In this document: one piece after another, positions 1 through 64,000 of the stretch
Position numbering within the stretch: position 1 is the first letter of the stretch
How the letters are laid out: the number at the start of each line of letters is the position of its first letter
Source: Thermincola carboxydiphila
GTDB taxonomy: Bacteria; Bacillota; Thermincolia; Thermincolales; UBA2595
Direction of reading: 5' to 3'
DNA length: 64,000 nucleotides
NCBI GenBank assembly: GCA_016841725.1
Contig: JAENYP010000002.1
Span: 156,767 to 220,766, forward strand
Translations under genes and position numbers: made by a program
The notes under the pieces: model-generated
What the model was told of the DNA's origin: nothing
What the model saw: the letters and a program-made list of their open reading frames with translations, nothing else
The model's database searches: none

Positions 1-697
1 GGAATGGATATCGTTCTCTCGCTATGGCCGTTGCCTGGCGCACTTTAACAACCATCTTGTGTTCAGCGCTGCCTTTGGTGGAAAAAGAGAGCATCCCAAC
101 CCGCGGTTCTTCAATTCCGGCCAGGGTTTTGGCAGTCATCGCAGAAGAGTAAGCAATTTCAGCCAGCTGTTCCGCTGTTGGGTCAGGATTAACCGCACAA
201 TCGGCAAAAATCATCACACCCTGCTGACCAAAGTTCCGGTTGCCCATTATCATTATGAATGCTCCGGAGACAACTGATATGCCGGGCGCTGTCTTGATAA
301 TCTGCAGGGCCGGTCTGAGAACATCTGCCGTGGGGCTCAATGACCCCGCAACCAGCCCATCGACATATCCCGCCTTGACCATCATGGTTCCATAATACAG
401 AGGGTTTTCCAAAAGGCGGTCCGCCTCCTGTTTAGTCAGCCCTTTGCCTTTTCTTAACTCATAGAGCAGTCTACTGAGTTCTTCCTTATGGTCCTGTGGA
501 AAATCTACATATTTTATTCCCGGCTTTACCGGCCAGCGTATATTATGCCTATTGCCTTTTAACAGCATGACCTCCGCAACACCGGTGTCAGCTACTACCT
601 CCGCAGCCTCCCGTACCCTGGGGTCGGTAGATTCGGGAAGTACTATCCTGGCCAAATGCTTTGTTGCCTTTTCCCTTATCTCTTTAAGCAGCTTCAT
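1..697 (-). CDS. pta: phosphate acetyltransferase, N-terminal part (cut by window edge)
   Basis: The protein converts acetyl-CoA and phosphate to acetyl phosphate and CoA in the cytoplasm, the first step of acetate formation. The 232 visible residues start MKLLKEIREKA and contain family stretches such as ARIVLPESTDPRV near residue 16, DGLVAGSLSPTADVLRPALQ near 113 and GVMIFADCAVNPDP near 160, which form the N-terminal part of the PTA/PTB fold. The ATG at 697 is preceded by GGGGGAGG at good spacing. The C-terminal third lies beyond base 1, so it cannot be checked whether ackA follows. It is divergent from tmcAL, an enzyme that uses acetate. A phosphate butyryltransferase is the main alternative, but the motifs fit Pta better. 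Confidence 0.93.
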   Translation of the reverse strand, partial: MKLLKEIREKATKHLARIVLPESTDPRVREAAEVVADTGVAEVMLLKGNRHNIRWPVKPGIKYVDFPQDHKEELSRLLYELRKGKGLTKQEADRLLENPLYYGTMMVKAGYVDGLVAGSLSPTADVLRPALQIIKTAPGISVVSGAFIMIMGNRNFGQQGVMIFADCAVNPDPTAEQLAEIAYSSAMTAKTLAGIEEPRVGMLSFSTKGSAEHKMVVKVRQATAIARERYPF

Positions 698-775
698 GGT
701 CCTCCCCCTTCATCCGGGAACAACTATTATAGTTATTACACAAAGAGGGAGTTTTCATCATAATTTTTTAGCTAA

Positions 776-811
776 AATAAAACCAAAGATTAACCTGTGG
801 CAGGTTTTATT
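776..811. other. stem-loop between pta and tmcAL
   Basis: AATAAAACC (776-784) and GGTTTTATT (803-811) form a perfect 9-bp stem with an 18-base loop in the divergent spacer. There is no clear T-run, so it is not an obvious terminator. It may be an operator or leader structure for either gene. Confidence 0.35.
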
Positions 812-899
812 GGCTTAAGATGGAAATAATATAGTAACTAACCTCTTTGTCAGGCTGGGAACACACCGGAAACAGACAGAGGAAATTTAGGAGGCACCA

Positions 900-2195
900 A
901 TGAATATAGTCGGAATTATTACTGAACACAATCCATTTCATAATGGGCACCTGTATCATGTCCGGAAAGCCAGGGAAGAATGTGCAGCCGACCTGGTGGT
1001 TTCCGTTATGAGCGGGCATTTTTTGCAGCGGGGGGAGCCCGCCCTGTTCAACAAATGGGCCCGGGCTGAAATGGCAGTGCGCGGCGGTGTTGATCTGGTG
1101 GTGGAACTCCCGACCGCATTTTCAGTACGCAGCGCCAGCGCCTTTGCCCTCGGTTCCATTTCCCTGCTGGATAGAATGGGTGTGGTCACCCATGTCTGTT
1201 TTGGCAGCGAGGCAGGTAATACGGATATACTGTGGCCTGCAGCGCGGGTGCTTGCCTGTGAGCCGGTAAAATTTAAAGAAATCCTGAGTACACTGCTCAA
1301 TACCGGTCTGCCCTACCCTGCAGCCCGGGCCGAAGCCTTAACCCGTTACCTTGCCCAACAGGGAGTTAATCTTCCGGAAGAAACCTTTAAAAGCCCCAAC
1401 AACATCCTTGGCATTGAATATCTGAAGGCGCTGATAAATACCGGCAGCAGCATCGTGCCTTCGGCCATAAAGAGATTTGCCGCCGGCTACCACGACAGGG
1501 AGATTGACCCAGTCAGTACCGGTGTGGACAGCGCCAATAATGGCAGCGCCAATAATGGCCCGGCCAATATAGCCAGCGCCACCAGTATCCGGGAACGCCT
1601 GATAAGTGACAATAACCGCACAGATGGTATTGCAGCGGTTGTCCCGACTGCGTCTCTGGAAGTGATTAAACGCGAGATTGCCGGAGGTCAGGGACCTGTT
1701 TTTATTGACAACTATGACAGGGTTCTGTTTTACCTGCTGAGAACCCTCTCTCATGAATACCTGTCCCTTTTAAATGATGTTGGCGAGGGTCTAGAAAACC
1801 GTATTCTGGAGGTATCTCTGGCAGCTGATTCAGTCAGGAAACTGCTGCAGGGAGTCAAGACAAAACGCTATACCTGGACACGGATACAAAGGATTCTCTC
1901 TTACATCCTCCTCGGTTATACCAGGGACATGGCACATGCCTTTGAAAAAAACGGCCCACTATATATAAGGGTTCTCGGGCTCTCGGCCAAAGGCCGGGCA
2001 TCCCTGAAAAAAATAAAAAAGCAGGCCTCAGTGCCTGTCATCACCAGGACATCACCCTTCCTTGGCAAAGGTGACAATATAGCTCAAATGCTTGCTTTTG
2101 ATGTCAGGGCTACAGATATATATACCCTGCTTTATCCGGGCAAAACCATAACACGCCAGGGCATTGACTGCAAAATCATGCCCTATGTCAGGTAG
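900..2195 (+). CDS. tmcAL: tRNA(Met) cytidine acetate ligase (YlbM family)
   Basis: TmcAL activates acetate with ATP and forms N4-acetylcytidine at the wobble base of elongator tRNA-Met. The N-terminus (MNIVGIITEHNPFHNGHLYH) carries the HxGH-type nucleotidyltransferase motif HNGH. GDTVVELP-like GGVDLVVELP and CFGSEAGN follow near residues 65 and 100, as in YlbM. A good AGGAGG precedes the ATG. At 431 residues it is somewhat longer than the usual ~400. The excess is a low-complexity Asn/Ala/Ser insertion around residue 211-225 encoded by 15-bp tandem repeats, just before the conserved SATSIRERL. It stands beside ylbJ and coaD, as in the ylb region of Bacillus. Confidence 0.9.
   Translation: MNIVGIITEHNPFHNGHLYHVRKAREECAADLVVSVMSGHFLQRGEPALFNKWARAEMAVRGGVDLVVELPTAFSVRSASAFALGSISLLDRMGVVTHVCFGSEAGNTDILWPAARVLACEPVKFKEILSTLLNTGLPYPAARAEALTRYLAQQGVNLPEETFKSPNNILGIEYLKALINTGSSIVPSAIKRFAAGYHDREIDPVSTGVDSANNGSANNGPANIASATSIRERLISDNNRTDGIAAVVPTASLEVIKREIAGGQGPVFIDNYDRVLFYLLRTLSHEYLSLLNDVGEGLENRILEVSLAADSVRKLLQGVKTKRYTWTRIQRILSYILLGYTRDMAHAFEKNGPLYIRVLGLSAKGRASLKKIKKQASVPVITRTSPFLGKGDNIAQMLAFDVRATDIYTLLYPGKTITRQGIDCKIMPYVR
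1530..1574 (+). repeat. 15-bp tandem repeat inside tmcAL
   Basis: AGCGCCAATAATGGC occurs twice exactly (1530-1544 and 1545-1559), followed by a diverged third unit to 1574. The unit is a multiple of three, so the frame is kept and a repeated Ser-Ala-Asn-Asn-Gly run is added in a loop before the SIRERL motif. Confidence 0.8.
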
Positions 2196-2257
2196 TTCAT
2201 TTCAATAGTTCATTCTAATAGTTCATTTCAATAGTTCATTCCAGTAGTTCATTCCTA
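2193..2257 (+). repeat. 13-bp tandem repeat after tmcAL
   Basis: Five units of consensus TAGTTCATTYYAA start at the tmcAL stop codon itself (2193, 2206, 2219, 2232, 2245). Because the 13-base period shifts frame, each unit adds a TAG in a new frame, so any readthrough is stopped at once in all frames. Confidence 0.85.
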
Positions 2258-2370
2258 ATAGCCGCAGCGCCGAACTGCTGATTTTTTTCGTTCTACCAGA
2301 CAGGTTCCCCCGATATAATTTTAGTGCCGAATTTCTACCGGCATAACGTTATATGGGGGGAAACTTGTTT

Positions 2371-3606
2371 ATGCGACCACACCAAAGAAAAATCAGAATC
2401 ACTGTTGTAACTCTGATTGTTCCTGCAATCGTCCTTTTAATATTGTGTATGGTTATTTATCCAAGAGACGTTTTTGAGGCTTCCAAAACAGGAATAAGCG
2501 CGTGGTGGAACATTGTGTTTCCGGCGCTGCTGCCCTTTTTTATCAGTTCCGAACTCCTGATGAGCTATGGTGTCGTCCAGTTCATGGGAGTGCTCCTGGA
2601 ACCTGTGATGCGCCCCCTGTTTAACCTTCCCGGGGCAGGTTCCTTTGTCATGGCTGTGGGATATAGTTCCGGATTTCCCATCAGCGCCTCCCTGACCGCT
2701 CGCTTAAGAAAAGAAAGGCTCTGCACCAGATATGAAGGTGAACGTCTGATGTGCTTCACCAATAATGCTTCTCCCCTGTTTATGCTGGTAGCCGTTGGGG
2801 TCGGCATGTTCGGCAATCCACGCCTGGGTATTATCATTGCCCTGGCTCATTATGCAGCTAATTTCATCCTTGGTCTGCTGCTCCGTTTTTACAGGACAAA
2901 TGACCCCGAATTCACACCCGGGGTTGAACGAAAAGATAGTATCCTGCGCCGGGCCTTTGCGGAAATGCATAAGGTAATAGAGGCAAACCCGCTCCCCTTC
3001 GGGAGAGCGCTGGGGAATGCGATAAGTTCTTCTGTTAACAAACTCCTTCTGATCGGAGGTTTTGTGATTGTCTTTTCTGTTATCATCAGGGTTGCCATGC
3101 TTACCGGGATAATGTCCCTGATAACTCAGGCACTGAGTATTCTGGCGGCGCCTGCCGGCTTTTCTCGTACAACTGTCAGTGCACTTGGCCAGGGTTTTTT
3201 TGAAATGACCCTGGGTACTAAAGCGGCTTCAGAAGCAGTGTCTCCACTAGCCCAAAGAGCTGCTGCAGCCAGTATTATTCTTGGCTGGAGCGGACTGTCA
3301 GTCCTGGCGCAGGTAGCTGCAATGACCGGGGAAACAGATCTAAAGATGAAACTTTTTACACTGAGCAGAATTTTTCACGGCTGTTTGGCCGGCCTGATAT
3401 GTACCATTATGCTTAATTTAAAACCGGTACTGACCTGGCTGGCAGAGCCAACAGTGGCTGTACCGGGTTCAGGGCATGCTTTTTCCTGGTGGTTAAGCCT
3501 CTCCCTAAGCAGTAGAATCTGCCTTTATACACTGGCAATCTGGTTTGCCACAGCCCTGCTTGTTTACATATTTCGTACATTTTCTATCATTCGAATGCGC
3601 ATTTAG
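2371..3606 (+). CDS. ylbJ: sporulation integral membrane protein YlbJ
   Basis: YlbJ is a polytopic membrane protein of the nucleoside-transporter/gate fold needed for efficient spore formation in Bacillus. The roughly 411 residues show many hydrophobic segments and family landmarks: WWNIVFPALLPFFISSELL near residue 44, VGYSSGFPISA near 98, CFTNNASPLFM near 126 and LGQGFFEMTLGTK near 270. The ATG at 2371 is chosen because the G-run GGGGGG lies 10 bases upstream; an ATG at 2353 would place that ribosome site inside the gene. Its neighbourhood with coaD, rsmD and tmcAL is the conserved ylb block. The transported solute is unknown. Confidence 0.9.
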   Translation: MRPHQRKIRITVVTLIVPAIVLLILCMVIYPRDVFEASKTGISAWWNIVFPALLPFFISSELLMSYGVVQFMGVLLEPVMRPLFNLPGAGSFVMAVGYSSGFPISASLTARLRKERLCTRYEGERLMCFTNNASPLFMLVAVGVGMFGNPRLGIIIALAHYAANFILGLLLRFYRTNDPEFTPGVERKDSILRRAFAEMHKVIEANPLPFGRALGNAISSSVNKLLLIGGFVIVFSVIIRVAMLTGIMSLITQALSILAAPAGFSRTTVSALGQGFFEMTLGTKAASEAVSPLAQRAAAASIILGWSGLSVLAQVAAMTGETDLKMKLFTLSRIFHGCLAGLICTIMLNLKPVLTWLAEPTVAVPGSGHAFSWWLSLSLSSRICLYTLAIWFATALLVYIFRTFSIIRMRI

Positions 3607-3708
3607 GTGAAGAAGTATGTCAAAAAGCCCTGTACAATTAAAAATGCGCATGTCTCAAAAACACGCGCACGAGTTATGTTTCCTGGATGTATTTATGCAT
3701 GCCATATA

Positions 3709-4185
3709 TTACTCAGTGGGGGCAGCTTCCTGCTCACTTTTCGGCGGAGTGCGGAGTTCTTCTCTGGCATTCCTGATCTGATTCAGAATTTTTTCGATAT
3801 TATCCTCACCCTTGCCCAATAAATCATCCGCAAACTGGTAAGCGCCGATTTTAATTTCCCGGGAAACGGTTTTAGCCTGTTCCATTACCTCTGAAGCCTG
3901 TTCCCTTGCCCGTTTCACCAGCTCATCCTCACCGGCCATCCGGCTCAGTTCCTCCCGGGCTTCACTGACAATTCTTTTGGCTTCATTTCTGGCTTCCTCA
4001 ATTATTCTTTCACGCTCCACAGCTACTGACTTGGCCAGACGCATTTCTTCGGGGAGAGCGGTACGAATATGGTCAATCATATCAAGAATCAGGTCATCAT
4101 CAATCAGTATCTTACCGACTAAGGGGACCTTGGTACTTTCTTCGACCAGTTCTTCCAATTCATTTAAGACATCCAGGATATCCAT
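3709..4185 (-). CDS. coiled-coil protein of unknown function next to coaD
   Basis: No family function is recognised. The 158 residues start MDILDVLNELEELVEESTKV. A short acidic N-terminal helix is followed by VGKILIDDDLILDMIDHIRTALPEE, then a long charged heptad-like helix (about residues 55-120) with repeats of EEARNEAKRIVSEAREE type. There are no membrane segments. This resembles the stalk of F-type ATPase subunit b or DivIVA-like proteins only in being a coiled coil. The second ATG at 4185 is 7 bases from GGGAGG; the ATG at 4191 is only one base away from it. It lies about 100 bases downstream of coaD on the same strand, so it is probably cotranscribed. Confidence 0.75.
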   Translation of the reverse strand: MDILDVLNELEELVEESTKVPLVGKILIDDDLILDMIDHIRTALPEEMRLAKSVAVERERIIEEARNEAKRIVSEAREELSRMAGEDELVKRAREQASEVMEQAKTVSREIKIGAYQFADDLLGKGEDNIEKILNQIRNAREELRTPPKSEQEAAPTE

Positions 4186-4285
4186 GTCCATTCCTCCCAA
4201 TAACAATGTTTTACCTGAAACTACAATATATTTCAACCCGGAAAGGCGTTTTCCCTTTTTATGGTGTAAACAATTTTAGGAGTTT

Positions 4286-4780
4286 TCACTGTTTCTGCCA
4301 TAATTCTTCGAATTTTTCTTGCAAAGCTTTCTCCACTATATTGGGAACAAAGTCAGTGATACATCCTCCCAGTGAAGCCACCTCTTTGAGAACACTTGAA
4401 CTCACAAATGACCATTTTGCCTGTGACATCATAAAAACAGTTTCAATATCGGGCTGAAGTTTTTTATTTGTCAGGGCCATTTGAAATTCATTTTCGAAAT
4501 CCGAAATTGCCCGCAGCCCTCTTATAATTACCTGGGCGTTTTTTTCCGCTGCATGTTTAACCGTTAAGCCTTTAAAGCTGTCAACCGATACATTGTTGTA
4601 TGACTTAAGGGCTTCCCTGAGTAGTTCTACCCGCTCTTCAAGAGTGAACAGAGGAGTCTTGCCGGAATTTATGGAAACAGATACAATAACATGTTCAAAA
4701 AGAACAGCAGCTCTCTCAATTATATCGATATGACCATTGGTCACAGGGTCAAAACTGCCGGGATAAATAGCAAGTTTCAT
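4286..4780 (-). CDS. coaD: phosphopantetheine adenylyltransferase
   Basis: CoaD transfers AMP from ATP to 4'-phosphopantetheine, the penultimate step of CoA synthesis. The 164 residues match the normal size. The N-terminal nucleotidyltransferase motif GSFDPVTNGHIDII contains the TNGH signature, and RGLRAISDFENEFQMA and the MSQAKWSFVSSS(V/L)KE region contribute substrate and ATP contacts. The ATG at 4780 has AAAGGTGG six bases upstream. A longer frame would run back over the rsmD stop. rsmD ends two bases upstream of this start, so the two are translationally close, as in many Firmicutes. Confidence 0.96.
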   Translation of the reverse strand: MKLAIYPGSFDPVTNGHIDIIERAAVLFEHVIVSVSINSGKTPLFTLEERVELLREALKSYNNVSVDSFKGLTVKHAAEKNAQVIIRGLRAISDFENEFQMALTNKKLQPDIETVFMMSQAKWSFVSSSVLKEVASLGGCITDFVPNIVEKALQEKFEELWQKQ

Positions 4781-4782
4781 GG

Positions 4783-5382
4783 TTAGCCACCTTTCTGATA
4801 ACACTGCCCCTCTCCGCTGGTAAAATCCCCGGATTCCATTCGGTAAAATGACAGCATCGTATCACCATACTTCTGGCACCTGAACATCCTGAAGCAGGAT
4901 ATCATTTCCGGCAGCAAATCTGCTTTACTGCTCTCTGTGATAATTACCCCTTCAGACTTAAGTATCATATTACGGCACACCCGGTCCATGCTCTTCTGCA
5001 CAAGTCCCCTGCCGTAAGGGGGGTCCATATAAATAATATCAAACTGTTGATTTCTTTTTGCCAGCACCGCCACAGCATTATCCGCATCTGTACAAAAAAC
5101 CTCCGCACTGCCGGACAGGCCGGTCAGTTCCAGGTTATCACTGATTATTTTAACAGCCCGCGGATTTTTTTCGATAAATACAGCCCTCTCGGCTCCACGG
5201 CTGATTGCTTCAATGCCAATTGCCCCGGTCCCTGCATAAAGATCCAGAAACCGGCAGCCGGGAATCCACTCATTGATAATGTTGAAAAGGGATTCTTTTG
5301 TGCGGTCCATTGTAGGCCGGGTTTCCATACCCTTTAGTGACTTCAGCCTGCGTCCCTTGGCAGTACCGGTTATTACCCGCAC
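4783..5382 (-). CDS. rsmD: 16S rRNA (guanine966-N2)-methyltransferase
   Basis: RsmD methylates G966 of 16S rRNA in the assembled 30S subunit, using S-adenosylmethionine. The sequence shows the family start VRVITGTAKGRRL, the SAM-binding loop LDLYAGTGAIGIEAISRGA near residue 48 and the catalytic DPPYGRG near 122. I prefer the GTG at 5382: GAGGTG is 10 bases upstream, and the family usually begins at this Val. An ATG at 5391 is only one base from the ribosome site. It is followed immediately by coaD, the usual pairing. Confidence 0.94.
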   Translation of the reverse strand: MRVITGTAKGRRLKSLKGMETRPTMDRTKESLFNIINEWIPGCRFLDLYAGTGAIGIEAISRGAERAVFIEKNPRAVKIISDNLELTGLSGSAEVFCTDADNAVAVLAKRNQQFDIIYMDPPYGRGLVQKSMDRVCRNMILKSEGVIITESSKADLLPEMISCFRMFRCQKYGDTMLSFYRMESGDFTSGEGQCYQKGG

Positions 5383-5468
5383 CTGTTCCATTCACCTCTT
5401 TGGAGGATTTTTAGCACATCCAAATTATAACACAAATTCAACTAAAAATCGATTTTATTATTACACTA

Positions 5469-6320
5469 TCAAGAAGATTTAGCAATAAACCTTTTCATTA
5501 TCTGGTTTGCCACTGTATTGATAATAAAAATCGTGATAATTAGAACTGTTGCCGTACCAAAAGCCTTCTCAGTAGCCTCTTTTGTACCAACTTCCATAGC
5601 TACCAGATAAAGGTGCATTGACATTGTCCGCGCCGGGTCAAACACGCTTTCCGGCAGCCTCAGGGAGCCTCCCAGGGTTAACATCAGGGCAGCGGTTTCA
5701 CCGATAACACGGCCAATAGAAAGGATAACACCTGTGATTATCCCGGGTAAGGCGCTGGGCAATACGACCCTTACGATAGTCTGCCACTTGGTAGCACCCA
5801 GGGCCAGACTGCCTTCGCGGTATGAAGCCGGCACCGTTTTTAGGGCTTCTTCAGAAGTCCTTACCAAGGTGGGCAGGATCATGGTCGCTCCTGTAAGGGC
5901 GCCTGATATCAGGGACCATCCGTGAGTAATAGGTTCCAGCAGGATTACAAAAAAAGCAAAACCAAACAAGCCAAATACAATAGAGGGTATCCCCGCCAGA
6001 GCTTCCGTACCGAACCTGATTATCCGGGTAACTTTCCCTTCCCTGGTATACTCGGTAAGGAAAATAGCAGCCCCGACCCCAATTGGAGTAGCAATCAGCA
6101 GTGTTAAGGCCGTAAAATATATCGTGGCTGCAATTGTAGGGAAAATCCCGCCCTGAGACCCCATCTTCCTGGGTTTCTCGGTCAGGAATTCCCAGTTGAC
6201 AACATGGAGACCTTCAAAAAGAACATATCCAATAACAAGCATCAATATAGCTACAGTGGAAAAACCGGCAATCCACAGGGCTGTTTTGGCTATTTTCTGG
6301 CTTGTTTTAACTGAAATCAT
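5469..6320 (-). CDS. pstA: phosphate ABC transporter permease PstA
   Basis: PstA is one of the two membrane subunits of the high-affinity phosphate importer. The 283 residues contain about six hydrophobic segments and the inner-membrane-complex loop with EALKTVPASYREGSLALGAT, the EAA-type site where the ATPase docks, near residue 155. The start overlaps the pstC stop by four bases, which indicates translational coupling. The next gene downstream is rsmD; pstB and phoU, which normally follow, are absent here. Confidence 0.96.
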   Translation of the reverse strand: MISVKTSQKIAKTALWIAGFSTVAILMLVIGYVLFEGLHVVNWEFLTEKPRKMGSQGGIFPTIAATIYFTALTLLIATPIGVGAAIFLTEYTREGKVTRIIRFGTEALAGIPSIVFGLFGFAFFVILLEPITHGWSLISGALTGATMILPTLVRTSEEALKTVPASYREGSLALGATKWQTIVRVVLPSALPGIITGVILSIGRVIGETAALMLTLGGSLRLPESVFDPARTMSMHLYLVAMEVGTKEATEKAFGTATVLIITIFIINTVANQIMKRFIAKSS

Positions 6321-7210
6321 GACTGGCTAACCCCCCTTTTCCCAAGAAAGCTGGCCACTGCATTAAGCAGCATGATAATGAGAAACAAGACTATACCGGT
6401 GGCAAACAAGGCCTTGACGTGGTCACCGGCAGCATATCCCATTTCAATGGCAATATTCCCGGTAAGGGTACGGACCGGGGCGAAAATCGAATCTGGGATA
6501 GCAACTGTATTACCCGCAACCATAATGACTGCCATGGTCTCCCCAAGAGCGCGTCCCATTCCCAGAACAACGGCAGCTATGATGCCTGAACTGGCAGCAG
6601 GTATAGTAACCTTGTAAATCGTCTGCCAGTCAGTCGCCCCAAGAGCGAGTGAAGCCTCTTTATATTCTTGGGGGACGGAACGGATGGCATCTTCAGATAT
6701 ATTAATCACAGTGGGTAAAATCATAATGGCTAGAATAATAGAAGCTGACAGCACACTGTACCCTCTCTGGTATTCGGGTCTCAGGATGTTAACCAGGTAT
6801 GTCCTTTCAATATGCATTAACAGTTCATTAACTATAACCATCCCAAACAAGCCATATACAACTGAAGGAATACCGGCCAGGAGTTCAACAGCCGGCCTGA
6901 TAAATTTACTTACTCTGGGAGGAGCAAATTCGGCAAGGAAAATAGCTGTGGCCACCCCAAGAGGTACTCCCAGAATAAGGGCGCCGAAGGTAACCGCAAA
7001 GGTACCCACTATCATAGGCAGAATCCCGAAAATGTCTTTGGTGGGATACCATTCTTTCCCCAGCAAAAAATCAATTACGCCAACCTTTTTTATGAGAGGC
7101 AGTCCTTCTGTGAAAATAAACCCCCCGATTAAAATTACTGTGATTACAGATATGAATGCACTAAACAAAAGGATTTTTTCATATACTTTTTCCTTCACCT
7201 TGTAATCCAA
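6317..7210 (-). CDS. pstC: phosphate ABC transporter permease PstC
   Basis: PstC pairs with PstA to form the phosphate channel. The 297 residues have about six membrane spans, GIPSVVYGLFGM near residue 110 and the EAA-type docking loop with AIRSVPQEYKEASLALGAT near 165. The start is a TTG at 7210 with GGAG about ten bases upstream; no in-frame ATG is placed better. It lies 46 bases after pstS with a hairpin between, and overlaps pstA by four bases. Confidence 0.96.
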   Translation of the reverse strand: MDYKVKEKVYEKILLFSAFISVITVILIGGFIFTEGLPLIKKVGVIDFLLGKEWYPTKDIFGILPMIVGTFAVTFGALILGVPLGVATAIFLAEFAPPRVSKFIRPAVELLAGIPSVVYGLFGMVIVNELLMHIERTYLVNILRPEYQRGYSVLSASIILAIMILPTVINISEDAIRSVPQEYKEASLALGATDWQTIYKVTIPAASSGIIAAVVLGMGRALGETMAVIMVAGNTVAIPDSIFAPVRTLTGNIAIEMGYAAGDHVKALFATGIVLFLIIMLLNAVASFLGKRGVSQS

Positions 7211-7235
7211 TATGCATCAACTCCAAACGAGATTA

Positions 7236-7254
7236 GGGCGGACAATGTCCGCCC
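7236..7254. other. intercistronic hairpin between pstS and pstC
   Basis: GGGCGGAC AAT GTCCGCCC is a perfect 8-bp GC-rich stem with a three-base loop in the 46-base gap. It lacks a T-run on the minus strand, so it fits a 3' stabiliser or partial attenuator that would keep pstS more abundant than pstCA. Confidence 0.65.
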
Positions 7255-7256
7255 GG

Positions 7257-8105
7257 TTATTTCACAGGTATAAACTCTTCAGCAACTATTTGCTGGCCTT
7301 CTTCACTTAGTACAAAATCAATAAATGCTTTGGTCGCAGCATCGGTTTCTGCCTTAGTCAGATACAGAAACGGCCTGGCAATACGGTAAGAGCCGTCAAC
7401 AACCGCATCAGTGGAAATTGCTACTCCGTCAATCTTCAGAGCCTTCACCGCATTGTCAACTGCACCCATGGAGATGAATCCAACTGCATTAGGGTCACTA
7501 ATGACACCTTTTTTAACCGCACCGGTGGAGTTCTGGATAATCGCATTAGCAATAAATTTGGCATCATCTCCAAGTACTATTTCCTCAAAAGCGCCCCTGG
7601 TTCCTGAACCGGCCTCACGTACAATTACCGTAATCGGTTTATCTTCTCCGCCAACTTCATTCCAGTTTTCGATTTGACCGGTAAATATCTTTTTTACCTG
7701 TTCCAGGGTAAGGTCTGTCAGATTGTTTGCCGGGTTAACAACCACAGCGATTCCATCCCTGGCAATAACTGTTTCGGTCAGACCATAGCCTTTTTCTTCA
7801 TCTTTAAGGTCCCGTGAAGAAGCGCCTATGTTAGCTGTGCCTGAATTCGCGGCTTCTACTCCGGCGCTTGACCCGCCACCCTGTATATTAACCATCACAT
7901 CAGAATATTGTTCTTCAAAGGCGGCTACCAGTTCCTCCGACAGAGGCTGCACTGATGTGGAACCGGCTACCTTGACCGTTCCATTGATACCGGAAGCATT
8001 TTCGTCACCTTTTTGTTCTGAACCGCTGCAGCCTGCAGCAAATACTGCTGTAATCATTACCAGCGCCAGCAATACTGTCAGTTTTGACCTTTTTAAAGTA
8101 TGCAT
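7257..8105 (-). CDS. pstS: phosphate ABC transporter substrate-binding lipoprotein PstS
   Basis: PstS captures phosphate outside the membrane and delivers it to PstCA. The 282 residues begin with a lipoprotein signal ending AVFAAGC (lipid-bearing Cys about residue 26). Family binding loops follow: GSTSVQPL near residue 48, GGGSSAGV near 77, GASSRDL near 96 and REAGSGTRGAF near 165. The gene leads the operon, with its own promoter and a PhoP-type box upstream, so phosphate limitation probably induces it. Confidence 0.96.
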   Translation of the reverse strand: MHTLKRSKLTVLLALVMITAVFAAGCSGSEQKGDENASGINGTVKVAGSTSVQPLSEELVAAFEEQYSDVMVNIQGGGSSAGVEAANSGTANIGASSRDLKDEEKGYGLTETVIARDGIAVVVNPANNLTDLTLEQVKKIFTGQIENWNEVGGEDKPITVIVREAGSGTRGAFEEIVLGDDAKFIANAIIQNSTGAVKKGVISDPNAVGFISMGAVDNAVKALKIDGVAISTDAVVDGSYRIARPFLYLTKAETDAATKAFIDFVLSEEGQQIVAEEFIPVK

Positions 8106-8169
8106 CTTTCTGATTATCCTCCCTTTGCTCTGCTATTTTTTTGCAGGTGTTTAACTACCCACAATTGTG

Positions 8170-8197
8170 ATTATAGATGATTAATGTAAAGATGCAA
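8170..8197 (-). promoter_or_regulatory. sigma-A-type promoter for pstSCA
   Basis: On the minus strand TTGCAT (8192-8197) and TATAAT (8170-8175) are separated by 16 bases, about 65 bases upstream of the pstS ATG. The -10 box is perfect. Confidence 0.7.
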
Positions 8198-8206
8198 TTG
8201 ATACCA

Positions 8207-8223
8207 TGTTAAGATTCTGTTAA
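8207..8223 (-). promoter_or_regulatory. PhoP/PhoB-type Pho box upstream of pstS
   Basis: Two exact TTAACA hexamers lie 11 bases apart (8218-8223 and 8207-8212 on the minus strand), directly upstream of the -35 box. This matches the Bacillus PhoP consensus of TT(A/T/C)ACA repeats with about five-base spacers. A weaker third repeat (TTAAGA) lies at 8225-8230. Confidence 0.72.
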
Positions 8224-8249
8224 GTCTTAAAAATTTTCTGAAAGGGTCA

Positions 8250-8996
8250 TTATTTTATTTCAGATGTGACCAAAACAGCCGCACCGGAAAGCGGCGCTTC
8301 CTCACCGAGTTCCGCAGGGAGGATATCCGGCATATTTTTACCGGCATGCCTGTGCCAGGACAAGTTTACGTTTCTCCAGCAGTTCTCATTTCCCAGTCCC
8401 TGAAGGCCGTGAAAGACAATTACTCCTGGGCTCATTTCCCCGGCAAGCCTCCGTAGTTCCGGGAAAAGTTTCCGGTCCCATTCCTTTACCGTCCCGTAAT
8501 CCCCGCCATCGCCCGGGAACATTACATTACCTTCCCTCAGCAGCCTGCCGTCTTGGATAACCCGTACCTCTAAGCGGTCTCCGAAATACACCGTAAGCGT
8601 GTTGCTTTGACCCCATCCGGCCCCATGTTTCATTTCCGCCAAGGCAGTCACATTAAGGAGATTGTCTACAAATGCCGGCTTTTCCAAAGCCTGTCCCGCC
8701 ATCCCGGCTATTGGCACATTTCCCCACTTTAGATCAGGTGCAGCTATGACCACCCCGTTCTGAAAATCCACCTGGCCGTCAATAGCAATACCTATGCCGG
8801 CAACATCTTCATATTTGGAGCCACGGTAATCTACAAGGTACCTAACACCTGCAGCCAACCTTTCCACAACAAAGCCCGGTTCATGGCTGTCCAGACCCTC
8901 TTCCCAAAAATGCAGGTGATGGCCTCTTAAATCAAACATCCCCACTTGTAAAGAATTAACTTCGATATAAACACCCATTGTATATCTCATAACCAT
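8250..8996 (-). CDS. ROK-family protein lacking catalytic residues
   Basis: The fold resembles ROK sugar kinases/repressors: IGIAIDGQVDFQNGVVIAAPDL near residue 68 matches the ROK phosphate/sugar region, and PAFVDNLLNVTALAEMKHGAGWG near 106 matches the sugar-binding loop. In active kinases that loop reads (E/D)NDANAA, with Asp as catalytic base; here it is DNLLNVTA, so the base is missing. The second ATP loop GTGIGxG is replaced by FGDRLE, and the CxCGxxGC zinc site is absent. No helix-turn-helix precedes it. It is therefore probably a non-catalytic sugar-binding protein. The ATG at 8996 is five bases from GGGAG. It sits alone between pstS and an opposite-strand gene. Confidence 0.65.
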   Translation of the reverse strand: MVMRYTMGVYIEVNSLQVGMFDLRGHHLHFWEEGLDSHEPGFVVERLAAGVRYLVDYRGSKYEDVAGIGIAIDGQVDFQNGVVIAAPDLKWGNVPIAGMAGQALEKPAFVDNLLNVTALAEMKHGAGWGQSNTLTVYFGDRLEVRVIQDGRLLREGNVMFPGDGGDYGTVKEWDRKLFPELRRLAGEMSPGVIVFHGLQGLGNENCWRNVNLSWHRHAGKNMPDILPAELGEEAPLSGAAVLVTSEIK

Positions 8997-9156
8997 TCCC
9001 ACTCCCTTTATAATTATCTTACCATTTTCTCGCTATTTTTTGTATGATAAAAATTCCTGTTCCGGGGAGGAATCCTTATAAAAAAATAGAATTTTTGATA
9101 TTGTTTTCAAAAAAGCCGGACTAAAATCGAATTATCTTAAAAGGAGCAGCTAATAT

Positions 9157-10107
9157 ATGAAAGAAAAGAAGTTTTTAGGCAGTACCGAAATAGTCGGCCG
9201 CCAGGAACGTTTTGACCAGCGCAATGTCGCCTTTACCCGGTTGGGTATGGGGCTGCTTGGTGAAGATGTCAAAAACCGCTGGATGAGCGAATCTCCCGAC
9301 CCTTTCTGGCGCATGCTTTATGCCTATACCCGAAAGGAAAACAGCATTGTCTGGCACCTCCGCCGGGCTGTTAACGGTCCGGTTAAAGCAGACCTGATAC
9401 AGCCGGACACCCCTCGTGAAACCAGCCAAAAAATCAAGGAGGCGGCCAAATTCTTCGGGGCCTCCCTGGCCGGTATCACTCTTCTGGACCAGGCTTATGT
9501 ATATACCCACCGCGGCCGGAACACCGACCTGGAAGACGGGACCTTCGGAGAAGAAATTGTCAATAAACATAAGTATGCCATAGTGGTAGGTTACGTAATG
9601 GATTTTGACCGCATAGAAAAATCCAATAGTTATGAATCTGATGCGGAAACCGGAAGGGCGTATGTAGAAGCAGCCAAAATAGCAGTTATGCTTGCGGAGT
9701 TTATCCGTGAGCTGGGATACCCGGCCCTGGCACATCATTTTAGGCAGGAAGAGGTATTGCACGCCCCTCTGGCGGTCGCTGCCGGCCTGGGAGAACTGGG
9801 TCGCAACGGTTATGTCATCTCCCCTGATTTTGGCCCCCGGTTCAGGACAGGTGTGGTAACTACCGACCTCCCGATGGAAATTGACAAACCCACCAACAAC
9901 CATATTCAGGACTTTTGTAATTACTGTGCTATCTGTTCCCAGCTATGTCCGGCTGATGCCATTCCAGACGGCGAAAAAACCGTTGTCCGCGGGGTCAGTA
10001 AATGGCCTCTCAATGCCGATGCCTGTATAAAGTACTGGGCATCAGACCCGGATAACAACCTGGCCTGTGCCCTTTGTATGAAATACTGCCCGTACAATAC
10101 ACGGTAA
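9157..10107 (+). CDS. reductive-dehalogenase-like corrinoid/Fe-S protein, cytosolic
   Basis: The 316 residues resemble the C-terminal two-thirds of reductive dehalogenases (RdhA) and epoxyqueuosine reductases, which use a corrinoid and two 4Fe-4S clusters. The cluster motifs are CNYCAICSQLCP near residue 250 and a second set, CIKYWASDPDNN then CALCMKYCP, near 285-312. A mid-region with GYPALAHHF and AGLGELGRNGYVISP near 190-225 matches the corrinoid-binding part. No twin-arginine signal is present and no rdhB membrane anchor lies nearby, so respiration with this enzyme is unlikely. AAAGGAGC precedes the ATG. The substrate is unknown. Confidence 0.8.
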   Translation: MKEKKFLGSTEIVGRQERFDQRNVAFTRLGMGLLGEDVKNRWMSESPDPFWRMLYAYTRKENSIVWHLRRAVNGPVKADLIQPDTPRETSQKIKEAAKFFGASLAGITLLDQAYVYTHRGRNTDLEDGTFGEEIVNKHKYAIVVGYVMDFDRIEKSNSYESDAETGRAYVEAAKIAVMLAEFIRELGYPALAHHFRQEEVLHAPLAVAAGLGELGRNGYVISPDFGPRFRTGVVTTDLPMEIDKPTNNHIQDFCNYCAICSQLCPADAIPDGEKTVVRGVSKWPLNADACIKYWASDPDNNLACALCMKYCPYNTR

Positions 10108-10178
10108 CACGGTACTCGCGGTTAAAAATTGGGGACAAAGGAGTAGTCCATAAAGGCTATTATTTGACCACGAATAAG

Positions 10179-10297
10179 GGATGGCAGATATGTTCCGGAA
10201 CGACGAGTCTGATGTCCGCTTGTTCGGCGCCCCGCGCAAGCGGGAGCCGGTAACAAGCTGAATCGTAGCCGTCGTGGAGGAATATGTCTGCCATTCC
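10179..10297. repeat. long palindromic element A with GNRA-capped hairpin
   Basis: Almost the whole 243-base gap between two converging genes folds on itself. GGATGGCAGATATGTTCC on the left pairs with the complement of GGAATATGTCTGCCATTCC on the right. Inside this, ACGACG pairs with CGTCGT, then GCTTGTT with AACAAGC, and the apex is CCCGC-GCAA-GCGGG (10231-10244), a GNRA tetraloop. The arms also match elements near 27.2 and 36.35 kb, so this is a dispersed family. It may be a structured RNA, a 3'-end stabiliser or a small mobile palindrome. Confidence 0.75.
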
Positions 10298-10350
10298 TGA
10301 ACTTTTATTGTCCAAAAAAGCAGCCCTCTTATGGGCTGCCTCCATTGTCG

Positions 10351-10818
10351 CTATTTTGTAAATCTGTCTGCCACCTTGGTAGCTCCATACGAAAAAGGCT
10401 TCACCCTGGCAGCAAACCCGCTCAGGTTAATCATTTGGACTACCTGCTGGATAAGGTCTCTTGTCCGTCCTTTTTCACCAATATCGACATGAATCTCAAT
10501 TGTCATTTCAGGAAGCATACTTGATAGGTATTGGATAATATGCCCTGCCATTTCAAGACTCCTGGAAGCCTCTTCAAATATCCTGTGTCTCAGGGTAAAA
10601 GGGGTTTTATCATAAGTACGGCGGTAATAAAACCGGGCCCCTTTTCCTTCCCGGTGGACAATAATTGCCGTCACAAAACAAGTCGCCTTTCCAGGTTGGG
10701 AATCAGTGCCGATTATCAGGCGAAACCTATCCCTGGGATGCTGACTGACAAATTTACCTATATCATCACACATCTCTTCGGTTTCCAGCTTTCCTCTCGT
10801 GGGGCTGATAAAATGCAT
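10351..10818 (-). CDS. DUF458 / YkuK-family RNase H-like protein
   Basis: The 155 residues match the DUF458 family (Bacillus YkuK), predicted to have an RNase H-like fold and no established function. Recognisable stretches are FISPTRGKL at the N-terminus, RLIIGTDSQPGK near residue 33, FYYRRTYDK near 62 and IHVDIGEKGRTRDLI near 107. The Asp residues in GTDSQ and HVDIG would fit RNase H acidic positions. It stands alone, converging on the Rdh-like gene with palindromic element A between them. Confidence 0.8.
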   Translation of the reverse strand: MHFISPTRGKLETEEMCDDIGKFVSQHPRDRFRLIIGTDSQPGKATCFVTAIIVHREGKGARFYYRRTYDKTPFTLRHRIFEEASRSLEMAGHIIQYLSSMLPEMTIEIHVDIGEKGRTRDLIQQVVQMINLSGFAARVKPFSYGATKVADRFTK

Positions 10819-10932
10819 AAATTATACACCTCTGTTACTATTATATCAGATGTCTTAAAATACATACACCCGCAAAATTATTACAGCACTTTTACCCGAA
10901 ATATTGAAAACTTTGCGTTGTCTGCAAGCTTC

Positions 10933-10961
10933 TTTACTTTTTATTTGAGTTGTAATATGAT
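10933..10961 (+). promoter_or_regulatory. sigma-A-type promoter for the GT/dehydrogenase fusion
   Basis: TTTACT (10933-10938) and TATGAT (10956-10961) are spaced by 17 bases, about 58 bases upstream of the ATG at 11019. Confidence 0.55.
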
Positions 10962-11018
10962 AGAAAAGATAGAATTTCGGGGAATTAATACATAAAAAAT
11001 TGAACGCGGAGGCCTGGA

Positions 11019-13541
11019 ATGTCGGGTTTTAAAAACAAGCATGTTATTTGCATATCTTCAGTTGACTGGGACCCTATCTGGACCCGAAAGCAGCAGGTAA
11101 TGTCCCGGCTGCCGGAATCCAACACCATTCTCTATGTAGAACCACCTATTACACTGCTTTCCCCGTTTAAGGACCCGGATATGTGGAAAAAATGGCGGAT
11201 GTGGTTTCAGGGATTGCGCAGGCTCAATAATAATATATTCCTGTATTCCCCGCCTGTAGTACTGCCCTTTGGCAACAAATTCCGTCTGATTAACCGGTTA
11301 AACCAGTGGTGGATTTCACTTTTCCTGAAAAAGGCGATAAAATCCCTTAACTTTAGGAACCCGGTTTTATGGACATATATGCCAAACACAGCTGACCTGC
11401 TTAGCAGCATCGGAGACTATGAGATGCTTATATATGACTGTGTTGATGAACACTCAGAATATACAGGAATTATCAACAAGGCAACGATGACAGATATGGA
11501 AAAAGACCTGATGGTAAACTGTGATATTGTTTTTGTAACTGCCAGAGGCCTCTATGAGGCCAAAAAAAACCTGGCTGAAACAATTTATTTCCTCCCCAAT
11601 GCGGCAAATATAGAACACTTCATGAAGGCTCAGGACCCGGATACGCCTGTTCCCGATGAAATGGCAGCAATTCCCGGGCCAGTAATCGGTTTTGTCGGGG
11701 TCATTCAGGACTGGATTGACCTTGACCTGGTCAAGGATGCAGCAACAGCCCATCCCGAATGGTCTTTTGTTATGATTGGCCCGGTAGGCCCCGGAATAGA
11801 CGTATCATCCCTAAAAGCTAAGCCGAACGTATATTTCATGGGCCGTAAGGATGTCGGTGACCTTCCCCGCTATATAAAGGGATTTGATGTCTGTATCAAC
11901 CCTTTTAAGATTAATGAATTGACCGATAAGGTCAGCCCATTGAAGTTTTATGAATACCTGGCTTCGGGAAAACCGATTGTATCTGTCGCTATGCCGGGAG
12001 TATCCGATTTCGCTGATGTTGTTGAAATTGCCGGCAGTTCTGATGAATTTATCCACGGAATTGAACGGGCCCTGTCTCAGGAGACTTCTGAAAAGCTTAG
12101 GAAACGCCTGGAAAGGGCCAGGGATAATTCATGGGAAAGCCGGGTTGAATTTATGTCTGAGAAGATAATGGAAAAATATAAACATATAAAAGTTAAAACA
12201 TGTTCAAAGGAGGAAACGGTAGTGTCTAACAGACATCTTGACCCATCAGTGGTAAAAGTAGCTATTTTCGGTCTTGGGTTTGTGGGTCTTCCCCTTGCCC
12301 TAAGTTACGCATTGCGTGGCTGCAGTGTTACCGGTGTGGATGTTGACTCTCACCTTGTGGAACAATTAAACAGTGGGATTACACATCACCTGGAAAAATA
12401 TCATGAGACTTCCATTCAGCAAATTCTAAAAGAGCAGCTAGGCTCAGGAAAGTTCAGGGCTACCACCGATTCCGCGGAAGCGCTGGCAAATTGCAATTAC
12501 TTTGTAATGACAGTCGGTATACCTGTTGTAAATAATGAACATGATTTCAGCCATATCGAGTCATGTTCACGGACAATAGCGTCAGGGCTCAAGAAAGGCG
12601 ATCTGGTACTTGTCAGAAGCACCCTTGTGCCGGGAATGACCCGGAATTTTGTGAGACCCATTCTGGAGGAATCAGGGCTCAAAGCAGGGGAAGACTTTTA
12701 CCTGGCATATTCCTCAGAACGTATCGCCGAAGGAAAGGCCTTTGATGAATTTGAAAACATGCCTACCCTTGTCAGCGGATTTAACGATGCCAGCCGTGAA
12801 AAAGCCCGTCAGCTTATGGGTATTGTTACCAAAGCCGAACTTCATCTTGCCAGTTCAATAGAGGCGGTGGAATCTGCCAAGGTAATGGAAAACATCTCCC
12901 GAGATGTAAACATAGCCATGGTCAATGAGTTTGCCCGTTTTTGTGAAGGAATTGGCATCGATATTTTTGAGGTCATCAAACTGGCAAATACCCATAAACG
13001 GGTCAAACTCTTAGTGCCTGGCCCCGGTGTAGGTGGATACTGTATCCCTAACGCCCTGCACTACCTTACCCCAAAAGCTGATGAACTGGGTGTACCCCTT
13101 AAACTGCTGCGCACCGCCAGGAAAATAAATGAAGATGTGCCTGCATTTGTGGTCAGCATGGTGACCAAACACCTGCCCGTTGCTCCCAGAGATGCTAAAG
13201 TTGCTGTGCTGGGATTGGCTATGAAAGACTACTCCAGTGATGACAGGCTGAGTCCGGCCCTGGAAGTCATTAAACTCCTGGAAATGTCCGGAATCAAAGT
13301 AGCCGCATTTGATCCGGCGGTTCCCACTGAACACAGTTATAAGGTAAATTCCCTTGAGGAAGCTGTTCAGGATGCTAATGCCATTCTGGTACTTGCCAGA
13401 CAGAACGGAATAGGTTATGCCAATTACCGGCTGTTCAAGAGCTTGATGAGCCAGGCAGGTGCGCCGGTACTCGTTGACACTAAAAACCTGTACGACAGGA
13501 CTGAGGTTGAAGAACACGGCTTCATATTTGACTCGCTCTAA
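11019..13541 (+). CDS. fusion: TuaH-like glycosyltransferase + UDP-sugar dehydrogenase
   Basis: The 840-residue frame joins two enzymes. Residues 1-395 form a GT-B glycosyltransferase like TuaH of teichuronic acid synthesis, with DCVDEH near 147, GFVGVIQDW near 226 and SPLKFYEYLASGKPIVS near 306. Residues 412-840 form a nucleotide-sugar dehydrogenase (UDP-ManNAc or UDP-glucose dehydrogenase class). It has the NAD loop VAIFGLGFVGLPLA, RSTLVPGMT, and PGPGVGGYCIP with the catalytic Cys near 675. At the join, AAAGGAGG (12207-12214) sits eight bases before an in-frame GTG at 12222 (codon 402). The dehydrogenase could thus also be made alone by internal initiation. The pairing suggests synthesis and transfer of a uronic acid for an envelope glycan. 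No polymer export gene is adjacent. Confidence 0.88.
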   Translation: MSGFKNKHVICISSVDWDPIWTRKQQVMSRLPESNTILYVEPPITLLSPFKDPDMWKKWRMWFQGLRRLNNNIFLYSPPVVLPFGNKFRLINRLNQWWISLFLKKAIKSLNFRNPVLWTYMPNTADLLSSIGDYEMLIYDCVDEHSEYTGIINKATMTDMEKDLMVNCDIVFVTARGLYEAKKNLAETIYFLPNAANIEHFMKAQDPDTPVPDEMAAIPGPVIGFVGVIQDWIDLDLVKDAATAHPEWSFVMIGPVGPGIDVSSLKAKPNVYFMGRKDVGDLPRYIKGFDVCINPFKINELTDKVSPLKFYEYLASGKPIVSVAMPGVSDFADVVEIAGSSDEFIHGIERALSQETSEKLRKRLERARDNSWESRVEFMSEKIMEKYKHIKVKTCSKEETVVSNRHLDPSVVKVAIFGLGFVGLPLALSYALRGCSVTGVDVDSHLVEQLNSGITHHLEKYHETSIQQILKEQLGSGKFRATTDSAEALANCNYFVMTVGIPVVNNEHDFSHIESCSRTIASGLKKGDLVLVRSTLVPGMTRNFVRPILEESGLKAGEDFYLAYSSERIAEGKAFDEFENMPTLVSGFNDASREKARQLMGIVTKAELHLASSIEAVESAKVMENISRDVNIAMVNEFARFCEGIGIDIFEVIKLANTHKRVKLLVPGPGVGGYCIPNALHYLTPKADELGVPLKLLRTARKINEDVPAFVVSMVTKHLPVAPRDAKVAVLGLAMKDYSSDDRLSPALEVIKLLEMSGIKVAAFDPAVPTEHSYKVNSLEEAVQDANAILVLARQNGIGYANYRLFKSLMSQAGAPVLVDTKNLYDRTEVEEHGFIFDSL
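12207..12224 (+). promoter_or_regulatory. internal ribosome-binding site and GTG at the fusion junction
   Basis: AAAGGAGG is followed after seven bases by GTG (12222-12224), in frame with the fusion, exactly at the start of the dehydrogenase domain. It is better than many annotated ribosome sites in this window. Confidence 0.7.
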
Positions 13542-13567
13542 GTGAATTTATTCTAGAATTTTATTTC

Positions 13568-13604
13568 ATGTCCAAGGCTATATGCCTTGGACATTTTGTT
13601 TTTT
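13568..13604 (+). terminator. Rho-independent terminator after the fusion gene
   Basis: TGTCCAAGGC / GCCTTGGACA is a perfect 10-bp stem with loop TATAT, followed by a T-rich tail (TTTTGTTTTTT). Confidence 0.9.
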
Positions 13605-13734
13605 ACGGCATCTAGCTCACCTTTCAGTAAAAAATATTGTATACAACATCTCTGCCTGCATAATCTGCACCATTTTGGTTATTTTAATCCCATGATTATT
13701 TTTTATCCAAATCATAATGTTTAGGGGGGTAAAA

Positions 13735-14724
13735 GTGGGAAAACGGGAAATGTATGCAAGTATGGGCATTAGTATAGATATGGCCCTGGAAGCTCACGAT
13801 ATCGTAAGGGGAGATACCGGTCAGGAAGTGCCGGGAGTCGTGATGGACAAAAAGAGTTATGAAAATGCGGAAGTTTCCATTATACGCATCATGGACAACT
13901 CTGCACAAGCTATGATGGGTAAGCCGGTCGGTACATATATAACAATTGATGCTCCGGAAATCAGGCAAAATAATAAGCAGGTACATAACGAAATTGCCGA
14001 AGTTCTGGCGGAACAGTTGGGCTCAATGCTTAGGCTTGGTCCTGATGACAGTGTGTTATTGGTCGGACTTGGCAACTGGAATGCCACGCCTGACGCCCTG
14101 GGCCCGCGAGTAATTAACTATACCCTGGTCACCAGGCATTTAAAAAAATATGCTCCCCAGGACTTAAGCGGCGGTCTGCGTTCAGTCAGCGCATTGGCTC
14201 CTGGTGTACTTGGAATCACCGGGATTGAGACAGCTGAAATTATCAGGGGAGTCGTAGAGAAAACCCGGCCAAACCTTATCATTGCCATTGATGCCCTGGC
14301 AGCCCAGAATACGGAACGAATTGTAACTTCTATCCAGCTTGCAGATACCGGAATATCCCCGGGCTCCGGCATCGGCAGCCAGAGAATGGGAATTAACATG
14401 GAAACAATGGGGGTGCCTGTTATTGCCATTGGAGTTCCTACCGTGGTCAATGCGGCAGTCATTGCCCAGGGTACCATTGACAGATTCCTGAAGGAGATGG
14501 CGAATAATCCTGCTGCCGTTGGGCAGAATGCCGGTTCCTTCAACCCTATCATTTTGGAGAATATAGTCAAGGAAGTGCTGGGACCATATAAGACAAACCT
14601 GATGGTTACACCAAAGGAAATAGATGAATTAATTGAAGCAATAGGAAAGATTATTTCCGGGGGGATTTCTATCGCTTTACATCCATCAGTTGACCCGGAA
14701 GAGTTTCACATGTATCTTCATTGA
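13735..14724 (+). CDS. gpr: spore germination protease GPR
   Basis: GPR is made as a zymogen in the forespore and degrades small acid-soluble proteins at germination, supplying amino acids. The 329 residues match the family's usual size. The sequence contains the prosegment and start of the mature form (GISIDMALEAHDIVRGD), then VLLVGLGNWNATPDALGPRV near residue 108, SALAPGVLGITGIET near 156 and IAIDALAAQ near 186. The GTG at 13735 has AGGGGGG five bases upstream; an ATG at 13717 would lie before the ribosome site. It converges on two of its likely substrates (the SASP genes). Confidence 0.95.
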   Translation: MGKREMYASMGISIDMALEAHDIVRGDTGQEVPGVVMDKKSYENAEVSIIRIMDNSAQAMMGKPVGTYITIDAPEIRQNNKQVHNEIAEVLAEQLGSMLRLGPDDSVLLVGLGNWNATPDALGPRVINYTLVTRHLKKYAPQDLSGGLRSVSALAPGVLGITGIETAEIIRGVVEKTRPNLIIAIDALAAQNTERIVTSIQLADTGISPGSGIGSQRMGINMETMGVPVIAIGVPTVVNAAVIAQGTIDRFLKEMANNPAAVGQNAGSFNPIILENIVKEVLGPYKTNLMVTPKEIDELIEAIGKIISGGISIALHPSVDPEEFHMYLH

Positions 14725-14734
14725 AAAATCAAAA

Positions 14735-14763
14735 GGTAAGCAGGCCCCTAAGACCTGCTTACC
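14735..14763 (-). terminator. terminator for the SASP genes, shared with gpr
   Basis: GGTAAGCAGG and CCTGCTTACC form a perfect 10-bp stem with a nine-base loop. On the minus strand it is followed by TTTTGATTTTTC, a proper tail for the SASP transcript. On the plus strand the tail is weak. Confidence 0.85.
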
Positions 14764-14771
14764 AATCTATA

Positions 14772-15002
14772 TTAGAACTGGGGTTTTTGTTGTCCGGCCA
14801 GAGACTGCTCATAAGCTTCAATCATCCTTTTAACCATATGACCGCCAACGGCGCCGCAATCCCTGGACGAAATATGGCCCCAGTAACCACCCTGAATCTG
14901 ATTGGTTATGCCAACTTCATTAGCCATTTCATACTTAAAGTTGTACATTGCCTGAGCAGCTTCAGGAATAACAAGTTTGTTACTCTTTTGACCTACACCC
15001 AT
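14772..15002 (-). CDS. alpha/beta-type small acid-soluble spore protein (copy 1)
   Basis: Alpha/beta SASPs coat forespore DNA and protect it from UV and heat. The 76 residues start MGVGQKSNKLVIPEAAQAM and contain the GPR-site region KYEMANEVG and the DNA-binding block GGYWGHISSRDCGAVGGHM followed by VKRMIEAYE. The ATG at 15002 has GGGAGGG about ten bases upstream; the longer frame lacks a site. It is about 80% identical to the next gene upstream, from which it is separated by 57 bases, and is probably cotranscribed with it. The Cys in SRDCG is unusual, since many family members have Asn or Ala there. Confidence 0.93.
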   Translation of the reverse strand: MGVGQKSNKLVIPEAAQAMYNFKYEMANEVGITNQIQGGYWGHISSRDCGAVGGHMVKRMIEAYEQSLAGQQKPQF

Positions 15003-15059
15003 TAGTAAAAATCCCTCCCTTCGAGCTTGTTTCATTATCTGGATTTACTTTGGGGCTGG

Positions 15060-15278
15060 TTAGGCTTTCCCTGCCAGTGATTGTTCGTAAGCCTCAATCA
15101 TCCTTTTAACCATATTACCGCCGACAGCGCCACAGTCTCTTGAAGAGATTTGTCCCCAGTAGCCACCCTGAATCTGGTTAGAAACACCAACTTCATTGGC
15201 CATTTCATACTTAAACTGGTACATTGCCTGTTGGGCCTGAGGTACAACCAGCTTGTTACGTTTTTGACCAGTACCCAT
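15060..15278 (-). CDS. alpha/beta-type small acid-soluble spore protein (copy 2)
   Basis: The 72 residues (MGTGQKRNKLVVPQAQQAM) are a tandem duplicate of copy 1, with the same KYEMANEVG cleavage region and GGYWGQISSRDCGAVGG block. AAAGGAGGTGA precedes the ATG. A sigma-G-like promoter lies just upstream, so expression in the forespore is expected. The GPR gene converges from the other side. Confidence 0.95.
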   Translation of the reverse strand: MGTGQKRNKLVVPQAQQAMYQFKYEMANEVGVSNQIQGGYWGQISSRDCGAVGGNMVKRMIEAYEQSLAGKA

Positions 15279-15311
15279 GTTTTTATCACCTCCTTTCCTT
15301 GATGCTAATTT

Positions 15312-15341
15312 TAGTATAGGCTCTCATTAAGTGCGTTATAC
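15312..15341 (-). promoter_or_regulatory. sigma-G-like promoter of the SASP operon
   Basis: On the minus strand GTATA (15337-15341, fits GNATR) and TATACTA (15312-15318, six of seven with CATACTA) are spaced by 18 bases, the spacing typical of sigma-G promoters. They lie 34 bases or more upstream of the start. Confidence 0.65.
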
Positions 15342-15397
15342 TAGAAATGATTAACTGGCAATTAAGCAGTTAAATTGAAGTATGAGTTTATTTTTCA

Positions 15398-15640
15398 TTA
15401 AATGTCATCTCTTGAATCAATTGCTTTTTCCTCAAATACCTGATTGGTAAATCCCTGGTCTGTTGCGAAGTTCTGGTCCAGTGATAATGGTTTAAAAAAG
15501 TTGCTGTTGGCAAATTCCAAATTCGCCTGGTTCTTAAGATTATCTATCTTATTGTTCTTAAGATTATCTATCTTATTGTTCTTAAGATTATCTATCTTAT
15601 TGTTTTGATTGAAATTATTGTTTTTATGCAGTTTTATCAC
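15398..15640 (-). CDS. small Asn/Lys-rich protein with three 8-residue repeats, possible spore protein
   Basis: No known family is recognised. The 80 residues contain three exact copies of NNKIDNLK (about residues 13-36). These are followed by NQANLEFANSNFFKPL and a tail FATDQGFTNQVFEEKAIDSRDD. The piece LEFANS resembles the GPR cut site of gamma-type SASPs (TEFASE-like), and the gene stands next to gpr and SASP genes. A gamma-SASP-like storage role is therefore an inference. GGGAGG (about 15640-15645 region) overlaps the GTG at 15640; the only codon at ideal spacing is a CTG at 15631, so the start is uncertain. Confidence 0.5.
   Translation of the reverse strand: MIKLHKNNNFNQNNKIDNLKNNKIDNLKNNKIDNLKNQANLEFANSNFFKPLSLDQNFATDQGFTNQVFEEKAIDSRDDI
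15531..15602 (-). repeat. 24-bp perfect tandem repeat (3 copies)
   Basis: Three identical 24-base units (15531-15554, 15555-15578, 15579-15602) encode NNKIDNLK three times. Perfect identity at DNA level indicates a recent slippage-type expansion. There are no spacers, so this is not a CRISPR array. Confidence 0.95.
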
Positions 15641-15771
15641 CTCCCATTAAGTATTATCGTCAGTATAATTTAATTAATACTGTGTAATTCTTGGTTCATT
15701 TAACAGCAATATTTTTCGTGTTTATAAATTTGATTCTTCCTAATGGGTATAATAAAATACGGAAAGGATGT

Positions 15772-17553
15772 GTGGATATATTGTTTTCATTAACTATAGA
15801 CGGAAGAAAAATTAGTGTTGAACCGGGTACAACAATTCTGGAAGCTGCCAGAAGCGCCGGAATCTACATACCCACTCTCTGTTATATAAAAGAACTCAAT
15901 GTAACAGGCGCCTGCCGGGTATGCCTGGTTGAGATAGAAGGGACAAAAACGCTTCAGCCTTCTTGTGCAATGCCGGCTGCCCAGGGAATGATTGTGAGTA
16001 CCCATTCCCCGAGAGTGGTTAAAGCAAGAAAAATGGTCCTGGAACTCTATTTGTCCAACCACCCCTTTGACTGCCTGACATGTGTGCGAAACCAAAGATG
16101 TGAACTACAGTCTCTGGCTGAACGATACCATATAACAAATCTTTTGGTAAAAGGCGAAAGAAAAAAACCACCAAAAGATGACCAGTCACCTGCTATGGTC
16201 AGGGAACCCAGCAAATGCATCGTATGCCGGCGTTGTGTAAGGGTCTGCAAGGATGTTCAGGAAATAGGAATATACCAGATAGTGGAAAGGGGTTTTGATG
16301 CAGTGGCATCACCGGCATTTAAGAAAAGCCTTGCAGAAACACCTTGTATCTACTGTGGGCAATGCCTGCTCTTATGCCCTACTGCTGCCATACATGAGCG
16401 GGAAGACCAGGAAAAGGTATGGGAAGCCCTGAATGATCCCAATAAACATGTGATTATTCAAACGGCACCGTCAATCAGAGCCACAATAGGTGAAGCATTC
16501 GGCATGCCGGCAGGTTCCCTGGTCACGGGAAAAATGGTGGCAGCCATAAGAAGACTCGGTTTTGATAAGGTTTTTGATGATTGCTTTGGGGCTGATGTAG
16601 TGGTTATGGAAGAAGGGCATGAACTGATGCATCGCCTGGAAAATGGCGGACCCCTGCCCCAGTTTACTTCATGCTGCCCGGGTTGGCTGCGGTTCTGCCT
16701 ATTATTTTACCCGGAACTGATTCCACACTTGTCCAGTGTCAAATCTCCACAACAGTTATTTGGGGCGCTGGTGAAAACTTATTATGCTAAAAAAGCGGGC
16801 CTGGACCCTAAATCAATTTTCAGTGTTTCAGTAATGCCATGTGTGGCTAAAAAATGGGAAGCCGTTAGAGAGGAAGGCACCAGGGCAAGCGGGGGACAAG
16901 ATGTGGATGTTGTCCTGACAACCAGGGAACTGGCACAGATGCTGCGCACTGCAGGCTTAAATCTTGCAGATATGCCGGAAGAGGATTATGATAATCCCAT
17001 GGGCTATGCCTCAGGGGCCGGGGTCATTTTTGGTTCCGGCGGCGGGGTTTTGGAAGCGACTTTGAGAACAGTATATGAGAAGATGACAGGCAAACCTCTG
17101 GAAAAAGTACCCTTACGGGAGGTAATGTCATTTGAAAAAGTACAGGAAGCAGAAATAGACCTGGGAGAACGAAAATTACGCTGTGCCGTGGCCAGGACCA
17201 CCGGTGAGGCCCGCAGGCTTATTGACAGGGTCAAATCCGGTGAACTAAAGTATGATTTTATTGAAATAATGGCCTGTCCCGGTGGCTGTGTAGGGGGCGG
17301 CGGACAGCCTGTTTATCCCGGGCTGGACACCTGGGACGGTCAGATGGAACAGCGTTATAAAAGGGCTGAAGCCCTTTTTCAGCAGGATAAGCTGAAAAAA
17401 ATCAGAAAATCTCATGAAAACCCCTATATAAAAATGCTTTATGACGAATTCCTGGGTGAACCGTTAAGCGAGCGTTCCCGGCAGCTGCTGCATACCCCCT
17501 ATACAGAAATACCCCTGTATGATTTACAGGGGTCAGCAACAAGCATGGATTAA
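15772..17553 (+). CDS. [FeFe] hydrogenase, group A, with N-terminal ferredoxin domains
   Basis: The protein makes or consumes H2. Domains in order are: a plant-type 2Fe-2S domain (TLCYIKELNVTGACRVC near residue 21), a His-Cys 4Fe-4S site (HPFDCLTCVRNQRC near 95), two ferredoxin clusters (CIVCRRCVRVC near 147 and CIYCGQCLLLCP near 190), then the H-cluster motifs TSCCPGW (L1), MPCVAKKWEA (L2) and MACPGGCVGGGGQP (L3). A small-subunit-like domain ends the protein (NPYIKMLYDEFL). All H-cluster Cys are present. The size fits HndD/HydA-like enzymes. The GTG at 15772 is preferred because a TATAAT box at 15748-15753 lies just before it; a TTG at 15781 is also possible. No HndA/C electron-transfer partner or maturase is adjacent, so ferredoxin may be the partner. 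Confidence 0.95.
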   Translation: MDILFSLTIDGRKISVEPGTTILEAARSAGIYIPTLCYIKELNVTGACRVCLVEIEGTKTLQPSCAMPAAQGMIVSTHSPRVVKARKMVLELYLSNHPFDCLTCVRNQRCELQSLAERYHITNLLVKGERKKPPKDDQSPAMVREPSKCIVCRRCVRVCKDVQEIGIYQIVERGFDAVASPAFKKSLAETPCIYCGQCLLLCPTAAIHEREDQEKVWEALNDPNKHVIIQTAPSIRATIGEAFGMPAGSLVTGKMVAAIRRLGFDKVFDDCFGADVVVMEEGHELMHRLENGGPLPQFTSCCPGWLRFCLLFYPELIPHLSSVKSPQQLFGALVKTYYAKKAGLDPKSIFSVSVMPCVAKKWEAVREEGTRASGGQDVDVVLTTRELAQMLRTAGLNLADMPEEDYDNPMGYASGAGVIFGSGGGVLEATLRTVYEKMTGKPLEKVPLREVMSFEKVQEAEIDLGERKLRCAVARTTGEARRLIDRVKSGELKYDFIEIMACPGGCVGGGGQPVYPGLDTWDGQMEQRYKRAEALFQQDKLKKIRKSHENPYIKMLYDEFLGEPLSERSRQLLHTPYTEIPLYDLQGSATSMD

Positions 17554-17556
17554 ATT

Positions 17557-17883
17557 TTATTTTAGCAACTCAAAAATAATGTGCCAAACCTTAGTCCCCT
17601 CATTGACGGCCTTTGGAGTTTTCTTTACCAAGGCCTCCTTAAAACTGTCAAGTGTGGGGTAACCGGCAGATACAGCGTCAAAGTGCAGAATCTGGCTGAA
17701 ATTATGACGGTGTATTGCCAGTATTTTAACATAGGCAAAAGGAATAATATCTGTTTCTGTAACACAACTGCAAATATCTTCTTCATTGAACAAAGGCCTG
17801 GTGAATTCATAGACGTCTGTGAGCCTTTTTTTAATAACCTTTTCCGCCTCATCAGGTGTAAAAACAAGTGTGTTTTCCGGCAT
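17557..17883 (-). CDS. small ASCH/PUA-like domain protein
   Basis: The 108 residues read like a PUA-superfamily (ASCH-type) fold: VFTPDEAEKVIKKRLTDV at the start, IIPFAYVKILAIHRHNFSQI near residue 46, YPTLDSFKEAL near 75 and VWHIIFELL at the end. This pattern (a strand with AYVKI, then a helix with SLEEFKEAL, then a Phe-rich last strand) is usual for such RNA- or nucleotide-binding domains. The function is unknown. It converges on the hydrogenase gene with only three bases between the stops, and recG lies downstream on the same strand. Confidence 0.55.
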   Translation of the reverse strand: MPENTLVFTPDEAEKVIKKRLTDVYEFTRPLFNEEDICSCVTETDIIPFAYVKILAIHRHNFSQILHFDAVSAGYPTLDSFKEALVKKTPKAVNEGTKVWHIIFELLK

Positions 17884-17981
17884 CCCAGCATAACTCCCCT
17901 ATATCAAGATTCAATTCGGGCAGAAGACCTGCCTTATGGAAATTATATTGCCAAAACCTTCCCCTTGTCAATAACACCAGA

Positions 17982-20078
17982 TTAACTGATGCTGAAATAA
18001 TTGTCTGTCTCTCTAAATCTGGCCATTACTTTTTCCCTGAGTTTAATATTTTCCGGAAGCCTTAAACAGGGGTCCCGGCGCAACAAGGCTATGGCCTCAT
18101 CTCTGGCAGTACTAAGGGTTTTAATATCCCTGATGATATCAGCTATCTTCAGGTCAGGCAGCCCCGACTGCCTGACTCCGAAAAATTCTCCGGGGCCTCT
18201 CAGTTTAAGGTCCTCATCTGCTATCAAAAACCCGTCATTAGTCCGGGTCATTATATCCATTCGTGCTTTGCCCTCATCAGTCGCCGGATTGGCAATAAGT
18301 ATACAATAGGATTGGTGTGCTCCCCTGCCTACCCGGCCCCTTAGCTGGTGCAGCTGGGCCAGCCCAAACCTGTCGGCATTTTCAATAACCATTACTGTGG
18401 CATTAGGTACATTGATTCCCACCTCGATAACCGTGGTGGCTGCCAGAATGTTAATACTCCCCTGCTTAAAAGCCTTCATTACCAGGTCCTTGGCCTCTTG
18501 TTTCAGCCTTCCGTGCATCAGACCAACCTGAAAGTCGGGAAAAATATCCGACTGCAGCAGACCTGCCAATTCGAGGGCAGCGCTGATATCCATTTTTTCC
18601 GATTCCTCTACCAGGGGACACACGTAATAAACCTGCCTCCCCTGTTTGACCTGTTCCCGGATAAACTTGTATATTCGTTGTTTCTCACTATCAGTAATCC
18701 AGTATGTTTTTATCTCACGGCGTCCGGGTGGAAGTTCATCAATTACTGAAATGTCCAGATCGCCGTATACCGTAAGGGCAAGAGTACGTGGAATCGGGGT
18801 TGCGGTCATCACCAGAATATCAGGTTTTTGGCCCTTGTCTCTAAGCTTTGCCCTCTGTTTTACCCCAAAACGGTGCTGCTCATCAGTCACAGCAAGTCCC
18901 AGTTTTTGAAAGGCGACCTCATCCTGTATAAGGGCGTGAGTCCCCACCACGACGTCAATTCTGCCTTCCCTGATATCTTGAATAACCCCTTCTTTTTCCT
19001 TTTTCCCCATACTTCCTGTAAGCAGGGCTGCCTGTACCCCCAAAGGGCCAAGCATTTCCATCAGGCCTTCGGCATGCTGGGTTGCCAGGATTTCGGTTGG
19101 TGCCATCATCACACCCTGGTATCCGCTTTCAACAGTCTTCACAAGTGCGGCAGCAGCTACTACGGTTTTTCCTGAACCCACATCACCCTGAATCAGCCTG
19201 TTCATGGTCTTCTTACTCTCCATATCCCTGCTGACTTCATTAAGAACCCTTTCCTGGGCACCTGTCATTTTATAGGGTAGTCTCCTCATAAACTCCGCAG
19301 TCAGAGGACCGTTTTTCTTATGACAAATTCCCACCGTCTGAGATGCTGTCCCCCGCAGCATGCAGATACCGGTCTGCAGCACCAGGAGTTCTTCAAAAAC
19401 CAACCGGTGCCTGGCTTTTTGCGCCTCATCCAGATCCATGGGAAAATGAATACTACAGATAGCCCGGTCAATAGGCAGCAGGTTATATTTCTCCAGCATA
19501 TCAGATGGCAGAAATTCTTCGACACTATCCAGGTGCTGCTCAAGGGCGTCTTTAATAATTAACCGCAGCGTTCTGGGCTGCAAGCCTTCTGTTGCCGGAT
19601 AAACAGGCACAACCCCTGCGCCATTCACAGCTTCTTCATTTTCAATGACCTCATAATCAGATACAGCAAGCTGTATCTCACCATATTTTCGGTCCACCTT
19701 GCCTGTGACAATAATTTTCTTGCCTTTATTTATCTGTTTTTTGATATATGGCTGATTAAACCACACCGCATAGGCAGTTGCAGCCCCGTCATATAGAGCA
19801 GCCTTGGTTATGGTCATGCCACGTCTGGGACGGATATCCCTGACACCGGTCACCATACCAAATAATGTTTCGGTTTCCCCGTTCTGAAGCTGATATATCT
19901 TCTTTACCAGGCTTCTATCCTCATATTTACGGGGAAAATGATACAGCAGCTCCTCAATTGTATGAATTCCCAGCCTGCTCAGCAGCCTGACCCTTTTAGG
20001 GCCAACACCTTTTAAAGTCTGCAGTCCGGAGGAAGCTGCTTTTTTACATCTGTCAGGTGATTTGTTAACACTGTCCAT
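17982..20078 (-). CDS. recG: ATP-dependent DNA helicase RecG
   Basis: RecG remodels stalled forks and branched DNA. The ~698 residues contain the N-terminal wedge/OB part (LKGVGPKRVRLLSRLGI, then the OB strand GMVTGVRDIRPRRG), followed by SF2 helicase motifs: GDVGSGKT (Walker A), DEQHRFGV (Walker B), TATPIPRT (motif III), LMHGRLKQ and QLRGRVGRG (motif VI). The size is normal. The ATG at 20078 is preferred; a TTG at 20090 is in frame. The next genes upstream, degV and yloV, are the usual neighbours in Firmicutes. Confidence 0.96.
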   Translation of the reverse strand: MDSVNKSPDRCKKAASSGLQTLKGVGPKRVRLLSRLGIHTIEELLYHFPRKYEDRSLVKKIYQLQNGETETLFGMVTGVRDIRPRRGMTITKAALYDGAATAYAVWFNQPYIKKQINKGKKIIVTGKVDRKYGEIQLAVSDYEVIENEEAVNGAGVVPVYPATEGLQPRTLRLIIKDALEQHLDSVEEFLPSDMLEKYNLLPIDRAICSIHFPMDLDEAQKARHRLVFEELLVLQTGICMLRGTASQTVGICHKKNGPLTAEFMRRLPYKMTGAQERVLNEVSRDMESKKTMNRLIQGDVGSGKTVVAAAALVKTVESGYQGVMMAPTEILATQHAEGLMEMLGPLGVQAALLTGSMGKKEKEGVIQDIREGRIDVVVGTHALIQDEVAFQKLGLAVTDEQHRFGVKQRAKLRDKGQKPDILVMTATPIPRTLALTVYGDLDISVIDELPPGRREIKTYWITDSEKQRIYKFIREQVKQGRQVYYVCPLVEESEKMDISAALELAGLLQSDIFPDFQVGLMHGRLKQEAKDLVMKAFKQGSINILAATTVIEVGINVPNATVMVIENADRFGLAQLHQLRGRVGRGAHQSYCILIANPATDEGKARMDIMTRTNDGFLIADEDLKLRGPGEFFGVRQSGLPDLKIADIIRDIKTLSTARDEAIALLRRDPCLRLPENIKLREKVMARFRETDNYFSIS

Positions 20079-20139
20079 ATAAAGCACCAACTTTTCAACT
20101 GATGTCCGGAAATAACTAACGGGAATTAACTTTACAGGG

Positions 20140-20985
20140 TTATTCCGGACAAACGGCGATTCCGATTACCTCCGGCCCGGTATGTGACATAATTACGGGA
20201 CCCAGCTTGGCTATAATCGGAGCCTGGAGGCTAAACCCAGGCACTATTTTTTCCCTGAGCCGCATCAGGCTTGCATAATTGTTACCATAAATCAGAGAAG
20301 TGCTATACCGCCTTGACCCTTCAGTCATATTCCTGACTATTTCTGCCATTCTTTCAATGGCCCTGCCTTCCCCTCTTACTTTTTCCAGAGGAACGACCAT
20401 TCCTTCATCCAGTGTAAGTATCGGTTTTATCTTCAGGAGACTCCCCAAAAAAGAATTTGCTTTACCTATGCGTCCGCCTTTTTCAAGGTATTCCAAAGTT
20501 TCCACCATGAAAATAATAAACCCCTTATCCACCCTCTCATTGACAATGTCAAGAACCCGCCGCACGGAGGCCCCTTCTTTAGCCGCCCTGGCAGCAGCCA
20601 GGACAGTGAGTCCAAGTCCCATGCTGGCTGAACCGGAGTCAATAATATAAACACTGCGGGAATCCACCATTGCCGTGGCTGTTTTTGCCGATTGGACAGT
20701 TCCACTCAACTGTGACGAAATATGAATTGAGATAACACTGTCACCCCTGGCTGTAAGCTGTTCAAATATTGCGACAAATTCTCCCGGGGAAGGCTGGGAA
20801 GTAACCGGCAGATAATCTTCTTTTTTCAGCCTGCTAATAAATTCATCTGAAGAGATATCAACCCCGTCACGGTAAATATCCTTCCCGAAGCAAACCTTCA
20901 GAGGCACTACTACGATATCCAGCGCTTCTACAAGCTCCTGCGGCAGGTCGGCAGTACTGTCTGTGACAATTCTGACATTACCCAT
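20140..20985 (-). CDS. DegV-family fatty-acid-binding protein (FakB-like)
   Basis: DegV/FakB proteins bind a fatty acid and present it to the kinase FakA, giving acyl phosphate for phospholipid synthesis. The 281 residues contain VRIVTDSTADLP at the N-terminus, TSQPSPGEF near residue 61, ISIHISSQLSGT near 84 and GGRIGKANSFLGSLLKIKPIL near 170, all diagnostic. GAGG is about eight bases before the ATG. The FakA-like yloV gene lies immediately upstream (18-base gap), so the kinase and its carrier are probably one unit. Confidence 0.93.
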   Translation of the reverse strand: MGNVRIVTDSTADLPQELVEALDIVVVPLKVCFGKDIYRDGVDISSDEFISRLKKEDYLPVTSQPSPGEFVAIFEQLTARGDSVISIHISSQLSGTVQSAKTATAMVDSRSVYIIDSGSASMGLGLTVLAAARAAKEGASVRRVLDIVNERVDKGFIIFMVETLEYLEKGGRIGKANSFLGSLLKIKPILTLDEGMVVPLEKVRGEGRAIERMAEIVRNMTEGSRRYSTSLIYGNNYASLMRLREKIVPGFSLQAPIIAKLGPVIMSHTGPEVIGIAVCPE

Positions 20986-21003
20986 CTCAAAACCTCATTT
21001 CTC

Positions 21004-22626
21004 CTATTCAACAGATATTATGTAATAATATAACGGCTGTCCCCCCAAGTGTACCTCAAATTCAATATGGGGAAACTTTTCTTCAAGCACATCCAGCAGC
21101 TCTTCTGCCTCCTGCCGGGCTATTTGTTCACCATAATACAAGGTACACACCTCATCATCTGAAGTTACCATGTTTTCCAAAAGTCCGGATACCGTTTCAG
21201 GGAGGTCTTTTCCGGAAATGATAATTTTATCATCAGCCAAACCTATGATACTTCCTTCTACTATTTCAGTGCCGTTTACACTGGTGTCTCTCACAGCATA
21301 TGTTATTTCTCCTGTTTTCACGTGTTTCAGCGTTTCCAGCATCAACCCGGTAATTTCTTCAATACCCAGTTCGGGAGAGACTGTCAGCAAAGCAGAAATT
21401 CCCTGGGGCATGGTTTTGGTAGGAATGACTTTAATTTTCTTATTTGTAAGATTTTCCACCTGCCCTGCGGTCATAATAACATTCTTGTTATTTGGCAGTA
21501 TGAATACTGTACCGGCATTGACCCGGTCAACCGCTTCCTTTAGTTCCTGTGTGCTGGGGTTCATTGTCTGTCCCCCATAAACTACGATATCTGCCCCCAG
21601 GCTTTCCATAATGCTTTTAAGTCCTTCTCCAAAGGCAACAGATACTATCCCAAAGTTTTTCGGCCCTTCTGCCTGCTCTTCCTTCTTGCTCTCAAGAGCG
21701 GCCTCTGCCTGTTCATTCATGTTACTGACCGTGACCTGGATAAGGGAACCAAATTTAAGGCATATTTCGAGTACCTCCCCAGGATGGTTACTGTGGATAT
21801 GGACCTTAGTTAACCCATCACTGTCAACAACTATCAGACTGTCACCAAGTCTCTCCAGGAGATCTCTCAGTTCCTGTCCGCCTCCAGTTTGGGTTCTGAT
21901 AAGGACTTCGGTGCAGTAGGGATATGTAAGGTCCCCTTCCAAAGACACGGCATCTTTTTCATCGGGAACGGCAGTGAAAACCGGTTTTTGCGAAGCGACC
22001 GGCTGTTCTCCGCCAATAGAAAGGTAAAAGCCTTTTAATATAACCAACCATCCCATACCACCTGCATCAACAACTCCGGCTTCCTTTAAAGCCGGCAGCA
22101 GTTCAGGGGTTTGGTTAAGGGTATCTTCAGCAACAGAACATGCTTTGGCAAGAATTCTTGCAACAGACGCATTATACCCAGCCGTCCTGACCGCCTCCGC
22201 AGCAGCTTCCCTGGCAACAGTTAAAATAGTTCCCTCAACAGGTTTCATGACAGCCCTAAAGGCAACTCTGACTCCTTCATTGAGAGCCTGGGCAAATACT
22301 GCCCCGGGAACGGTTTCCTTACCCCTAAGCCCAAGAGCCAGGCCTCTTAAAAGTTGTGAAAGTATAACACCCGAATTCCCCCTGGCCCCCATCAAAGCGC
22401 CTCTGGAAGCAGCCTCAGCAACCTCACTGATCGATGACCGGCTGCCGGCCTTAGCAGCTTCTTCAACCGCGGCAGCCATCGTTAGATACATATTGGTGCC
22501 TGTATCGCCATCAGGCACCGGAAATACGTTTAGAGAATCAATTGTCTTATATTTATCTTCCAGACACAAAAGAGCTGTATCCAGCATGGCCTTTAAATCA
22601 TAGCCATTTAAATTATGAGTTTCCAC
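21004..22626 (-). CDS. fakA: DAK2-domain fatty acid kinase catalytic protein (YloV/FakA)
   Basis: FakA phosphorylates FakB-bound fatty acids. The 540 residues show a DAK2 (DhaL-like) N-terminal domain with NVFPVPDGDTGTNMY near residue 35 (Asp ligands for Mg-ATP) and GARGNSGVILSQLLRG near 80. A linker follows, then the C-terminal DegV-like part with NKNVIMTAGQ near 390. The start is GTG with GGGGAGGGAC upstream. The asp23-like gene lies upstream and degV downstream, as in the rpmB-yloU-yloV block of Bacillus. Confidence 0.93.
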   Translation of the reverse strand: METHNLNGYDLKAMLDTALLCLEDKYKTIDSLNVFPVPDGDTGTNMYLTMAAAVEEAAKAGSRSSISEVAEAASRGALMGARGNSGVILSQLLRGLALGLRGKETVPGAVFAQALNEGVRVAFRAVMKPVEGTILTVAREAAAEAVRTAGYNASVARILAKACSVAEDTLNQTPELLPALKEAGVVDAGGMGWLVILKGFYLSIGGEQPVASQKPVFTAVPDEKDAVSLEGDLTYPYCTEVLIRTQTGGGQELRDLLERLGDSLIVVDSDGLTKVHIHSNHPGEVLEICLKFGSLIQVTVSNMNEQAEAALESKKEEQAEGPKNFGIVSVAFGEGLKSIMESLGADIVVYGGQTMNPSTQELKEAVDRVNAGTVFILPNNKNVIMTAGQVENLTNKKIKVIPTKTMPQGISALLTVSPELGIEEITGLMLETLKHVKTGEITYAVRDTSVNGTEIVEGSIIGLADDKIIISGKDLPETVSGLLENMVTSDDEVCTLYYGEQIARQEAEELLDVLEEKFPHIEFEVHLGGQPLYYYIISVE

Positions 22627-22652
22627 TTATGTCCCTCCCCTGAAGCTGACTG

Positions 22653-23003
22653 TCAGGTATTCAGTTTAACCCCCTGAACATTTACATTGATTTTTTTGAC
22701 AACAAGTCCTGTTTGATTTTCCACACTGTATTTAACACGTTCAATAACATTTTTAGCAACTTCAGCAATATTAACACCATAGCCCACAACTATGTAAAGG
22801 CTCAGGGTTACTTCACGTCCGCTGATGGCTACCTCTACCCCTTTTTTGATATCCTCTTTTCCAAGCAGCTGGTAAATACCATCCTTCAGTTTCCTGGATG
22901 CCATACCGACAAGTCCATAACACTCTACTGCGGTGACGCCCGCAATAGTTGCAATGACTTCTTCAGATATATTAACTGCTCCCATATCACTGTGATTACT
23001 CAA
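22653..23003 (-). CDS. Asp23/Gls24 family envelope-stress protein (YloU)
   Basis: The 116 residues form an Asp23 domain: ISEEVIATIAGVTAVECYGLVGM near residue 13, VEVAISGREVTLSLYIVVGYGVNI near 55 and NVIERVKYSVENQTGL near 85. Family members are cytoplasmic or membrane-associated and linked to envelope homeostasis; YloU is the usual partner of YloV. The start is TTG at 23003 with AAGGGAG upstream, or ATG at 22985. Confidence 0.9.
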   Translation of the reverse strand: MSNHSDMGAVNISEEVIATIAGVTAVECYGLVGMASRKLKDGIYQLLGKEDIKKGVEVAISGREVTLSLYIVVGYGVNIAEVAKNVIERVKYSVENQTGLVVKKINVNVQGVKLNT

Positions 23004-23044
23004 AACTCTCCACTCCCTTCAAGCAGTTTTCAGCTTATCTGCCA

Positions 23045-23069
23045 AAAAAGATGAGGTTCCCCCCATCTT
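23045..23069 (-). terminator. probable terminator after the DUF1858 gene
   Basis: On the minus strand AAGATG (plus Gs) pairs with CATCTT and is followed by TTTTT. It lies between the DUF1858 stop and the start of asp23. Confidence 0.6.
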
Positions 23070-23103
23070 ATATTGCCTAACAGCAAAAATTAACTTCACA
23101 GAC

Positions 23104-23301
23104 TCATGAGTTGTCTGCCAATGAATTCAGGTCTTTCAGCAGGACATCAATATTTATCCCATGCATATTGGCACCGGCCTCAATAGACTCCTCCACAGCT
23201 CCCATACAGCTTAAACAGGCCATACCGTGCTGCCTGAAAATCTCTCTAGCCTTCGGATGGGCTTGCAGGGCCTCAAGTATAGACATCTCCTTGCTAAACA
23301 T
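23104..23301 (-). CDS. DUF1858 domain protein with CxxC
   Basis: The 65-residue protein matches DUF1858, a small helical domain found alone or fused to redox and Fe-S repair proteins. ALQAHPKAREIFRQHGMACLSCMGA carries the typical His and CxxC motif (residues about 29-32), which is redox-active or metal-binding in relatives. GGAGGGCAAGG-like sequence precedes the ATG. It is a single-gene unit with a terminator. Confidence 0.85.
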   Translation of the reverse strand: MFSKEMSILEALQAHPKAREIFRQHGMACLSCMGAVEESIEAGANMHGINIDVLLKDLNSLADNS

Positions 23302-23448
23302 ACCTTGCCCTCCTTTTTGTTACACCGTCATTTGCTATATATTATATTATTATATCTATTTATCTGGTAATATTATATTTACAAGTTCTATGAAACTTAA
23401 TACAAATCCTTCTTTATGAATAATTCACAATTAATAATTTCTCTACTC

Positions 23449-23477
23449 TTGCATAAAACCCATTTTTTTGTTACAAT
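23449..23477 (+). promoter_or_regulatory. sigma-A promoter of rpmB
   Basis: TTGCAT (23449-23454) and TACAAT (23472-23477) are 17 bases apart, 36 bases upstream of the rpmB start. Confidence 0.75.
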
Positions 23478-23513
23478 AGTAAAGCTATGAATTCATAAAG
23501 GAGGTGGATCTCC

Positions 23514-23702
23514 GTGGCTAAATGTGAAATCTGCGGCAAGGGAGTAAAAACCGGAATCAAGCTGAGTCACTCCCATATCCGTACTAAAAGAACATGGTCA
23601 CCAAACATTCAAAAAGTGCGCGCCCTGGTTAACGGAACTCCTACCAGGATAAATGTATGTACAAGGTGCCTCCGTTCCGGAAAAGTTAACAGGGCAGTTT
23701 AA
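23514..23702 (+). CDS. rpmB: 50S ribosomal protein L28
   Basis: The 62-residue protein is a structural component of the large ribosomal subunit. It has the zinc-ribbon form: MAKCEICGK with one Cys pair and NVCTRCLRS with the second, plus HSHIRTKRTWSPNIQ. The start is GTG at 23514, with AAAGGAGG upstream. It lies divergent to the DUF1858/asp23/fakA block, as is common in Firmicutes. Confidence 0.97.
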   Translation: MAKCEICGKGVKTGIKLSHSHIRTKRTWSPNIQKVRALVNGTPTRINVCTRCLRSGKVNRAV

Positions 23703-23764
23703 CTGCCCGGCGAAGTATTGTTGCGCACGGTATATATAATAAGGCAATATTTTGTACAAGCTGT

Positions 23765-23796
23765 AAGCCACTCTCAAGTGGCTTTTGGTTTTTTGA
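23765..23796 (+). terminator. terminator after rpmB
   Basis: AAGCCACT-CTCA-AGTGGCTT is a perfect 8-bp stem followed by TTGGTTTTTT. Confidence 0.9.
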
Positions 23797-23843
23797 GGAG
23801 TACTTTTGTTTTAGGAAGTACTTCTATTGTTAACTTATTATTT

Positions 23844-24725
23844 CTAACTTTGCGCCTCTTTAAGCAGTTTCTCCATTTCGTGTTTCTCAAAATAATACTT
23901 CTCGCTGCAAAAATGGCACCTTATTTCGGTCCTTTTTTGGTGCTCAATGATGTCCCTGATTTCTGTTTCTCCCATGCCAATAAGCACCTGCTCAATTTTT
24001 TCCCTGGAACACCGGCACAGGAAACTTACAGGCCTTCTATCGAGTTCCACAAATTCTCCCAGCAGTATTTTTAAAATTTCTTCAGGAGCAGACCCCTCAT
24101 TTATGAGTGCACTGATGCTGGGCAAAGACAGGGCCCGTTGCTCAAGAGCTGCCAGTTCCTCTGCTCCGGCGCCGGGAAAGGCCTGCACGAGATAGCCCCC
24201 TGCAGCCCTGACACTTATATCTGTATCTACCAGTACTCCCAGAGCTACCATAGAAGGTATCTGCTCTGACCTTGCATAGTAGTATGCTATGTCTTCACCT
24301 ATCTCACCTGATACAATAGGAACACTGCCGGTATAGGTATCCTTCAGGCCCATGTTTTTTGTTACATATAACTCACCTTTTTCCCCTACCAGCCCCCCTA
24401 CATCCAGCTTCCCGTTCCGTGATGGGAGATCTGCTTCAGGATACTGAGCATATCCCCTGACATTGCCTGCCGAATCTGAAGTCACTATCAGGGCGCCCAA
24501 TGGACCGTCACCGATTATTCTCAGTGTCAGGAGGTCATCTCCCTTAAGATTTGCAGACATGAGCACCCCGGCTGTCAGCCCACGTCCCAGCGCCGCAGAT
24601 GCTGTCGGTGATGTGCCATGCCTCCCCCTGGCTTCTTCAGCTAATCCGGTGGTTACTGCGGCATAGGCTCTTAAACTTTCCTTTTTATCAGTTCCTACTA
24701 CAAGATAATCCAAGCCTGTTTTCAC
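23844..24725 (-). CDS. hslO: Hsp33 redox-regulated chaperonin
   Basis: Hsp33 is a holdase switched on by oxidation of its four zinc-binding Cys. The 293 residues show GLAEEARGRHGTSPTASAALGRGLTAG-type core sequence near residue 27. The C-terminal zinc site is CRCSREKIEQ near 238 and CHFCSEKYYF near 270 (CxC and CxxC both intact). The start is GTG at 24725. It lies 19 bases downstream of the phosphatase-like membrane gene. Confidence 0.95.
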   Translation of the reverse strand: MKTGLDYLVVGTDKKESLRAYAAVTTGLAEEARGRHGTSPTASAALGRGLTAGVLMSANLKGDDLLTLRIIGDGPLGALIVTSDSAGNVRGYAQYPEADLPSRNGKLDVGGLVGEKGELYVTKNMGLKDTYTGSVPIVSGEIGEDIAYYYARSEQIPSMVALGVLVDTDISVRAAGGYLVQAFPGAGAEELAALEQRALSLPSISALINEGSAPEEILKILLGEFVELDRRPVSFLCRCSREKIEQVLIGMGETEIRDIIEHQKRTEIRCHFCSEKYYFEKHEMEKLLKEAQS

Positions 24726-24744
24726 CTTCGTTTTCCCTCCTCTT

Positions 24745-27063
24745 CTACATTTGCCTCTGTCCGCACACCCGCCTGTCTGTCAGGGCAAGGCCGGCCAAAA
24801 ATGGTGCCACCGCAAAAGTAATCATGGCAGCTGCAGCCACAATCCCGGAATCGTTGAATATCAAAGCAATAAAGCTTGCAGTAAATACCGGAGTAAGCAT
24901 CTTATTAAACCACGGATACCGCTCTCTGAAGCCTTCAAATTCACCCGGAAACCCTTTCCTTAAGAACAGTATAGCCAAAATACTGCTAAAGAAAAACCAA
25001 CTCCAGGTAGTAGATTTTAAGAGTCTCAGGTTTACTGCCAGTTTTCGGGAAATTATGTTCTGAACCTCAGCAAAACCGTTGTCATTTATGAGGCCAACGG
25101 TTCTTCCGATATGGGTCTGTGCCTCTACAGCCCTCGTCAGGTCATAAAACGTAAAACAAATTATACTAAGGATAACCGCTGCCGAAACTGCCAGAACAGT
25201 CCTTTTGTTGATACCGGCTCCGGAGAGAATCAATCCGGCGCTGCTCATACCTGCAACAGCCGCAATAGTGCCTCCCGCATTTGTTCCCAGTACGGGTGCT
25301 GCAATAGCAAGAATCACCGTTATGTAAAAGGGCCCTAAAAGAAGCTTCACCCACTTGGAATGTGAGTCTTTCACAGCATCCAGAAGCAGTCCGCTAAATA
25401 CCAGGGCTGCCCCTATCAATACACCCATATACTCATTACCTATTCCATAGAACCTGGCCCCAGCCATGGGGTCATAACTCATGGGAGAAGTCTTGCCCAG
25501 TGGGGTCCCGGCAAACAGGTCAGCAGTAATCAGCAGGACTGTCAACCCTGTAGTGGCTGCAAAAGGTGCCAGTGAACCCGCAGGAAACAGTTTTATGGCC
25601 AGAAACGTTATCACAGCAGTCAGGGCAGCAACCTCGATGATCATTAATGACATCCCGTAACGGGGCAGCAGGTTTACACACAGCAATACACCGGGAACAG
25701 CAGTCAGAGCCACCAACAGCGGTACTGCCCGTCTGGCCAGTGGTCTTCTGAGGCCAACAGCAAGTGAGCATACAACTATCACTATAAGCTCTATATTAAG
25801 ATATCCCCTGACCAGCGGTTTCCGCGCCTTTGCAGTAAACACCAGGTCTTCATTAAGCCGGCTTACCCCGGCAAAAACATCAGCCTGTGTTGTCCCCGAT
25901 CCGATGACATCCCGGCTGACAATTGCCTGTCCCGGAAGCAAGGGTCCCGGGCCGTTATCTCTTCCGGTTTTCCCCGTCAAGTCAAAAAATGCAATCACGG
26001 CTGAGGCTATATCAACATTGGCAATCAGGCCCGGTCTTTTAACTGTGCCTGACCAGGCCAGTCCCTGTTCCACACCCTTACCGGCCATTATAAAAGGTGT
26101 CACCAGGTTTCCGTCCCTGATAGCTTCCCCGGGCGGTCCCGGAACTACGATCAGCAGAATATCATTTTCCAGGTCAATTTCCCCCAAAAGCCTGCCCAGG
26201 AAATCATCAACCCGTTTAATGGCATCATACCTGTGTCTGAGCATTACTTTATCATCCAGTGCCGGAGCTTTTTCATCAATCCTTGACGTATCACCGGTTT
26301 CAATTACTATAAAATCCGCCTCACCCGCAAGATTGACAATTTCATTTAATATATAGGTGAAATTAGTCCGAACTCCTGCAGGACTTCCGGGGTCAGACCT
26401 GTATGTCTTATCTGAAACATCCCCAAGGTCCGTGATCCCGTTAACATCCATGGAAATGCTTGCCACCTGCCGCCGCAATCCTTTTTGAGGGCTTCTGCTG
26501 TCTGGCAGATCAGCATTTCCCAGCACCGCAGTTTTCATCCCGTTATCATGTAAGACCGTTCCGATAGAGCCAATACTCCAGCCATATTTCTGCCTCTGAT
26601 TAGCCTTTTCCATTTCAGCAATCCCCAGATGCACCACTTGTCCATTACCAGCCCGGATTCCGGTGCGTCTGAAATAGGCATGGCCCGCTGTATCATTCTT
26701 CATAGGCTCAACCAGGTTAAAGCCCATCTCCCCCGACGATCCGCCCAGAATTTTTGTTCCTGCACCAATTGTGGCATATGTGTTCTCAGGCTCTCTTGAC
26801 CCACCGGTCGCAGGATTTGTGGTCATCAACCCACATGCTCCGGTTAAAGCCAGTCTTTTCATTACAGGGACATCTGCCTTCATCAAATCATCCCAGGTGA
26901 TGCGGTCAATTACTACCATAATTGCTCTGCCGTTCCTGTCCCTGTCATCCTCCGGTGAACCAAAAGCCGGTGCAGCCATACCTGTATAGGCTGACAAAAC
27001 TATAACTACAATTATCGTTAATTTACAAAACCTCAAACTGCAAAACCGTACCTTCCGAAACAT
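24745..27063 (-). CDS. membrane protein with alkaline-phosphatase-like ectodomain (paralog 1)
   Basis: No characterised function is recognised. The ~772 residues have a signal-like N-terminal hydrophobic stretch, then a ~400-residue domain like the alkaline phosphatase superfamily. IMVVIDRITWDDL would hold the first metal Asp, NTYATIGAGTK would be the nucleophile region and HRYDAIKRVDDFLG matches the helix near the active site. Where phosphatases have a DH(G) metal motif, this protein has VVPGPPG. The C-terminal half has about nine to ten membrane spans with conserved GARFYGIGNEYMG, LGTNAGGTIAA, THIGRT and IFNDSGI. The ATG at 27063 follows GCGGGG. A second copy lies at 27.9-30.1 kb, with an L,D-transpeptidase between, which suggests work on the cell envelope. 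Confidence 0.75.
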   Translation of the reverse strand: MFRKVRFCSLRFCKLTIIVVIVLSAYTGMAAPAFGSPEDDRDRNGRAIMVVIDRITWDDLMKADVPVMKRLALTGACGLMTTNPATGGSREPENTYATIGAGTKILGGSSGEMGFNLVEPMKNDTAGHAYFRRTGIRAGNGQVVHLGIAEMEKANQRQKYGWSIGSIGTVLHDNGMKTAVLGNADLPDSRSPQKGLRRQVASISMDVNGITDLGDVSDKTYRSDPGSPAGVRTNFTYILNEIVNLAGEADFIVIETGDTSRIDEKAPALDDKVMLRHRYDAIKRVDDFLGRLLGEIDLENDILLIVVPGPPGEAIRDGNLVTPFIMAGKGVEQGLAWSGTVKRPGLIANVDIASAVIAFFDLTGKTGRDNGPGPLLPGQAIVSRDVIGSGTTQADVFAGVSRLNEDLVFTAKARKPLVRGYLNIELIVIVVCSLAVGLRRPLARRAVPLLVALTAVPGVLLCVNLLPRYGMSLMIIEVAALTAVITFLAIKLFPAGSLAPFAATTGLTVLLITADLFAGTPLGKTSPMSYDPMAGARFYGIGNEYMGVLIGAALVFSGLLLDAVKDSHSKWVKLLLGPFYITVILAIAAPVLGTNAGGTIAAVAGMSSAGLILSGAGINKRTVLAVSAAVILSIICFTFYDLTRAVEAQTHIGRTVGLINDNGFAEVQNIISRKLAVNLRLLKSTTWSWFFFSSILAILFLRKGFPGEFEGFRERYPWFNKMLTPVFTASFIALIFNDSGIVAAAAMITFAVAPFLAGLALTDRRVCGQRQM

Positions 27064-27101
27064 AGTGATTACCCCGCTTTTCAAGAATTATTATATTTCT
27101 A

Positions 27102-27108
27102 TTCGACA
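27102..27108 (-). promoter_or_regulatory. candidate Spo0A (0A) box
   Basis: TGTCGAA on the minus strand matches the 0A box (TGNCGAA), 39 bases upstream of the phosphatase-like gene's ATG. A single 7-mer can occur by chance, so confidence is low. Confidence 0.35.
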
Positions 27109-27140
27109 ATAATCCCTTTTCCCCTCCCAGCAATGTCCAG

Positions 27141-27210
27141 CGTAAAGGGGCAGATGAATTGCTCCGACGGCAGCTTTAGCCTTATTCGGAACACATCTAC
27201 CCCTATCCAT
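27141..27210. repeat. palindromic element B
   Basis: AGGGGCAGATG (27146-27156) pairs with CATCTACCCCT (27194-27204) with one mismatch; CTCCGA also faces TCGGAA inside. The arms match elements A (10.2 kb) and C (36.35 kb). It lies 3' of the L,D-transpeptidase gene and upstream of paralog 1. Confidence 0.75.
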
Positions 27211-27236
27211 ATTGATTTATTCATCCAACCCAATTT

Positions 27237-27908
27237 TTATAACCCCAGTACTCCCCATATGTCAACATCAACCTGACCGGTTACCTCAAAACCCCGGTCT
27301 TTTTGCAGTTTCTTCAGGGCCGCTTCGGTGCCGCCTCCAAATATACCGTCAACAGGTCCTTTAAGATACCCTTCTCTGATCAGCCCCTTCTGTACTTCCA
27401 TGACCACACTTCCTTTGGACCCACGGTAAACTTTATCCCGGAGTTCATATAAAGCCGGATACAGCTTCCCTTCTATTCTGACAACCGTACCCGGTTCGAC
27501 CCATTGATAGAGTTCTTCAACATCACGGTTGTGCATCCGGATACATCCGTGACTGGCATGTGATCCAATTGACCACGGCTTATTGGTGCCATGAATCCCA
27601 TAAATCCCCCAAGGTACATTCAGTCCCATCCATCTGGAACCAAAACCGGTACCCCAGTTTTTGGCCTTGCGCTTTATCTGCCAGACGCCTATCGGTGTAG
27701 GTGTTTCCTGTTTGCCCACAGCAACGTGGTATACCTTGAATTCCTTTTCGTCATCATAAACAGTCAGTGTCTGCCTGTCCACACTGATAACCAGTTCAAC
27801 GTTTCCTGCAGGCGCCTCCTTCGCGGGCTTTACATCTGCTGCCGCTCCCCCGGGCAGCCCCAGGATAACAAAAACAAAGATAAGTAATGTGAGATAATTT
27901 GTCAACAA
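27237..27908 (-). CDS. L,D-transpeptidase (YkuD) with peptidoglycan-binding domain
   Basis: The enzyme makes 3-3 or related cross-links in peptidoglycan, or attaches proteins to it. The ~223 residues have a signal peptide (LTLLIFVFVILGLPGGAAA), then a YkuD domain with PIGVWQIKRKAK, GIYGIHGT near residue 105 and the catalytic SHASHGCIRMHN near 122 (His and Cys both present). A C-terminal PG_binding_1 domain follows (VMEVQKGLIREGYLKGPVDG). The TTG at 27908 is preferred, since AAGGAG lies eight bases upstream. The ATG at 27926 precedes that site. It lies between two paralogous phosphatase-like membrane genes, probably in one transcription unit with the second. Confidence 0.93.
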   Translation of the reverse strand: MLTNYLTLLIFVFVILGLPGGAAADVKPAKEAPAGNVELVISVDRQTLTVYDDEKEFKVYHVAVGKQETPTPIGVWQIKRKAKNWGTGFGSRWMGLNVPWGIYGIHGTNKPWSIGSHASHGCIRMHNRDVEELYQWVEPGTVVRIEGKLYPALYELRDKVYRGSKGSVVMEVQKGLIREGYLKGPVDGIFGGGTEAALKKLQKDRGFEVTGQVDVDIWGVLGL

Positions 27909-27934
27909 CTTCTCATCTCCTTGCATAATCTCGC

Positions 27935-30145
27935 TTATATTCTTTGTTTTTGCTTACAGGTGTATACGCGAAAAATCTCATTTTCAGCTGCCAGTACTCC
28001 CATGGGCATGGTCATGTAAGTAAACATCAGCCCTGTGGCTATGAGGCCGGTATCATTAAACAGAAAAGCGATAATACCGCCATACAGGATAACTTCAAAA
28101 GCGCGGAACAATATGGGGAAATGTTCTTTAACCCGACTGATACCGAATGCCTGTTTATTAATCACAAAATAGTAAATATATAACTGGATAGCAAACAGGG
28201 CATTCCATGGCGGCAGTGCGAGTGTTATGGCAAACAGTGTAAGTTTGGATATCAGCACTTCCAGGAACTTGGACCCAACTCCCTGTAAAATTAGCGTTCC
28301 CATAACTTTTCCGGCATGAGTCTGTTCACCGAACAAATAATCCAGATATGCTATAAACAGTTCCAGAAGGAATACAATGATAACAGCTAAAAAGAGCCTC
28401 CTCTTCTTCACAGGATAGTGGGAAACCAAGGCTAGAAGCGCAATAATTGCGGTACTCATAGCCGCAATGGTCCCCCCTACATTGGAACCATTACCCGGGA
28501 CCTGTGACAGAATTACCGGGATAAAGGCACAAAAAACCAGGAACAGTCTAAGATACCTGCCAATCTTAAATTTTTCCAACATATAAAAGAGAGCAAAAAC
28601 CGCTGACCCCAGCAGAATACCCATGCAATCATTATTTATTCCATAGTAACGGCCCCCCATAAAAACATTATCAAACCCAAGTGGAGTGTTAATAACATAC
28701 CGGTAGCCGGTCAACAGGTCGGTCACCAGAAATACTGCAGCTGCCAGGCTTAGTACTGCCATTCCCGCAAGGGTTCGCCCCGTGTTCTTGGAAAAAACGA
28801 TGCCGAGAACTGCCGTTATAATAATTGTAAGCATAGCGTCGATATAATACCTTACGGCAAATAAGTCTTTGCTAAGTGTATACACCACAAAAACCGTAAT
28901 GGGAAGGGCCAGGACCATTACTGCCGCTGCTCGTCCCGCCCGGGGATTGAGCAATACCTTCCTGCCCGTCATTGGCAAAAACAGCGCCGACAGCGAAAAG
29001 ACCAGCAAAAACGTGTACAGGCCGTGAACCACATAGCGGGACCGGTTTAAGTGTATAAACCTGGACAGGCTGCCGGAAACGGTGTTCATATTATCATTGT
29101 CGGCTAAGGCAGTAATTTCTTCCCCCACAAAAACCGAGGCAGGTTCCACAAATGCTAACCTGTTAAACAGTGTCGGACCGATGTCAATATTAGCCGCCAA
29201 TCCTGTCCGTTTCGTGGTATCTGAAACAAGTACAGCGGAAACCGGGGTGGTTCTGTCATATATTATAATTGGTGTAAGTGTGCTGCTGCCCTTGTAATCA
29301 GGCGGGGAAGGACTGATAACGGCAAGAACTGTGCTATCATCCATTCCCCCGAGAAATTCGCCCAGAAATGTATCGGCATTTGTTAAAGCCCTGAGTTTGG
29401 CCTTCCTGAGTTCGTCTCCTTCTAAACCGAGCCTCTGCTGTGCCTCATATACCCTGGCAGTATCGCCAAAATCAATAAAGACAAGGTCACTGATTTCCAT
29501 GGCTGCAATTGCATCCTTCAGCAGCCTGTCAGTATTGGTCCGGTGGCCCCATGGAGCCTTTTCATCTTTTAAAAGCAAATCATCACTGACATTACCACAG
29601 GTTATTTTCCCCTTGTTGTCAATCGCCAGCAGGGTTGATTCCCGCATTTTCCTGTCGGTATCCGCATTACCGACAATAGCAGTCCTAAACCCGTGCTGCC
29701 TGGCTGTTTCTCCAATTTGTCCAAAAACATAGTTAGGGAAATCTCTGGAAATAACCTTTTTCAGGTCAGCGGTATTTTCCACTGTTACCTCATACAGAGG
29801 CCCAAAGGGTTTACCGTTTTTCGCAGCAATCTCAGCAGTATCAAGATATGTGCGCACACCCATACCAATAGACAGATAAGCGCTGGCCCGGTTCCGCCCC
29901 GTATATGACTGTACCCTTGTATTCATCAGTCCCAGTCCGCCCGAATCAATTATTTTTCGGAAATTCGGCAGGTCTCCTTCTGACAGGTCTTGAAGCGCGA
30001 TATTATCCACAATAAGAACAACAGCCTTTTTCCTGCCCGTATCGGCTTCTGCTGCCGGAGGTTGGGCAGCAGCCAAGACAACTAAAACTGTTATACAAAG
30101 CAGCAGCGCCCTGATACTTCTGTTACAAAATATTTTCAAGGACAT
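27935..30145 (-). CDS. membrane protein with alkaline-phosphatase-like ectodomain (paralog 2)
   Basis: The 736 residues share the full architecture of paralog 1. A signal peptide (ALLLCITVLVVLAAAQPPAAEA) is followed by an ectodomain with AVVLIVDNIALQDL, ASAYLSIGMG and a VISPSPPDY stretch in place of the DH metal motif. Membrane spans then carry GGRYYGINNDCMGI, SNVGGTIAA, THAGKVMG and FNDTGLIATG. The two copies are far diverged but align throughout. The loss of the DH pair in both suggests a family-wide change, perhaps a binding or altered-metal enzyme, rather than decay. GAGAGGG precedes the ATG. The L,D-transpeptidase follows after a 26-base gap. Confidence 0.75.
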   Translation of the reverse strand: MSLKIFCNRSIRALLLCITVLVVLAAAQPPAAEADTGRKKAVVLIVDNIALQDLSEGDLPNFRKIIDSGGLGLMNTRVQSYTGRNRASAYLSIGMGVRTYLDTAEIAAKNGKPFGPLYEVTVENTADLKKVISRDFPNYVFGQIGETARQHGFRTAIVGNADTDRKMRESTLLAIDNKGKITCGNVSDDLLLKDEKAPWGHRTNTDRLLKDAIAAMEISDLVFIDFGDTARVYEAQQRLGLEGDELRKAKLRALTNADTFLGEFLGGMDDSTVLAVISPSPPDYKGSSTLTPIIIYDRTTPVSAVLVSDTTKRTGLAANIDIGPTLFNRLAFVEPASVFVGEEITALADNDNMNTVSGSLSRFIHLNRSRYVVHGLYTFLLVFSLSALFLPMTGRKVLLNPRAGRAAAVMVLALPITVFVVYTLSKDLFAVRYYIDAMLTIIITAVLGIVFSKNTGRTLAGMAVLSLAAAVFLVTDLLTGYRYVINTPLGFDNVFMGGRYYGINNDCMGILLGSAVFALFYMLEKFKIGRYLRLFLVFCAFIPVILSQVPGNGSNVGGTIAAMSTAIIALLALVSHYPVKKRRLFLAVIIVFLLELFIAYLDYLFGEQTHAGKVMGTLILQGVGSKFLEVLISKLTLFAITLALPPWNALFAIQLYIYYFVINKQAFGISRVKEHFPILFRAFEVILYGGIIAFLFNDTGLIATGLMFTYMTMPMGVLAAENEIFRVYTCKQKQRI

Positions 30146-30285
30146 AGCATGTTTCCCTCTCAGTCGAACATGTTTTCAAAAGCCTAAATACAATTTTAAC
30201 ACCTTATGGCTGGTTTAGGCAAGAATTCCACTTTACTTTGCCTGTGCCGGCAATAATTTCATTTTCTCCGGGGGCAAAAAGAAAA

Positions 30286-30301
30286 ACCGCTCTCAGGCGG
30301 T
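30286..30301 (-). terminator. terminator after the HDOD gene
   Basis: On the minus strand ACCGC-CTGAGA-GCGGT is followed by TTTTTC. Confidence 0.7.
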
Positions 30302-30306
30302 CTGAA

Positions 30307-31143
30307 TTAAATGAAATCTACGCTTATGTTACCCTTTATTTCTTCTGCCATCTTATGCAGCATCTCATACGTCAAATTCCACTTTTCCAGCATTTTATTA
30401 TCAAGCATGATGCTGTCATTTCCGATTTCACTGAATCCTGCCAGCACAGCCAATATGCTGCCAAAGTACACCACCTGAACTGTCTCGGAGTTTTCACATG
30501 GGGCCAGAGGAGTGTGGTGCAGACCAATCGGATCAACCAGAGCGGCAGGAAGGTGCCACTTTTCGGCTACAAGTCTGCCAATATCCGTATGTGTTAAATT
30601 GAACACTTCTTTTTCAGCCTGATAGAGTGAACATCCTTTAGCTGCTGCAAATTTGACAGCCTCGGCATAGTCGTCAGGCAAAAAGAAATTAAAAACTATT
30701 TTGCCGATATCATGAAGCAATCCGGCAATAAATATCTGCTCCTTTTCAAGGACCCCCATTTTGTGGGCCAGTAATTTGCTTGATACTGCACACGCATAAG
30801 AATGACGCCATATTTTTTCCGGATTTACAGCTCTCCTGCCCTTTAATGTACTCAGAGTCTTATGCACAGATGCGCCCAGCACAAGAGTCCTTAGTGTTTT
30901 CATGCCAAGTATGGTAACTGCCTCTGAAATGGTGGCTACCCTCCTGTGCAGGCCATAATATGCTGAATTAACAATCTTCAGCACCTTTGAAGCCAATACC
31001 TGATCCTGACATATAATCCTGCTCACATCAGCAGAATTTGCCCTGGAGTCTTCGGTTATCCGGACAAGTTGATAGGTAACCTGCGGCAGTGAAGGTAAAT
31101 CACCAATCTTCATTAATATTTTACTTAAGGTAAGCTGGTCCAT
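30307..31143 (-). CDS. HDOD-domain signalling protein
   Basis: HDOD proteins are regulatory relatives of HD phosphohydrolases. The ~278 residues show GDLPSLPQVTYQL near residue 14, QDQVLASKVLKIVNSAYYG near 42 and AVTILGMKTLRTLVLG near 72, the HDOD core. An intact-looking LLHDIGKIVFNF lies near 141. The ATG at 31143 is six bases from GGGAGG; longer starts lack a site. Three Spo0A-like boxes lie upstream. The next upstream gene is a Cys-rich mini-protein and an HD-GYP gene stands beyond tRNA-Pro, so the locus is rich in signalling genes. Confidence 0.88.
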   Translation of the reverse strand: MDQLTLSKILMKIGDLPSLPQVTYQLVRITEDSRANSADVSRIICQDQVLASKVLKIVNSAYYGLHRRVATISEAVTILGMKTLRTLVLGASVHKTLSTLKGRRAVNPEKIWRHSYACAVSSKLLAHKMGVLEKEQIFIAGLLHDIGKIVFNFFLPDDYAEAVKFAAAKGCSLYQAEKEVFNLTHTDIGRLVAEKWHLPAALVDPIGLHHTPLAPCENSETVQVVYFGSILAVLAGFSEIGNDSIMLDNKMLEKWNLTYEMLHKMAEEIKGNISVDFI

Positions 31144-31219
31144 GTGCATCCTCCCAGGATAACCAAATCTAACTAAGATCTTGTTAATTAAGTTAATTCT
31201 ACCAAAATAAGCATTTTCC

Positions 31220-31248
31220 TTCGACATGTTTCGATATATTTTTCGATA
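31220..31248 (-). promoter_or_regulatory. cluster of three 0A-like boxes upstream of the HDOD gene
   Basis: On the minus strand TATCGAA (31242-31248), TATCGAA (31230-31236) and TGTCGAA (31220-31226) are spaced 12 and 10 bases apart, about one helical turn each. The last is a perfect Spo0A box and the others differ at one base. They end 77 bases before the preferred ATG. Confidence 0.5.
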
Positions 31249-31305
31249 ATATGGTTAAGAAGCCTGCTTAACACTTCAAGAGGCTTCTTAATATGTATGC
31301 TTTAT

Positions 31306-31503
31306 CTATTCTATTGTAAGGCATTCTCTGTCGTTTGGAAGGAGATTTTTCGGCACTTTCCTGCCCTGCAGGAAGAGCTGGTATCTGATGCATTTTTCGT
31401 AATTTCTGTTACAGTACATTTTTACAATAGTTTTTCTTAACACCATTAATAGGTCATCTGTTGCCAGGAGAAAACACTGTTCTCCCAGTGGGCATTTATA
31501 CAT
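31306..31503 (-). CDS. Cys-rich mini-protein of unknown function
   Basis: The 65 residues begin MYKCPLGEQCFLLATDD and contain KMYCNRNYEKCIRYQLF near residue 30. Two Cys pairs (CPxxxxC and YCxxxYxxCxRY) could bind a metal or Fe-S cluster. Similar CxRY-type Cys motifs appear at the ends of chemotaxis and HD-type regulators in anaerobes, but no function is established. GGCGGGG lies nine bases before the ATG at 31503. Two 0A-like boxes and a leader with three hairpins lie upstream. It lies next to the HDOD gene on the same strand. Confidence 0.7.
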   Translation of the reverse strand: MYKCPLGEQCFLLATDDLLMVLRKTIVKMYCNRNYEKCIRYQLFLQGRKVPKNLLPNDRECLTIE

Positions 31504-31561
31504 AGCTAAAACCCCGCCTTCTTTTGCCAATTATTCTCCTTCAATAATCCTCCTGCGTTTC

Positions 31562-31578
31562 TTCGACACTATTCGTCA
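31562..31578 (-). promoter_or_regulatory. tandem 0A boxes upstream of the Cys-rich gene
   Basis: TGACGAA (31572-31578) and TGTCGAA (31562-31568) on the minus strand both fit TGNCGAA and are spaced by 10 bases, as tandem Spo0A sites often are. They lie about 60 bases before the ATG. Confidence 0.5.
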
Positions 31579-31586
31579 TTTCCCTT

Positions 31587-31650
31587 CGCATTCGGCCTAA
31601 AATGCGGTTTTACCGGCGTGAAATGCCGGAATTGAGGGTTGAAATTCCCC
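31587..31650. other. three consecutive small hairpins in the spacer before tRNA-Pro
   Basis: CGCATT/AATGCG (31587-31606), CCGGC/GCCGG (31613-31629) and a GGG/CCC stem (31636-31650) follow one another. On the minus strand they would form a structured leader for the Cys-rich gene. No known riboswitch consensus is recognised. Confidence 0.35.
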
Positions 31651-31696
31651 AATAAGTAATGCAAAAAACTTTTGAAGTCTTACCAGATGATGCATC

Positions 31697-31725
31697 TTGC
31701 AAAAAAAAGATTATTAGTATATAAT
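31697..31725 (+). promoter_or_regulatory. sigma-A promoter of tRNA-Pro
   Basis: TTGCAA (31697-31702) and TATAAT (31720-31725) are separated by exactly 17 bases, 12 bases before the tRNA. Confidence 0.85.
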
Positions 31726-31736
31726 ACTTATTGTGT

Positions 31737-31813
31737 CGGGGCGTAGCTCAGTTTGGTAGAGCGCTACCTTGGGGTGGTAGAGGCCGCATGTTCGAATCAT
31801 GTCGCTCCGACCA
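31737..31813 (+). tRNA. tRNA-Pro (anticodon GGG)
   Basis: The full cloverleaf is present: acceptor CGGGGCG pairs with CGCTCCG, the D stem is GCTC/GAGC, the anticodon stem is CTACC/GGTAG around loop TTGGGGT (GGG at positions 34-36), the T arm is GCATG-TTCGAAT-CATGT, and the discriminator A is followed by an encoded CCA. A first base of C is typical for bacterial tRNA-Pro. It is a single tRNA, not part of a cluster. Confidence 0.97.
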
Positions 31814-32029
31814 TTTAATTTAATCCGATTATTTGACCGGCAGGGTGCTGATAATGTTCAGTATCCTGCCGTTATTTGAGCCTGCTGTTCATCATCGGAG
31901 CAGTACATCTGCCGCTCAAAATTTTTTTGAAAGCAATTTTTTAAATATTCAAACATTTTGAAGGAAATTTTAACTTACCGACGAATATTTATTATTGAGA
32001 ATATTTTGTCAAATAGGGGGGGAGCTTTT

Positions 32030-33343
32030 TTGTTCGACTATTCTAATTTTGACTATACAACTTTCCGCCTTTACATTAAAGTTTTCTCTTTCGTGATTGC
32101 CCTTCTGCTCACCCAGATGACCCTGGTAGAATGGCGCCGCTTTAGAAATACTGTCTATAAATATCTTGCCCTGGGATTTGGCACAATGCTGCTGCAGATT
32201 TCGCTTATCGTAATCATTAATCTATATTCCATAGTCTCAGGCCTCTCATATCATTCTACAATAATTCCGGTCGCTGACCATGCTTTACGAACCCTTAGTT
32301 ACATATTTATCGCTGCCGCATTTGTCACCGCAAAACCGGTCTATCGCTCCAGATTTATAATGGTTAACGTGGCAGTATTAGTTCTGTTGACCCCTGTTAT
32401 GGGAGCCTTATGGTCCCATAACGGCACCGTAACTCAACCTCCTTATATTGGCATGGTAGAAGAATCGTTTTTTGAGTTATGGAATACATTTCTGCTGATT
32501 TATACAATTAGGACCATCTCAAAATCTGAAGTGCACATTAAACGAGGCCTGGTTATCGCAACATCTGTTCTGGTAGTAAAACAGCTTATCCATTTGGCCA
32601 ATTTATATCTACTTAACGACCAGCCGGTACATTTCCTTGCAGCCGAGCCTGCTCTTTTGATATTATATTTCTATGCGACAATTTCTACTATCCATAAGGA
32701 GATAATCGGGAATATTATTCAGGCTGATAAGGAAAAAACCATGGTCAAGGAGAAATCCTACCAAGATGTCATCAGAGCCCTTATCACTTCTCTTGAGGCT
32801 AAAGACAAGTATACCAGAGGTCACTCTGACCGGGTGACTGAATATGCGATGTTAATAGGCAATAAGCTTGACCTGGCCCCGGATGACCTTACCAAACTGT
32901 ACTGTGGCGCAATTCTCCATGATATTGGAAAAATCGGTATTGATGAAGGTATCCTGAACAACCCCCTGACTTTGGGAGATGATGAAATTACCCGCATAAA
33001 AAAACACCCCGAAATAGGGGCAAAAATTGTCTCTTCAATTGATTCTTTAAGTTATGTAGCACCTGCTGTACTTTACCACCACGAACGTTTTGACGGCACC
33101 GGATATCCTTTTGGTCTGAAGGGTACCGAAATTCCCCTTCACGCCAGGATTATTGCCGTATCTGATGCTTTTGATGCCATGTTATCAGTGAGGTCATATC
33201 GCAATCCTGTATCCAAGCAAACAGCTATCAATGAAATAATCTCAGGTGCAGGCACCCAGTTTGACTCCGACCTGGTAAAAGTGCTTGTGGAGGAACTGGG
33301 TTTCTCCATGGACAATAACAAGGCAGTCACTCGTACTGCGTGA
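32030..33343 (+). CDS. HD-GYP domain protein with membrane sensor region
   Basis: HD-GYP proteins usually hydrolyse cyclic di-GMP. The ~437 residues have an N-terminal half of seven or eight membrane spans with no known sensor signature, then an HD-GYP domain. Its motifs are YTRGHSDRV near residue 260, ILHDIGKIGI near 301, KKHPEIGA and the diagnostic HHERFDGTGYP near 348 with VSDAFDAM after it. All metal and GYP residues are present. The TTG at 32030 is chosen because GGGGGGAG is five bases upstream; there is no ribosome site near the longer ATG at 31958. Transcription could start after the tRNA-Pro gene. Confidence 0.92.
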   Translation: MFDYSNFDYTTFRLYIKVFSFVIALLLTQMTLVEWRRFRNTVYKYLALGFGTMLLQISLIVIINLYSIVSGLSYHSTIIPVADHALRTLSYIFIAAAFVTAKPVYRSRFIMVNVAVLVLLTPVMGALWSHNGTVTQPPYIGMVEESFFELWNTFLLIYTIRTISKSEVHIKRGLVIATSVLVVKQLIHLANLYLLNDQPVHFLAAEPALLILYFYATISTIHKEIIGNIIQADKEKTMVKEKSYQDVIRALITSLEAKDKYTRGHSDRVTEYAMLIGNKLDLAPDDLTKLYCGAILHDIGKIGIDEGILNNPLTLGDDEITRIKKHPEIGAKIVSSIDSLSYVAPAVLYHHERFDGTGYPFGLKGTEIPLHARIIAVSDAFDAMLSVRSYRNPVSKQTAINEIISGAGTQFDSDLVKVLVEELGFSMDNNKAVTRTA

Positions 33344-33374
33344 TAAGTCAGCACCAAGAGTCCTCAAAAAAACA

Positions 33375-33434
33375 GATGCAGGCTGCTCAGGGCAACTTCG
33401 GACATTAGTCCATAGTACACCGGCAGCCTGCATC
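33375..33434. terminator. bidirectional terminator between thrB and the HD-GYP gene
   Basis: GATGCAGGCTGC and GCAGCCTGCATC form a perfect 12-bp stem with a 36-base loop that contains its own small stem. On the minus strand the stem is followed by TGTTTTTTT, so it ends the thrB transcript; the plus strand has ATTTAATTTAT. Confidence 0.8.
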
Positions 33435-33441
33435 ATTTAAT

Positions 33442-34347
33442 TTATTTCATAATTTCAAGAGCTACAGCACCAACAGGGTTAGGCTCCAATTCCATCACTC
33501 TGGCCTTGATCCCGCTTTGCAGAAAGGTATCCTTCATCACAGAAGCGATCAGATTAGTGTTATGATCACAAAAGGCAATCAATGTCGGCCCTGCTCCGCT
33601 CAATGATATTCCCCTGGCCCCTGCCAGCTTCGCTGCTGCAAAAACCCGCTTCATACCTGGCACCAGGTTCGCCCTGTAGGGTTGGTGTAACTTATCATCC
33701 ATTGCCGTCGCCAGAAGGGTGAAGTCCTGCTTTATCAAAGCAGTGACCAGAAGTGCTGTTCTGCCAATATTATAAACAGCATCAGAAAGAGATACTGACT
33801 GTGGCAGCACCTCCCGGGCAAGTTTGGTGGGCAGTACAAAATCAGGGATAGCCACAATGCATTTGAGTTTCGCCGGCGGTTCAATTTTGGAGTACTTCAC
33901 TTCCCCGTCAGCCTGTGCTGAAACAACTATTCCACCAACAAGAGCCGGAGCCACATTGTCCGGATGTCCCTCAATTTCTGTGGCCAGATTAATTAACTCC
34001 TTCTCCCCAAGGCGGTTTCCTGACAGGATATTTGCGGCTACCAGCCCTCCCACTATTGCAGAAGCACTGCTGCCTAAACCCCGGGCAACAGGAATATTGT
34101 TTATTATTTTTATCCTTAGGCCCCGTGGTTCATACCCCGTATGCTTAAAGACCCTTAAGGCAGCAATATACACAATATTTCCGGGGTCACGGGGTATTTT
34201 TTCCGCACCGTCTCCCTCAACATCTATCTGCAGCCCGGTGCGGGTCTCTTCCAGCTCAACAATGTTGTACAGTTTTAATGCCATGCCCAGGGTATCAAAA
34301 CCCGGACCCATATTGGCCGTAGTGGCCGGTATTTGAACTCGAATCAT
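33442..34347 (-). CDS. thrB: homoserine kinase
   Basis: ThrB phosphorylates homoserine with ATP in threonine synthesis. The 301 residues contain the GHMP kinase motifs PATTANMGPGFDTLGMAL at the start, the ATP loop PVARGLGSSASAIVGGL near residue 88 and the C-terminal SGAGPTLIAF near 250. The ATG at 34347 has CGGAGG seven bases upstream. It follows hom with a short gap. No thrC is found in the window. Confidence 0.95.
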   Translation of the reverse strand: MIRVQIPATTANMGPGFDTLGMALKLYNIVELEETRTGLQIDVEGDGAEKIPRDPGNIVYIAALRVFKHTGYEPRGLRIKIINNIPVARGLGSSASAIVGGLVAANILSGNRLGEKELINLATEIEGHPDNVAPALVGGIVVSAQADGEVKYSKIEPPAKLKCIVAIPDFVLPTKLAREVLPQSVSLSDAVYNIGRTALLVTALIKQDFTLLATAMDDKLHQPYRANLVPGMKRVFAAAKLAGARGISLSGAGPTLIAFCDHNTNLIASVMKDTFLQSGIKARVMELEPNPVGAVALEIMK

Positions 34348-34371
34348 TTCCAATCCTCCGAAATCTGCCGC

Positions 34372-35664
34372 TTATTCGCCCTCAACCCTGATAACATTAC
34401 ATATCTCTTCAACTATAGATAAGCCTCCGATAATTTTCAAGGCATCCTGAATATTTTTTTCCAGAACGTCATGAGTAACCCATACAATTTCAGCCAGACT
34501 TCCGATGTTCCGCTTCTGAATCACCGAATCCAGGCTTACTTCCTGGTTGCCAAAAACACTGGCAATAGCCGCCAATACACCCGGTCTATCCATGACCTTC
34601 ATACGCACATAGAATTTAGCCCTGGTATCCCCAATATCCCTGATAATCTTATTATCATAACAGGTACAGGCAATACGTCCCCTGATGTTCATGACTTTAT
34701 TTCGGGCGGCATCTATTACATCTCCTACTACCGCAGATGCAGTCGGCAATTCACCGGCCCCGCGCCCATAAAACATAACATCTCCAACAGCATCACCCTG
34801 AATAAAAATGGCATTAAAAACATCGTTTACCGCTGCCAGGGGGTGGCTCTGTGGAATAAACGTGGGATGAACCCTGACTTCGATTTCGCCATCAGTCTCT
34901 TTCCCTATTGCCAGAAGCTTGACAACGTAGTTCAGTTCCTTAGCATACATTATATCCCTGGCAGTAATTTTTGCAATACCTTCACAGTATACATCATTGA
35001 AGGAAACCCGGGTATTAAAGGCAATAGATGACAGTATGGCCAGCTTGCGGGCAGAATCATATCCCTCAACATCAGAGGTGGGGTCAGCCTCAGCATAGCC
35101 CTTCTCCTGGGCTTCTGCCAGTACATCTGCATAATTGCTGCCATCCTGACTCATTTTGGTTAACATATAATTAGTCGTCCCATTAACTATTCCGTAAATG
35201 GCCTTGATCTGATTGCCTGACAGGCCTTCCTTTAATGGGTGGATTATGGGAATTCCACCACCTACGCTCGCCTCAAACAGTAAATCGACCTTGTATTTTC
35301 CGGCAGCGCCGAAGAGTTCCTCACCATCCTGAGCCAGCAGGTCTTTATTGGCAGTAACAACACTCTTCCCAGCCTGCATTGCCCTTAGAATTAGTTCCCT
35401 GGATAGGGTGGTTCCCCCAATAACCTCAATTACGATATCAATATCTTTATCGTTGATAATGTCATCCGGGTTTTTCGTCAGAACAGCTTCCGGGACACCG
35501 GCTTTTTGTGCTTTCTCAAAATCAATTTCCAGGACCTTCTTAATCTTTATATCAATACCGGCCCTTTTCCGGATAATATCCTGGTTATTGTTTAAAACCT
35601 TCCATACTCCACCGCCAACAGTGCCGCATCCTAACAAAGCTGCCTGAATGCATTTCTCTCCCAT
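34372..35664 (-). CDS. hom: homoserine dehydrogenase with ACT domain
   Basis: Hom reduces aspartate semialdehyde to homoserine at the branch to threonine and methionine. The 430 residues contain the NAD(P) loop LLGCGTVGGGVWKVL near residue 10, the substrate region GGIPIIHPLKEGLSGNQIKAIYGIVNGTTNYML near 150 and a C-terminal ACT domain (VMDRPGVLAAIASVFGNQEVSL) for threonine feedback. AAAGGAGG precedes the ATG. It lies between the ACT regulator gene and thrB. Confidence 0.96.
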   Translation of the reverse strand: MGEKCIQAALLGCGTVGGGVWKVLNNNQDIIRKRAGIDIKIKKVLEIDFEKAQKAGVPEAVLTKNPDDIINDKDIDIVIEVIGGTTLSRELILRAMQAGKSVVTANKDLLAQDGEELFGAAGKYKVDLLFEASVGGGIPIIHPLKEGLSGNQIKAIYGIVNGTTNYMLTKMSQDGSNYADVLAEAQEKGYAEADPTSDVEGYDSARKLAILSSIAFNTRVSFNDVYCEGIAKITARDIMYAKELNYVVKLLAIGKETDGEIEVRVHPTFIPQSHPLAAVNDVFNAIFIQGDAVGDVMFYGRGAGELPTASAVVGDVIDAARNKVMNIRGRIACTCYDNKIIRDIGDTRAKFYVRMKVMDRPGVLAAIASVFGNQEVSLDSVIQKRNIGSLAEIVWVTHDVLEKNIQDALKIIGGLSIVEEICNVIRVEGE

Positions 35665-35691
35665 TTTTAGCCCTCCTTTTAGTTGTCAATG

Positions 35692-36141
35692 CTAACTCTG
35701 TCCGATTACTTCAACTTTTTTTACGCCCTTGATGAGGCCAACCGCCTGTAAAAGAGTCGCTACAGGTACTGTCATCCCGGCTGTATCTATGGATACCGTC
35801 GCATTGGCAAGCCCCTGTAATGGGATACCCTGGTTAATTGTCAGGATATTACCCTGTTCTGCCGCTATTGTATTCAAAATGGTAGACAGGACTCCTGACT
35901 TGTGTTCCAGGAGAAGAGATACCGTGACAATCTTGTTATGTACCGCCCGGTGAAAAGGAAATACGCCGTCACGATATTTATAAAAAGCGCTTTTTGACAT
36001 ACCGACTTTCTGTACAGCAGTATTCACGGTCCCAGCTTCGCCACGGGCCATTATTTCTTTAACGTCTGCAGTCTTTTTAATTGCTTCAGGCAAAATATCC
36101 ACAGCAACAATATAATATTGCCTGGCCTCTTCTCTTACCAT
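35692..36141 (-). CDS. PheB/ThrR-like ACT-domain regulator (UPF0735)
   Basis: The 149 residues match the UPF0735 ACT family. An N-terminal helical, HTH-like part (YYIVAVDILPEAIKKTADVKE to VGMSKSAFYKYRDGVFPFHRA) precedes an ACT domain (KSGVLSTILNTIAAEQGNILTINQ). Bacillus members of this family act in control of threonine or aromatic pathways. As first gene before hom and thrB, this one probably senses threonine or another amino acid and controls the operon. GGGGGAG lies somewhat far upstream of the ATG. Confidence 0.85.
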   Translation of the reverse strand: MVREEARQYYIVAVDILPEAIKKTADVKEIMARGEAGTVNTAVQKVGMSKSAFYKYRDGVFPFHRAVHNKIVTVSLLLEHKSGVLSTILNTIAAEQGNILTINQGIPLQGLANATVSIDTAGMTVPVATLLQAVGLIKGVKKVEVIGQS

Positions 36142-36199
36142 ATGCCGCCACCGTCTCCCCCACGCGGAATATCATCCACCATGCGCGGACTTTCTCTCA

Positions 36200-36228
36200 A
36201 GTATACCATCTGTATAATAAAATATCAA
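36200..36228 (-). promoter_or_regulatory. sigma-A promoter of the ACT-hom-thrB operon
   Basis: TTGATA (36223-36228) and TATACT (36200-36205) on the minus strand are 17 bases apart. A leader of about 50 bases follows, with CGCGnnn inverted pieces near the start codon. Confidence 0.75.
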
Positions 36229-36302
36229 GCCGATTTCCCGAAGAATAAAATAGAAAAAGGATGTCCCGCTCCTCAGGCTGTTGACAAAGTCAGTGATTTT
36301 AA

Positions 36303-36409
36303 GCTTAAAATGTTATAAGACAGGGGTAGATAAATTCCTCCGGCGGGCTACATCTCCGCCATCCGGAACACATCTACCCCTGTCCATATTAGAATTTAAT
36401 GCTTAAAAT
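36303..36409. repeat. palindromic element C with flanking 9-bp direct repeats
   Basis: GACAGGGGTAGAT (36319-36331) and ATCTACCCCTGTC (36372-36384) form a perfect 13-bp stem; CCTCCGG faces CCGGAAC inside, and GGCG/CGCC forms a small apex stem. GCTTAAAAT occurs on both sides (36303-36311 and 36401-36409) in direct orientation, as a target duplication would. It lies just 3' of the BASS permease gene. The arms match elements A and B. Confidence 0.75.
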
Positions 36410-36424
36410 ATGAGGCCGACCTTC

Positions 36425-37405
36425 CTAATTTTCTGCCGGTGCGGTCCTTTCCCTGAATAACCCATACCTCTCATTCAACTTGCCATACCAGGCGGCAGTC
36501 TGTACCTGGATAATAAATGCCAGGGTTACAATGAGTCCGGCTTTAACGCCAAATGCAGCCAGGGCCACTCCCAGAGAGATGGAAAGGTTCCGCATCACAG
36601 TACCATAGACCAAGGCTATGGCATCTCCCTTGTCAAAAAAGACCCTGCCCGCAACAGTACTAATTATAAAATTCAGTATATAAAACAGGAGCAGAACTAT
36701 GAAACCTGTTATAATCAAGTCCGGCTGGCTGACTATCATCTTTGCCTTCATACTGATACTGGAAAATATAATCAGGAGCATAGCCCACATGCTGAAACTG
36801 GGTAAGAGAGGCTTCACTGCTGACTGAAATTCCTTTGGTTCCATCCTTTTGATGAGTAGCTTAAAGGTTAAATTGCCCAAAACAAGAGGCAAAAAAACAA
36901 TAACAGATATAGTAATAAACAATTGAGTAACATTAATCGGTACCATTTTACCCACCATAAAAAGTAAATACCAGGGAGCCAGGAGTGAACCTGTGATTAA
37001 CCCGACAGCAGTCATTTTTATGGCTGCAGGAACATTCCCCTTAAATATCATCGTCCAGGATATGGTCATCCCGCTGGTAGGCAGAAGTGATGCCAAAGCC
37101 AGTCCGGCTATCATTTCCGGTTGATCAGGCAGCATCAATATACCCAGTAAATATGCCAGCAGCGGTATTATTATGAAGTTTATTGCCAGTGAAAACCCAA
37201 GTACCCTGATATGTGTCAGGTTATAGGCCTCCTGTACCTTAAAACCTACCATTGTGGGATAAATCATCAGAAAAGTTAAAGGCAAAATTGCTGCTTTGAG
37301 AAATGATGTATCTGTATAGTACCCGGCAATAAACCCCGCAAGCAATGTAACCGGTATGGCTATAATTAGATTTTTCGAAGGAAAGTGAAAAATTTTGGCT
37401 AACAT
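36425..37405 (-). CDS. bile acid:sodium symporter / Acr3-like permease
   Basis: The 326 residues form about ten membrane spans of the BASS superfamily (FLMIYPTMVGFKVQEA near residue 45, LASLLPTSGMTISWTMIFKGN near 105, MRNLSISLGVALAAFG near 268). It is closest in form to Acr3-like 'arsenic resistance' permeases of Firmicutes but lacks the Cys usually found in the fourth span of Acr3, so arsenite export is uncertain. It has its own strong promoter and a CsoR/CstR-type operator, which points to regulation by copper, a sulfur species or a similar thiol-reactive signal. AAGGGGGA precedes the ATG. Confidence 0.75.
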   Translation of the reverse strand: MLAKIFHFPSKNLIIAIPVTLLAGFIAGYYTDTSFLKAAILPLTFLMIYPTMVGFKVQEAYNLTHIRVLGFSLAINFIIIPLLAYLLGILMLPDQPEMIAGLALASLLPTSGMTISWTMIFKGNVPAAIKMTAVGLITGSLLAPWYLLFMVGKMVPINVTQLFITISVIVFLPLVLGNLTFKLLIKRMEPKEFQSAVKPLLPSFSMWAMLLIIFSSISMKAKMIVSQPDLIITGFIVLLLFYILNFIISTVAGRVFFDKGDAIALVYGTVMRNLSISLGVALAAFGVKAGLIVTLAFIIQVQTAAWYGKLNERYGLFRERTAPAEN

Positions 37406-37422
37406 GTTAATCCCCCTTAGTT

Positions 37423-37439
37423 ATACCCCCCTAGGGTAT
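37423..37439 (-). promoter_or_regulatory. CsoR/CstR-family operator-like palindrome
   Basis: ATACCCCCCTAGGGTAT has inverted ATACCC/GGGTAT halves around a C/G-rich centre, the pattern of CsoR, CstR and RcnR operators. It lies directly downstream of the -10 box, where a repressor would block transcription. Confidence 0.6.
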
Positions 37440-37449
37440 CTTTTCCTTG

Positions 37450-37479
37450 ATTATACTCTGCAGTTCTCTTACCTGTCAA
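37450..37479 (-). promoter_or_regulatory. sigma-A promoter of the BASS permease
   Basis: TTGACA (37474-37479) and TATAAT (37450-37455) on the minus strand are both perfect, with an 18-base spacer. Confidence 0.85.
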
Positions 37480-37504
37480 GGAAGAAAGAAAAAAAAACGA
37501 AATG

Positions 37505-37552
37505 AAAAAAAGCCCTTAATAAAGACTCTAAGATTCAACAGCGGTCAAGGGC
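37505..37552 (-). terminator. terminator overlapping the end of oppC
   Basis: On the minus strand GCCCTT (within the last codons) and AAGGGC are separated by 29 bases and followed by TTTTTTT. The long loop weakens the call. Confidence 0.5.
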
Positions 37553-38359
37553 ATCCCTCAGGCCATTGCCCCAGAAGTAGAAGGCCATTATGGTAATACT
37601 GATAAATAAAGCGGGGAAAAACAACTGCCAGGGATAAAGACCTATCGTGCCAATCCCTTCACTGACAAGCACCCCCCAGCTTGCTTTGGGAATACTTACC
37701 CCCAGTCCGAGAAAACTCAGAAATGCCTCTGCAAAGATTGCTTCAGGGATGCCAAATATCATAGTAACCATCACAGGCCCGGCGGTGTTGGGGATAATAT
37801 GCCGGAAAAGCACCTGCCCGGTGCCGGCTCCGATAGATTTTGCCGCCAGGACATATTCCCTTTCCTTCAGGCTGAGAACCTGGGCTCTTACAATTCTCGC
37901 CATATTCATCCAGCCGGTAATACCCAGGGCCGCAAAGACAGTTATCAGTCCCGGTTCCATTACAACCATTAACAGGATTACATACAGAATAAAAGGGACG
38001 GCAGAAAAAACATCCACGATCCGCATCATGATATCATCTGTTCTGCCTCCGGCATAACCGGAATACCCGCCAAATGCGATTCCCAGCAGGCCACTTACGA
38101 TACAAGCCAAAATACCTACTGCCAGCGAAATTCTTGCTCCAAAACAGACCCTGGTAAACAGGTCCCTCCCAAGGCTGTCTGTGCCAAACCAATGGTCCCT
38201 GCCAGGCCCCAGATTGGTGTTCTCCAGGTCCTGTTCCACATAAGAATAGCCGCTGACAACCGGCCCGGCCAAAGCCATAATTACCAGCAGTCCTATTACT
38301 ATCATCCCCAGCACCGCCGGTTTATTTCTTTTTAAAACATTCCAGGCGGCATAGTTCAT
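37535..38359 (-). CDS. oppC: oligopeptide/dipeptide ABC transporter permease (OppC/DppC)
   Basis: This is the second membrane subunit of a peptide or nickel-type importer. The 274 residues show GTDSLGRDLFTRVCFGARISL near residue 58, the hallmark of the OppC/DppC class, and the EAA docking loop (EYVLAAKSIGAGTGQVLFRHIIPN) near 168. The start overlaps the oppB stop by four bases. The next gene downstream belongs to another unit, so the two ATPases (OppD, OppF) are not here. Confidence 0.92.
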   Translation of the reverse strand: MNYAAWNVLKRNKPAVLGMIVIGLLVIMALAGPVVSGYSYVEQDLENTNLGPGRDHWFGTDSLGRDLFTRVCFGARISLAVGILACIVSGLLGIAFGGYSGYAGGRTDDIMMRIVDVFSAVPFILYVILLMVVMEPGLITVFAALGITGWMNMARIVRAQVLSLKEREYVLAAKSIGAGTGQVLFRHIIPNTAGPVMVTMIFGIPEAIFAEAFLSFLGLGVSIPKASWGVLVSEGIGTIGLYPWQLFFPALFISITIMAFYFWGNGLRDALDRC

Positions 38360-39303
38360 CCCTTCAACCTCCCAGACCCTTTCAGGTTTATCCTGGGGTC
38401 TACCAGGACAAATACAATATCAATAATAAAGTTTATGGCCAGGAGGATCGCACTATAAAATAATGTAACCCCCATGATTACGGTATAGTCCCTGTTAGTA
38501 ATACTGGTAACAAAATATTCCCCTAACCCCGGTATAGCAAAGACCTTTTCAATAACAAAACTCCCAGTCAATACACTGGCAGTCATTGGCCCAAGGTAGG
38601 CAATAACAGGTATCAGGGCATTCCTAATCCCATGTCGATAAATAACGGCCTTTTTGGAAAGTCCTTTGGCCAGGGCAGTCCTGATATAGTCCTGGCGAAG
38701 GACCTCCAGCATGCTGGAACGCATCAGGGCAGCAATAAAAGCTGTCGGACCGGCGGCCAGCGCCAGTGTAGGGAGCACCAGGTGTTCGGCGGTACCCCAC
38801 ATGGCAGGTGGAAACCAACCCAGCTTGAGTGAAAACACATAAATAAGAAGCGGGGCCATAACGAACCCCGGAATGGAATAATTCAGCGCCGCCAGGCCTA
38901 CTGCCAGGAAATCCTGCCATTTATTGTGATTCAATGCAGCAAAAATCCCCAGAGAACATCCAACAGTAACCGCAATACAGATAGCTGCTATGCCTAGGGT
39001 GGCAGAAATGGGAAAACCTTCCCGGATAAGTTCATTTACAGTCCTGTCCGGATATTTAAAGGAAGGGCCAAAGTCACCCCGGAACAGCCCCCCCATGTAG
39101 TCGGAGTACTGCTTCCAAAGCGGCTGGTCCAAATGATACCTGGCATTAAGATTTTGGATGATTTCAGGGGGAAGCTTCTTTTCAGAAGCAAAGGGACCGC
39201 CCGGAACAGCGTGCATCAGAAAAAACACCAGTGTTGCAATTGTCAACAGACCCAGCAGGCTGTTTACCAGCCTGTGCATAATATATTCAGCCAAGGTCTC
39301 CAC
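38356..39303 (-). CDS. oppB: oligopeptide/dipeptide ABC transporter permease (OppB/DppB)
   Basis: The 315 residues have the OppB N-terminus (IMHRLVNSLLGLLTIATLVFFLMHAVPGGPF), an EAA loop (DYIRTALAKGLSKKAVIYRHGIRN near residue 215) and the end NFIIDIVFVLVDPRI. The start may be GTG (39303), TTG (39294) or ATG (39279); GGGTGGAG lies at the oppA stop. It is coupled to oppC by a four-base overlap. Confidence 0.92.
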   Translation of the reverse strand: METLAEYIMHRLVNSLLGLLTIATLVFFLMHAVPGGPFASEKKLPPEIIQNLNARYHLDQPLWKQYSDYMGGLFRGDFGPSFKYPDRTVNELIREGFPISATLGIAAICIAVTVGCSLGIFAALNHNKWQDFLAVGLAALNYSIPGFVMAPLLIYVFSLKLGWFPPAMWGTAEHLVLPTLALAAGPTAFIAALMRSSMLEVLRQDYIRTALAKGLSKKAVIYRHGIRNALIPVIAYLGPMTASVLTGSFVIEKVFAIPGLGEYFVTSITNRDYTVIMGVTLFYSAILLAINFIIDIVFVLVDPRINLKGSGRLKG

Positions 39304-39304
39304 C

Positions 39305-40918
39305 CTATTCTACATATGCATTCCTAAAATCGGCATAAGTCCCAAAAGGTGGAACAATAATGCCTTGAATGTTTTCCCGGATAAGATTATCATTCACATA
39401 AAAATATAACGGCATGACCGGCATTTCATCCATAAGAACAGCTTCTGCTTCATGCATTGCCTTCATTCTAAGAGAGTTATCACCGGTTCCGTTAGCTTGG
39501 GCAATAAGGCTGTCATAGCGGGAATTTGACCATCCGGTAATATTGTTGCCCCCGCCGGACAAAAATACATCCATAAAGGTCATCGGGTCAAGGTAATCCG
39601 GCCCCCATCCTGACCTTGAAATATCATAGTTCATGGCTGCCTGGTCTGCCATATAAACCTGCCACTCCTTGGGAGCAAGCGCAATCTCTATACCCAGGTT
39701 CTGTCGCCACATCTCCTGGATGGCCTCAGCTGTCTTACGGTGTCTTTCATTACTGTTAAACTGCAGGGTAAGCTTTGGGAACCCACTGCCGCCGGGGTAT
39801 CCGGCCTCTGCCAGGAGACTCCGGGCAGCTGCTGCATCTTCCGTAAAATACCTGTTCCCTCCTGTTTCTCTGAAATCCGCCGGTGCCGGTTCTTCGGTGA
39901 AACCAAAAGGTACCCATGCATAAGCAGGTTTCTCTCCTGCCTGGGTCACATGTTCGACTATGGCTGCCCTGTCAATGGACATCGCCAGGGCCTTTCTGAC
40001 CTTGGGGCTGTCCAGGGGTTTCCGCTGGGTATTAAACCAATATATTTCTGCTGAAAGGTCAGGGAAAATACGAAAATCAGCATCGTTCTTTTTCAACGCA
40101 ATCTCCTGGGCCGGTGTGCGTTCCACAAAATCGAGTCTGCCGGTTTTGTACATGGTATATGCAGTATTGTCGTCTTCCAGGAGATAAATCTCCAGTTTAT
40201 CCAATTTTACGTCTCCGGCAGCCCAGTAGTTGGGGTTTTTAACCAGGGTGATCTTTTGCTTGTGTTCCCATGTTTTTAATAAAAAGGGGCCATTTCCCAC
40301 ATAGTTTACTGGTGATGTATACCAGTCCGGATTTTTTGTCACAGTCTGTCTGTTTACCGGCATCAGGGTCTGAAAGGCAGTCAGACCGAGAAACTGCCTG
40401 GCCGGAGCTTTAAGGGTGACCTCAAGGGTATGGGCATCTTTGGCCTTTACAGCGACATCTTCAGCCGTTCCTCTGCCGCTGTTGTATTCCTCAGCCCCTT
40501 TGACATAATAAAGCTGGTAAGCATAGTCAGAAGCAGTATCAGGGTTTAAAACCCGCAGCCAGCTGAATCTGAAGTCTTCGGCAGTTACCGGGTCACCGTT
40601 TGACCATTTGGCATCCCGCAGCCTAAATGTATAAATAAGGCCGTCATCAGAAATGTGCCACTCAGCAGCAATTCCCGGCTGCGGTCTGTTGGCATCATCA
40701 TACCTGACCAGACCTTCAAAAAGCGCATTGGCAACAGTGCCTTCGACCATACCGGTCATTTTGGCCGGGTCAAGGGTCTCCGGCTCAGCGCCGAGATTAT
40801 ACCTGACGACCTGGTCGCTTGTCTGTGTGCCGGTTGTTTGTTTCTGGGCCACACCACAACCGGTTATCACTATTAAAAAAATAATCAGGCCTAAAGCCGC
40901 GCCCTTTTTATTTATCAC
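39305..40918 (-). CDS. oppA: peptide ABC transporter substrate-binding lipoprotein
   Basis: The 537 residues begin with a lipoprotein signal (LGLIIFLIVITGC, Cys at about 21). SBP_bac_5 features follow: RYNLGAEPETLDPAKMTGM near 38, FRLRDAKWSNGDPVTAEDF near 101, NPNYW near 223 and SIDRAAIVEHV near 304. It binds a peptide or similar solute outside the membrane for OppBC. A candidate 0A box lies 47 bases upstream. In Bacillus the homologous opp operon was first found as spo0K, so a link with sporulation is plausible. Confidence 0.93.
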   Translation of the reverse strand: MINKKGAALGLIIFLIVITGCGVAQKQTTGTQTSDQVVRYNLGAEPETLDPAKMTGMVEGTVANALFEGLVRYDDANRPQPGIAAEWHISDDGLIYTFRLRDAKWSNGDPVTAEDFRFSWLRVLNPDTASDYAYQLYYVKGAEEYNSGRGTAEDVAVKAKDAHTLEVTLKAPARQFLGLTAFQTLMPVNRQTVTKNPDWYTSPVNYVGNGPFLLKTWEHKQKITLVKNPNYWAAGDVKLDKLEIYLLEDDNTAYTMYKTGRLDFVERTPAQEIALKKNDADFRIFPDLSAEIYWFNTQRKPLDSPKVRKALAMSIDRAAIVEHVTQAGEKPAYAWVPFGFTEEPAPADFRETGGNRYFTEDAAAARSLLAEAGYPGGSGFPKLTLQFNSNERHRKTAEAIQEMWRQNLGIEIALAPKEWQVYMADQAAMNYDISRSGWGPDYLDPMTFMDVFLSGGGNNITGWSNSRYDSLIAQANGTGDNSLRMKAMHEAEAVLMDEMPVMPLYFYVNDNLIRENIQGIIVPPFGTYADFRNAYVE

Positions 40919-40964
40919 TGAATTCCACGCCCCCTTAAAAATAAATGCTTAAACTGCCTATCAC

Positions 40965-40971
40965 TTCGACA
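40965..40971 (-). promoter_or_regulatory. candidate Spo0A (0A) box upstream of oppA
   Basis: TGTCGAA on the minus strand, with a related TATCGC-like half upstream. One site only, so chance is possible. Confidence 0.35.
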
Positions 40972-41028
40972 TATATCGCTAAATTCCTCCTAATTATTCC
41001 AGCGTGACCGGAATTCAGTTAAATAATA

Positions 41029-41085
41029 AACCCGTCCTAACCGGCATTGACATAACAATATGTCAACAAACGTTTAAAACGGGTT
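41029..41085. other. nested inverted repeats between oppA and spoIVA
   Basis: AACCCGT (41029-41035) pairs with ACGGGTT (41079-41085), and inside it TTGACATA (41047-41054) pairs with TATGTCAA (41059-41066) around loop ACAA. The nested form, without a strong T-run, suits a 3' structure of spoIVA or an operator for oppA. Confidence 0.55.
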
Positions 41086-41117
41086 ATAAATGCTTTTAGC
41101 CTGCTATCGGCATCAGA

Positions 41118-42596
41118 TTAAATTATTATACAGATTAGGCCTCCACTGCCGTCATTGACAATCCTCTGCAGGGTTTCCTGGAGTTTGGCCTGGGCATTTT
41201 CCGGCATCCGGTGCAGTTTGTTTTGGATGCCTTCCCTAACCAGGTCATGGAGTGATTTGCCGAAAATGTTTGACTCCCAGATTTTTTGCGGGTTTTCCTC
41301 AAATTCATTGAGCATGTAACGAACCAATTCCTCACACTGTTTTTCGGTTCCTATTATAGGAGTCAGTTCAGTGGTAATATCAGCCCTGATAATATGAAGG
41401 GACGGGGCGCTTGCCTTAAGCCTGACACCAAACCTGCTGCCCTGACGAATCAGTTCCGGTTCTTCCAGGTTCATTTCATCGAGACGCGGGGTTACCACAC
41501 CATATCCACTTTCCTTTACTTCATTAAGGGCTGAAGCGACTTTGTCAAACTCCTTCTTCGCAAAGCTGAGGTCTCTCATCAGGCGCAGCAGGGTATGTTC
41601 ACCTTCAATTTCAAAACCGGAGACCTCCTGGAGAATCTGGTAAAACATGCCCTCCTCAGCATCCATGTCGATAGTGGCAATACCTGTGCCCATATTCATT
41701 TCACTAAGGTTTACCATCCCAACAAAATCAAAAGTCCCCAGCTGGTCAACGGCATAGTCAATATCCCGCAACCGGCGGACTCCCCTTACGGTATTACGTA
41801 CAGCATCCTCAAATTTTTCCCGAAGCCAGTGCTTCTCTTCCAACTCCTCGATCCACTTGGGGAGGGTAATATTAACTTCATTGACGGGGAATTCATAGAG
41901 GATTTCTTCCAGGATTTCCAGGATATCTTCCGGCATCATTTCGGCAACATCCAAACTCAGAATAGGAACATTATACTTTTCCCGCAGCGACTCAGCCAGT
42001 TCCTGGGTTTCGGGAGCCTTGGGCTTGATAGAATTCAAGACGACAATGAAGGGTTTGTCAAGTTCCTTAAGTTCTTCCACTACCCGTTCTTCAGCCGGAA
42101 TATAATTGGCTCTGGGAATCTCGGTGATACTCCCGTCAGTGGTAACTACCAGCCCAATAGTTGAATGGTCGGCAATAACCTTCCGGGTTCCCATTTCCGC
42201 TGCCTCCTGAAAGGGTATCTCCTCATCAAACCAGGGTGTTCTAACCATTCTTGGGCCCTCGTTCTCCTCATAGCCCAAGGCTCCTTCCACAGAATAACCA
42301 ACACAGTCGACAACCCGCATTTTCACCTTCAAGCTGGCGCTCACAGGAATCTCCACAGCTTCCTGGGGTATAAACTTGGGTTCGGTTGTCATTATCGTCC
42401 GGCCGGCGCCGCTTTGAGGCAGCTCATCCCTGGCCCTCTCCCTGTCATGCACATTCTTAATATTATTGATAACCAACAGGTCCATAAAACGCTTAATAAA
42501 AGTTGACTTACCAGTCCTCACCGGGCCGACGACACCCAAATAGATGTCTCCCCCGGTTCTCTCAGCTATGTCCCGAAAGATGTCCAGTTTTTCCAA
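41118..42596 (-). CDS. spoIVA: stage IV sporulation protein A (spore coat basement ATPase)
   Basis: SpoIVA polymerises on the forespore surface with ATP hydrolysis and anchors the coat. The 492 residues match the family size. They start MEKLDIFRDIAERTGGDIY with Walker A GPVRTGKST near residue 24, switch-like RTIMTTEPKFIP near 66, a Walker-B-type VVDCVGYSVEGA and IVVLNSIKPK near 187. The C-terminus (NDGSGGLICIII) is the anchoring end. The start is TTG at 42596 with AAAGGAG upstream. In Bacillus this gene follows gpsA directly; here about 10.5 kb intervenes. Confidence 0.97.
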   Translation of the reverse strand: MEKLDIFRDIAERTGGDIYLGVVGPVRTGKSTFIKRFMDLLVINNIKNVHDRERARDELPQSGAGRTIMTTEPKFIPQEAVEIPVSASLKVKMRVVDCVGYSVEGALGYEENEGPRMVRTPWFDEEIPFQEAAEMGTRKVIADHSTIGLVVTTDGSITEIPRANYIPAEERVVEELKELDKPFIVVLNSIKPKAPETQELAESLREKYNVPILSLDVAEMMPEDILEILEEILYEFPVNEVNITLPKWIEELEEKHWLREKFEDAVRNTVRGVRRLRDIDYAVDQLGTFDFVGMVNLSEMNMGTGIATIDMDAEEGMFYQILQEVSGFEIEGEHTLLRLMRDLSFAKKEFDKVASALNEVKESGYGVVTPRLDEMNLEEPELIRQGSRFGVRLKASAPSLHIIRADITTELTPIIGTEKQCEELVRYMLNEFEENPQKIWESNIFGKSLHDLVREGIQNKLHRMPENAQAKLQETLQRIVNDGSGGLICIII

Positions 42597-42815
42597 CTAC
42601 ACACACTCCTTTCTTGCAAATTCTATTTGAAGTGTTAAGGTTTTTCCCCTGGCCATCCCTCCTCTGCGGACACTTTAATAAGATATCAAATAAAATTCAA
42701 ATTTGGTAATAGCAGGTCCCTGAATTTTTTACCATTGGCATACATTAACAATATATATATATGAGACTAACCCCCCTTTATGACGGTAAAAAAAAAGAAT
42801 TTAAAATTAAATAAC

Positions 42816-42844
42816 TTGATAGATATCGTCTATATTGCTATACT
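42816..42844 (+). promoter_or_regulatory. sigma-A promoter of typA
   Basis: TTGATA (42816-42821) and TATACT (42839-42844) are spaced by 17 bases, 35 bases upstream of the ATG. The rest of the 283-base spacer holds AT-rich sequence and no gene. Confidence 0.8.
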
Positions 42845-42879
42845 AAGAATGTTGCGTTTAATAAGGAGTGTGATTTTTA

Positions 42880-44724
42880 ATGAGTCATGAAACAGAAGTT
42901 ATAAATATAAGGAACATTGCCATTATCGCCCACGTGGACCACGGAAAAACAACCCTGGTCGACTGTATGCTCAGACAGAGCGGAATATTCAGGGATAATG
43001 AGACAGTTGCGGAGCGAATCATGGATTCCAATGACCTCGAAAGAGAACGCGGCATCACAATTTTGGCCAAAAACACAGCGGTCATGTACAATGAAATTAA
43101 GATAAACATTGTTGACACACCAGGCCATGCCGATTTTGGTGGAGAGGTTGAACGCGCCCTCAGCATGGTGGATGGCGTACTGCTGCTGGTAGATGCCTTT
43201 GAAGGCCCCATGCCGCAAACCAAGTTTGTGCTGCGCAAAGCCCTGGAAGCAAGTCTGAAACCCGTAGTTGTGGTTAATAAGGCAGACAGGCCTGATGCCA
43301 GGCCTGATGAGGTTATCGACGAGGTTTTTGAACTTTTCCTGGAACTTGGCGCCACCGATGAACAGCTGGACTTTCCCGTTATTTACGCCTCTGCAAGAGA
43401 CGGCTGGGCCAAAGAAGAACTTGAAGACAGCAGTACTAATATGAAACCACTGTTCGAAACAATTATTTCCAGCGTGGATGCTCCTTCCTGTGATGCAGCG
43501 GGGACCTTTCAAATGCTGGTGGCAAACCTGGAATATGATAATTACCTTGGCAAGTATGCTGTCGGCAGAATAAACCGGGGCACCGTTTCCCAGTCTGACA
43601 CAATTGCGGTAATCAGACATGACGGAACTATAGCGCGGGGCAAAATTGCGAGGCTTTTCACTTACTCAGGGCTGAAAAAAACTGAGATCAACACTGCTGA
43701 AGCAGGTGACATCATTGCCGTGGTCGGCTTTGAGGATGTCAACATCGGGGAGACACTGGCAGATATCAACAATCCCCAGCAGCTTCCGGTAATCACTGTC
43801 GATGAACCCACCCTTTCCATGCATTTCATGGTCAACAACAGTCCCTTTGCCGGAAGAGAAGGCGAGTTCGTCACCTCCCGCAAATTAAGGGAAAGGCTCT
43901 ACCGGGAACTGGACGCTAATGTCAGCCTGAGGGTGGAGGATACTGACAGCGCCGATGCCCTGAAGGTTTCGGGACGTGGTGAACTTCACCTGTCCATCCT
44001 GATTGAAAACATGAGGCGTGAGGGTTACGAAATGCAGGTTTCCAAACCGGAGGTTATCTATAAAACCATAGACGGTATACTCATGGAACCAATGGAATAC
44101 CTGGTGATAGATGTCCCTGAGGATGCCATGGGAACGGTTATTGAAAATCTGGGCAAACGCAAAGGTGAAATGATTAATATGACCCCGATAAGCACCAGTG
44201 AGACAAGAATCGAGTTTAACATTCCCGCCAGGGGACTAATCGGGTTCAGATCCGAGTTTCTCACCGAAACCAGGGGCCGGGGGATTATGAGCCACAACTT
44301 TAACGGCTATGAGACATACAAAGGAGAGATCAAGGCCAGATACAATGGAGCCCTGATAGCATGGGAAACCGGAGAGGCAGTAACCTATGGGATGCTGCAG
44401 GTTGAAGACCGGGGCATACTTTTTATAAAGCCCGGAACAAAGGTATATGAAGGTATGATTGTAGGCATGAACAACCGTGACAAAGACCTTGAGATTAATG
44501 TCTGCAAGCGCAAACACCTGACCAACATGAGGGCCAGCGGTTCCGACGAGACACTGAAACTGAAGGAACCAAGGCTGCTGTCCCTTGAAGAGTCCATTGA
44601 GTTTATTAATGATGATGAACTTGTTGAGATAACGCCAACAAATGTGCGGATGAGGAAAAAGGTCCTGAATAAAGATGAACGGGCCAAGTACAATAAGCAG
44701 TTAAGTGTAATGAAGGCCCAGTAG
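42880..44724 (+). CDS. typA: ribosome-associated GTPase TypA/BipA
   Basis: TypA is an EF-G-like GTPase involved in ribosome assembly and stress growth. The 614 residues show G1 AHVDHGKTTL near residue 16, the RERGITILAKNT switch near 48, DTPGHADFGGEVERAL (G3) near 74 and NKADRPDARP (G4) near 129. EF-G-like domains III and V and the BipA C-terminal domain (FIKPGTKVYEGMIVG) follow. AAGGAG precedes the ATG. It is divergent from spoIVA. Confidence 0.97.
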   Translation: MSHETEVINIRNIAIIAHVDHGKTTLVDCMLRQSGIFRDNETVAERIMDSNDLERERGITILAKNTAVMYNEIKINIVDTPGHADFGGEVERALSMVDGVLLLVDAFEGPMPQTKFVLRKALEASLKPVVVVNKADRPDARPDEVIDEVFELFLELGATDEQLDFPVIYASARDGWAKEELEDSSTNMKPLFETIISSVDAPSCDAAGTFQMLVANLEYDNYLGKYAVGRINRGTVSQSDTIAVIRHDGTIARGKIARLFTYSGLKKTEINTAEAGDIIAVVGFEDVNIGETLADINNPQQLPVITVDEPTLSMHFMVNNSPFAGREGEFVTSRKLRERLYRELDANVSLRVEDTDSADALKVSGRGELHLSILIENMRREGYEMQVSKPEVIYKTIDGILMEPMEYLVIDVPEDAMGTVIENLGKRKGEMINMTPISTSETRIEFNIPARGLIGFRSEFLTETRGRGIMSHNFNGYETYKGEIKARYNGALIAWETGEAVTYGMLQVEDRGILFIKPGTKVYEGMIVGMNNRDKDLEINVCKRKHLTNMRASGSDETLKLKEPRLLSLEESIEFINDDELVEITPTNVRMRKKVLNKDERAKYNKQLSVMKAQ

Positions 44725-44731
44725 AAAAAAA

Positions 44732-44768
44732 TAAGCCGGCGATGCCAATTTTGGGCATCGCCGGCTTA
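44732..44768. terminator. bidirectional terminator between typA and the mannoside operon
   Basis: TAAGCCGGCGATGCC and GGCATCGCCGGCTTA form a perfect 15-bp stem with a seven-base loop. The minus strand has TTTTTTT after it. Confidence 0.92.
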
Positions 44769-44810
44769 ACCATAGATATGTAAATTATCCGTTTTATCGG
44801 GAAAGAGGCC

Positions 44811-46214
44811 TTACGCGTTGTTCGCATAGCGTATGGCTTTATTTATGATTTCCTTCAGACGGCCGGGGTCATTAGCCTCGGCATAGATACGCACGATAGG
44901 CTCCGTACCGGAAGCCCGGAACATTACCCAGCCATCTGACAAATATAGTTTGCATCCATCTGATAAATTGCTTGACAAAAACTCCAGCCCATCCAACATC
45001 CTCGGCGGGTTCCCGGCAAGTGTCTTCATGAGGTGATCCTTTTTTTTTAATTCCAGGTGGATATCTTCCCGTTCATAACAGAACCGGCCCAGTTCCCCCA
45101 TCATCTCATCAATTAACTGGCCCAGCGTTTTGCCATAAGCGGCCACCATCTCAATTAAAAAATATCCCAGCATAATGCCATCCCGTTCAGGGATATAACC
45201 CTTCAGACCAATGCCGCCTGACTCCTCACCACCAAGCAAAATATCCTCATTTAGCATCAGTGTAGTGATATACTTAAACCCAACCGGCGTTTCGTAAAGC
45301 TTCAGGCCATACTTCCCGGCGACTTGCTTCACCAGTTCCGATACTGTTACCGTCAGCGCAATCCCACCGGTCCAGCCACGCTTTTCAACAAAATATTTTA
45401 TCAGGAGGGCCATAATCTGGTGGGGGTTGATGAAACGGCCGTCGGCGTCCATAGCGCCTATGCGGTCACCATCACCATCTGTGGCCAGGCCGATGTATGC
45501 CTGATGTTCCCCCATGGCCTGCCTTAGTGCAGCAAGGTTTTTCTCAATCGGCTCCGGGTTTGTGCCGCCAAAGGAGGGATTAAACTCACTGTGCAGTTCA
45601 AGCAGATTCAGCCCGTATTCCTTTGCCAGTTCACTCGGGTATCCCATCGCCGCGCCGTGCATGACATCAAATATGACTTTTCCCTTTAAACCAGCCAGCG
45701 ACTTTTTATCCAGCATCGCCTTGACGTGCTCAAGATATGCAGCGCGCGGCGAAAAATACTGTACCTCCGGCGACATGGCCGGCTTGGGAAACGTACGTCC
45801 GCTCTCTTCCAGCGGCCTGACACATTTCTCAATTTCGGTCATGATTTCCGGCGAAGCAGACCCGCCGTAAGCGGCTTTAAATTTGAGCCCATTATATTCG
45901 CCCGGATTGTGGCTTGCCGTAATCATGACACCACCGGCAGCGGCGTAATCCCTTACGTGCCAGCTAAGCGCCGGGGTTGTCAGAATACCATCGGCCAGCC
46001 AAACCTTAATTCCTTTACCGGCCAGCACTGCCGCACAGTCAGCCGCATACTCCGCCGACAAAAACCGGGCATCATAACCAACCACAATGCCTTTTCCGGC
46101 TTCGCGGTTACTGTTAACATAGTTTGCAATGCCTTCAGAAACCAGGCGGACATTATTAAAAGTGAAATCTTCACTGATAATCCCGCGCCAACCGTCAGTA
46201 CCAAATTCTATCAC
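44811..46214 (-). CDS. manB: phosphoglucomutase/phosphomannomutase
   Basis: The enzyme interconverts hexose 6- and 1-phosphates; with ManC next door, mannose 1-phosphate is the likely product. The 467 residues begin IEFGTDGWRGIISEDF, and show the phosphoserine loop ITASHNPGEYNGLKFK near residue 99, the metal loop ATDGDGDRIGAMD near 244, sugar loop GGEESGGIGL near 333 and phosphate loop RASGTEPIVRIYAEA near 440. All are intact. It is the last gene of a five-gene unit and lies 16 bases after manC. A phosphoglucomutase cannot be excluded. Confidence 0.92.
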   Translation of the reverse strand: MIEFGTDGWRGIISEDFTFNNVRLVSEGIANYVNSNREAGKGIVVGYDARFLSAEYAADCAAVLAGKGIKVWLADGILTTPALSWHVRDYAAAGGVMITASHNPGEYNGLKFKAAYGGSASPEIMTEIEKCVRPLEESGRTFPKPAMSPEVQYFSPRAAYLEHVKAMLDKKSLAGLKGKVIFDVMHGAAMGYPSELAKEYGLNLLELHSEFNPSFGGTNPEPIEKNLAALRQAMGEHQAYIGLATDGDGDRIGAMDADGRFINPHQIMALLIKYFVEKRGWTGGIALTVTVSELVKQVAGKYGLKLYETPVGFKYITTLMLNEDILLGGEESGGIGLKGYIPERDGIMLGYFLIEMVAAYGKTLGQLIDEMMGELGRFCYEREDIHLELKKKDHLMKTLAGNPPRMLDGLEFLSSNLSDGCKLYLSDGWVMFRASGTEPIVRIYAEANDPGRLKEIINKAIRYANNA

Positions 46215-46230
46215 TGCAGTCCCCCCTCTT

Positions 46231-47619
46231 CTATGTGCTTACCCGGCCATACATATCTTCAAATCGTACGATATCGTCCTCACCCAGATAACTGCCGTTT
46301 TGCACCTCAATAATCTCAAGACGAAGCCTGCCCGGATTTTCCAGACGGTGTTTGGTCGTTTGCGGCACAAACACGCTTTCGTTCTCGTGGACCATCTGTT
46401 GGGTTTCACCGATAGTCACCTTTGCTGTACCACTGATAACGATCCAATGCTCACTCCTGTGATAATGCATCTGCAGGCTAAGTACCTGCCCCGGATTAAC
46501 AACGATCTTCTTCATTTTATAGCCCTGCCCGGAACTTAGCACCGTATAGTGCCCCCAAGGGCGATATATGGTTGTATGCTCATCCGCTTCCACCCGGCCC
46601 TGTGCCGTGAGTTCACTCACCAAGTCTTTTACCTTCTGCGACTCGCCCTTTTTGGCGACTAAGATAACATCGTCTGTCTCTACTACCAAGAGATCTTCCA
46701 GCCCAATACCGGCGATAAGACGGCTGTGTCCCAAAATCAATGTATCTGAACAGTCAATGGGAATACAGTCACCCTGAATAGCATTGCCATTCTCATCTTT
46801 ATCCAATACGTTAAAGATGGCATCCCACGAGCCGATGTCACTCCATTCTGTCGTAAGCGGCGACATCACCACCTGTTTCGATTTCTCAACTATGGCATAG
46901 TCAATGGAGATGTTAGGCATTTCAGCGAAATTATCCGTCATGGTTCCCAGGACCGTGTCAGAGAGTGCGTAAATATCCGGCTGATGTACCCGTAACTCAT
47001 CCATAAGACAGCCAATTGTAAATACAAACATCCCGGAATTCCAATAGTAACTCCCACCGGTGAGATAAGCCTCGGCCGTTACCCGGTTCGGCTTCTCATG
47101 GAACGACTCAACGGCAAAACCACTGCCCAATGGCTGGCCGGCCTGAATATAACCATAGCCGGTTTCCGGACTATCCGGCTTTACACCAAGCGTTACGAGT
47201 TTGTTCATCTTAGCCATGTTTAATGCCTGGCGCAGATTGGCAGTAAATGTTTCCACTGATCGGATGATATGGTCGGCGGGAGTCACAACTACCACCTCAT
47301 CCAAACCGCAGCCCAGTCGATCCACGCAATACCTGGCCGCTAAGGCAATGGCCGGTGCGGTATTCCGCGCCACAGGCTCCAGCAAAACATGTGCTTCTTG
47401 GGCCTGGGATGCGATCAGCTCAGTTTTTACATGATGAACATATTCCTGATTGGTCACAATGACTATATCTGATGGCTTAACCAGTTCCGCAAACCGCCCT
47501 ATTGTCTGGGCCAGCAACGATTTTTCGCCATTCAATTTCAGAAACTGCTTAGGAAACCTGGTGCGCGAAAGAGGGAACAGGCGGCTTCCTCCCCCGCCTG
47601 CCAGAATGATGATTTTCAT
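46231..47619 (-). CDS. manC: mannose-1-phosphate guanylyltransferase, bifunctional ManC/AlgA type
   Basis: ManC makes GDP-mannose from mannose 1-phosphate and GTP. The 462 residues contain ILAGGGGSRLFPLSRTRFPKQF at the start (pyrophosphorylase signature), TPADHII near residue 100, FHEKPN near 169 and VVMSPLTTEWSDIGSWDA near 249. A C-terminal cupin domain (MHYHRSEHWIVISGTAKV near 394) is typical of the form with phosphomannose isomerase activity. Its start overlaps the end of manB's upstream partner arrangement: the gene overlaps the preceding (alpha/alpha)6 gene by four bases, so translation is coupled. Confidence 0.95.
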   Translation of the reverse strand: MKIIILAGGGGSRLFPLSRTRFPKQFLKLNGEKSLLAQTIGRFAELVKPSDIVIVTNQEYVHHVKTELIASQAQEAHVLLEPVARNTAPAIALAARYCVDRLGCGLDEVVVVTPADHIIRSVETFTANLRQALNMAKMNKLVTLGVKPDSPETGYGYIQAGQPLGSGFAVESFHEKPNRVTAEAYLTGGSYYWNSGMFVFTIGCLMDELRVHQPDIYALSDTVLGTMTDNFAEMPNISIDYAIVEKSKQVVMSPLTTEWSDIGSWDAIFNVLDKDENGNAIQGDCIPIDCSDTLILGHSRLIAGIGLEDLLVVETDDVILVAKKGESQKVKDLVSELTAQGRVEADEHTTIYRPWGHYTVLSSGQGYKMKKIVVNPGQVLSLQMHYHRSEHWIVISGTAKVTIGETQQMVHENESVFVPQTTKHRLENPGRLRLEIIEVQNGSYLGEDDIVRFEDMYGRVST

Positions 47620-48659
47620 AAAAGAATCACTTTCCTTTCATATTGCGCCAAAGCCAGGCCGGCAATGCAGTAGCCGACTATGCTTTCAGCCCCTTGGTTG
47701 CGGTTAAGGCCGTCGGGAGTAATGCCGTCACAACATCCCCCGGTCTCAGCGTCAATCAGGGATTCACGACAAGAGTTCTCGCCCAAATACCAGGCAAAAC
47801 TCCGCCGCGCCAGCTCCAGCATTGCGCTGTTTCCAGTGGCCTGATGTGCTGCCAGGTGAGCCAAAGCAGCCGCACATGCCTCAATAGGCTGCTCGTCATA
47901 CCTGGCCAACTCACCATGCCGCACAAACCATCCTTTACAACCCACCGGACGGAAACAGCCGTCATAAAAAGTAACCTGGTCAAGAAACTCCAGACTTCCC
48001 CGGGCCACATGAATCAATTTATCCTGTCCAAGGCGGCGGTAAGCCGCGAACAAAGACCACGGCAGCACTGCATTGCCATAAGTGAGACTGTTATCAAACC
48101 ACCGCCACTCCGTCTCCCCGGCGAAGTGTGCAAACCGGTTAACAAGTGAATCGGCCAGTCCGGACATGAGGCAATCAACTTCAGGCCCTTCAATAAGACT
48201 CAGGCCAATCAGGGCATACGCCTGGCCATGTGACCATTCCAGAGTGGGAATCCTGGGCAGGGCACGCTTAACTGCAGCAGTACACGCCTCTTTTACTCCA
48301 CAAGGCATAGCTGACGAGCTCAGTGTATATCCCAAAGCCCACAAGCAGCGGCCAAAACAATCCTCTGAGCCTTCTTTTTCCTTGAATATTCGACTATAAG
48401 TCATAAAATTCCGGAATCCGCCACTTTCATTCTGAGCATAGAGGACAAACGACAGATAGCGGTAGACCAGCCCAAGGTACTCAGGTTTCCGGCGGCTCTC
48501 ATAAAGCATCACCGCCATTATCAGAGCCCGGGCGTTGTCGTCGGTGGTATAACCCTCCAGCAAGTCCGGGAGGCTATAGCGCGCATGTTGGAACATGCCT
48601 GTGTCATCTGTCATTCGGAAGATATGGGCATCATTAAAGGTTTCTGCAAATTGATCCAC
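47616..48659 (-). CDS. (alpha/alpha)6-type protein of a GT4/GH130 mannoside cluster
   Basis: No enzyme name is recognised. The 347 residues lack signal or membrane segments and show repeated helix-pair motifs of an (alpha/alpha)6 barrel: YTTDDNARALIMAVMLYE near residue 36, EDCFGRCLWALGYTL near 97, SHGQAYALIGLSL near 142 and FDNSLTYGNAVLPW near 186. Such proteins often occur beside GT4 transferases and GH130 phosphorylases. The acidic and aromatic residues suggest glycan binding or hydrolysis, but the role is an inference. It overlaps GT4 upstream by 26 bases and manC downstream by four. Confidence 0.75.
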   Translation of the reverse strand: MDQFAETFNDAHIFRMTDDTGMFQHARYSLPDLLEGYTTDDNARALIMAVMLYESRRKPEYLGLVYRYLSFVLYAQNESGGFRNFMTYSRIFKEKEGSEDCFGRCLWALGYTLSSSAMPCGVKEACTAAVKRALPRIPTLEWSHGQAYALIGLSLIEGPEVDCLMSGLADSLVNRFAHFAGETEWRWFDNSLTYGNAVLPWSLFAAYRRLGQDKLIHVARGSLEFLDQVTFYDGCFRPVGCKGWFVRHGELARYDEQPIEACAAALAHLAAHQATGNSAMLELARRSFAWYLGENSCRESLIDAETGGCCDGITPDGLNRNQGAESIVGYCIAGLALAQYERKVILL

Positions 48660-49878
48660 TTATTCTACCCACTTTCCCGTCAATGGGGTACTTCAATGAT
48701 TTCGGCAGGGACACTCCCTTTTGTTTGGGTGCATCTATGAGATTTATGAACAGCCTGGTATAGCGACCGGCTACTTTGGCCCACGTCATCTGCTGTCCGA
48801 CTGCCAAGATCTTTTTTTCCATTTCTTTTTTTTGCCAAGGATTGTCAAGTACACCTCTGATGCACGACGCCAAAGATCCGGCATCCCTGAATTCACCAAG
48901 CATACCCCGGCCACCGCCCAGCAATTCCTGGGCATAACGATATGGGGTCGATACGACGACCCGCCCGCATCCCACAGCATACGCCAATGTCCCGCTGACC
49001 GCCTGCTCTTTGGACAGGTAAGGCGTCATGTACATGTCAGACAAATGGAGATATGTTATTACTTCATCTTTCGTCAGGTACTTGTCGACAAACCGGACAT
49101 TATCCCCCACCCCCAGGCGTTCCGCCAAGGCAATCAGGCTATCCCGGTAACTTTCGCCATCCAGTTGTTTAACACATGGGTGGGTTTTGCCGAGGATGAG
49201 ATAAACCAGATTTTTGTATTCCGGCACAACTTTGGCCACGGCTTCAATTCCATACTCCAGCCCTTTAGCCGGACTTAAGAGCCCAAAACTGCTTATGACC
49301 TGCTTGTTATCCAAGCCATGACTGACTTTTAGTTCTTCCCGCGGTTTAACTGACATGCTTGGAACCCCGTGGGGAATAACCATTACTTTACCTGGCTCAA
49401 TACCATACGTCTCTGTTAATAGCGGGACTGCACTTTCAGCCATCGTCACCACCATTGACGCCAGTCGTCCAAGTTCCCGTAAAACCAGTCTTTGTTTTTG
49501 GGATGGATTCATAAGTACTGTATGTGTCGTGATTATAAAAGGTACCGTTAAATTCTTGGCTAAATCGATAATGTATTCACCACAGTCTCCGCCAAATATC
49601 CCATATTCATGCTCAATAACCAGCAAGTCGGTATGTAGGTTTGCCCATCTGGCAGTTTGGCAGTAGCTGTCGCGGTTATGCTGGCTGAGTTTGGCCACCA
49701 CTCGCAAGTCCTCGTATTCCTCTGTATTGGTAACCGCAATAACCGTCGGTCGGAATACAGACCCTTTGTCGATTTCATTCACCAGGTCCTCCGTAAATGT
49801 AGCCAACCCACATACCCGAGGAGGATATGTGCTTAAAAACGTAATATTCCTTGTCTGGCTCACTTTTTTAATCTTCAC
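48634..49878 (-). CDS. family 4 glycosyltransferase
   Basis: The 414-residue GT-B enzyme has an N-terminal acceptor domain (ITFLSTYPPRVCGLATFTEDLV) and a donor domain with SSFGLLSPAKGLEYGIEAV near residue 207, DMYMTPYLSKEQAVSGTLAYAVGCGR near 282 and the sugar-nucleotide Glu region (SKEQAVSGTLAYA). With GDP-mannose genes in the same unit, it is probably a mannosyltransferase. The GTG at 49878 has AAGGAGG six bases upstream. It follows the GH130 gene with a spacer of 12-bp repeats. Confidence 0.88.
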   Translation of the reverse strand: MKIKKVSQTRNITFLSTYPPRVCGLATFTEDLVNEIDKGSVFRPTVIAVTNTEEYEDLRVVAKLSQHNRDSYCQTARWANLHTDLLVIEHEYGIFGGDCGEYIIDLAKNLTVPFIITTHTVLMNPSQKQRLVLRELGRLASMVVTMAESAVPLLTETYGIEPGKVMVIPHGVPSMSVKPREELKVSHGLDNKQVISSFGLLSPAKGLEYGIEAVAKVVPEYKNLVYLILGKTHPCVKQLDGESYRDSLIALAERLGVGDNVRFVDKYLTKDEVITYLHLSDMYMTPYLSKEQAVSGTLAYAVGCGRVVVSTPYRYAQELLGGGRGMLGEFRDAGSLASCIRGVLDNPWQKKEMEKKILAVGQQMTWAKVAGRYTRLFINLIDAPKQKGVSLPKSLKYPIDGKVGRISGSICRNL

Positions 49879-49908
49879 CGGCTCCCTCCTTTTCAACATT
49901 TCAGCATC

Positions 49909-49956
49909 ATCATTGTTGTCATCATTGTTGTCATTATTTTTGTCATTATTTTTGTC
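49909..49956 (-). repeat. 12-bp tandem repeat between GH130 and GT4
   Basis: Two copies of ATCATTGTTGTC and two of ATTATTTTTGTC (49909-49956) fill most of the 84-base spacer, ahead of the GT4 ribosome site. Confidence 0.9.
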
Positions 49957-49962
49957 ATTATT

Positions 49963-50970
49963 TCAGTAATTCACCTCATCCTTTGGCTCCGGGCACTTGC
50001 GCAGGTATTCCAGTAAATCGCTTATGGAAGCTGTAGCCAAAGCAATGCACGTATCCGCTCCCCCGTAATACATTTTTAGCAGTCCGGCCGTATCGTCCAT
50101 CACCCAGCCGCCCGAAAAAACCACATCGGCTACATCTCCCTGCCGTTCATACGGCGTCGCCGGGCCAAACACCCATTCATCACTCCGCCGCAAGACCTTA
50201 AGAGGATCTTCCAAATCAAGCAATGCCAACCCAAGCCGGTAAATCGCCCCGGCAGCTGTATGGCGCACCCCGTGGTATATCATAAGCCAGCCTTCAGCAG
50301 TCTCTAAGGGAGGGGCGCAAAGGCCGATTTTGCCGCCATCCCACCAGCCGCCTCGCCGGGCGTACATAAGGACCCTGCTATTGCTCCAATGGATCAGGTC
50401 ATCGGAGTATGACAGCCAGATGTGTGCGCCTGGTACGTAGTTAGTAACAATCGGACGATGGATGAGCGCCCATTTCCCATTAATCCGGCGCGGAAAAAGC
50501 GCGGCATCTTTATCTTCCGGCGGCATAACCGGTCCAATCCGTTTAAAATTTACGAAATCGTCCGTTAGCGCCATAGCTACGAGCGGCCCGCCGCGAGAAT
50601 AAGCAGTGTACGTGATAGCCCACTTGTCCAGTTCCCCAAGCCAAGAAATCCGAGGGTCTTCAATCCCCCATCGTTCTTCAGGGTGACTATCCAGATCAGG
50701 CTTCATGGTCGGTACTGCGTCAATCTGCCAGTTGCCAACCCCATCTTCACTAATGGCCTTGGTAAGGTGGGAAAATCCCCGTCTGTCCTCCACCCGGGCA
50801 AGCAGCAGAACCTTCCCACGGAAATTAGTCGCCCCTGGATTGAACACGGTATGTGCTGGGTACGGCCAATCATTGGCCGTCAAAATCGGGTTGTTCGGAT
50901 TCCGCAGAAAAAGCTCTTTAAAGGTATTGCCATTGGTTTTCAGTTTAGTCTCAAATTTATTATGATTAAT
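49963..50970 (-). CDS. GH130 family glycoside phosphorylase (mannoside type)
   Basis: GH130 enzymes phosphorolyse beta-mannosides and release mannose 1-phosphate. The 335 residues show NPNNPIL near residue 25, FNPGATNF near 43, RVEDRRGFSHL near 54, the conserved GIEDPRISWL near 102, WALIHRP near 165 and the late MYYGGADTCIALATA. The frame has no ATG, GTG or TTG between the AGGAGG at 50979-50984 and these motifs. The codon at proper spacing (8 bases) is ATT at 50970, so ATT initiation is proposed; a TTG at 50883 would remove the NPNNPIL strand. It heads the mannoside operon. The product could be fed straight to ManC. Confidence 0.85.
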   Translation of the reverse strand: MNHNKFETKLKTNGNTFKELFLRNPNNPILTANDWPYPAHTVFNPGATNFRGKVLLLARVEDRRGFSHLTKAISEDGVGNWQIDAVPTMKPDLDSHPEERWGIEDPRISWLGELDKWAITYTAYSRGGPLVAMALTDDFVNFKRIGPVMPPEDKDAALFPRRINGKWALIHRPIVTNYVPGAHIWLSYSDDLIHWSNSRVLMYARRGGWWDGGKIGLCAPPLETAEGWLMIYHGVRHTAAGAIYRLGLALLDLEDPLKVLRRSDEWVFGPATPYERQGDVADVVFSGGWVMDDTAGLLKMYYGGADTCIALATASISDLLEYLRKCPEPKDEVNY

Positions 50971-51013
50971 TTAAAAAACCTCCTAAGTATACAATACACT
51001 TCTGTATGTCAAA

Positions 51014-51076
51014 GAATAAACGGCGCCGTAATCCAGGCGTATATTTAATACACCAGGTTTACAGCGCCGTTTATTC
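51014..51076 (-). terminator. long hairpin terminator after the GreA-like/TPR gene
   Basis: GAATAAACGGCGC and GCGCCGTTTATTC form a near-perfect outer stem; the interior also pairs (GTAAACCTGGTGTAT with ATACGCCTGGATTAC). On the minus strand TTTATTCTTT ends it. It isolates the two-gene unit from the mannoside operon. Confidence 0.7.
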
Positions 51077-51078
51077 CT

Positions 51079-52245
51079 TTAAGCACAATTCAATAAAGCA
51101 AGTATCCTGCTCTTCGTGTCCTTAGCCTGTGGATTATCAGAAAATGTATTCAATAGATCCGATATACAATTTAATGTTTTTTGCAGGTCGGTATTCATGT
51201 TCTTTTCCGCTATACTATTCCAAAGTTCAGCATATTGTTGGGCTTTTTCGACATCTCCGGTTTTAACATATACAGTCACCAATCCCTTGTAAGCCTCAAT
51301 TAACTCCTCTTCCCTACACTGCTGATCACGGCCGGTCTTTATCGCTTTGTTATAAAAGTTGATTGCTTCGCTAAAGACACCCAAATCAGTGGAGATTCTG
51401 CCCAAACCAGTATATGAACTATAAATATTACTGCCTATAGCCGGCGCCTCGTCCTCAATGGCAGCAGTTTCAAAATCGGCCTTAACTGTCATCAATATAT
51501 TTATCATGAATTTTACTTTGTTCATGAGACCCTTGTCAAATTTAAAATTAAGCAAATAGTTTAGTGCATTTATAGCATCAACAACAGAATCTGTATTCAG
51601 GTAACAAATTACCATTTTTTCAAGTATATCAATTGTATTTTCTGTGATATCTCCAGAATCCACAATAAACTCTTGAATACCGCTGACAGCTTTTAGGGCT
51701 TTTCGGTAATCGCCGTCATCCAGGTAAGGTATCATATCTGCCCCTTTAATCAGTTGTGCTTCCCGGCAAGAAACAGTTCCTCTTATTCTGGCAAACTCCG
51801 GTCTGCTTCTGGGGTGATATAATTTTACGACACTGCTGATTTCTTTATTTTTAAATTGACCCCTAATATCATCTTTACTACCAAGCACTTTTGTCCCCAC
51901 AAATTCTGTACAATCAAAGTCTTTGTATAGCTCGATTTCTATAATGCTGTCCTCGTCAACCCCGTGACAGGCCGCATTGTTTACTATCTTAACAATTGAG
52001 GCAGCTTCATATCCTTCAATTGAAACATTCTGATCCTTAACCCCGCCCCATAGAGCCTTTCCGGTTTTGCTGTTAAAACTAACGCAATTGTGAATAGACT
52101 CATCTTCAGAACTACCCACAATCTTAAAGGTTTCATAGGCCGTCTCTTTTTCGTCATTAACAGCATATTGATATCTAAGTGTCACAATACTATTCAATCT
52201 GACAGAGTTTCGCATGCTGCTTTTTTGTTCTGCTTTGAAACGCAT
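51079..52245 (-). CDS. GreA/GreB C-terminal-like domain fused to TPR-like repeats
   Basis: The function is unknown. The 388 residues start MRFKAEQKSSMRNSVRLN. Residues about 15-85 (VTLRYQY, then ETFKIVGSSEDES, VSFNSKTGKALWGGVKDQNVSI) follow the pattern of the GreA/GreB C-terminal FKBP-like domain, where lines read 'VG..EAD..N..IS..SP.G.AL.G...GD.V'. From about residue 200 on, paired helices (AINALNYLL, GLGRISTDLGVFSEAINFYNKAIK, GLVTVYVKTGDVEKAQQYAELWNSIAEK) look like TPRs. The usual Gre coiled coil is absent. AAGGAGG lies eight bases before the ATG at 52245. It is second in a two-gene AT-rich unit. Confidence 0.65.
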   Translation of the reverse strand: MRFKAEQKSSMRNSVRLNSIVTLRYQYAVNDEKETAYETFKIVGSSEDESIHNCVSFNSKTGKALWGGVKDQNVSIEGYEAASIVKIVNNAACHGVDEDSIIEIELYKDFDCTEFVGTKVLGSKDDIRGQFKNKEISSVVKLYHPRSRPEFARIRGTVSCREAQLIKGADMIPYLDDGDYRKALKAVSGIQEFIVDSGDITENTIDILEKMVICYLNTDSVVDAINALNYLLNFKFDKGLMNKVKFMINILMTVKADFETAAIEDEAPAIGSNIYSSYTGLGRISTDLGVFSEAINFYNKAIKTGRDQQCREEELIEAYKGLVTVYVKTGDVEKAQQYAELWNSIAEKNMNTDLQKTLNCISDLLNTFSDNPQAKDTKSRILALLNCA

Positions 52246-52313
52246 TTTGTGTTCCTCCTTTACAATCACAAGGCTTAATTATCGTTTATGCTTCCCTTTA
52301 AAATAGAGTTTGC

Positions 52314-53015
52314 TCATCGTGTATTACTTTCGCAATAATCACTATACATTTCTAACCATTTGCACCAGTCATAATCTGGCTGTTCTTTTAAAGTGTTAAC
52401 AATTCTGTTAAATGTTTCTTCATCTAATTTTAAATACGTATCGCCTGGCCGTGGTCTAAAATCTATTCCTGCTTCCTTAAGAGTCAGCCCTTCTTTCAAA
52501 CCCAAAATCTGTTTATGCGGAACAACATAAGGCCAGCGAGGATATTCCCGTTCTTGGTCAGGCCATCGTTTTGCACCTGTTTCAATGGTACCGGTAATCT
52601 CGGTTACAGTTACAATCCTTTTTATTGGATGGGTAAGGTAAACCAAACACAACATACCCGGCATCATACTTTTTGCTATGTTATATCTGTTTTTAGGAAA
52701 CGCAATCCTCTCAGGCGCCTCCCGAGTCCAATTCGCATATAAAATTTTCAGGCCATAAGAACTCCCAACCTGAAGTTCCTCACTTAACTCAGTTATTTGT
52801 TTGAGGGTAAATAACATTTGTCCTTTTGAGGTAAGCACAGGACTAACCTTGCCCTCCTGAACCCATCTTCTGACAGTTAACTCTGATTTACCCAATTCGT
52901 TTGCAGCCACATCTAAAGTAAGGTATATTTCTCTGTTCTCAGTTAAAATCTCAAGTTTCTGCTCAATTATTTTAAGTCTTCCTTTAATTTCCTCAATTTG
53001 TCTATTAGTATCCAC
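52314..53015 (-). CDS. HTH protein with EVE/PUA-like domain
   Basis: The function is unknown. The 233 residues begin with a short coiled coil (IEEIKGRLKIIEQKLEIL), then a MerR/excisionase-like helix-turn-helix (AANELGKSELTVRRWVQEGKVSPV, residues about 38-62). The C-terminal ~130 residues (LKILYANWTREAPERIAFP, PGMLCLVYLTHPIKRIVTVTEI, RWPYVVPHKQILGL) look like an EVE/PUA-type fold, used elsewhere to read modified bases. GGAGGG lies eight bases before GTG (53015) and five before TTG (53018). It has its own strong promoter. A base-modification-sensing regulator is possible but unproven. Confidence 0.6.
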   Translation of the reverse strand: MDTNRQIEEIKGRLKIIEQKLEILTENREIYLTLDVAANELGKSELTVRRWVQEGKVSPVLTSKGQMLFTLKQITELSEELQVGSSYGLKILYANWTREAPERIAFPKNRYNIAKSMMPGMLCLVYLTHPIKRIVTVTEITGTIETGAKRWPDQEREYPRWPYVVPHKQILGLKEGLTLKEAGIDFRPRPGDTYLKLDEETFNRIVNTLKEQPDYDWCKWLEMYSDYCESNTR

Positions 53016-53040
53016 CAAATAATCCCTCCATATACTTATG

Positions 53041-53069
53041 ATTATATGTTATTTTTAATCTTCAGTCAA
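53041..53069 (-). promoter_or_regulatory. sigma-A promoter of the HTH-EVE unit
   Basis: TTGACT (53064-53069) and TATAAT (53041-53046) on the minus strand are spaced by 17 bases. Just upstream, TTGATGATA and TAATATCAA form an imperfect inverted repeat (about 53071-53092), a possible operator for the HTH protein. Confidence 0.8.
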
Positions 53070-53163
53070 GTTGATATTATTTTTATCATCATTAACAAAG
53101 GGCATTCCAGATTAAAAAAAACGAACTGCAAGGTAATCACCTCACAGCTCAGCAAAACAGTCC

Positions 53164-54198
53164 TTACCATTCGGGGTAAGCAGTCTCGACAACCTCTTCC
53201 ATTTCGTGTTTTTTACCCCGCATCATCAGCTTGGATACGGATTCAGCCGTGTTCTCGCCCTCATAGAGTACATTATAGGCCTGTTCGGTTATTGGCATGC
53301 TTACCCCGGCATTTTTGCCCAGGCGGTATGCCGCTCCGGTGGTCCGGTAGCCTTCGACAACCATCCTTACAGTCTTCAGGGCTTCTGCAACTGTTTGGCC
53401 TTTGCCCACTTCTATACCGAATCTCCGGTTACGGCTGTGCATACTGGTACAGGTTACAATGAGGTCTCCCACCCCGGCAAGACCTGCAAAAGTAAGGGGA
53501 TTAGCGCCCATGGCCACACCCAGCCGGGATATTTCGGCAAGACCTCTGGTCATCAGGGCTGCTTTGGTATTGTCACCAAACCCCAGCCCGTCTGAAATAC
53601 CTGTACATATAGCGATTACATTCTTCAAGGCCCCTCCGATTTCCACTCCCGCCAGGTCCGGATTGGTATATACCCTGAACCTTGGTGACATGAACAGTTC
53701 CTGAGCCCTTTCACAGCTTTTCCTGCGAGCACCGGCAACAGAAACGGTGGTGGGGATTTCCCGGCTCACCTCTTCAGCATGGCTGGGGCCTGACAGGGCA
53801 ACATAATTGTCATATAAATCCTTGCCCGCTTCTTCATAAAACACCTCAGAGAGCCGCTTTAAAGATGCCTCCTCAATTCCTTTGGCGGTATTTACAATCA
53901 GTTCTTCCCCGGTAAGAAATGGGAGAATATTTTGCACCACCTCACGAAATGCCTGTGATGGGACACTCATTACAATAACGTTGGCTTCCTTCAGCGATTC
54001 TGCAACAGAATGGTAAACGGAAACAGCATCCGGGATGATAACTCCCGGAAGATAGGATTCGTTTGTCTTTTTAGTATTCATTTCCTCCACGACCGGTTTT
54101 TCCACTGACCACATTTTTACCTGCAGGTCCTTTCTTGCCAGAAGTACAGCTATAGCCGTACCCCAGCTTCCGGCACCGATGACAGTTACTCTCTCCAT
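53164..54198 (-). CDS. gpsA: glycerol-3-phosphate dehydrogenase [NAD(P)+]
   Basis: GpsA reduces dihydroxyacetone phosphate to sn-glycerol 3-phosphate for phospholipids. The 344 residues contain the Rossmann loop VIGAGSWGTAIAVLLA at the start, NTAKGIEE near residue 108, ALSGPSHAEEV near 143 and KNVIAICTGISDGLGFGDNTKAAL near 192 with the catalytic Lys. GGGAGG precedes the ATG. plsY and der lie upstream, forming the usual lipid/GTPase block. Confidence 0.96.
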   Translation of the reverse strand: MERVTVIGAGSWGTAIAVLLARKDLQVKMWSVEKPVVEEMNTKKTNESYLPGVIIPDAVSVYHSVAESLKEANVIVMSVPSQAFREVVQNILPFLTGEELIVNTAKGIEEASLKRLSEVFYEEAGKDLYDNYVALSGPSHAEEVSREIPTTVSVAGARRKSCERAQELFMSPRFRVYTNPDLAGVEIGGALKNVIAICTGISDGLGFGDNTKAALMTRGLAEISRLGVAMGANPLTFAGLAGVGDLIVTCTSMHSRNRRFGIEVGKGQTVAEALKTVRMVVEGYRTTGAAYRLGKNAGVSMPITEQAYNVLYEGENTAESVSKLMMRGKKHEMEEVVETAYPEW

Positions 54199-54232
54199 TT
54201 TTTACCTCCCTGTTAACACCGCTAAAACAAAT

Positions 54233-54823
54233 TTACCTGTTTTTTCGGCTGATCTTATTCTCCTCTCCCTTAAGCAGCTTTTTTATATTACTCCTGTGCC
54301 TCAGGATAACAAAAACTGCGGCAATAGCGCCAAATATCTTCATAGCAGCAGATTCATGAAACAGGAACATGGATAGGAACATGGCCACACTGGCAGTTAT
54401 CGAAGCCAGGGATACGTATCTGGTCAAAAACACCACAGCAAGCCATGCCGCCAGTGCTGTGAGAGCGACCTCAGGAACAAGCATCAGCAGCACCCCAAAA
54501 CCGGAGGCTACCAGTTTGCCCCCCCGAAATTTAAGAAAAACAGAAAAACTGTGTCCGACCAGGGCAGCCAATCCACATATAATACCAAACACTTCTCCAC
54601 CGGTATATAATCCCAGCCATGCAGCAAGGGAGCCTTTACTTATGTCGCCCACCAGAACAACTGCCGCAGGGGGCCACCCCAAGGTGCGGAGCACATTGGT
54701 AAACCCGATATTACCGCTGCCGTGTTCAAGAATGTTGATGCCTTTCCAGTATTTGCTCACCAGGTAGCCAAAAGGCACCGACCCCAGCAGGTAACCGGCA
54801 AATATCGCCACGTAACCGCTCAT
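54233..54823 (-). CDS. plsY: acyl-phosphate:glycerol-3-phosphate acyltransferase
   Basis: PlsY transfers the acyl group from acyl phosphate to glycerol 3-phosphate in the membrane. The 196 residues have five or so spans and the family motifs LLGSVPFGYLVSK near residue 12, HGSGNIGFTNVLRTLG near 34 and HSFSVFLKFRGGKLVASGFG near 91. It takes its acyl phosphate from PlsX or the FakAB route found at 20-22.6 kb, and its glycerol 3-phosphate from GpsA next door. Confidence 0.96.
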   Translation of the reverse strand: MSGYVAIFAGYLLGSVPFGYLVSKYWKGINILEHGSGNIGFTNVLRTLGWPPAAVVLVGDISKGSLAAWLGLYTGGEVFGIICGLAALVGHSFSVFLKFRGGKLVASGFGVLLMLVPEVALTALAAWLAVVFLTRYVSLASITASVAMFLSMFLFHESAAMKIFGAIAAVFVILRHRSNIKKLLKGEENKISRKNR

Positions 54824-54876
54824 TGACTCCCCTCCAGACTCTCGGAAATAGAATTTTTGTCCAAGACTTTTACTTA

Positions 54877-56208
54877 TTAATCTTCCTTACGCTGGCGGAC
54901 AACCATTCTTATAGGAGTCCCTTCAAACCCAAAACTGCTCCGCAGCTGATTTTCCAGGTATCTCAGGTAAGAAAAATGCATCAGTTCAGTATCATTAACA
55001 AAGATAATAAATGTAGGTGGTTTAACCGAAGTCTGAGTCCCATACAGTATTTTCAGCCTCTTACCTTTGTCTGACGGAGGCGGATTGAGCAAAATAGCTT
55101 CCTGAATCAGTTCATTGAGGTTACTTGTGGAAATCCTCATCGCGTGCTGTTCAGCGACATAGTTTACCAGTTCCAGAATTCTGGGGACCCGCTTCCTGGT
55201 CAACGCTGAAACAAAGACAACCGGTGCATACTGCATAAAACCCAGCTGCTCCCTGATGTCTTCTGTATACCTGAGGACTGTCTTATCATCTTTTTCCACC
55301 AGGTCCCATTTGTTGACAATAATTACTATGGCTCTTCCCCCGTCATGAGCGTAACCTGCTATTTTCTTGTCCTGCTCAATTACACCGTCAACTGCATCAA
55401 TGACCATCAGAACAACATCAGACCTGTCAACAGCCCTTAATGACCTGATTACGCTGTAACGTTCCGTAGGTACATTAATCTTGCCTTTTTTTCTCATTCC
55501 GGCAGTATCAATCAGGAGATATTTTTGGTTACCCTGCTCAAAGTATGTATCAATAGCATCCCTGGTAGTCCCGGCAACATCACTGACAATCACCCGTTCA
55601 ACTCCCAGGATTGAATTTACGATTGAAGATTTCCCCACATTTGGCCGCCCGATCACCGCAATTTTCACGGTATCCTCATCAACATCCTCATCCCCTGACG
55701 AATCAGGCAGGAGGTCGATTACCCGGTCCAGCAGGTCACCGATATTCTTGCCATGGGCAGCCGATATCATTACCGGTTCACCTAACCCCAGCTTATAGAA
55801 GTCATAAACATCATAACCTGCTGAAAAATCCTCAACTTTATTGGATACCAGGATAACAGGCTTATTGGCTTTCCGCAGCACCCGGGCCACTTCTTCATCA
55901 ACTGGTACCAGACCTTCCCTGGCATCAACAACAAATAAGATAACATCGGCTTCATCTATTGCCAGTTTGGCCTGGAGATGCACTCCCTGTGAAATGGTGT
56001 CAGTTACATCCCGGAATTCGACACCTCCGGTATCTACAAGGGTAAATTCTGTGTTTAGCCATTCGGCATCCCGGTAAAGCCGGTCTCGGGTCACCCCCGG
56101 CTTGTCTTCAACGATTGCCACCATGCCTCCTGAGCTGGCTATTCTGTTAAACAGCGTGGATTTGCCCACATTAGGCCTCCCCACTATTGCTACGATAGGT
56201 TTTGCCAC
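54877..56208 (-). CDS. der: ribosome-assembly GTPase Der (EngA)
   Basis: Der has two tandem GTPase domains and acts in 50S assembly. The 443 residues show G1 sites [13 protein letters not shown] (residue 9) and [13 protein letters not shown] (near 190), G3 DTGG and DTAGM, G4 NKVE and NKWD, and a C-terminal KH-like domain ([24 protein letters not shown]). The start is GTG with AGGAGG upstream. Confidence 0.97.
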
Positions 56209-56224
56209 AACAGGACCTCCTCAG

Positions 56225-57562
56225 TCAAATATCGCTTTCCCTCAGTCCAATTATCGCCTTAATCAGGTGTTCTGCTCCCTGTTCTGTATCAACTACCTGC
56301 ACCTTAACCCCCAGTTCCTGTTCCAGTTCATCCGGTGTTTTGCCGTCCAGGAAAACGGGTTCATCCTTTTTACAGGTAACAGAGGGCAGCAGAATCAGGT
56401 CAAAGCAGGTTTCCTCCCTCTTAAGGGCATCAATTATATCCTGGCCTGTCAACAGCCCGGCAGCGGTTACATCTTCGCCAAAATAGGCATTAACCGCACA
56501 TATGGTCTTCACATGGAGATTCCTGATCTTATTAAGCCTGTTGACCACCGGTTCCAGCACATAGCCGCCGGATACCCCGGTAACTATGGCAATACTCTTA
56601 TTTTGTGCCAGTTCTTCCGGAAGTAACCCCTGGCAGCCGACAAAACTGTCATAAAACAGCCGTACCAGACCGACACCATTTTCGGTCTGGGGAAAATCCC
56701 GGTAATACCCCGCCTGCGGAAAATCCTGCGCGGCCAATACGAAAAATTCATCTGCCGGATAAACAAGCGGGTCGTCAAACCTTTCAAGGAACTCCTCCCT
56801 GATACTTTGCAGGTGTCCAATGAGGGCTTCTGCCTCTTTTCGGGTAAACTTCCTCAGGTCCGCCAGACCCCGGCGAAACCGGGTCAAGCCCACAGGAACG
56901 ATGGCCACTGATTTCACGCTGGGATATAATGAAGCCAGGTCATTAATAGTCCTGTCAAGCTCGGCGCCATCGTTAATCCCTGGGCAGAGAACAATCTGGG
57001 CATGTATTTCAATACCTGCCTCTGCCAGGATGGACATCTGCTGCATTATCTTAACTGCATTGGGACTTCCCAGCAGTTTTTCCCTTAATTCAGGATTGGT
57101 GGTGTGTACCGATATATAGAGAGGACTCAGCCTCATACCGACAATCCGCTCCATATCTTTATCTGTCAGGTTGGTCAGGGTAATAAAGTTGCCATGCAGA
57201 AATGACAATCTGAAATCATCATCCTTCACATAAAGGGTTTCCCTCATACCGGGAGGCATCTGGTCGACAAAACAAAAAATACACCTGTTGGCACAGTTCC
57301 TGATTCCGTCAAAGGTATCCCGGGCAAAACCGATGCCCAGGTCTTCATCAAAATCCTTTTCTATGTCACAGGCCCAAACATCGCAGTTCTTTTTCATTAT
57401 TTCAATTTGAATGGAGTCATCAGCACACAAGAACCTATAGTCAATCAGGTCCCCGGGCCGGCTGCCGTTAATTGTTAGAAGCCTGTCACCCTGTTCAATT
57501 CCCAGTTCATCAGCAATACTGCCTGCCCTGACCACATCCACAACCGGTTTTTGATCACCCAC
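56225..57562 (-). CDS. DUF512 radical SAM protein with PDZ-like N-terminus
   Basis: The family is conserved in Clostridia and of unknown substrate. The 445 residues begin with a PDZ-like segment (VVDVVRAGSIADELGIEQGDRLLTING), then the radical SAM motif CANRCIFCFVDQMPPGMR near residue 91 (CxxxCxxC). RLSFLHGNFITLTNL and the DUF512 C-terminal half (VTGVSGGYVLEPVVNRL near 337, ITGQDI-like LLTGQDIIDAL near 379) follow. It lies 16 bases before der, as in related genomes. Confidence 0.93.
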   Translation of the reverse strand: MGDQKPVVDVVRAGSIADELGIEQGDRLLTINGSRPGDLIDYRFLCADDSIQIEIMKKNCDVWACDIEKDFDEDLGIGFARDTFDGIRNCANRCIFCFVDQMPPGMRETLYVKDDDFRLSFLHGNFITLTNLTDKDMERIVGMRLSPLYISVHTTNPELREKLLGSPNAVKIMQQMSILAEAGIEIHAQIVLCPGINDGAELDRTINDLASLYPSVKSVAIVPVGLTRFRRGLADLRKFTRKEAEALIGHLQSIREEFLERFDDPLVYPADEFFVLAAQDFPQAGYYRDFPQTENGVGLVRLFYDSFVGCQGLLPEELAQNKSIAIVTGVSGGYVLEPVVNRLNKIRNLHVKTICAVNAYFGEDVTAAGLLTGQDIIDALKREETCFDLILLPSVTCKKDEPVFLDGKTPDELEQELGVKVQVVDTEQGAEHLIKAIIGLRESDI

Positions 57563-57663
57563 CCTGTTTCAACCCCAACCCTTCCATAACTGTCAATTCT
57601 CAACTTTACTAGTTGTATGTTTTCTCCAATAATTATCCTCTAAGTTTACCGTGAAGTCAAGAA

Positions 57664-57682
57664 AAAGCGCCAAATGCGCTTT
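57664..57682 (-). terminator. terminator after the DUF3189 pair
   Basis: AAAGCGC-loop-GCGCTTT is followed on the minus strand by TTC and a T-rich stretch. Confidence 0.8.
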
Positions 57683-57699
57683 ATTAGATACCAATTGGT

Positions 57700-57734
57700 C
57701 AATTGTTAATTGTCGATTGTCAATTGTCAATTGT
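57700..57734 (-). repeat. 7-bp tandem repeat overlapping a gene end
   Basis: Five units of CAATTGT or close variants (57700, 57707, 57714, 57721, 57728) run from the spacer into the last codons of the DUF3189 gene, where they encode the end TIDN and provide its stop. Confidence 0.85.
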
Positions 57735-58160
57735 CTTTAACAGCCCTGCCAGGCGGCGTGTCTCCTTTCTTGCTCCCAGACAGAAAAAAGCCTTGGCCAG
57801 AAACCTCAGATGCAGCCTTTTGGTTCTTAGCCCCCACACTGTCCACCTGCTGACACACGAAGAGGTATCAATAACCTGCCAGTCTGCAGTGTTCCCATTG
57901 AAGAGCTGTATCATTTCATTAGCTGCCTTTTTTAATAAACTGCCATAAGATAATGCCCCAATGGTATAAACCTCCGTCCCTGAGTGATCTGCCCCGGCAA
58001 AAAAGGGCCTTCCGGTTTCCCTGAAATCTATTTCATCAAAGCCCGGGAGGCTGAAAATATCTTTTCTATTTATTTTCGTTCCGGTCAACCTCCCCAGATA
58101 CAGGAATGCGGCAATAACCGAAGTATGGTGCCCTGACCGGCAAATAAAAAAAACCTTCAT
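57720..58160 (-). CDS. DUF3189 family protein (copy 1)
   Basis: The 146 residues match DUF3189, found mostly in spore-forming Clostridia, with no known activity. MKVFFICRSGHHTSVIAAFLYLG holds the conserved (C/Y)xGxHxS loop, followed by FDEIDFRETGRPFFAGAD near residue 45 and EVYTIGALSYGSLL near 65. The ATG at 58160 is preceded by GGGGAGG. It lies 11 bases after copy 2 and its C-terminus is formed by a 7-bp repeat. Confidence 0.85.
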   Translation of the reverse strand: MKVFFICRSGHHTSVIAAFLYLGRLTGTKINRKDIFSLPGFDEIDFRETGRPFFAGADHSGTEVYTIGALSYGSLLKKAANEMIQLFNGNTADWQVIDTSSCVSRWTVWGLRTKRLHLRFLAKAFFCLGARKETRRLAGLLKTIDN

Positions 58161-58171
58161 TGCTCCTCCCC

Positions 58172-58660
58172 TTAGTTTGCCTGCATCAATTCCCCTGTAT
58201 TTCCCGAGGCTGTGCAAACCTTGATACGGTTAACAATACTTACAATTTTCCAGTAAGCAGATTTGACACCTGCAGTAACCACCGGTCTCCCGATAGCCGT
58301 AAAGCCAAGTCTCCGGGAGGTAAAACCGCCGATAACCATCTTCCAGTTGACATATGGCATAACATTGACCAAGACAAGCTGCTCAGGGCAAAAACCATAA
58401 ATCTGAGCCATCCCAATGGCCATATTTTCAAATATCCTGGCAGCATTCCGCCGCCCGATTACATATATGTCATTACCGAATTCATCATTCCCCATGAACT
58501 GCAGCCTTCCATGGTCACTGGTTACCGGCCGGTCAAAATAAGGTATTGCCTTTATCTCATCTGACCCGGGAATGTGGTCTGTAGGCAGCCACCCCAGGTG
58601 AACTGCTGCTGCTGTTACCGAAGAATGGGCGCCTCCGTAACAGTGATATATAATTTTCAT
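58172..58660 (-). CDS. DUF3189 family protein (copy 2)
   Basis: The 162 residues (MKIIYHCYGGAHSSVTAAAVHLG) are a diverged tandem paralog of copy 1, with the same G(A/H)HxS loop, FDRPVTSDHGRLQFMG near residue 43 and DIYVIGRRN near 65. GGGGAGG is six bases before the ATG at 58660. The pair and the following YIEGIA genes lie in the same direction as spoIIP and may form a late-sporulation unit (inference). Confidence 0.87.
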   Translation of the reverse strand: MKIIYHCYGGAHSSVTAAAVHLGWLPTDHIPGSDEIKAIPYFDRPVTSDHGRLQFMGNDEFGNDIYVIGRRNAARIFENMAIGMAQIYGFCPEQLVLVNVMPYVNWKMVIGGFTSRRLGFTAIGRPVVTAGVKSAYWKIVSIVNRIKVCTASGNTGELMQAN

Positions 58661-58682
58661 CTCCGGCCTCCCCAAAGATTAT

Positions 58683-58865
58683 TTAATGCCTGACTATTAT
58701 ATAAGCGCCATTGCCGATATCGTGAACCATTCCCCTAAGTACCTTGGCCAGGGTTGTTGCTATCTTGGCCTGTTCATCATCTGTCTTGGCAAAAAAGATG
58801 GGGACATCTCCCCCTACCGCATCCTTATTTATTGTGACAACTGCCATAAGTTCTTCGGCGCTCAT
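58683..58865 (-). CDS. capping complex subunit for YIEGIA
   Basis: The 60-residue protein (MSAEELMAVVTINKDAVGG, then VPIFFAKTDDEQAKIATTLAKVLRGMVHDI) matches the small partner family of YIEGIA proteins. It lies 11 bases downstream of the YIEGIA gene, as in other spore formers. Its function is unknown. Confidence 0.88.
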   Translation of the reverse strand: MSAEELMAVVTINKDAVGGDVPIFFAKTDDEQAKIATTLAKVLRGMVHDIGNGAYIIVRH

Positions 58866-58876
58866 ATAAGGCCTCC

Positions 58877-59770
58877 TCAGTCTGCGGCAATTTTGCCGGC
58901 CTTTGTTTTTAACGGCGCTCTCCTGGCGCTTTCCAGGACCGGGACCCTTTCCACTGCAGCCACCAGGCTGTCAATATCCTTTTCAGCAGGTACACAAAAC
59001 AGGGCAATAGCGCCGGTATCTATGTTTTTTCTGACCATAGGTGTGAATTCAGGTGTGTCAACATCTTTCTTGGTTCCCAGTATGGTTGTGGCTACATGGG
59101 CTATTGCCTGGCGTTGGCCCATATTGTGGAGAGTTGCCCTGGCATTATCATCTTTGGGGTGGATGACAACACCAAGGCCGTCAGTTAATATCTTTTCCCT
59201 CATCCCAGGCAGCCCGATATTCATAATATCAATTTCATCGACCAGGAGCAGTGCTCCCTTAAAACTAAGTTTCCCGGCCTTCACCTCGGCAATGTTCCCA
59301 ATAACCCTGCCTCCCATCAAAATACCTGATAACAAGGTGAAAACAATTCCCACAAATATTGATAACAGGGGCCGGCGGGTATAGTAGTTGGCGGAACTTG
59401 ATGCAAGTGCAGTCAGTATAACAAGATAATTTCTGGCCTCAAATACCCTGGCTATTCCTTCGATATAATCATGTCCTCTTGGTACAAGCTCTGCTGCTTC
59501 TAATGCTGCCAGGCTCTCTCGTTCCATGTTCCGTACTTCCCGGAACTGCTGGCCCGCCAGAGCCAGAAACGTAACTGCGGCAAATTCCTTTTCTGCAATT
59601 GCTGGTAGAGCAACCGACCCCAAAGCTGCTGCAATAAAACCAAGTGATAAATGGGTTACAAAACCGTGGGGGTAACCCGGATACTGGCGATAATCAGATC
59701 TTAACATATATGTTCTGGCCAGGATTCCCATGAGTACCCCCAGACCAATAGTCATGCCATATTCATCCAT
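58877..59770 (-). CDS. YIEGIA family membrane protein
   Basis: The 297 residues contain the name motif HDYIEGIARVFEARNYLVI near residue 99, several N-terminal membrane segments (GLGVLMGILARTYML; GFIAAALGSVALPAI; the span after TRRPLLSIFVG) and a soluble C-terminal part (GALLLVDEIDIMNIGLPG; FCVPAEKDIDSLVAAVERV). The family is limited to spore formers. The role is unknown; it probably acts with the 60-residue partner encoded next. Confidence 0.9.
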   Translation of the reverse strand: MDEYGMTIGLGVLMGILARTYMLRSDYRQYPGYPHGFVTHLSLGFIAAALGSVALPAIAEKEFAAVTFLALAGQQFREVRNMERESLAALEAAELVPRGHDYIEGIARVFEARNYLVILTALASSSANYYTRRPLLSIFVGIVFTLLSGILMGGRVIGNIAEVKAGKLSFKGALLLVDEIDIMNIGLPGMREKILTDGLGVVIHPKDDNARATLHNMGQRQAIAHVATTILGTKKDVDTPEFTPMVRKNIDTGAIALFCVPAEKDIDSLVAAVERVPVLESARRAPLKTKAGKIAAD

Positions 59771-59795
59771 CCGGAAGGCCTCTGTGTATCATAAC

Positions 59796-61055
59796 TTATT
59801 CATCCTTATCTTTTTTGTTATTTTCAAGATGCTTCTTATTATTTTCATGGTCATTCATGGTTTCTTTTTTAAGCCCAAAGAAGTTGGCAAATTCAGTCTT
59901 CCTCAATTCACCCAGTTTACTGGTGACACCCTTGATGCTTCCGGTACTGACAAACAGGAATATTGCCCCTGCTGCAAGTACTATCCCGACTATCCAGCCC
60001 AGAGTCGACCAGGCACTGCCCGACTGCCCGGGTGTCTCACCGGGGGTGGTTATCCCACCTGCCCCGCCCCCTTCACCGGCAGGTTTCAGATTCAGGATGT
60101 TGGGAAATGCATCTGCAAACAAGGCCGCTCCATCCTCAGCGCTTTCCCGTTTATTGGTATGGGTTCCTACTTCAAGTAATATTGCTCTTGGGCCCAGGTC
60201 CTGATTGTAGTTCCCCTTACCGATGAATATCCCCTTAATGAGCCCTGGCTTATGTTTATCCATATATGCCTTGATATCTTTGGCAAACTGCAGGTTGGTG
60301 GACATCTTGGGGTTTTGTCTTCCTATAACCATCCTGATTTTGGTGACATCCTCACCCTCTACAGTTTCTTCATAGAATTCAGGGTCAGGAATCCCGTCTC
60401 TGTGGATATCGAGCAGAGCAACAGGACTGTCTTTGAGAAGCCTGACAGCGGTCTTCCTCGACCTATGGTAAGCATTGGCATCATGCGGCTCATGGGGTGT
60501 CTTATCGTCAGAAACCGTTATCCCCTTAGCCTTCAGTTTGTCGGCCAGGCTGCTGCCGACTTTTAGTATCCCTCCCTCGGCGGGCTTGCTTTCTGTTCCG
60601 TCAGTGGGAACATAGGATTCATCAGTGTGGGAATGGTAAATAGCTATCTGGGCCTTCCCGTTATTCCCGGTGCCGCTAAGCCCTGCAGCAGGAGCTGTAT
60701 CCCATTCGTCTTTATAGACGATGTCAGAAGCCACCCCCGTCTTTTTGGCAAAGGCCTGGTCACCCTTGACTTTAGTTATTCTATACTGTTCATTGTTTTC
60801 ATTAATAAATTCATCTCCGACATATACTACCCTTCCGGTCATATCCACAACTGCTCCGGTCTCTTCATCAACTACGGTTATAGACTCCCCGGCCTTGAGT
60901 TCCTGTTCAAAACCGCCGGAAGCGAACCTGTCCAGAAAAGGTATCGTTGATGATTGTTCCACTGCGGGAATTAACCTTACCAGGGGAACTGACATTAACC
61001 CGAGCCCGAATACCATTATTATGATACCGAAAATCAGCTGTGACTTTCTATTCAT
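59796..61055 (-). CDS. spoIIP: stage II sporulation protein P (SpoIIP) amidase
   Basis: SpoIIP cleaves peptidoglycan stem peptides and strands during engulfment. The 419 residues begin with a membrane anchor (LIFGIIIMVFGLGLMSVPLV). The amidase domain has IAIYHSHTDESYVPTDG near residue 172 (metal His and Glu), DIHRDGIP near 245 and LLEVGTHTNKRESAEDGA near 338. An unusual second membrane span (GWIVGIVLAAGAIFLFV, near 383) and a charged Asn/Lys tail follow. The ATG at 61055 overlaps the end of the DUF1614 gene and has GAGGCGGG upstream; longer frames run inside that gene's repeats. Confidence 0.92.
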   Translation of the reverse strand: MNRKSQLIFGIIIMVFGLGLMSVPLVRLIPAVEQSSTIPFLDRFASGGFEQELKAGESITVVDEETGAVVDMTGRVVYVGDEFINENNEQYRITKVKGDQAFAKKTGVASDIVYKDEWDTAPAAGLSGTGNNGKAQIAIYHSHTDESYVPTDGTESKPAEGGILKVGSSLADKLKAKGITVSDDKTPHEPHDANAYHRSRKTAVRLLKDSPVALLDIHRDGIPDPEFYEETVEGEDVTKIRMVIGRQNPKMSTNLQFAKDIKAYMDKHKPGLIKGIFIGKGNYNQDLGPRAILLEVGTHTNKRESAEDGAALFADAFPNILNLKPAGEGGGAGGITTPGETPGQSGSAWSTLGWIVGIVLAAGAIFLFVSTGSIKGVTSKLGELRKTEFANFFGLKKETMNDHENNKKHLENNKKDKDE

Positions 61056-61842
61056 TAGAATCACCCGCCTCTTTTTTCTTTGGACAGGAATCCTGCATAT
61101 CCGTTTTCTCTTTAATGCCACTGTCTTTAATGCCACTGTCTTTAATGCCCATAGTACTGGCATATTCGGCGTTCTCTAGATTACTCAGGAGTTTGGGGTC
61201 CCGACCACGGCTGGCCGGCCCGCCCTGAAGCCTTTCTCTGGACTCTCCGATAATTTCAGCCAACAGCACGGCAATAATCCCTGCCAGGACGATAGAGTCA
61301 AAGGCCCCGGCTCCTCCAATAGCTATTCTTCCCGGGGTGCCTGTGGTCAGCAGGTAAACCCAGTTAAAGACATCCAAAAGAAGTACCCCTAATGTGGCGG
61401 CAATAAATGCAGACCTCCGGGATCTTCCTGCGATATATGCCACCAGCCCCCCTACAATCGGGTACATCCATATGGGGTCCAGCCTGTCAAAAGGGCCTCC
61501 CGGATTTCCCAGCATCAGAACAGACCCTATGTAATAAATGACAACTCCGGTGACCCCGGTTGCAATCAGAGTCCGGAACCATTCCTTCTTGGTTCCTGCT
61601 CTTGTCAATACATATATTGCCAGTCCAATAGGGATAAGTCCGCCACCAACATTTACAGATGCATCGATTCGGCCAAAAGCGATGGGAATATCTATAAAAC
61701 TTCCCACAACCATGGCGGCCAAAATCCCCAAGGCAGCTTTATCAGATATTCTAAGACGGTCCAGAATCCTATGTGCAAGGCCAAAATAAACCAGCACTGA
61801 TACAATAATAAGAGCAATTATTCCCAATGGAAACCTGGTCAT
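61048..61842 (-). CDS. DUF1614 membrane protein
   Basis: The 264 residues have about seven spans and match DUF1614 (GSFIDIPI near residue 48, NVGGGLIPIGLAIYVL near 63, IGGAGAFDSIVLAGIIAVLLA near 174). The family has no known role and is common next to spoIIP-type genes in this group. The C-terminal tail carries GIKDS repeats. AAAGGAGAG precedes the ATG at 61842. It overlaps spoIIP by eight bases, indicating coupling. Confidence 0.87.
   Translation of the reverse strand: MTRFPLGIIALIIVSVLVYFGLAHRILDRLRISDKAALGILAAMVVGSFIDIPIAFGRIDASVNVGGGLIPIGLAIYVLTRAGTKKEWFRTLIATGVTGVVIYYIGSVLMLGNPGGPFDRLDPIWMYPIVGGLVAYIAGRSRRSAFIAATLGVLLLDVFNWVYLLTTGTPGRIAIGGAGAFDSIVLAGIIAVLLAEIIGESRERLQGGPASRGRDPKLLSNLENAEYASTMGIKDSGIKDSGIKEKTDMQDSCPKKKEAGDSNE
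61111..61149 (-). repeat. 15-bp tandem repeat in the DUF1614 gene
   Basis: TTTAATGCCACTGTC occurs twice (61111-61125, 61126-61140), with a partial third copy, and encodes GIKDS repeats in the soluble tail. Confidence 0.9.
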
Positions 61843-61962
61843 AGAAACTCTCCTTTCAAAAATATGTTTGTAATGGATGCATACTCTAGAGTTCCCTGCT
61901 CCATTGGGATTTATACAAAATCTCTCAAAGTGCGGGCTATTTTGTCCAGACATTTCCCGCTA

Positions 61963-63024
61963 TCAGACCGACCATGGCCGACAGGAAAAACTGCGGGTTT
62001 CTATGCCTCGCTCAGCTAGCCATTCCCGGGTCTTTCCTGAAATAACAGCAGGCACTTTATTCATCTCCCGGGGGCTCTTGACCCCCAGCATTAAAAGCAC
62101 TTTTTTTAAATCAGCCTTCATGTTTTCAATCCTCCTGATGAGCCCATCTGTATTGCTCTCAAAAAGCGTTTTCAGGTAAGCCCCCGCGATGCCTGCGGCA
62201 TTTGCTCCCAACGCCAGAGCCTTGGCAGCATCAAGACCACTGGCCAACCCTCCGGTGGCCATGATCGTTGTGGCCAGATTAGAACTCTCAATTTCTATCA
62301 GGCTGGCAGCAGTGGTGATTCCCCAGGTCTCCAGAGCCCTTTGCCTGCCGTCATTTCTGATACACTCAATTGAAATAAAATTTGTCCCCCCTCTGCCGCC
62401 AACATCAAAGTGCTCCACACCGATATCATGCAGTCTTCGGGCGACTTCCCGGCTGATTCCAAAACCAACCTCTTTTATTATTACCGGGACAGGGCAAATG
62501 TTAACAAGCCTGGAGATATTGGCAGTCCAACCCCGGAAATCCCGGTCACCGTCTTTCATTACTGCCTCCTGGGGCACATTGAGGTACACCTGAAGCGCGT
62601 CAGCATTTATCATTTCAACTGCTCTCAAGGCATCCTCCGGGCGAAGATTGGCACCAACATTGGCCAGCACCATCCCACCGGGATTTATTTTCCTTACTAT
62701 CCGGAATGATTTTTCAGCCTCAGGCCGCTCCAGGGCAACAGACTGGGAACCGACAGCCATAGCAAGTCCGGTCTCTCTTGCGGCGATTGCAAATGCTTCA
62801 TTGATCTTGGCCGGTACCGACCCTCCGCCGGTAATGGCATTAATAACTATCGGAGCCGATATCTGTCTGCCCAGCAGCATTGTATCCAGAGTAACCTCGT
62901 TTTCCGAAATTTCAGGCAGAGCATTGTGAACCAGGGTGATATCCCCGAATCCGGATACCTGAGGTTGGGGTTCCAGTTTCAGGGCTGATAAAATATGTTC
63001 ATCTTTTCTGGTTATTCTAGACAT
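61963..63024 (-). CDS. fni: isopentenyl-diphosphate delta-isomerase, type 2 (FMN)
   Basis: Fni interconverts IPP and DMAPP using reduced FMN. The 353 residues show RKDEHI near residue 6, INAITGGG near 61, AVGSQSVALERPE near 92, QVYLNVPQE near 145 and GGRGGTNFISIE near 213, plus the FMN phosphate loop GGLASGLDAAKALALGANAAG near 260. The ATG at 63024 has GTGGGGA upstream; a GTG at 63036 is that same site. In Bacillus it lies in the same region as der and gpsA. Confidence 0.95.
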   Translation of the reverse strand: MSRITRKDEHILSALKLEPQPQVSGFGDITLVHNALPEISENEVTLDTMLLGRQISAPIVINAITGGGSVPAKINEAFAIAARETGLAMAVGSQSVALERPEAEKSFRIVRKINPGGMVLANVGANLRPEDALRAVEMINADALQVYLNVPQEAVMKDGDRDFRGWTANISRLVNICPVPVIIKEVGFGISREVARRLHDIGVEHFDVGGRGGTNFISIECIRNDGRQRALETWGITTAASLIEIESSNLATTIMATGGLASGLDAAKALALGANAAGIAGAYLKTLFESNTDGLIRRIENMKADLKKVLLMLGVKSPREMNKVPAVISGKTREWLAERGIETRSFSCRPWSV

Positions 63025-63218
63025 CAGATTCCCCACTTTTTTATTAGCTTTTTACGAATCAGGGTTAATTATCCTCGAAAGCACAAAAAAACTACCTGTT
63101 TGGTCTGGTCAGGTAATCTTTTCCCGAAACAAAAATATATTGATTATAGGCTCTCGGAAATGACCGGGATAAAACACAGTCATTTGCAGATCAAAAGATT
63201 AAATGGGGAGTTGTGCCA

Positions 63219-64000
63219 ATGCCGTCACATATCAGGGATACCTGGAAAGTTGCCACAACCTTTATCGGTACAATCGTGGGGGCAGGCTTTGCATCAGGAC
63301 AGGAAATCCTGAAGTTCTTCGGCCATTTCGGGCTGCCAGGGGTTATCGGTATTTTAATGAGCTGTATCATCTTCTGTGCCGGGGGAACCCTCATCATGAT
63401 ACTGGGCCATAAGCTGAAGGCCTGCTCATTCGGTGATGTGGTAACATATGTCTGTGGCAGCAGGCTGGGACGTGTGGTTGACCTTGTTCTCGGGGTGTTT
63501 CTTTTCGGCAGTCTCAGTGTAATGCTGGCCGGTTCCGGAGCAGTACTTTGCCAGCAGTGGGACTTGCCATACTGGCTGGGAACACTGGTGACCCTGTTAA
63601 TCTCACTGGCTATCGTCCTCTCTGGAATCAGGGGAATTATAAATGCCAACTCAGTAGTTGTTCCCTTAATGATTACTATATGTCTTCTGGCCATTGTTCC
63701 GGCCATATCCGGCGACAGGCTTCTGGCCATCTGTTCGGATTTCCGTCCTGTCTCCAGAGGAGCTTCCAGCCTCTGGTATGTCTCGGCCCTGCTTTATGCT
63801 GCCTATAATCTGACCCTCGGTGTATCTGTCCTGGCCCCCCTGGGGAATGAAATAAAAGACCGCCGTTCCCTTATCTACGGCGGTGTCGTTGGCGGTCTTG
63901 GACTTGGTGGGCTGGCTATGCTGATTAATCTTGCCATCCTCAGCCACTACCCGGATTCAGCCGGTTACGAAATCCCCAGCCTCTTTATAGCCGGGTCAAT
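63219..64000 (+). CDS. YkvI-family membrane transporter, N-terminal part (cut by window edge)
   Basis: The 260 visible residues begin MPSHIRDTWKVATTFIGTIVG and have the AGFASGQE motif (residues about 22-30) that marks the YkvI/LeuT-like group. Eight or so membrane spans follow, and SALLYAAYNLTLGVSVLAPLG near 187 is also typical. GGGGAG precedes the ATG. The substrate is unknown. The gene runs off the window end without a stop. Confidence 0.88.
   Translation, partial: MPSHIRDTWKVATTFIGTIVGAGFASGQEILKFFGHFGLPGVIGILMSCIIFCAGGTLIMILGHKLKACSFGDVVTYVCGSRLGRVVDLVLGVFLFGSLSVMLAGSGAVLCQQWDLPYWLGTLVTLLISLAIVLSGIRGIINANSVVVPLMITICLLAIVPAISGDRLLAICSDFRPVSRGASSLWYVSALLYAAYNLTLGVSVLAPLGNEIKDRRSLIYGGVVGGLGLGGLAMLINLAILSHYPDSAGYEIPSLFIAGS

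What the first reader, a model, noticed from the sequence alone, without database searches (positions are those of the whole stretch)
10179..10297. Dispersed palindromic element family with three members in one window
Elements A (10179-10297), B (27141-27210) and C (36319-36384) share arm sequence. Read in one orientation, each has an AGAYRWATTCCTCCG-like left arm and a CCGGAACAYATCTRCC-like right arm, with different cores between. All three lie 3' of genes. Perfect stem pairing is kept although base sequence varies, which suggests selection for a structure or a self-copying palindrome. I do not recognise it as a named element.
Basis: seen in the sequence. Interest (0 to 1): 0.72.

Follow-up and report, generated by a model that had tools for sequence, protein, structure and literature searches.

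The report
Nested mobile palindromes at gene ends
The three sequences belong to a previously unnamed family of about 75 hairpin-shaped mobile repeats in a Thermincola-type bacterium, and in a young subfamily each insertion has duplicated the whole local transcription-terminator hairpin, so both neighbouring genes keep a terminator.

Summary
A, B and C are members of a dispersed family: 76 places in this 3.88-Mb genome and copies in all nine other genomes sampled from its order (Thermincola and relatives), but in none of the other 241 genomes of a 250-genome phylum sample. The core is a ~106-112-nt hairpin with conserved asymmetric internal loops and strong covariation (22 of 39 pairs changed on both sides, covariation score 0.43 against 0.18 shuffled). 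Wobbles occur as G-U, hardly ever as A-C, so one strand is the one that folds. There is no Rfam match. Three-species comparison shows filled and empty sites: A and C are absent from T. ferriacetica, B from both relatives. A young subfamily with ~45-bp inverted ends sits between two direct copies of the local terminator hairpin (about 17-40 bp, differing at every locus); three empty sites have one hairpin. Copies are intergenic at gene 3' ends (28 convergent, 2 divergent). Inside copies, two further palindromic modules come and go at fixed positions, and orthologous copies can be inverted. No RAYT-type transposase, universal reverse transcriptase or autonomous copy was found. Best reading: a non-autonomous, REPIN/MITE-like mobile hairpin moved by an unidentified enzyme, its arms probably kept matched partly by template switching.

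The parts
10173..10302 (+). Element A: near full-length core hairpin of the family (class A, GGCAGAT type)
   Evidence: CM R1 hit G000:C10:166939-167068, E 4e-26; orthologue in G002, empty site in G001
10183..10196 (+). A: 5' arm of outer stem P1, GGCAGATATGTTCC
10205..10216 (+). A: conserved 5' side of internal loop, GAGTCTGATGTC (bulged G conserved)
   Evidence: alignment A1
10217..10259 (+). A: variable apical stem (the module that differs between copies and orthologues)
10260..10270 (+). A: conserved 3' side of internal loop, GAATCGTAGCC; covaries with 10205-10216
10279..10292 (+). A: 3' arm of P1, GGAATATGTCTGCC
10143..10172 (.). A: left outer arm (locus-specific, partly complementary to the right flank)
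   Evidence: inverted flank match; G002 comparison
10320..10339 (.). Terminator-like hairpin GCAGCCCTCTTATGGGCTGC beside A, between two convergent genes
   Evidence: sequence; read by eye, not scored with a terminator scan
27139..27211 (-). Element B: short, degenerate copy; absent from G001 and G002, where a different terminator-like hairpin occupies the site
   Evidence: CM hit C10:183905-183977, E 2.9e-4
36315..36388 (-). Element C: internally shortened copy of the inverted-end subfamily; full length in G002, empty in G001
   Evidence: CM hit C10:193081-193154, E 1.2e-11
36275..36318 (+). C: left inverted end, AGGCTGTTGACAAAGTCAGTGATTTTAAGCTTAAAATGTTATAA
36385..36415 (+). C: remains of the right inverted end (CATATTAGAATTTAATGCTTAAAATATGAGG)

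Best explanation
A, B and C are copies of a non-autonomous, hairpin-forming mobile repeat confined, in the samples searched, to the order of Thermincola. SHOWN by sequence: about 75 dispersed intergenic copies at gene 3' ends; a conserved one-strand secondary structure; filled/empty sites between species; and, in the young inverted-end subfamily, direct duplication of the entire local terminator hairpin on both sides. Fixed ends CAGGCTGYTGACAAAG...TTTGTCAATAAGCTGA abut hairpins that differ at every locus. INFERRED: an enzyme acting in trans recognises the folded strand and/or the inverted ends and inserts copies at terminator hairpins. The target is cut at, or repaired from, the two bases of the hairpin, so gap repair duplicates it and both flanking genes keep a terminator. 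After insertion, template switching and recombination between arms homogenise, invert and swap the interior, and further small palindromes lodge in it. A host function is not required by the data.
For: Copies: 111 CM rows = 76 places in the own genome; 13-76 CM matches (rows of both strands) in each of nine related genomes and 0 in 31 others; only members of the same order, 9 of 250, in a phylum sample. Structure. One-strand folding: G-U 64 against A-C 7 cells in A1, 104 against 7 in A2. Empty sites: A, C, C10:252219 and C10:121373 in G001; C3:61494 and C38:630 in G002 with one hairpin against two in the filled allele. Hairpin duplications: flank direct-repeat score >=28 in 7/75 (G000) and 14/40 (G002) against 1/588 and 0/500 mismatched pairs; uniform architecture in about 25 loci. 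Location: convergent 28, divergent 2. In-place changes: orthologues inverted at 4 sites, arms made perfect in G001, nested modules present/absent at orthologous sites.
Against: No mobilising enzyme or autonomous copy was found. Hairpin-length duplication is shown only for the subfamily in G000 and G002; 0 of 21 copies from other genomes pass the test, and that subfamily's ends are absent from G001 and the other genera tested. At about 14 orthologous full-length sites the core is 96-100% identical while flanks are 84-97%, which would fit selection for a host function. A neighbouring strong hairpin is not general across all copies (38% have one on at least one side).
Confidence: 0.68

Rival explanations
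1. A REP/REPIN system in the strict sense: palindromes mobilised by a RAYT (Y1 tyrosine transposase) encoded in the genome.
For: One-strand hairpin, intergenic, tens of copies, non-autonomous: the same logic as REPINs (PMC3116915).
Against: Every Y1 hit in the own genome and those examined in the relatives is IS200/IS605-like TnpA without a flanking family member. There is no Y1 hit in G001 (99% complete), G004 or G006. Long hairpin-length target duplications are not a REPIN feature that I know of.
Confidence: 0.1
2. A host-functional structured RNA or 3'-end element (mRNA stabiliser, attenuator or processing signal) maintained by selection, with copies spread incidentally.
For: Covariation, conserved internal loops, 3'-end location, and core more conserved than flanking genes at about 14 orthologous sites.
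Against: Orientation to the upstream gene is not biased (18 sense, 27 antisense in co-directional contexts). Orthologous copies are inverted, replaced or missing. The stem is followed by a T-run in only 9/76 and 8/76 on the two strands, so it is not itself a terminator. No Rfam match.
Confidence: 0.15
3. Retro- or target-primed mobility by a reverse transcriptase (as for group IIC introns, which also choose terminators).
For: Terminator-linked insertion and a structured strand; RTs occur in several of the genomes.
Against: No RT hit in G001, which is 99% complete and carries 42 matches. There is no group II intron Rfam match. Group IIC insertions do not duplicate the terminator (own knowledge).
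Confidence: 0.07
4. Not mobile in recent time: a fossil family whose pairing is kept only by quasi-palindrome template switching.
For: Arm homogenisation, spacer inversion and locus-specific palindromic flanks (24/75 inverted flank matches >=28 against 3/588); such effects are documented elsewhere (PMC8604942, PMC8794818; abstracts).
Against: Filled/empty sites with single against double hairpins and a lineage-restricted, little-diverged subfamily; G-U over A-C asymmetry is not expected from templated copying of duplex arms.
Confidence: 0.1

Closest known systems
REPINs (REP doublets) with RAYT transposases (PMC3116915)
   Same: Short intergenic inverted-repeat hairpins in tens to hundreds of copies, non-autonomous, predicted to fold as single strands, clustering and inserting into one another.
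   Different: No RAYT found; a longer core (106-112 nt) with conserved internal loops; inverted ends and whole-hairpin target duplications in one subfamily.
Bacterial MITE-like repeats (ERIC, NEMIS, Correia, RUP; own knowledge)
   Same: Small, non-autonomous, terminal inverted repeats, intergenic, with filled/empty sites.
   Different: MITEs borrow an IS transposase and leave a short fixed-length duplication; here no matching IS was found and the duplication has the length of the local hairpin.
Insertion sequences that choose palindromes (IS1397, IS621, ISKpn1 and others in REPs; PMC1525189)
   Same: Target choice is a palindromic extragenic sequence.
   Different: Those split the REP palindrome into two fragments; here the whole hairpin is duplicated intact on both sides.
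Mitochondrial repetitive/double hairpin elements and yeast GC clusters (PMC2800124, PMC4478555)
   Same: Mobile hairpins without a known enzyme, accumulating in intergenic DNA and sometimes in tandem.
   Different: Different genetic system; no whole-hairpin target duplication reported in the passages read.

Membership tests
REP/REPIN-RAYT | Intergenic palindromic repeat, high copy number, hairpin-forming inverted pair | tested here: met
REP/REPIN-RAYT | A RAYT (Y1 transposase) gene flanked by the repeat | tested here: not met
   PF01797 hits are IS200/IS605 TnpA and unflanked; none in G001, G004, G006
MITE | Terminal inverted repeats, no coding capacity, filled/empty sites with target duplication | tested here: met
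   inverted-end subfamily only
MITE | Ends shared with an autonomous transposon in the genome | tested here: not met
   end pattern finds only family copies, none longer than about 310 bp
Rfam family | Covariance-model match to a described RNA | tested here: not met
Intrinsic terminator | G+C stem followed by a T-run | tested here: not met
   9/76 and 8/76 copies on the two strands
Group IIC intron or other retroelement | RT gene available in every genome with copies | tested here: not met
   no RT hit in G001
Integron attC site | One-strand folded recombination site in a cassette array with integrase | not tested
   one-strand folding is similar, but copies are dispersed and not in arrays; integrase not searched

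The most novel reading that the evidence does not exclude
A new mode of transposition in which the target is a DNA (or nascent RNA/DNA) hairpin and the two cuts fall at its bases, so the duplication equals the hairpin whatever its length. It would be carried out by an unidentified enzyme on a mobile hairpin that lodges harmlessly in terminators and then collects further palindromes inside itself.
Probability: 0.33. Interest if true: 0.8.

Novelty: new variant of a known kind. Interest (0 to 1): 0.6.

Why it matters
If right, this is a bacterial mobile-repeat family without a recognisable transposase, using terminator hairpins as targets and duplicating them intact, so that insertion need not cost the host a terminator. 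It gives a ready natural series (empty site with a single hairpin; filled site; inverted; nested; collapsed to a mini-hairpin that is itself a target) for asking how palindromes spread and keep their pairing.

Tried and rejected
Rfam at gathering and permissive thresholds: nothing over the elements. RAYT/Y1: only IS200/IS605 TnpA. Autonomous IS with the same ends: none. RT-borne mobility: RT missing from G001. Element as terminator: T-runs rare. A possible fourth member at 31896-31913: about what chance gives, sharing only one arm, rejected. Expectation that every copy sits beside a strong hairpin: not so, mainly the inverted-end subfamily and a few others. Literature: no description of these repeats found in Thermincola and no paper on whole-hairpin target duplication among the terms tried; subscription journals are not covered.

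Full report
CHECK OF THE OBSERVATION. The arm motif is far above chance in the window (9 against 1.0 expected) and in the genome (102 matches with up to 2 mismatches, 2 for the reversed control pattern). Stem pairing is strong but not perfect: C has mismatches and B is degenerate.

ANATOMY. Nineteen full-length copies align over 133 columns. Read 5' GGYAGATRTGTTCC first, the core is: outer stem P1 (about 19 pairs with its extension); a GGA/GGA-like internal loop; a short helix; a second internal loop with GAGTCTGAYGTC facing GARTYGTAGCC, with a conserved bulged G; then a variable apical stem. Of 39 consensus pairs, 22 show two-sided changes in the own genome. 97% of cells are paired, the covariation score is 0.43 against 0.18 in shuffles, and it falls below 0.07 when partners are slid. 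In 28 copies, nearly all from other species of the order, 27 pairs have two-sided changes and the score is 0.49; that alignment was fitted to the model and leans towards it. On this strand, departures are G-U rather than A-C (64:7 and 104:7 cells). Three nearly fixed pairs supply most of the G-U cells; without them the ratios are 17:7 and 37:7. This points to a folded single strand of one sense, DNA or RNA.

DISTRIBUTION. The covariance model finds 76 places in the own genome, 13-76 matches (rows of both strands) in each of nine genomes of the same order, and none in 31 others. In a sample of 250 genomes of the phylum only the order's own members respond. G001 is a Thermincola ferriacetica MAG: its contig C13 has the same length (203,297) as JAENZJ010000002.1, found by pattern search, and the same element. 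The own genome is in the same genus as G001. Copies are intergenic: neighbours are convergent at 28, co-directional at 45 and divergent at 2 of 76 places, typically tens of bases past a stop codon (ORFs called by a simple longest-ORF rule). In co-directional settings the folding strand is sense in 18 and antisense in 27, so a 3'-UTR RNA signal is not favoured.

MOBILITY. Synteny across G000, G001 and G002 was read from about 1 Mb of fetched contigs. A is present in G002 and absent in G001; C is full length in G002, shortened in the window and absent in G001; B is absent in both. C3:61494 has an empty site in G002 that reads ATACAGATTAGGGCAGCCTAAGGCTGCCCTAAT, one hairpin, where the filled allele has the element between two copies of that hairpin. 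C38:630 in G002 and C10:252219 (filled in G002, empty in G001) show the same.

HAIRPIN-LENGTH DUPLICATION. A young subfamily, seen only in G000 (13 hits) and G002 (17 hits) and not in five other genomes of the order, has ends CAGGCTGYTGACAAAGTCAnTAATTTTGAnCT... and ...CAAAAAATATGGGGTTTGTCAATAAGCTGA about 45 bases outside the core. Directly outside these fixed ends stands the local terminator hairpin on both sides, in direct orientation, often with A-rich sequence before the left copy and a T-run after the right one. Examples: ACCGGATGCCTGAAACATCCGGT, CAAGGAGAATACTTCTCCTTG, GTGGCAGGTATGTTCCTGCCAC, GAGTGGCAGTTCATATCAAAATGAACTGCCACTC. The lengths range from about 17 to 40 and follow the hairpin. 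Statistically, direct flank repeats of score >=28 occur in 14 of 40 G002 copies and 7 of 75 G000 copies, against 0/500 and 1/588 flank pairs drawn from different loci. In 21 copies from other genomes none passes, so the rule is shown for this subfamily only. Two target hairpins in G002 (L251, L254) resemble collapsed copies of the family itself. The simplest reading is cutting or repair at the two bases of the hairpin; a random long duplication filtered by selection for intact terminators is the main alternative.

CHANGE IN PLACE. Orthologous full-length sites in G000 and G002 fall into two groups: about 14 with cores 96-100% identical (flanks 84-97%), and about nine at 78-84%, of which four are inverted. 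At C10:89234 the three species carry the same site but different apical stems and a compensated U-A/C-G change in P1. In G001 two short copies have perfect arms where the other species keep asymmetric ones (C10:98646 and C10:145648 orthologues). Flank-to-flank inverted similarity beyond the core is common (24/75 against 3/588). Arm homogenisation and spacer inversion are the known products of template switching (PMC8604942, PMC8794818). So covariation here is evidence for a maintained palindrome, not by itself for an RNA function.

NESTING. A 52-bp palindromic module (CATGGC...GGGGTA) lies at one fixed place, 5' of the apical hairpin, in at least six copies with different apical stems. It is present in G002 and absent in G000 at the orthologous site C38:84400, where the rest of the element is 99% identical. 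A second module of about 79 bp replaces or interrupts the 3' internal loop and differs likewise between C3:70239 and its G002 orthologue.

MECHANISM SEARCH. Y1 transposases are IS200/IS605 TnpA and missing from G001, G004 and G006. Reverse transcriptase is missing from G001. Copies with the inverted ends never exceed about 310 bp, and two orthologous copies lack the core altogether (L285, L288). The enzyme is unknown; a host structure-specific nuclease or recombinase is as possible as a transposase.

CONCLUSION. Shown: a structured, order-restricted, dispersed repeat family with recent insertions and whole-hairpin duplications. Inferred: one-strand recognition, hairpin-directed insertion and template-switch maintenance. 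Not shown: any host function or the identity of the enzyme. It works like REPINs and MITEs but fails the defining partner test of each (RAYT; autonomous IS).

Noticed in passing
G000 C10 and C25 (e.g. C10:141214, 142490, 245623; C25:49185), G001 C13:114317, G002 C1:141477: A second dispersed family of long modular palindromes with outer arms GGCTCCGGAAATGACC...GGTCATTTCCGGAGCC and inner GGAAAATCTTGTACAACACCTCACCATAT; roughly 25 blast hits per Mb of fetched sequence, often upstream of genes, interior modules variable.
   Followed up: partly
G000 C38:84400 flank, C25:456053 flank, C37:27105 flank, C19:25327 flank: A repeated terminator-like hairpin CCCTCTACTTAGCCAGGATAGCTTAATGTAGAGGG beside several elements at unrelated loci, perhaps itself dispersed.
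   Followed up: no
L006:640-1900 (G000:C28): An IS605-type element with a broken TnpA sits directly beside a short, apparently disrupted copy of the palindrome (GAAGTGGCAGATATGTTCCTCC).
   Followed up: no
L044/L288 (G000:C19:170577) and L285 (G002:C18:13839): Orthologous coreless derivatives: left and right inverted ends joined directly next to one terminator hairpin.
   Followed up: partly
C35:5023, C31:24890, C14:201245 and G002 orthologues: Copies with locus-specific outer arms are 98-100% identical between species whose flanking genes are only 84-90% identical; selection or recent exchange not resolved.
   Followed up: partly
L046:1495-1530 (G000:C24:46081): A plain terminator AAACAGGCTGTTGACAAAATCAACAGCCTTTTT shares half its stem with the element's left inverted end, a possible origin of that end.
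   Followed up: no

Follow-up and report, generated by a model that had tools for sequence, protein, structure and literature searches.

Organization of the locus

We analyzed a 64-kb stretch of the Thermincola carboxydiphila genome (the window), in which two adjacent minus-strand genes, here termed P1 and P2, head a cassette of sugar genes (Table 1). The pair has the two lowest GC contents (38.5% for P1 and 38.4% for P2) among the 49 ORFs in the window that are 150 aa or longer (mean 47.6%, SD 3.3). Since the rest of the cassette has a GC content of 0.48–0.55, the AT-rich pair was probably added to an existing cassette. The sequence of the pair also shows a GGAGG ribosome site. The hairpin that follows P2 has 32-nt arms that are 84% complementary and is kept in three genomes, including paired changes; it folds there with energies near −46, −41 and −36 kcal/mol. 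The neighbouring gene gpsA has a separate terminator (53151–53122) upstream of the pair, which is therefore insulated on that side. A search of the window against Rfam returned tRNA only.

Table 1. Features of the P1-P2 unit and of the cassette behind it (window coordinates).
Feature	Coordinates	Strand	Remarks
Sigma-70-type promoter of the pair, TTGACT-N17-TATAAT	53041..53069	-	11/12 consensus matches; conserved in G005 and G009
P1	52314..53018	-	234 aa; short coiled coil (4-27), MerR/RacA/BldC-like HTH (32-83), EVE/YTH/ASCH-type PUA-like domain (86-212)
P2	51079..52245	-	388 aa from ATG (396 aa from a GTG start); GreA/GreB C-terminal-like domain (14-88), second conserved region (89-164), TPR-like helices (165-388); without Gre coiled coil
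Long hairpin with 3' U-rich tail, terminator/attenuator-like, between P2 and GH130	51011..51079	-	
GH130 mannoside phosphorylase gene	49963..50970	-	Pfam GH130 1.9e-52; apparent ATT start 50970-50968 after AGGAGG
GT4-type glycosyltransferase	48634..49899	-	cassette gene
Glycosidase-like protein	47616..48659	-	no Pfam match; marker of the widespread cassette
Mannose-1-phosphate guanylyltransferase/isomerase (ManC type)	46231..47619	-	missing from this position in the G009 cassette
Phosphoglucomutase/phosphomannomutase	44811..46214	-	last cassette gene

A first-pass annotation, made from the sequence alone, had described two AT-rich genes with their own promoter, strong ribosome sites and a long hairpin terminator, all of which were borne out. 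The operator that it considered possible remained unconfirmed and was dropped as a candidate: the words common to the P1 promoter and that of a distant homologue (genome G238, see below) are promoter-like only and differ in spacing (shuffle P ~0.04).

Domain composition of P1 and P2

The AF2 model of P1 has a mean pLDDT of 83.7. Foldseek matched its N-terminal part to the HTH structures of RacA and BldC (rmsd 1.2–1.7 Å over about 50 residues), and Pfam HTH_17/MerR_1 profiles matched at E 4e-4, below their curated cut-offs; together these results place the region in the MerR/RacA/BldC-type winged-HTH class. The C-terminal part matched the EVE entries 2gbs, 1zce and 1wmm, in addition to ASCH and YTH structures (probability 1.00, TM 0.36–0.42 over the query). 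Weak matches to the Pfam EVE profile (PF01878) were obtained for two of the nine P1 family members (best E 0.0052), with P1 itself unmatched, and sequence searches against solved structures gave no informative match for either P1 or P2. The HTH-EVE-like protein of the first-pass annotation is supported by predicted structure, in which a MerR/RacA/BldC-like HTH is followed by a candidate PUA-like EVE/YTH domain. From these domains we infer that P1 is a DNA-binding sensor.

Prokaryotic EVE-domain proteins include MarR-EVE and YafY-EVE operons and XRE-HTH-ASCH fusions, and often occur alongside restriction and toxin-antitoxin systems (PMC7641849). P1 resembles them in its predicted PUA-like EVE-type fold and its HTH partner, and is likewise a candidate reader of modified bases linked to a transcription regulator. 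Unlike in these systems, the HTH of P1 is MerR/RacA/BldC-like and fused N-terminally, and the partner of P1 is Gre-like; the term “GreA” is absent from the text of the EVE census (PMC7641849). EVE, ASCH and PUA folds are often RNA-binding, and P1 might instead sense the modification state of tRNA or rRNA and couple translation status to P2 at RNA polymerase. Its best structural matches do include YTH readers of m6A in RNA and ASCH proteins with reported RNase activity, but the HTH fused in P1 points to DNA, and we consider such an RNA-level role very improbable.

Residues 14–88 of P2 resemble the C-terminal domain of GreA/GreB, as indicated by Pfam GreA_GreB (E 1.1e-5 and 25.7 bits, just under the curated cut-off of 26.9), by NCBIfam GreA (2.4e-6) and by alignment with GreA using hhalign (96.8%, E 2.3e-10). 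A second conserved region and then TPR-like repeats follow the Gre-like region. The AF2 model of P2, built from three sequences, reached a pLDDT of 45, and its fold rests on sequence profiles; the earlier description of a GreA-C-like-TPR protein accordingly holds at the level of profile comparison and not at that of structure.

The C-terminal Gre-type domain of GreA/GreB and of Gre-fold secondary-channel factors such as Rnk and Gfh1 has a putative counterpart in P2. Unlike in these factors, the Gre-like domain stands at the N-terminus of P2. The N-terminal coiled coil, whose acidic tip enters the secondary channel, is absent, as the Gre-like region begins at residue 14 with nothing before it, and P2 is therefore not a Gre factor. 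The idea that P1 supplies the missing coiled coil was ruled out by hhalign (0.7% in a comparison of P1 with that element). In a search of 399 genomes from the phylum, the relatives of P2 beyond the three genomes with the pair were only GreA itself and generic TPR proteins, and a literature search for Gre-TPR fusions returned nothing relevant.

P2 evolves fast, at a dN/dS of about 0.3 against 0.08–0.12 for P1, a two- to threefold difference; purifying selection still acts on P2. Its first 164 residues are intact in three genomes. In genome G009, P2 (L005:6729-7446) terminates exactly where the second conserved region does, directly followed by the conserved hairpin; the TPR part was either lost in this genome or gained in the others.

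Distribution and horizontal transfer of the pair

We found the pair in three of the ten sampled genomes of the class, namely the present genome (G000), a congener (G005) and the metagenome-assembled genome Firmicutes bacterium HGW-Firmicutes-14 (G009), which belongs to another genus. This co-occurrence marks the pair as a real unit. All three copies head a cassette of GH130, GT4, glycosidase-like and phosphomannomutase genes, with ManC in two of the three. In G000 and G005 the block separates gpsA from typA, and in G009 it is found downstream of smpB; in a further congener (G006), gpsA adjoins typA with 139 bases between them and the block is absent.

DNA similarity starts just upstream of the P1 promoter. 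Between G000 and G009, dS is 0.64–0.90 for the cassette, P1 and P2, whereas it is 1.8–2.3 for gpsA, plsY, der and DUF512, which indicates that the block moved horizontally with the pair inside. The lower dS could partly reflect codon bias, although der, a vertical neighbour with low dN, does not show it. Instead of being self-contained, as had been proposed, the pair moves about as the first operon of a glycan cassette. The proposal of a moron-like insertion likewise found no support, as P1 and P2 had no homologues in phage, plasmid or viral-contig collections and the neighbours are gpsA, plsY, der and sugar genes.

Between G000 and G005, dS is 0.10–0.15 for the glycan genes and 0.31–0.36 for the pair. 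In the comparison of these two congeners (window 42500-50900 against L057), divergence is about 4% or less in most bins, and from 51 to 58.6 kb it is mostly 7–15%. The boundary falls just downstream of P2, as if a tract had recently been exchanged. The higher dS of the pair and this step at ~51 kb indicate that recombination can separate the pair from the sugar genes.

The 399 phylum genomes contained one further full-length P1 homologue (55%), in G238 and without P2. It sits beside Tn7-like tnsA, tnsB, tnsC and tniQ/tnsD genes and genes for a sigma factor, ImmA/IrrE, E1/JAB and JetC-like proteins (L053:18-14883), though its position may be beyond the end of the transposon. In G236, G504-G506 and G499 (L073-L076, L054), the C-terminal domain of P1 has relatives that lack the HTH and are not accompanied by P2; in G236 and G504-G506 the adjoining gene is conserved and appears AroM-like. 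A larger sample might show the pair elsewhere.

A role as a defence or counter-element module was weighed against these data, since the first-pass annotation had left open a regulatory or defence module. In such a system the EVE domain of P1 would recognise modified foreign DNA and P2 would hit phage transcription or cause dormancy via RNA polymerase, with the glycan cassette as their vehicle. The company that EVE domains keep elsewhere (PMC7641849), the AT-rich, patchy and horizontally transferred nature of the pair, the fast evolution of P2 and the Tn7-like, JetC-like and E1/JAB neighbours of the G238 homologue would all fit, the last being the one hint from genomic context. However, the pair comes with no nuclease, methylase or recognisable toxin, and PADLOC gave only weak generic matches to HTH (mads_1, MTase_II N-terminal HTH) and TPR families. 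The neighbours are house-keeping genes, phage, viral and plasmid homologues are lacking, all three copies occupy the same position in the sugar cassette, and the TPR part of P2 is missing from G009. We regard defence as unlikely, and the regulatory half of the earlier proposal as the better reading.

CIRCE operators upstream of related cassettes

The glycosidase-like marker protein of the cassette was found in 90 of 399 Bacillota genomes, and the cassette has its GH130 enzyme in common with mannoside phosphorylase clusters such as those of the beta-1,2-mannoside phosphorylases (PMC4264767). Across the GH130 cassettes sampled, only three carry the P1-P2 pair. The upstream regions of the six close pair-less cassettes (GH130 identity of at least 62%) differ from these in that four contain a CIRCE element, with one mismatch each, 109–339 bases upstream of GH130. 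The expectation from shuffled sequences was 0.017 CIRCE hits over all 16 upstream regions scanned. No CIRCE was found in the three pair-bearing cassettes or anywhere in the 64-kb window. The G087 CIRCE follows a TTGACA-17-TACAAT promoter, and the G087 leader beyond the CIRCE resembles the G009 leader beyond the hairpin. The pair and its hairpin thus occupy the position of the promoter and heat-shock operator of pair-less cassettes.

CIRCE is recognised by the HrcA repressor. CIRCE/HrcA-type operators stand before GH130-GT4-glycosidase-like cassettes in several Bacillota (L110:818-844; L111, L112, L114), which suggests that the sugar cassette may belong to a heat-shock regulon.

A putative regulator at the head of a mobile cassette

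We tentatively propose, with a confidence that falls a little short of even, that P1 and P2 form a small operon with a regulatory role, now the 5' leader of a mobile mannoside/GDP-mannose cassette whose earlier promoter and heat-shock operator it displaced. The MerR/BldC-like HTH would bring P1 to DNA, with the promoter of P1 itself as the probable site, and the EVE/YTH-type domain would act as the sensor; a modified base is the likeliest signal. P2 would dock on RNA polymerase through its Gre C-terminal-like domain. This step is suggested by the known role of Gre-family C-terminal domains, which bind RNA polymerase, and by Rnk, which binds the enzyme despite a short coiled coil and competes with Gre/DksA (PMC4598747). 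Without a coiled coil, P2 would not trigger transcript cleavage; its second region and TPR part may influence read-through of the long hairpin into GH130.

The read-through step was considered because no conserved consensus promoter was found between the hairpin and GH130. In G000, a possible promoter with short spacing (TTGACA-15-TATACT) does lie just before GH130; the cassette may thus be independent of the pair, which weakens the read-through reading. The absence of the TPR part from P2 of G009, the low confidence of the P2 model over its Gre-like domain and the ability of the pair and the glycan genes to separate also count against a regulatory role. In its most complete form, the proposal would have an HTH-EVE sensor of modified bases and a Gre-TPR factor without a coiled coil together set hairpin read-through into a mobile sugar cassette, in the manner of RfaH or LoaP but on a Gre basis and with the HrcA/CIRCE promoter displaced; we consider this full combination improbable.

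Elongation regulators such as RfaH, LoaP and UpxY/UpxZ are encoded first in polysaccharide operons, and the present arrangement is similar in that a candidate regulator heads a sugar cassette with a terminator-like hairpin behind it. UpxZ aside, those proteins are NusG paralogues, whereas P1 and P2 are not NusG-like: no NusG match, including to the NusG N-terminal domain, was obtained for either in Pfam or NCBIfam, and this candidate family was rejected. Antitermination by the pair is accordingly a hypothesis.

The pair could also be a neutral passenger that landed before GH130, in which case P1 would do no more than regulate itself and P2 would be an unrelated protein, either accessory or decaying. 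The higher dN/dS of P2 relative to P1, its lack of the TPR part in G009 and the pair's possession of its own promoter and terminator-like hairpin are in keeping with this. Against it stand the purifying selection on P2 and its intact first 164 residues, the conservation of synteny and hairpin across genera, and the location of the pair where pair-less cassettes have their promoter and operator. A passenger is in our judgement unlikely, if still deserving of attention. The pairing is real and unusual, its parts are ordinary, and it is best read as a cassette regulator.

If the regulatory reading is right, a mobile metabolic cassette has given up a heat-shock-type operator in favour of a dedicated regulator made of two proteins, and the RNA-polymerase docking domain of Gre has been reused without its catalytic finger. 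EVE-type base-reading domains could then also serve to control metabolic genes that move horizontally, beyond defence alone.

Two further observations concern the GH130 genes. The start of the cassette GH130, judged from the open frame and the N-termini of relatives, appears to be an ATT (window 50968-50970, minus strand; also L057, L005 and L110); in four genomes, a perfect AGGAGG stands 7–8 bases before it. None of ATG, GTG or TTG is compatible with the conserved N-terminus, and in G000 and G005 the codon just before the ATT is an in-frame TAA. AUU starts are rare in bacteria. The other GH130 paralogues of the genome and family have no pair-like neighbours; near one such gene of the same genome we observed long CRISPR-like repeat arrays (L081:1-7400), whose frames repeat FQSTHPQGVR/SIHAPAGGAT motifs.
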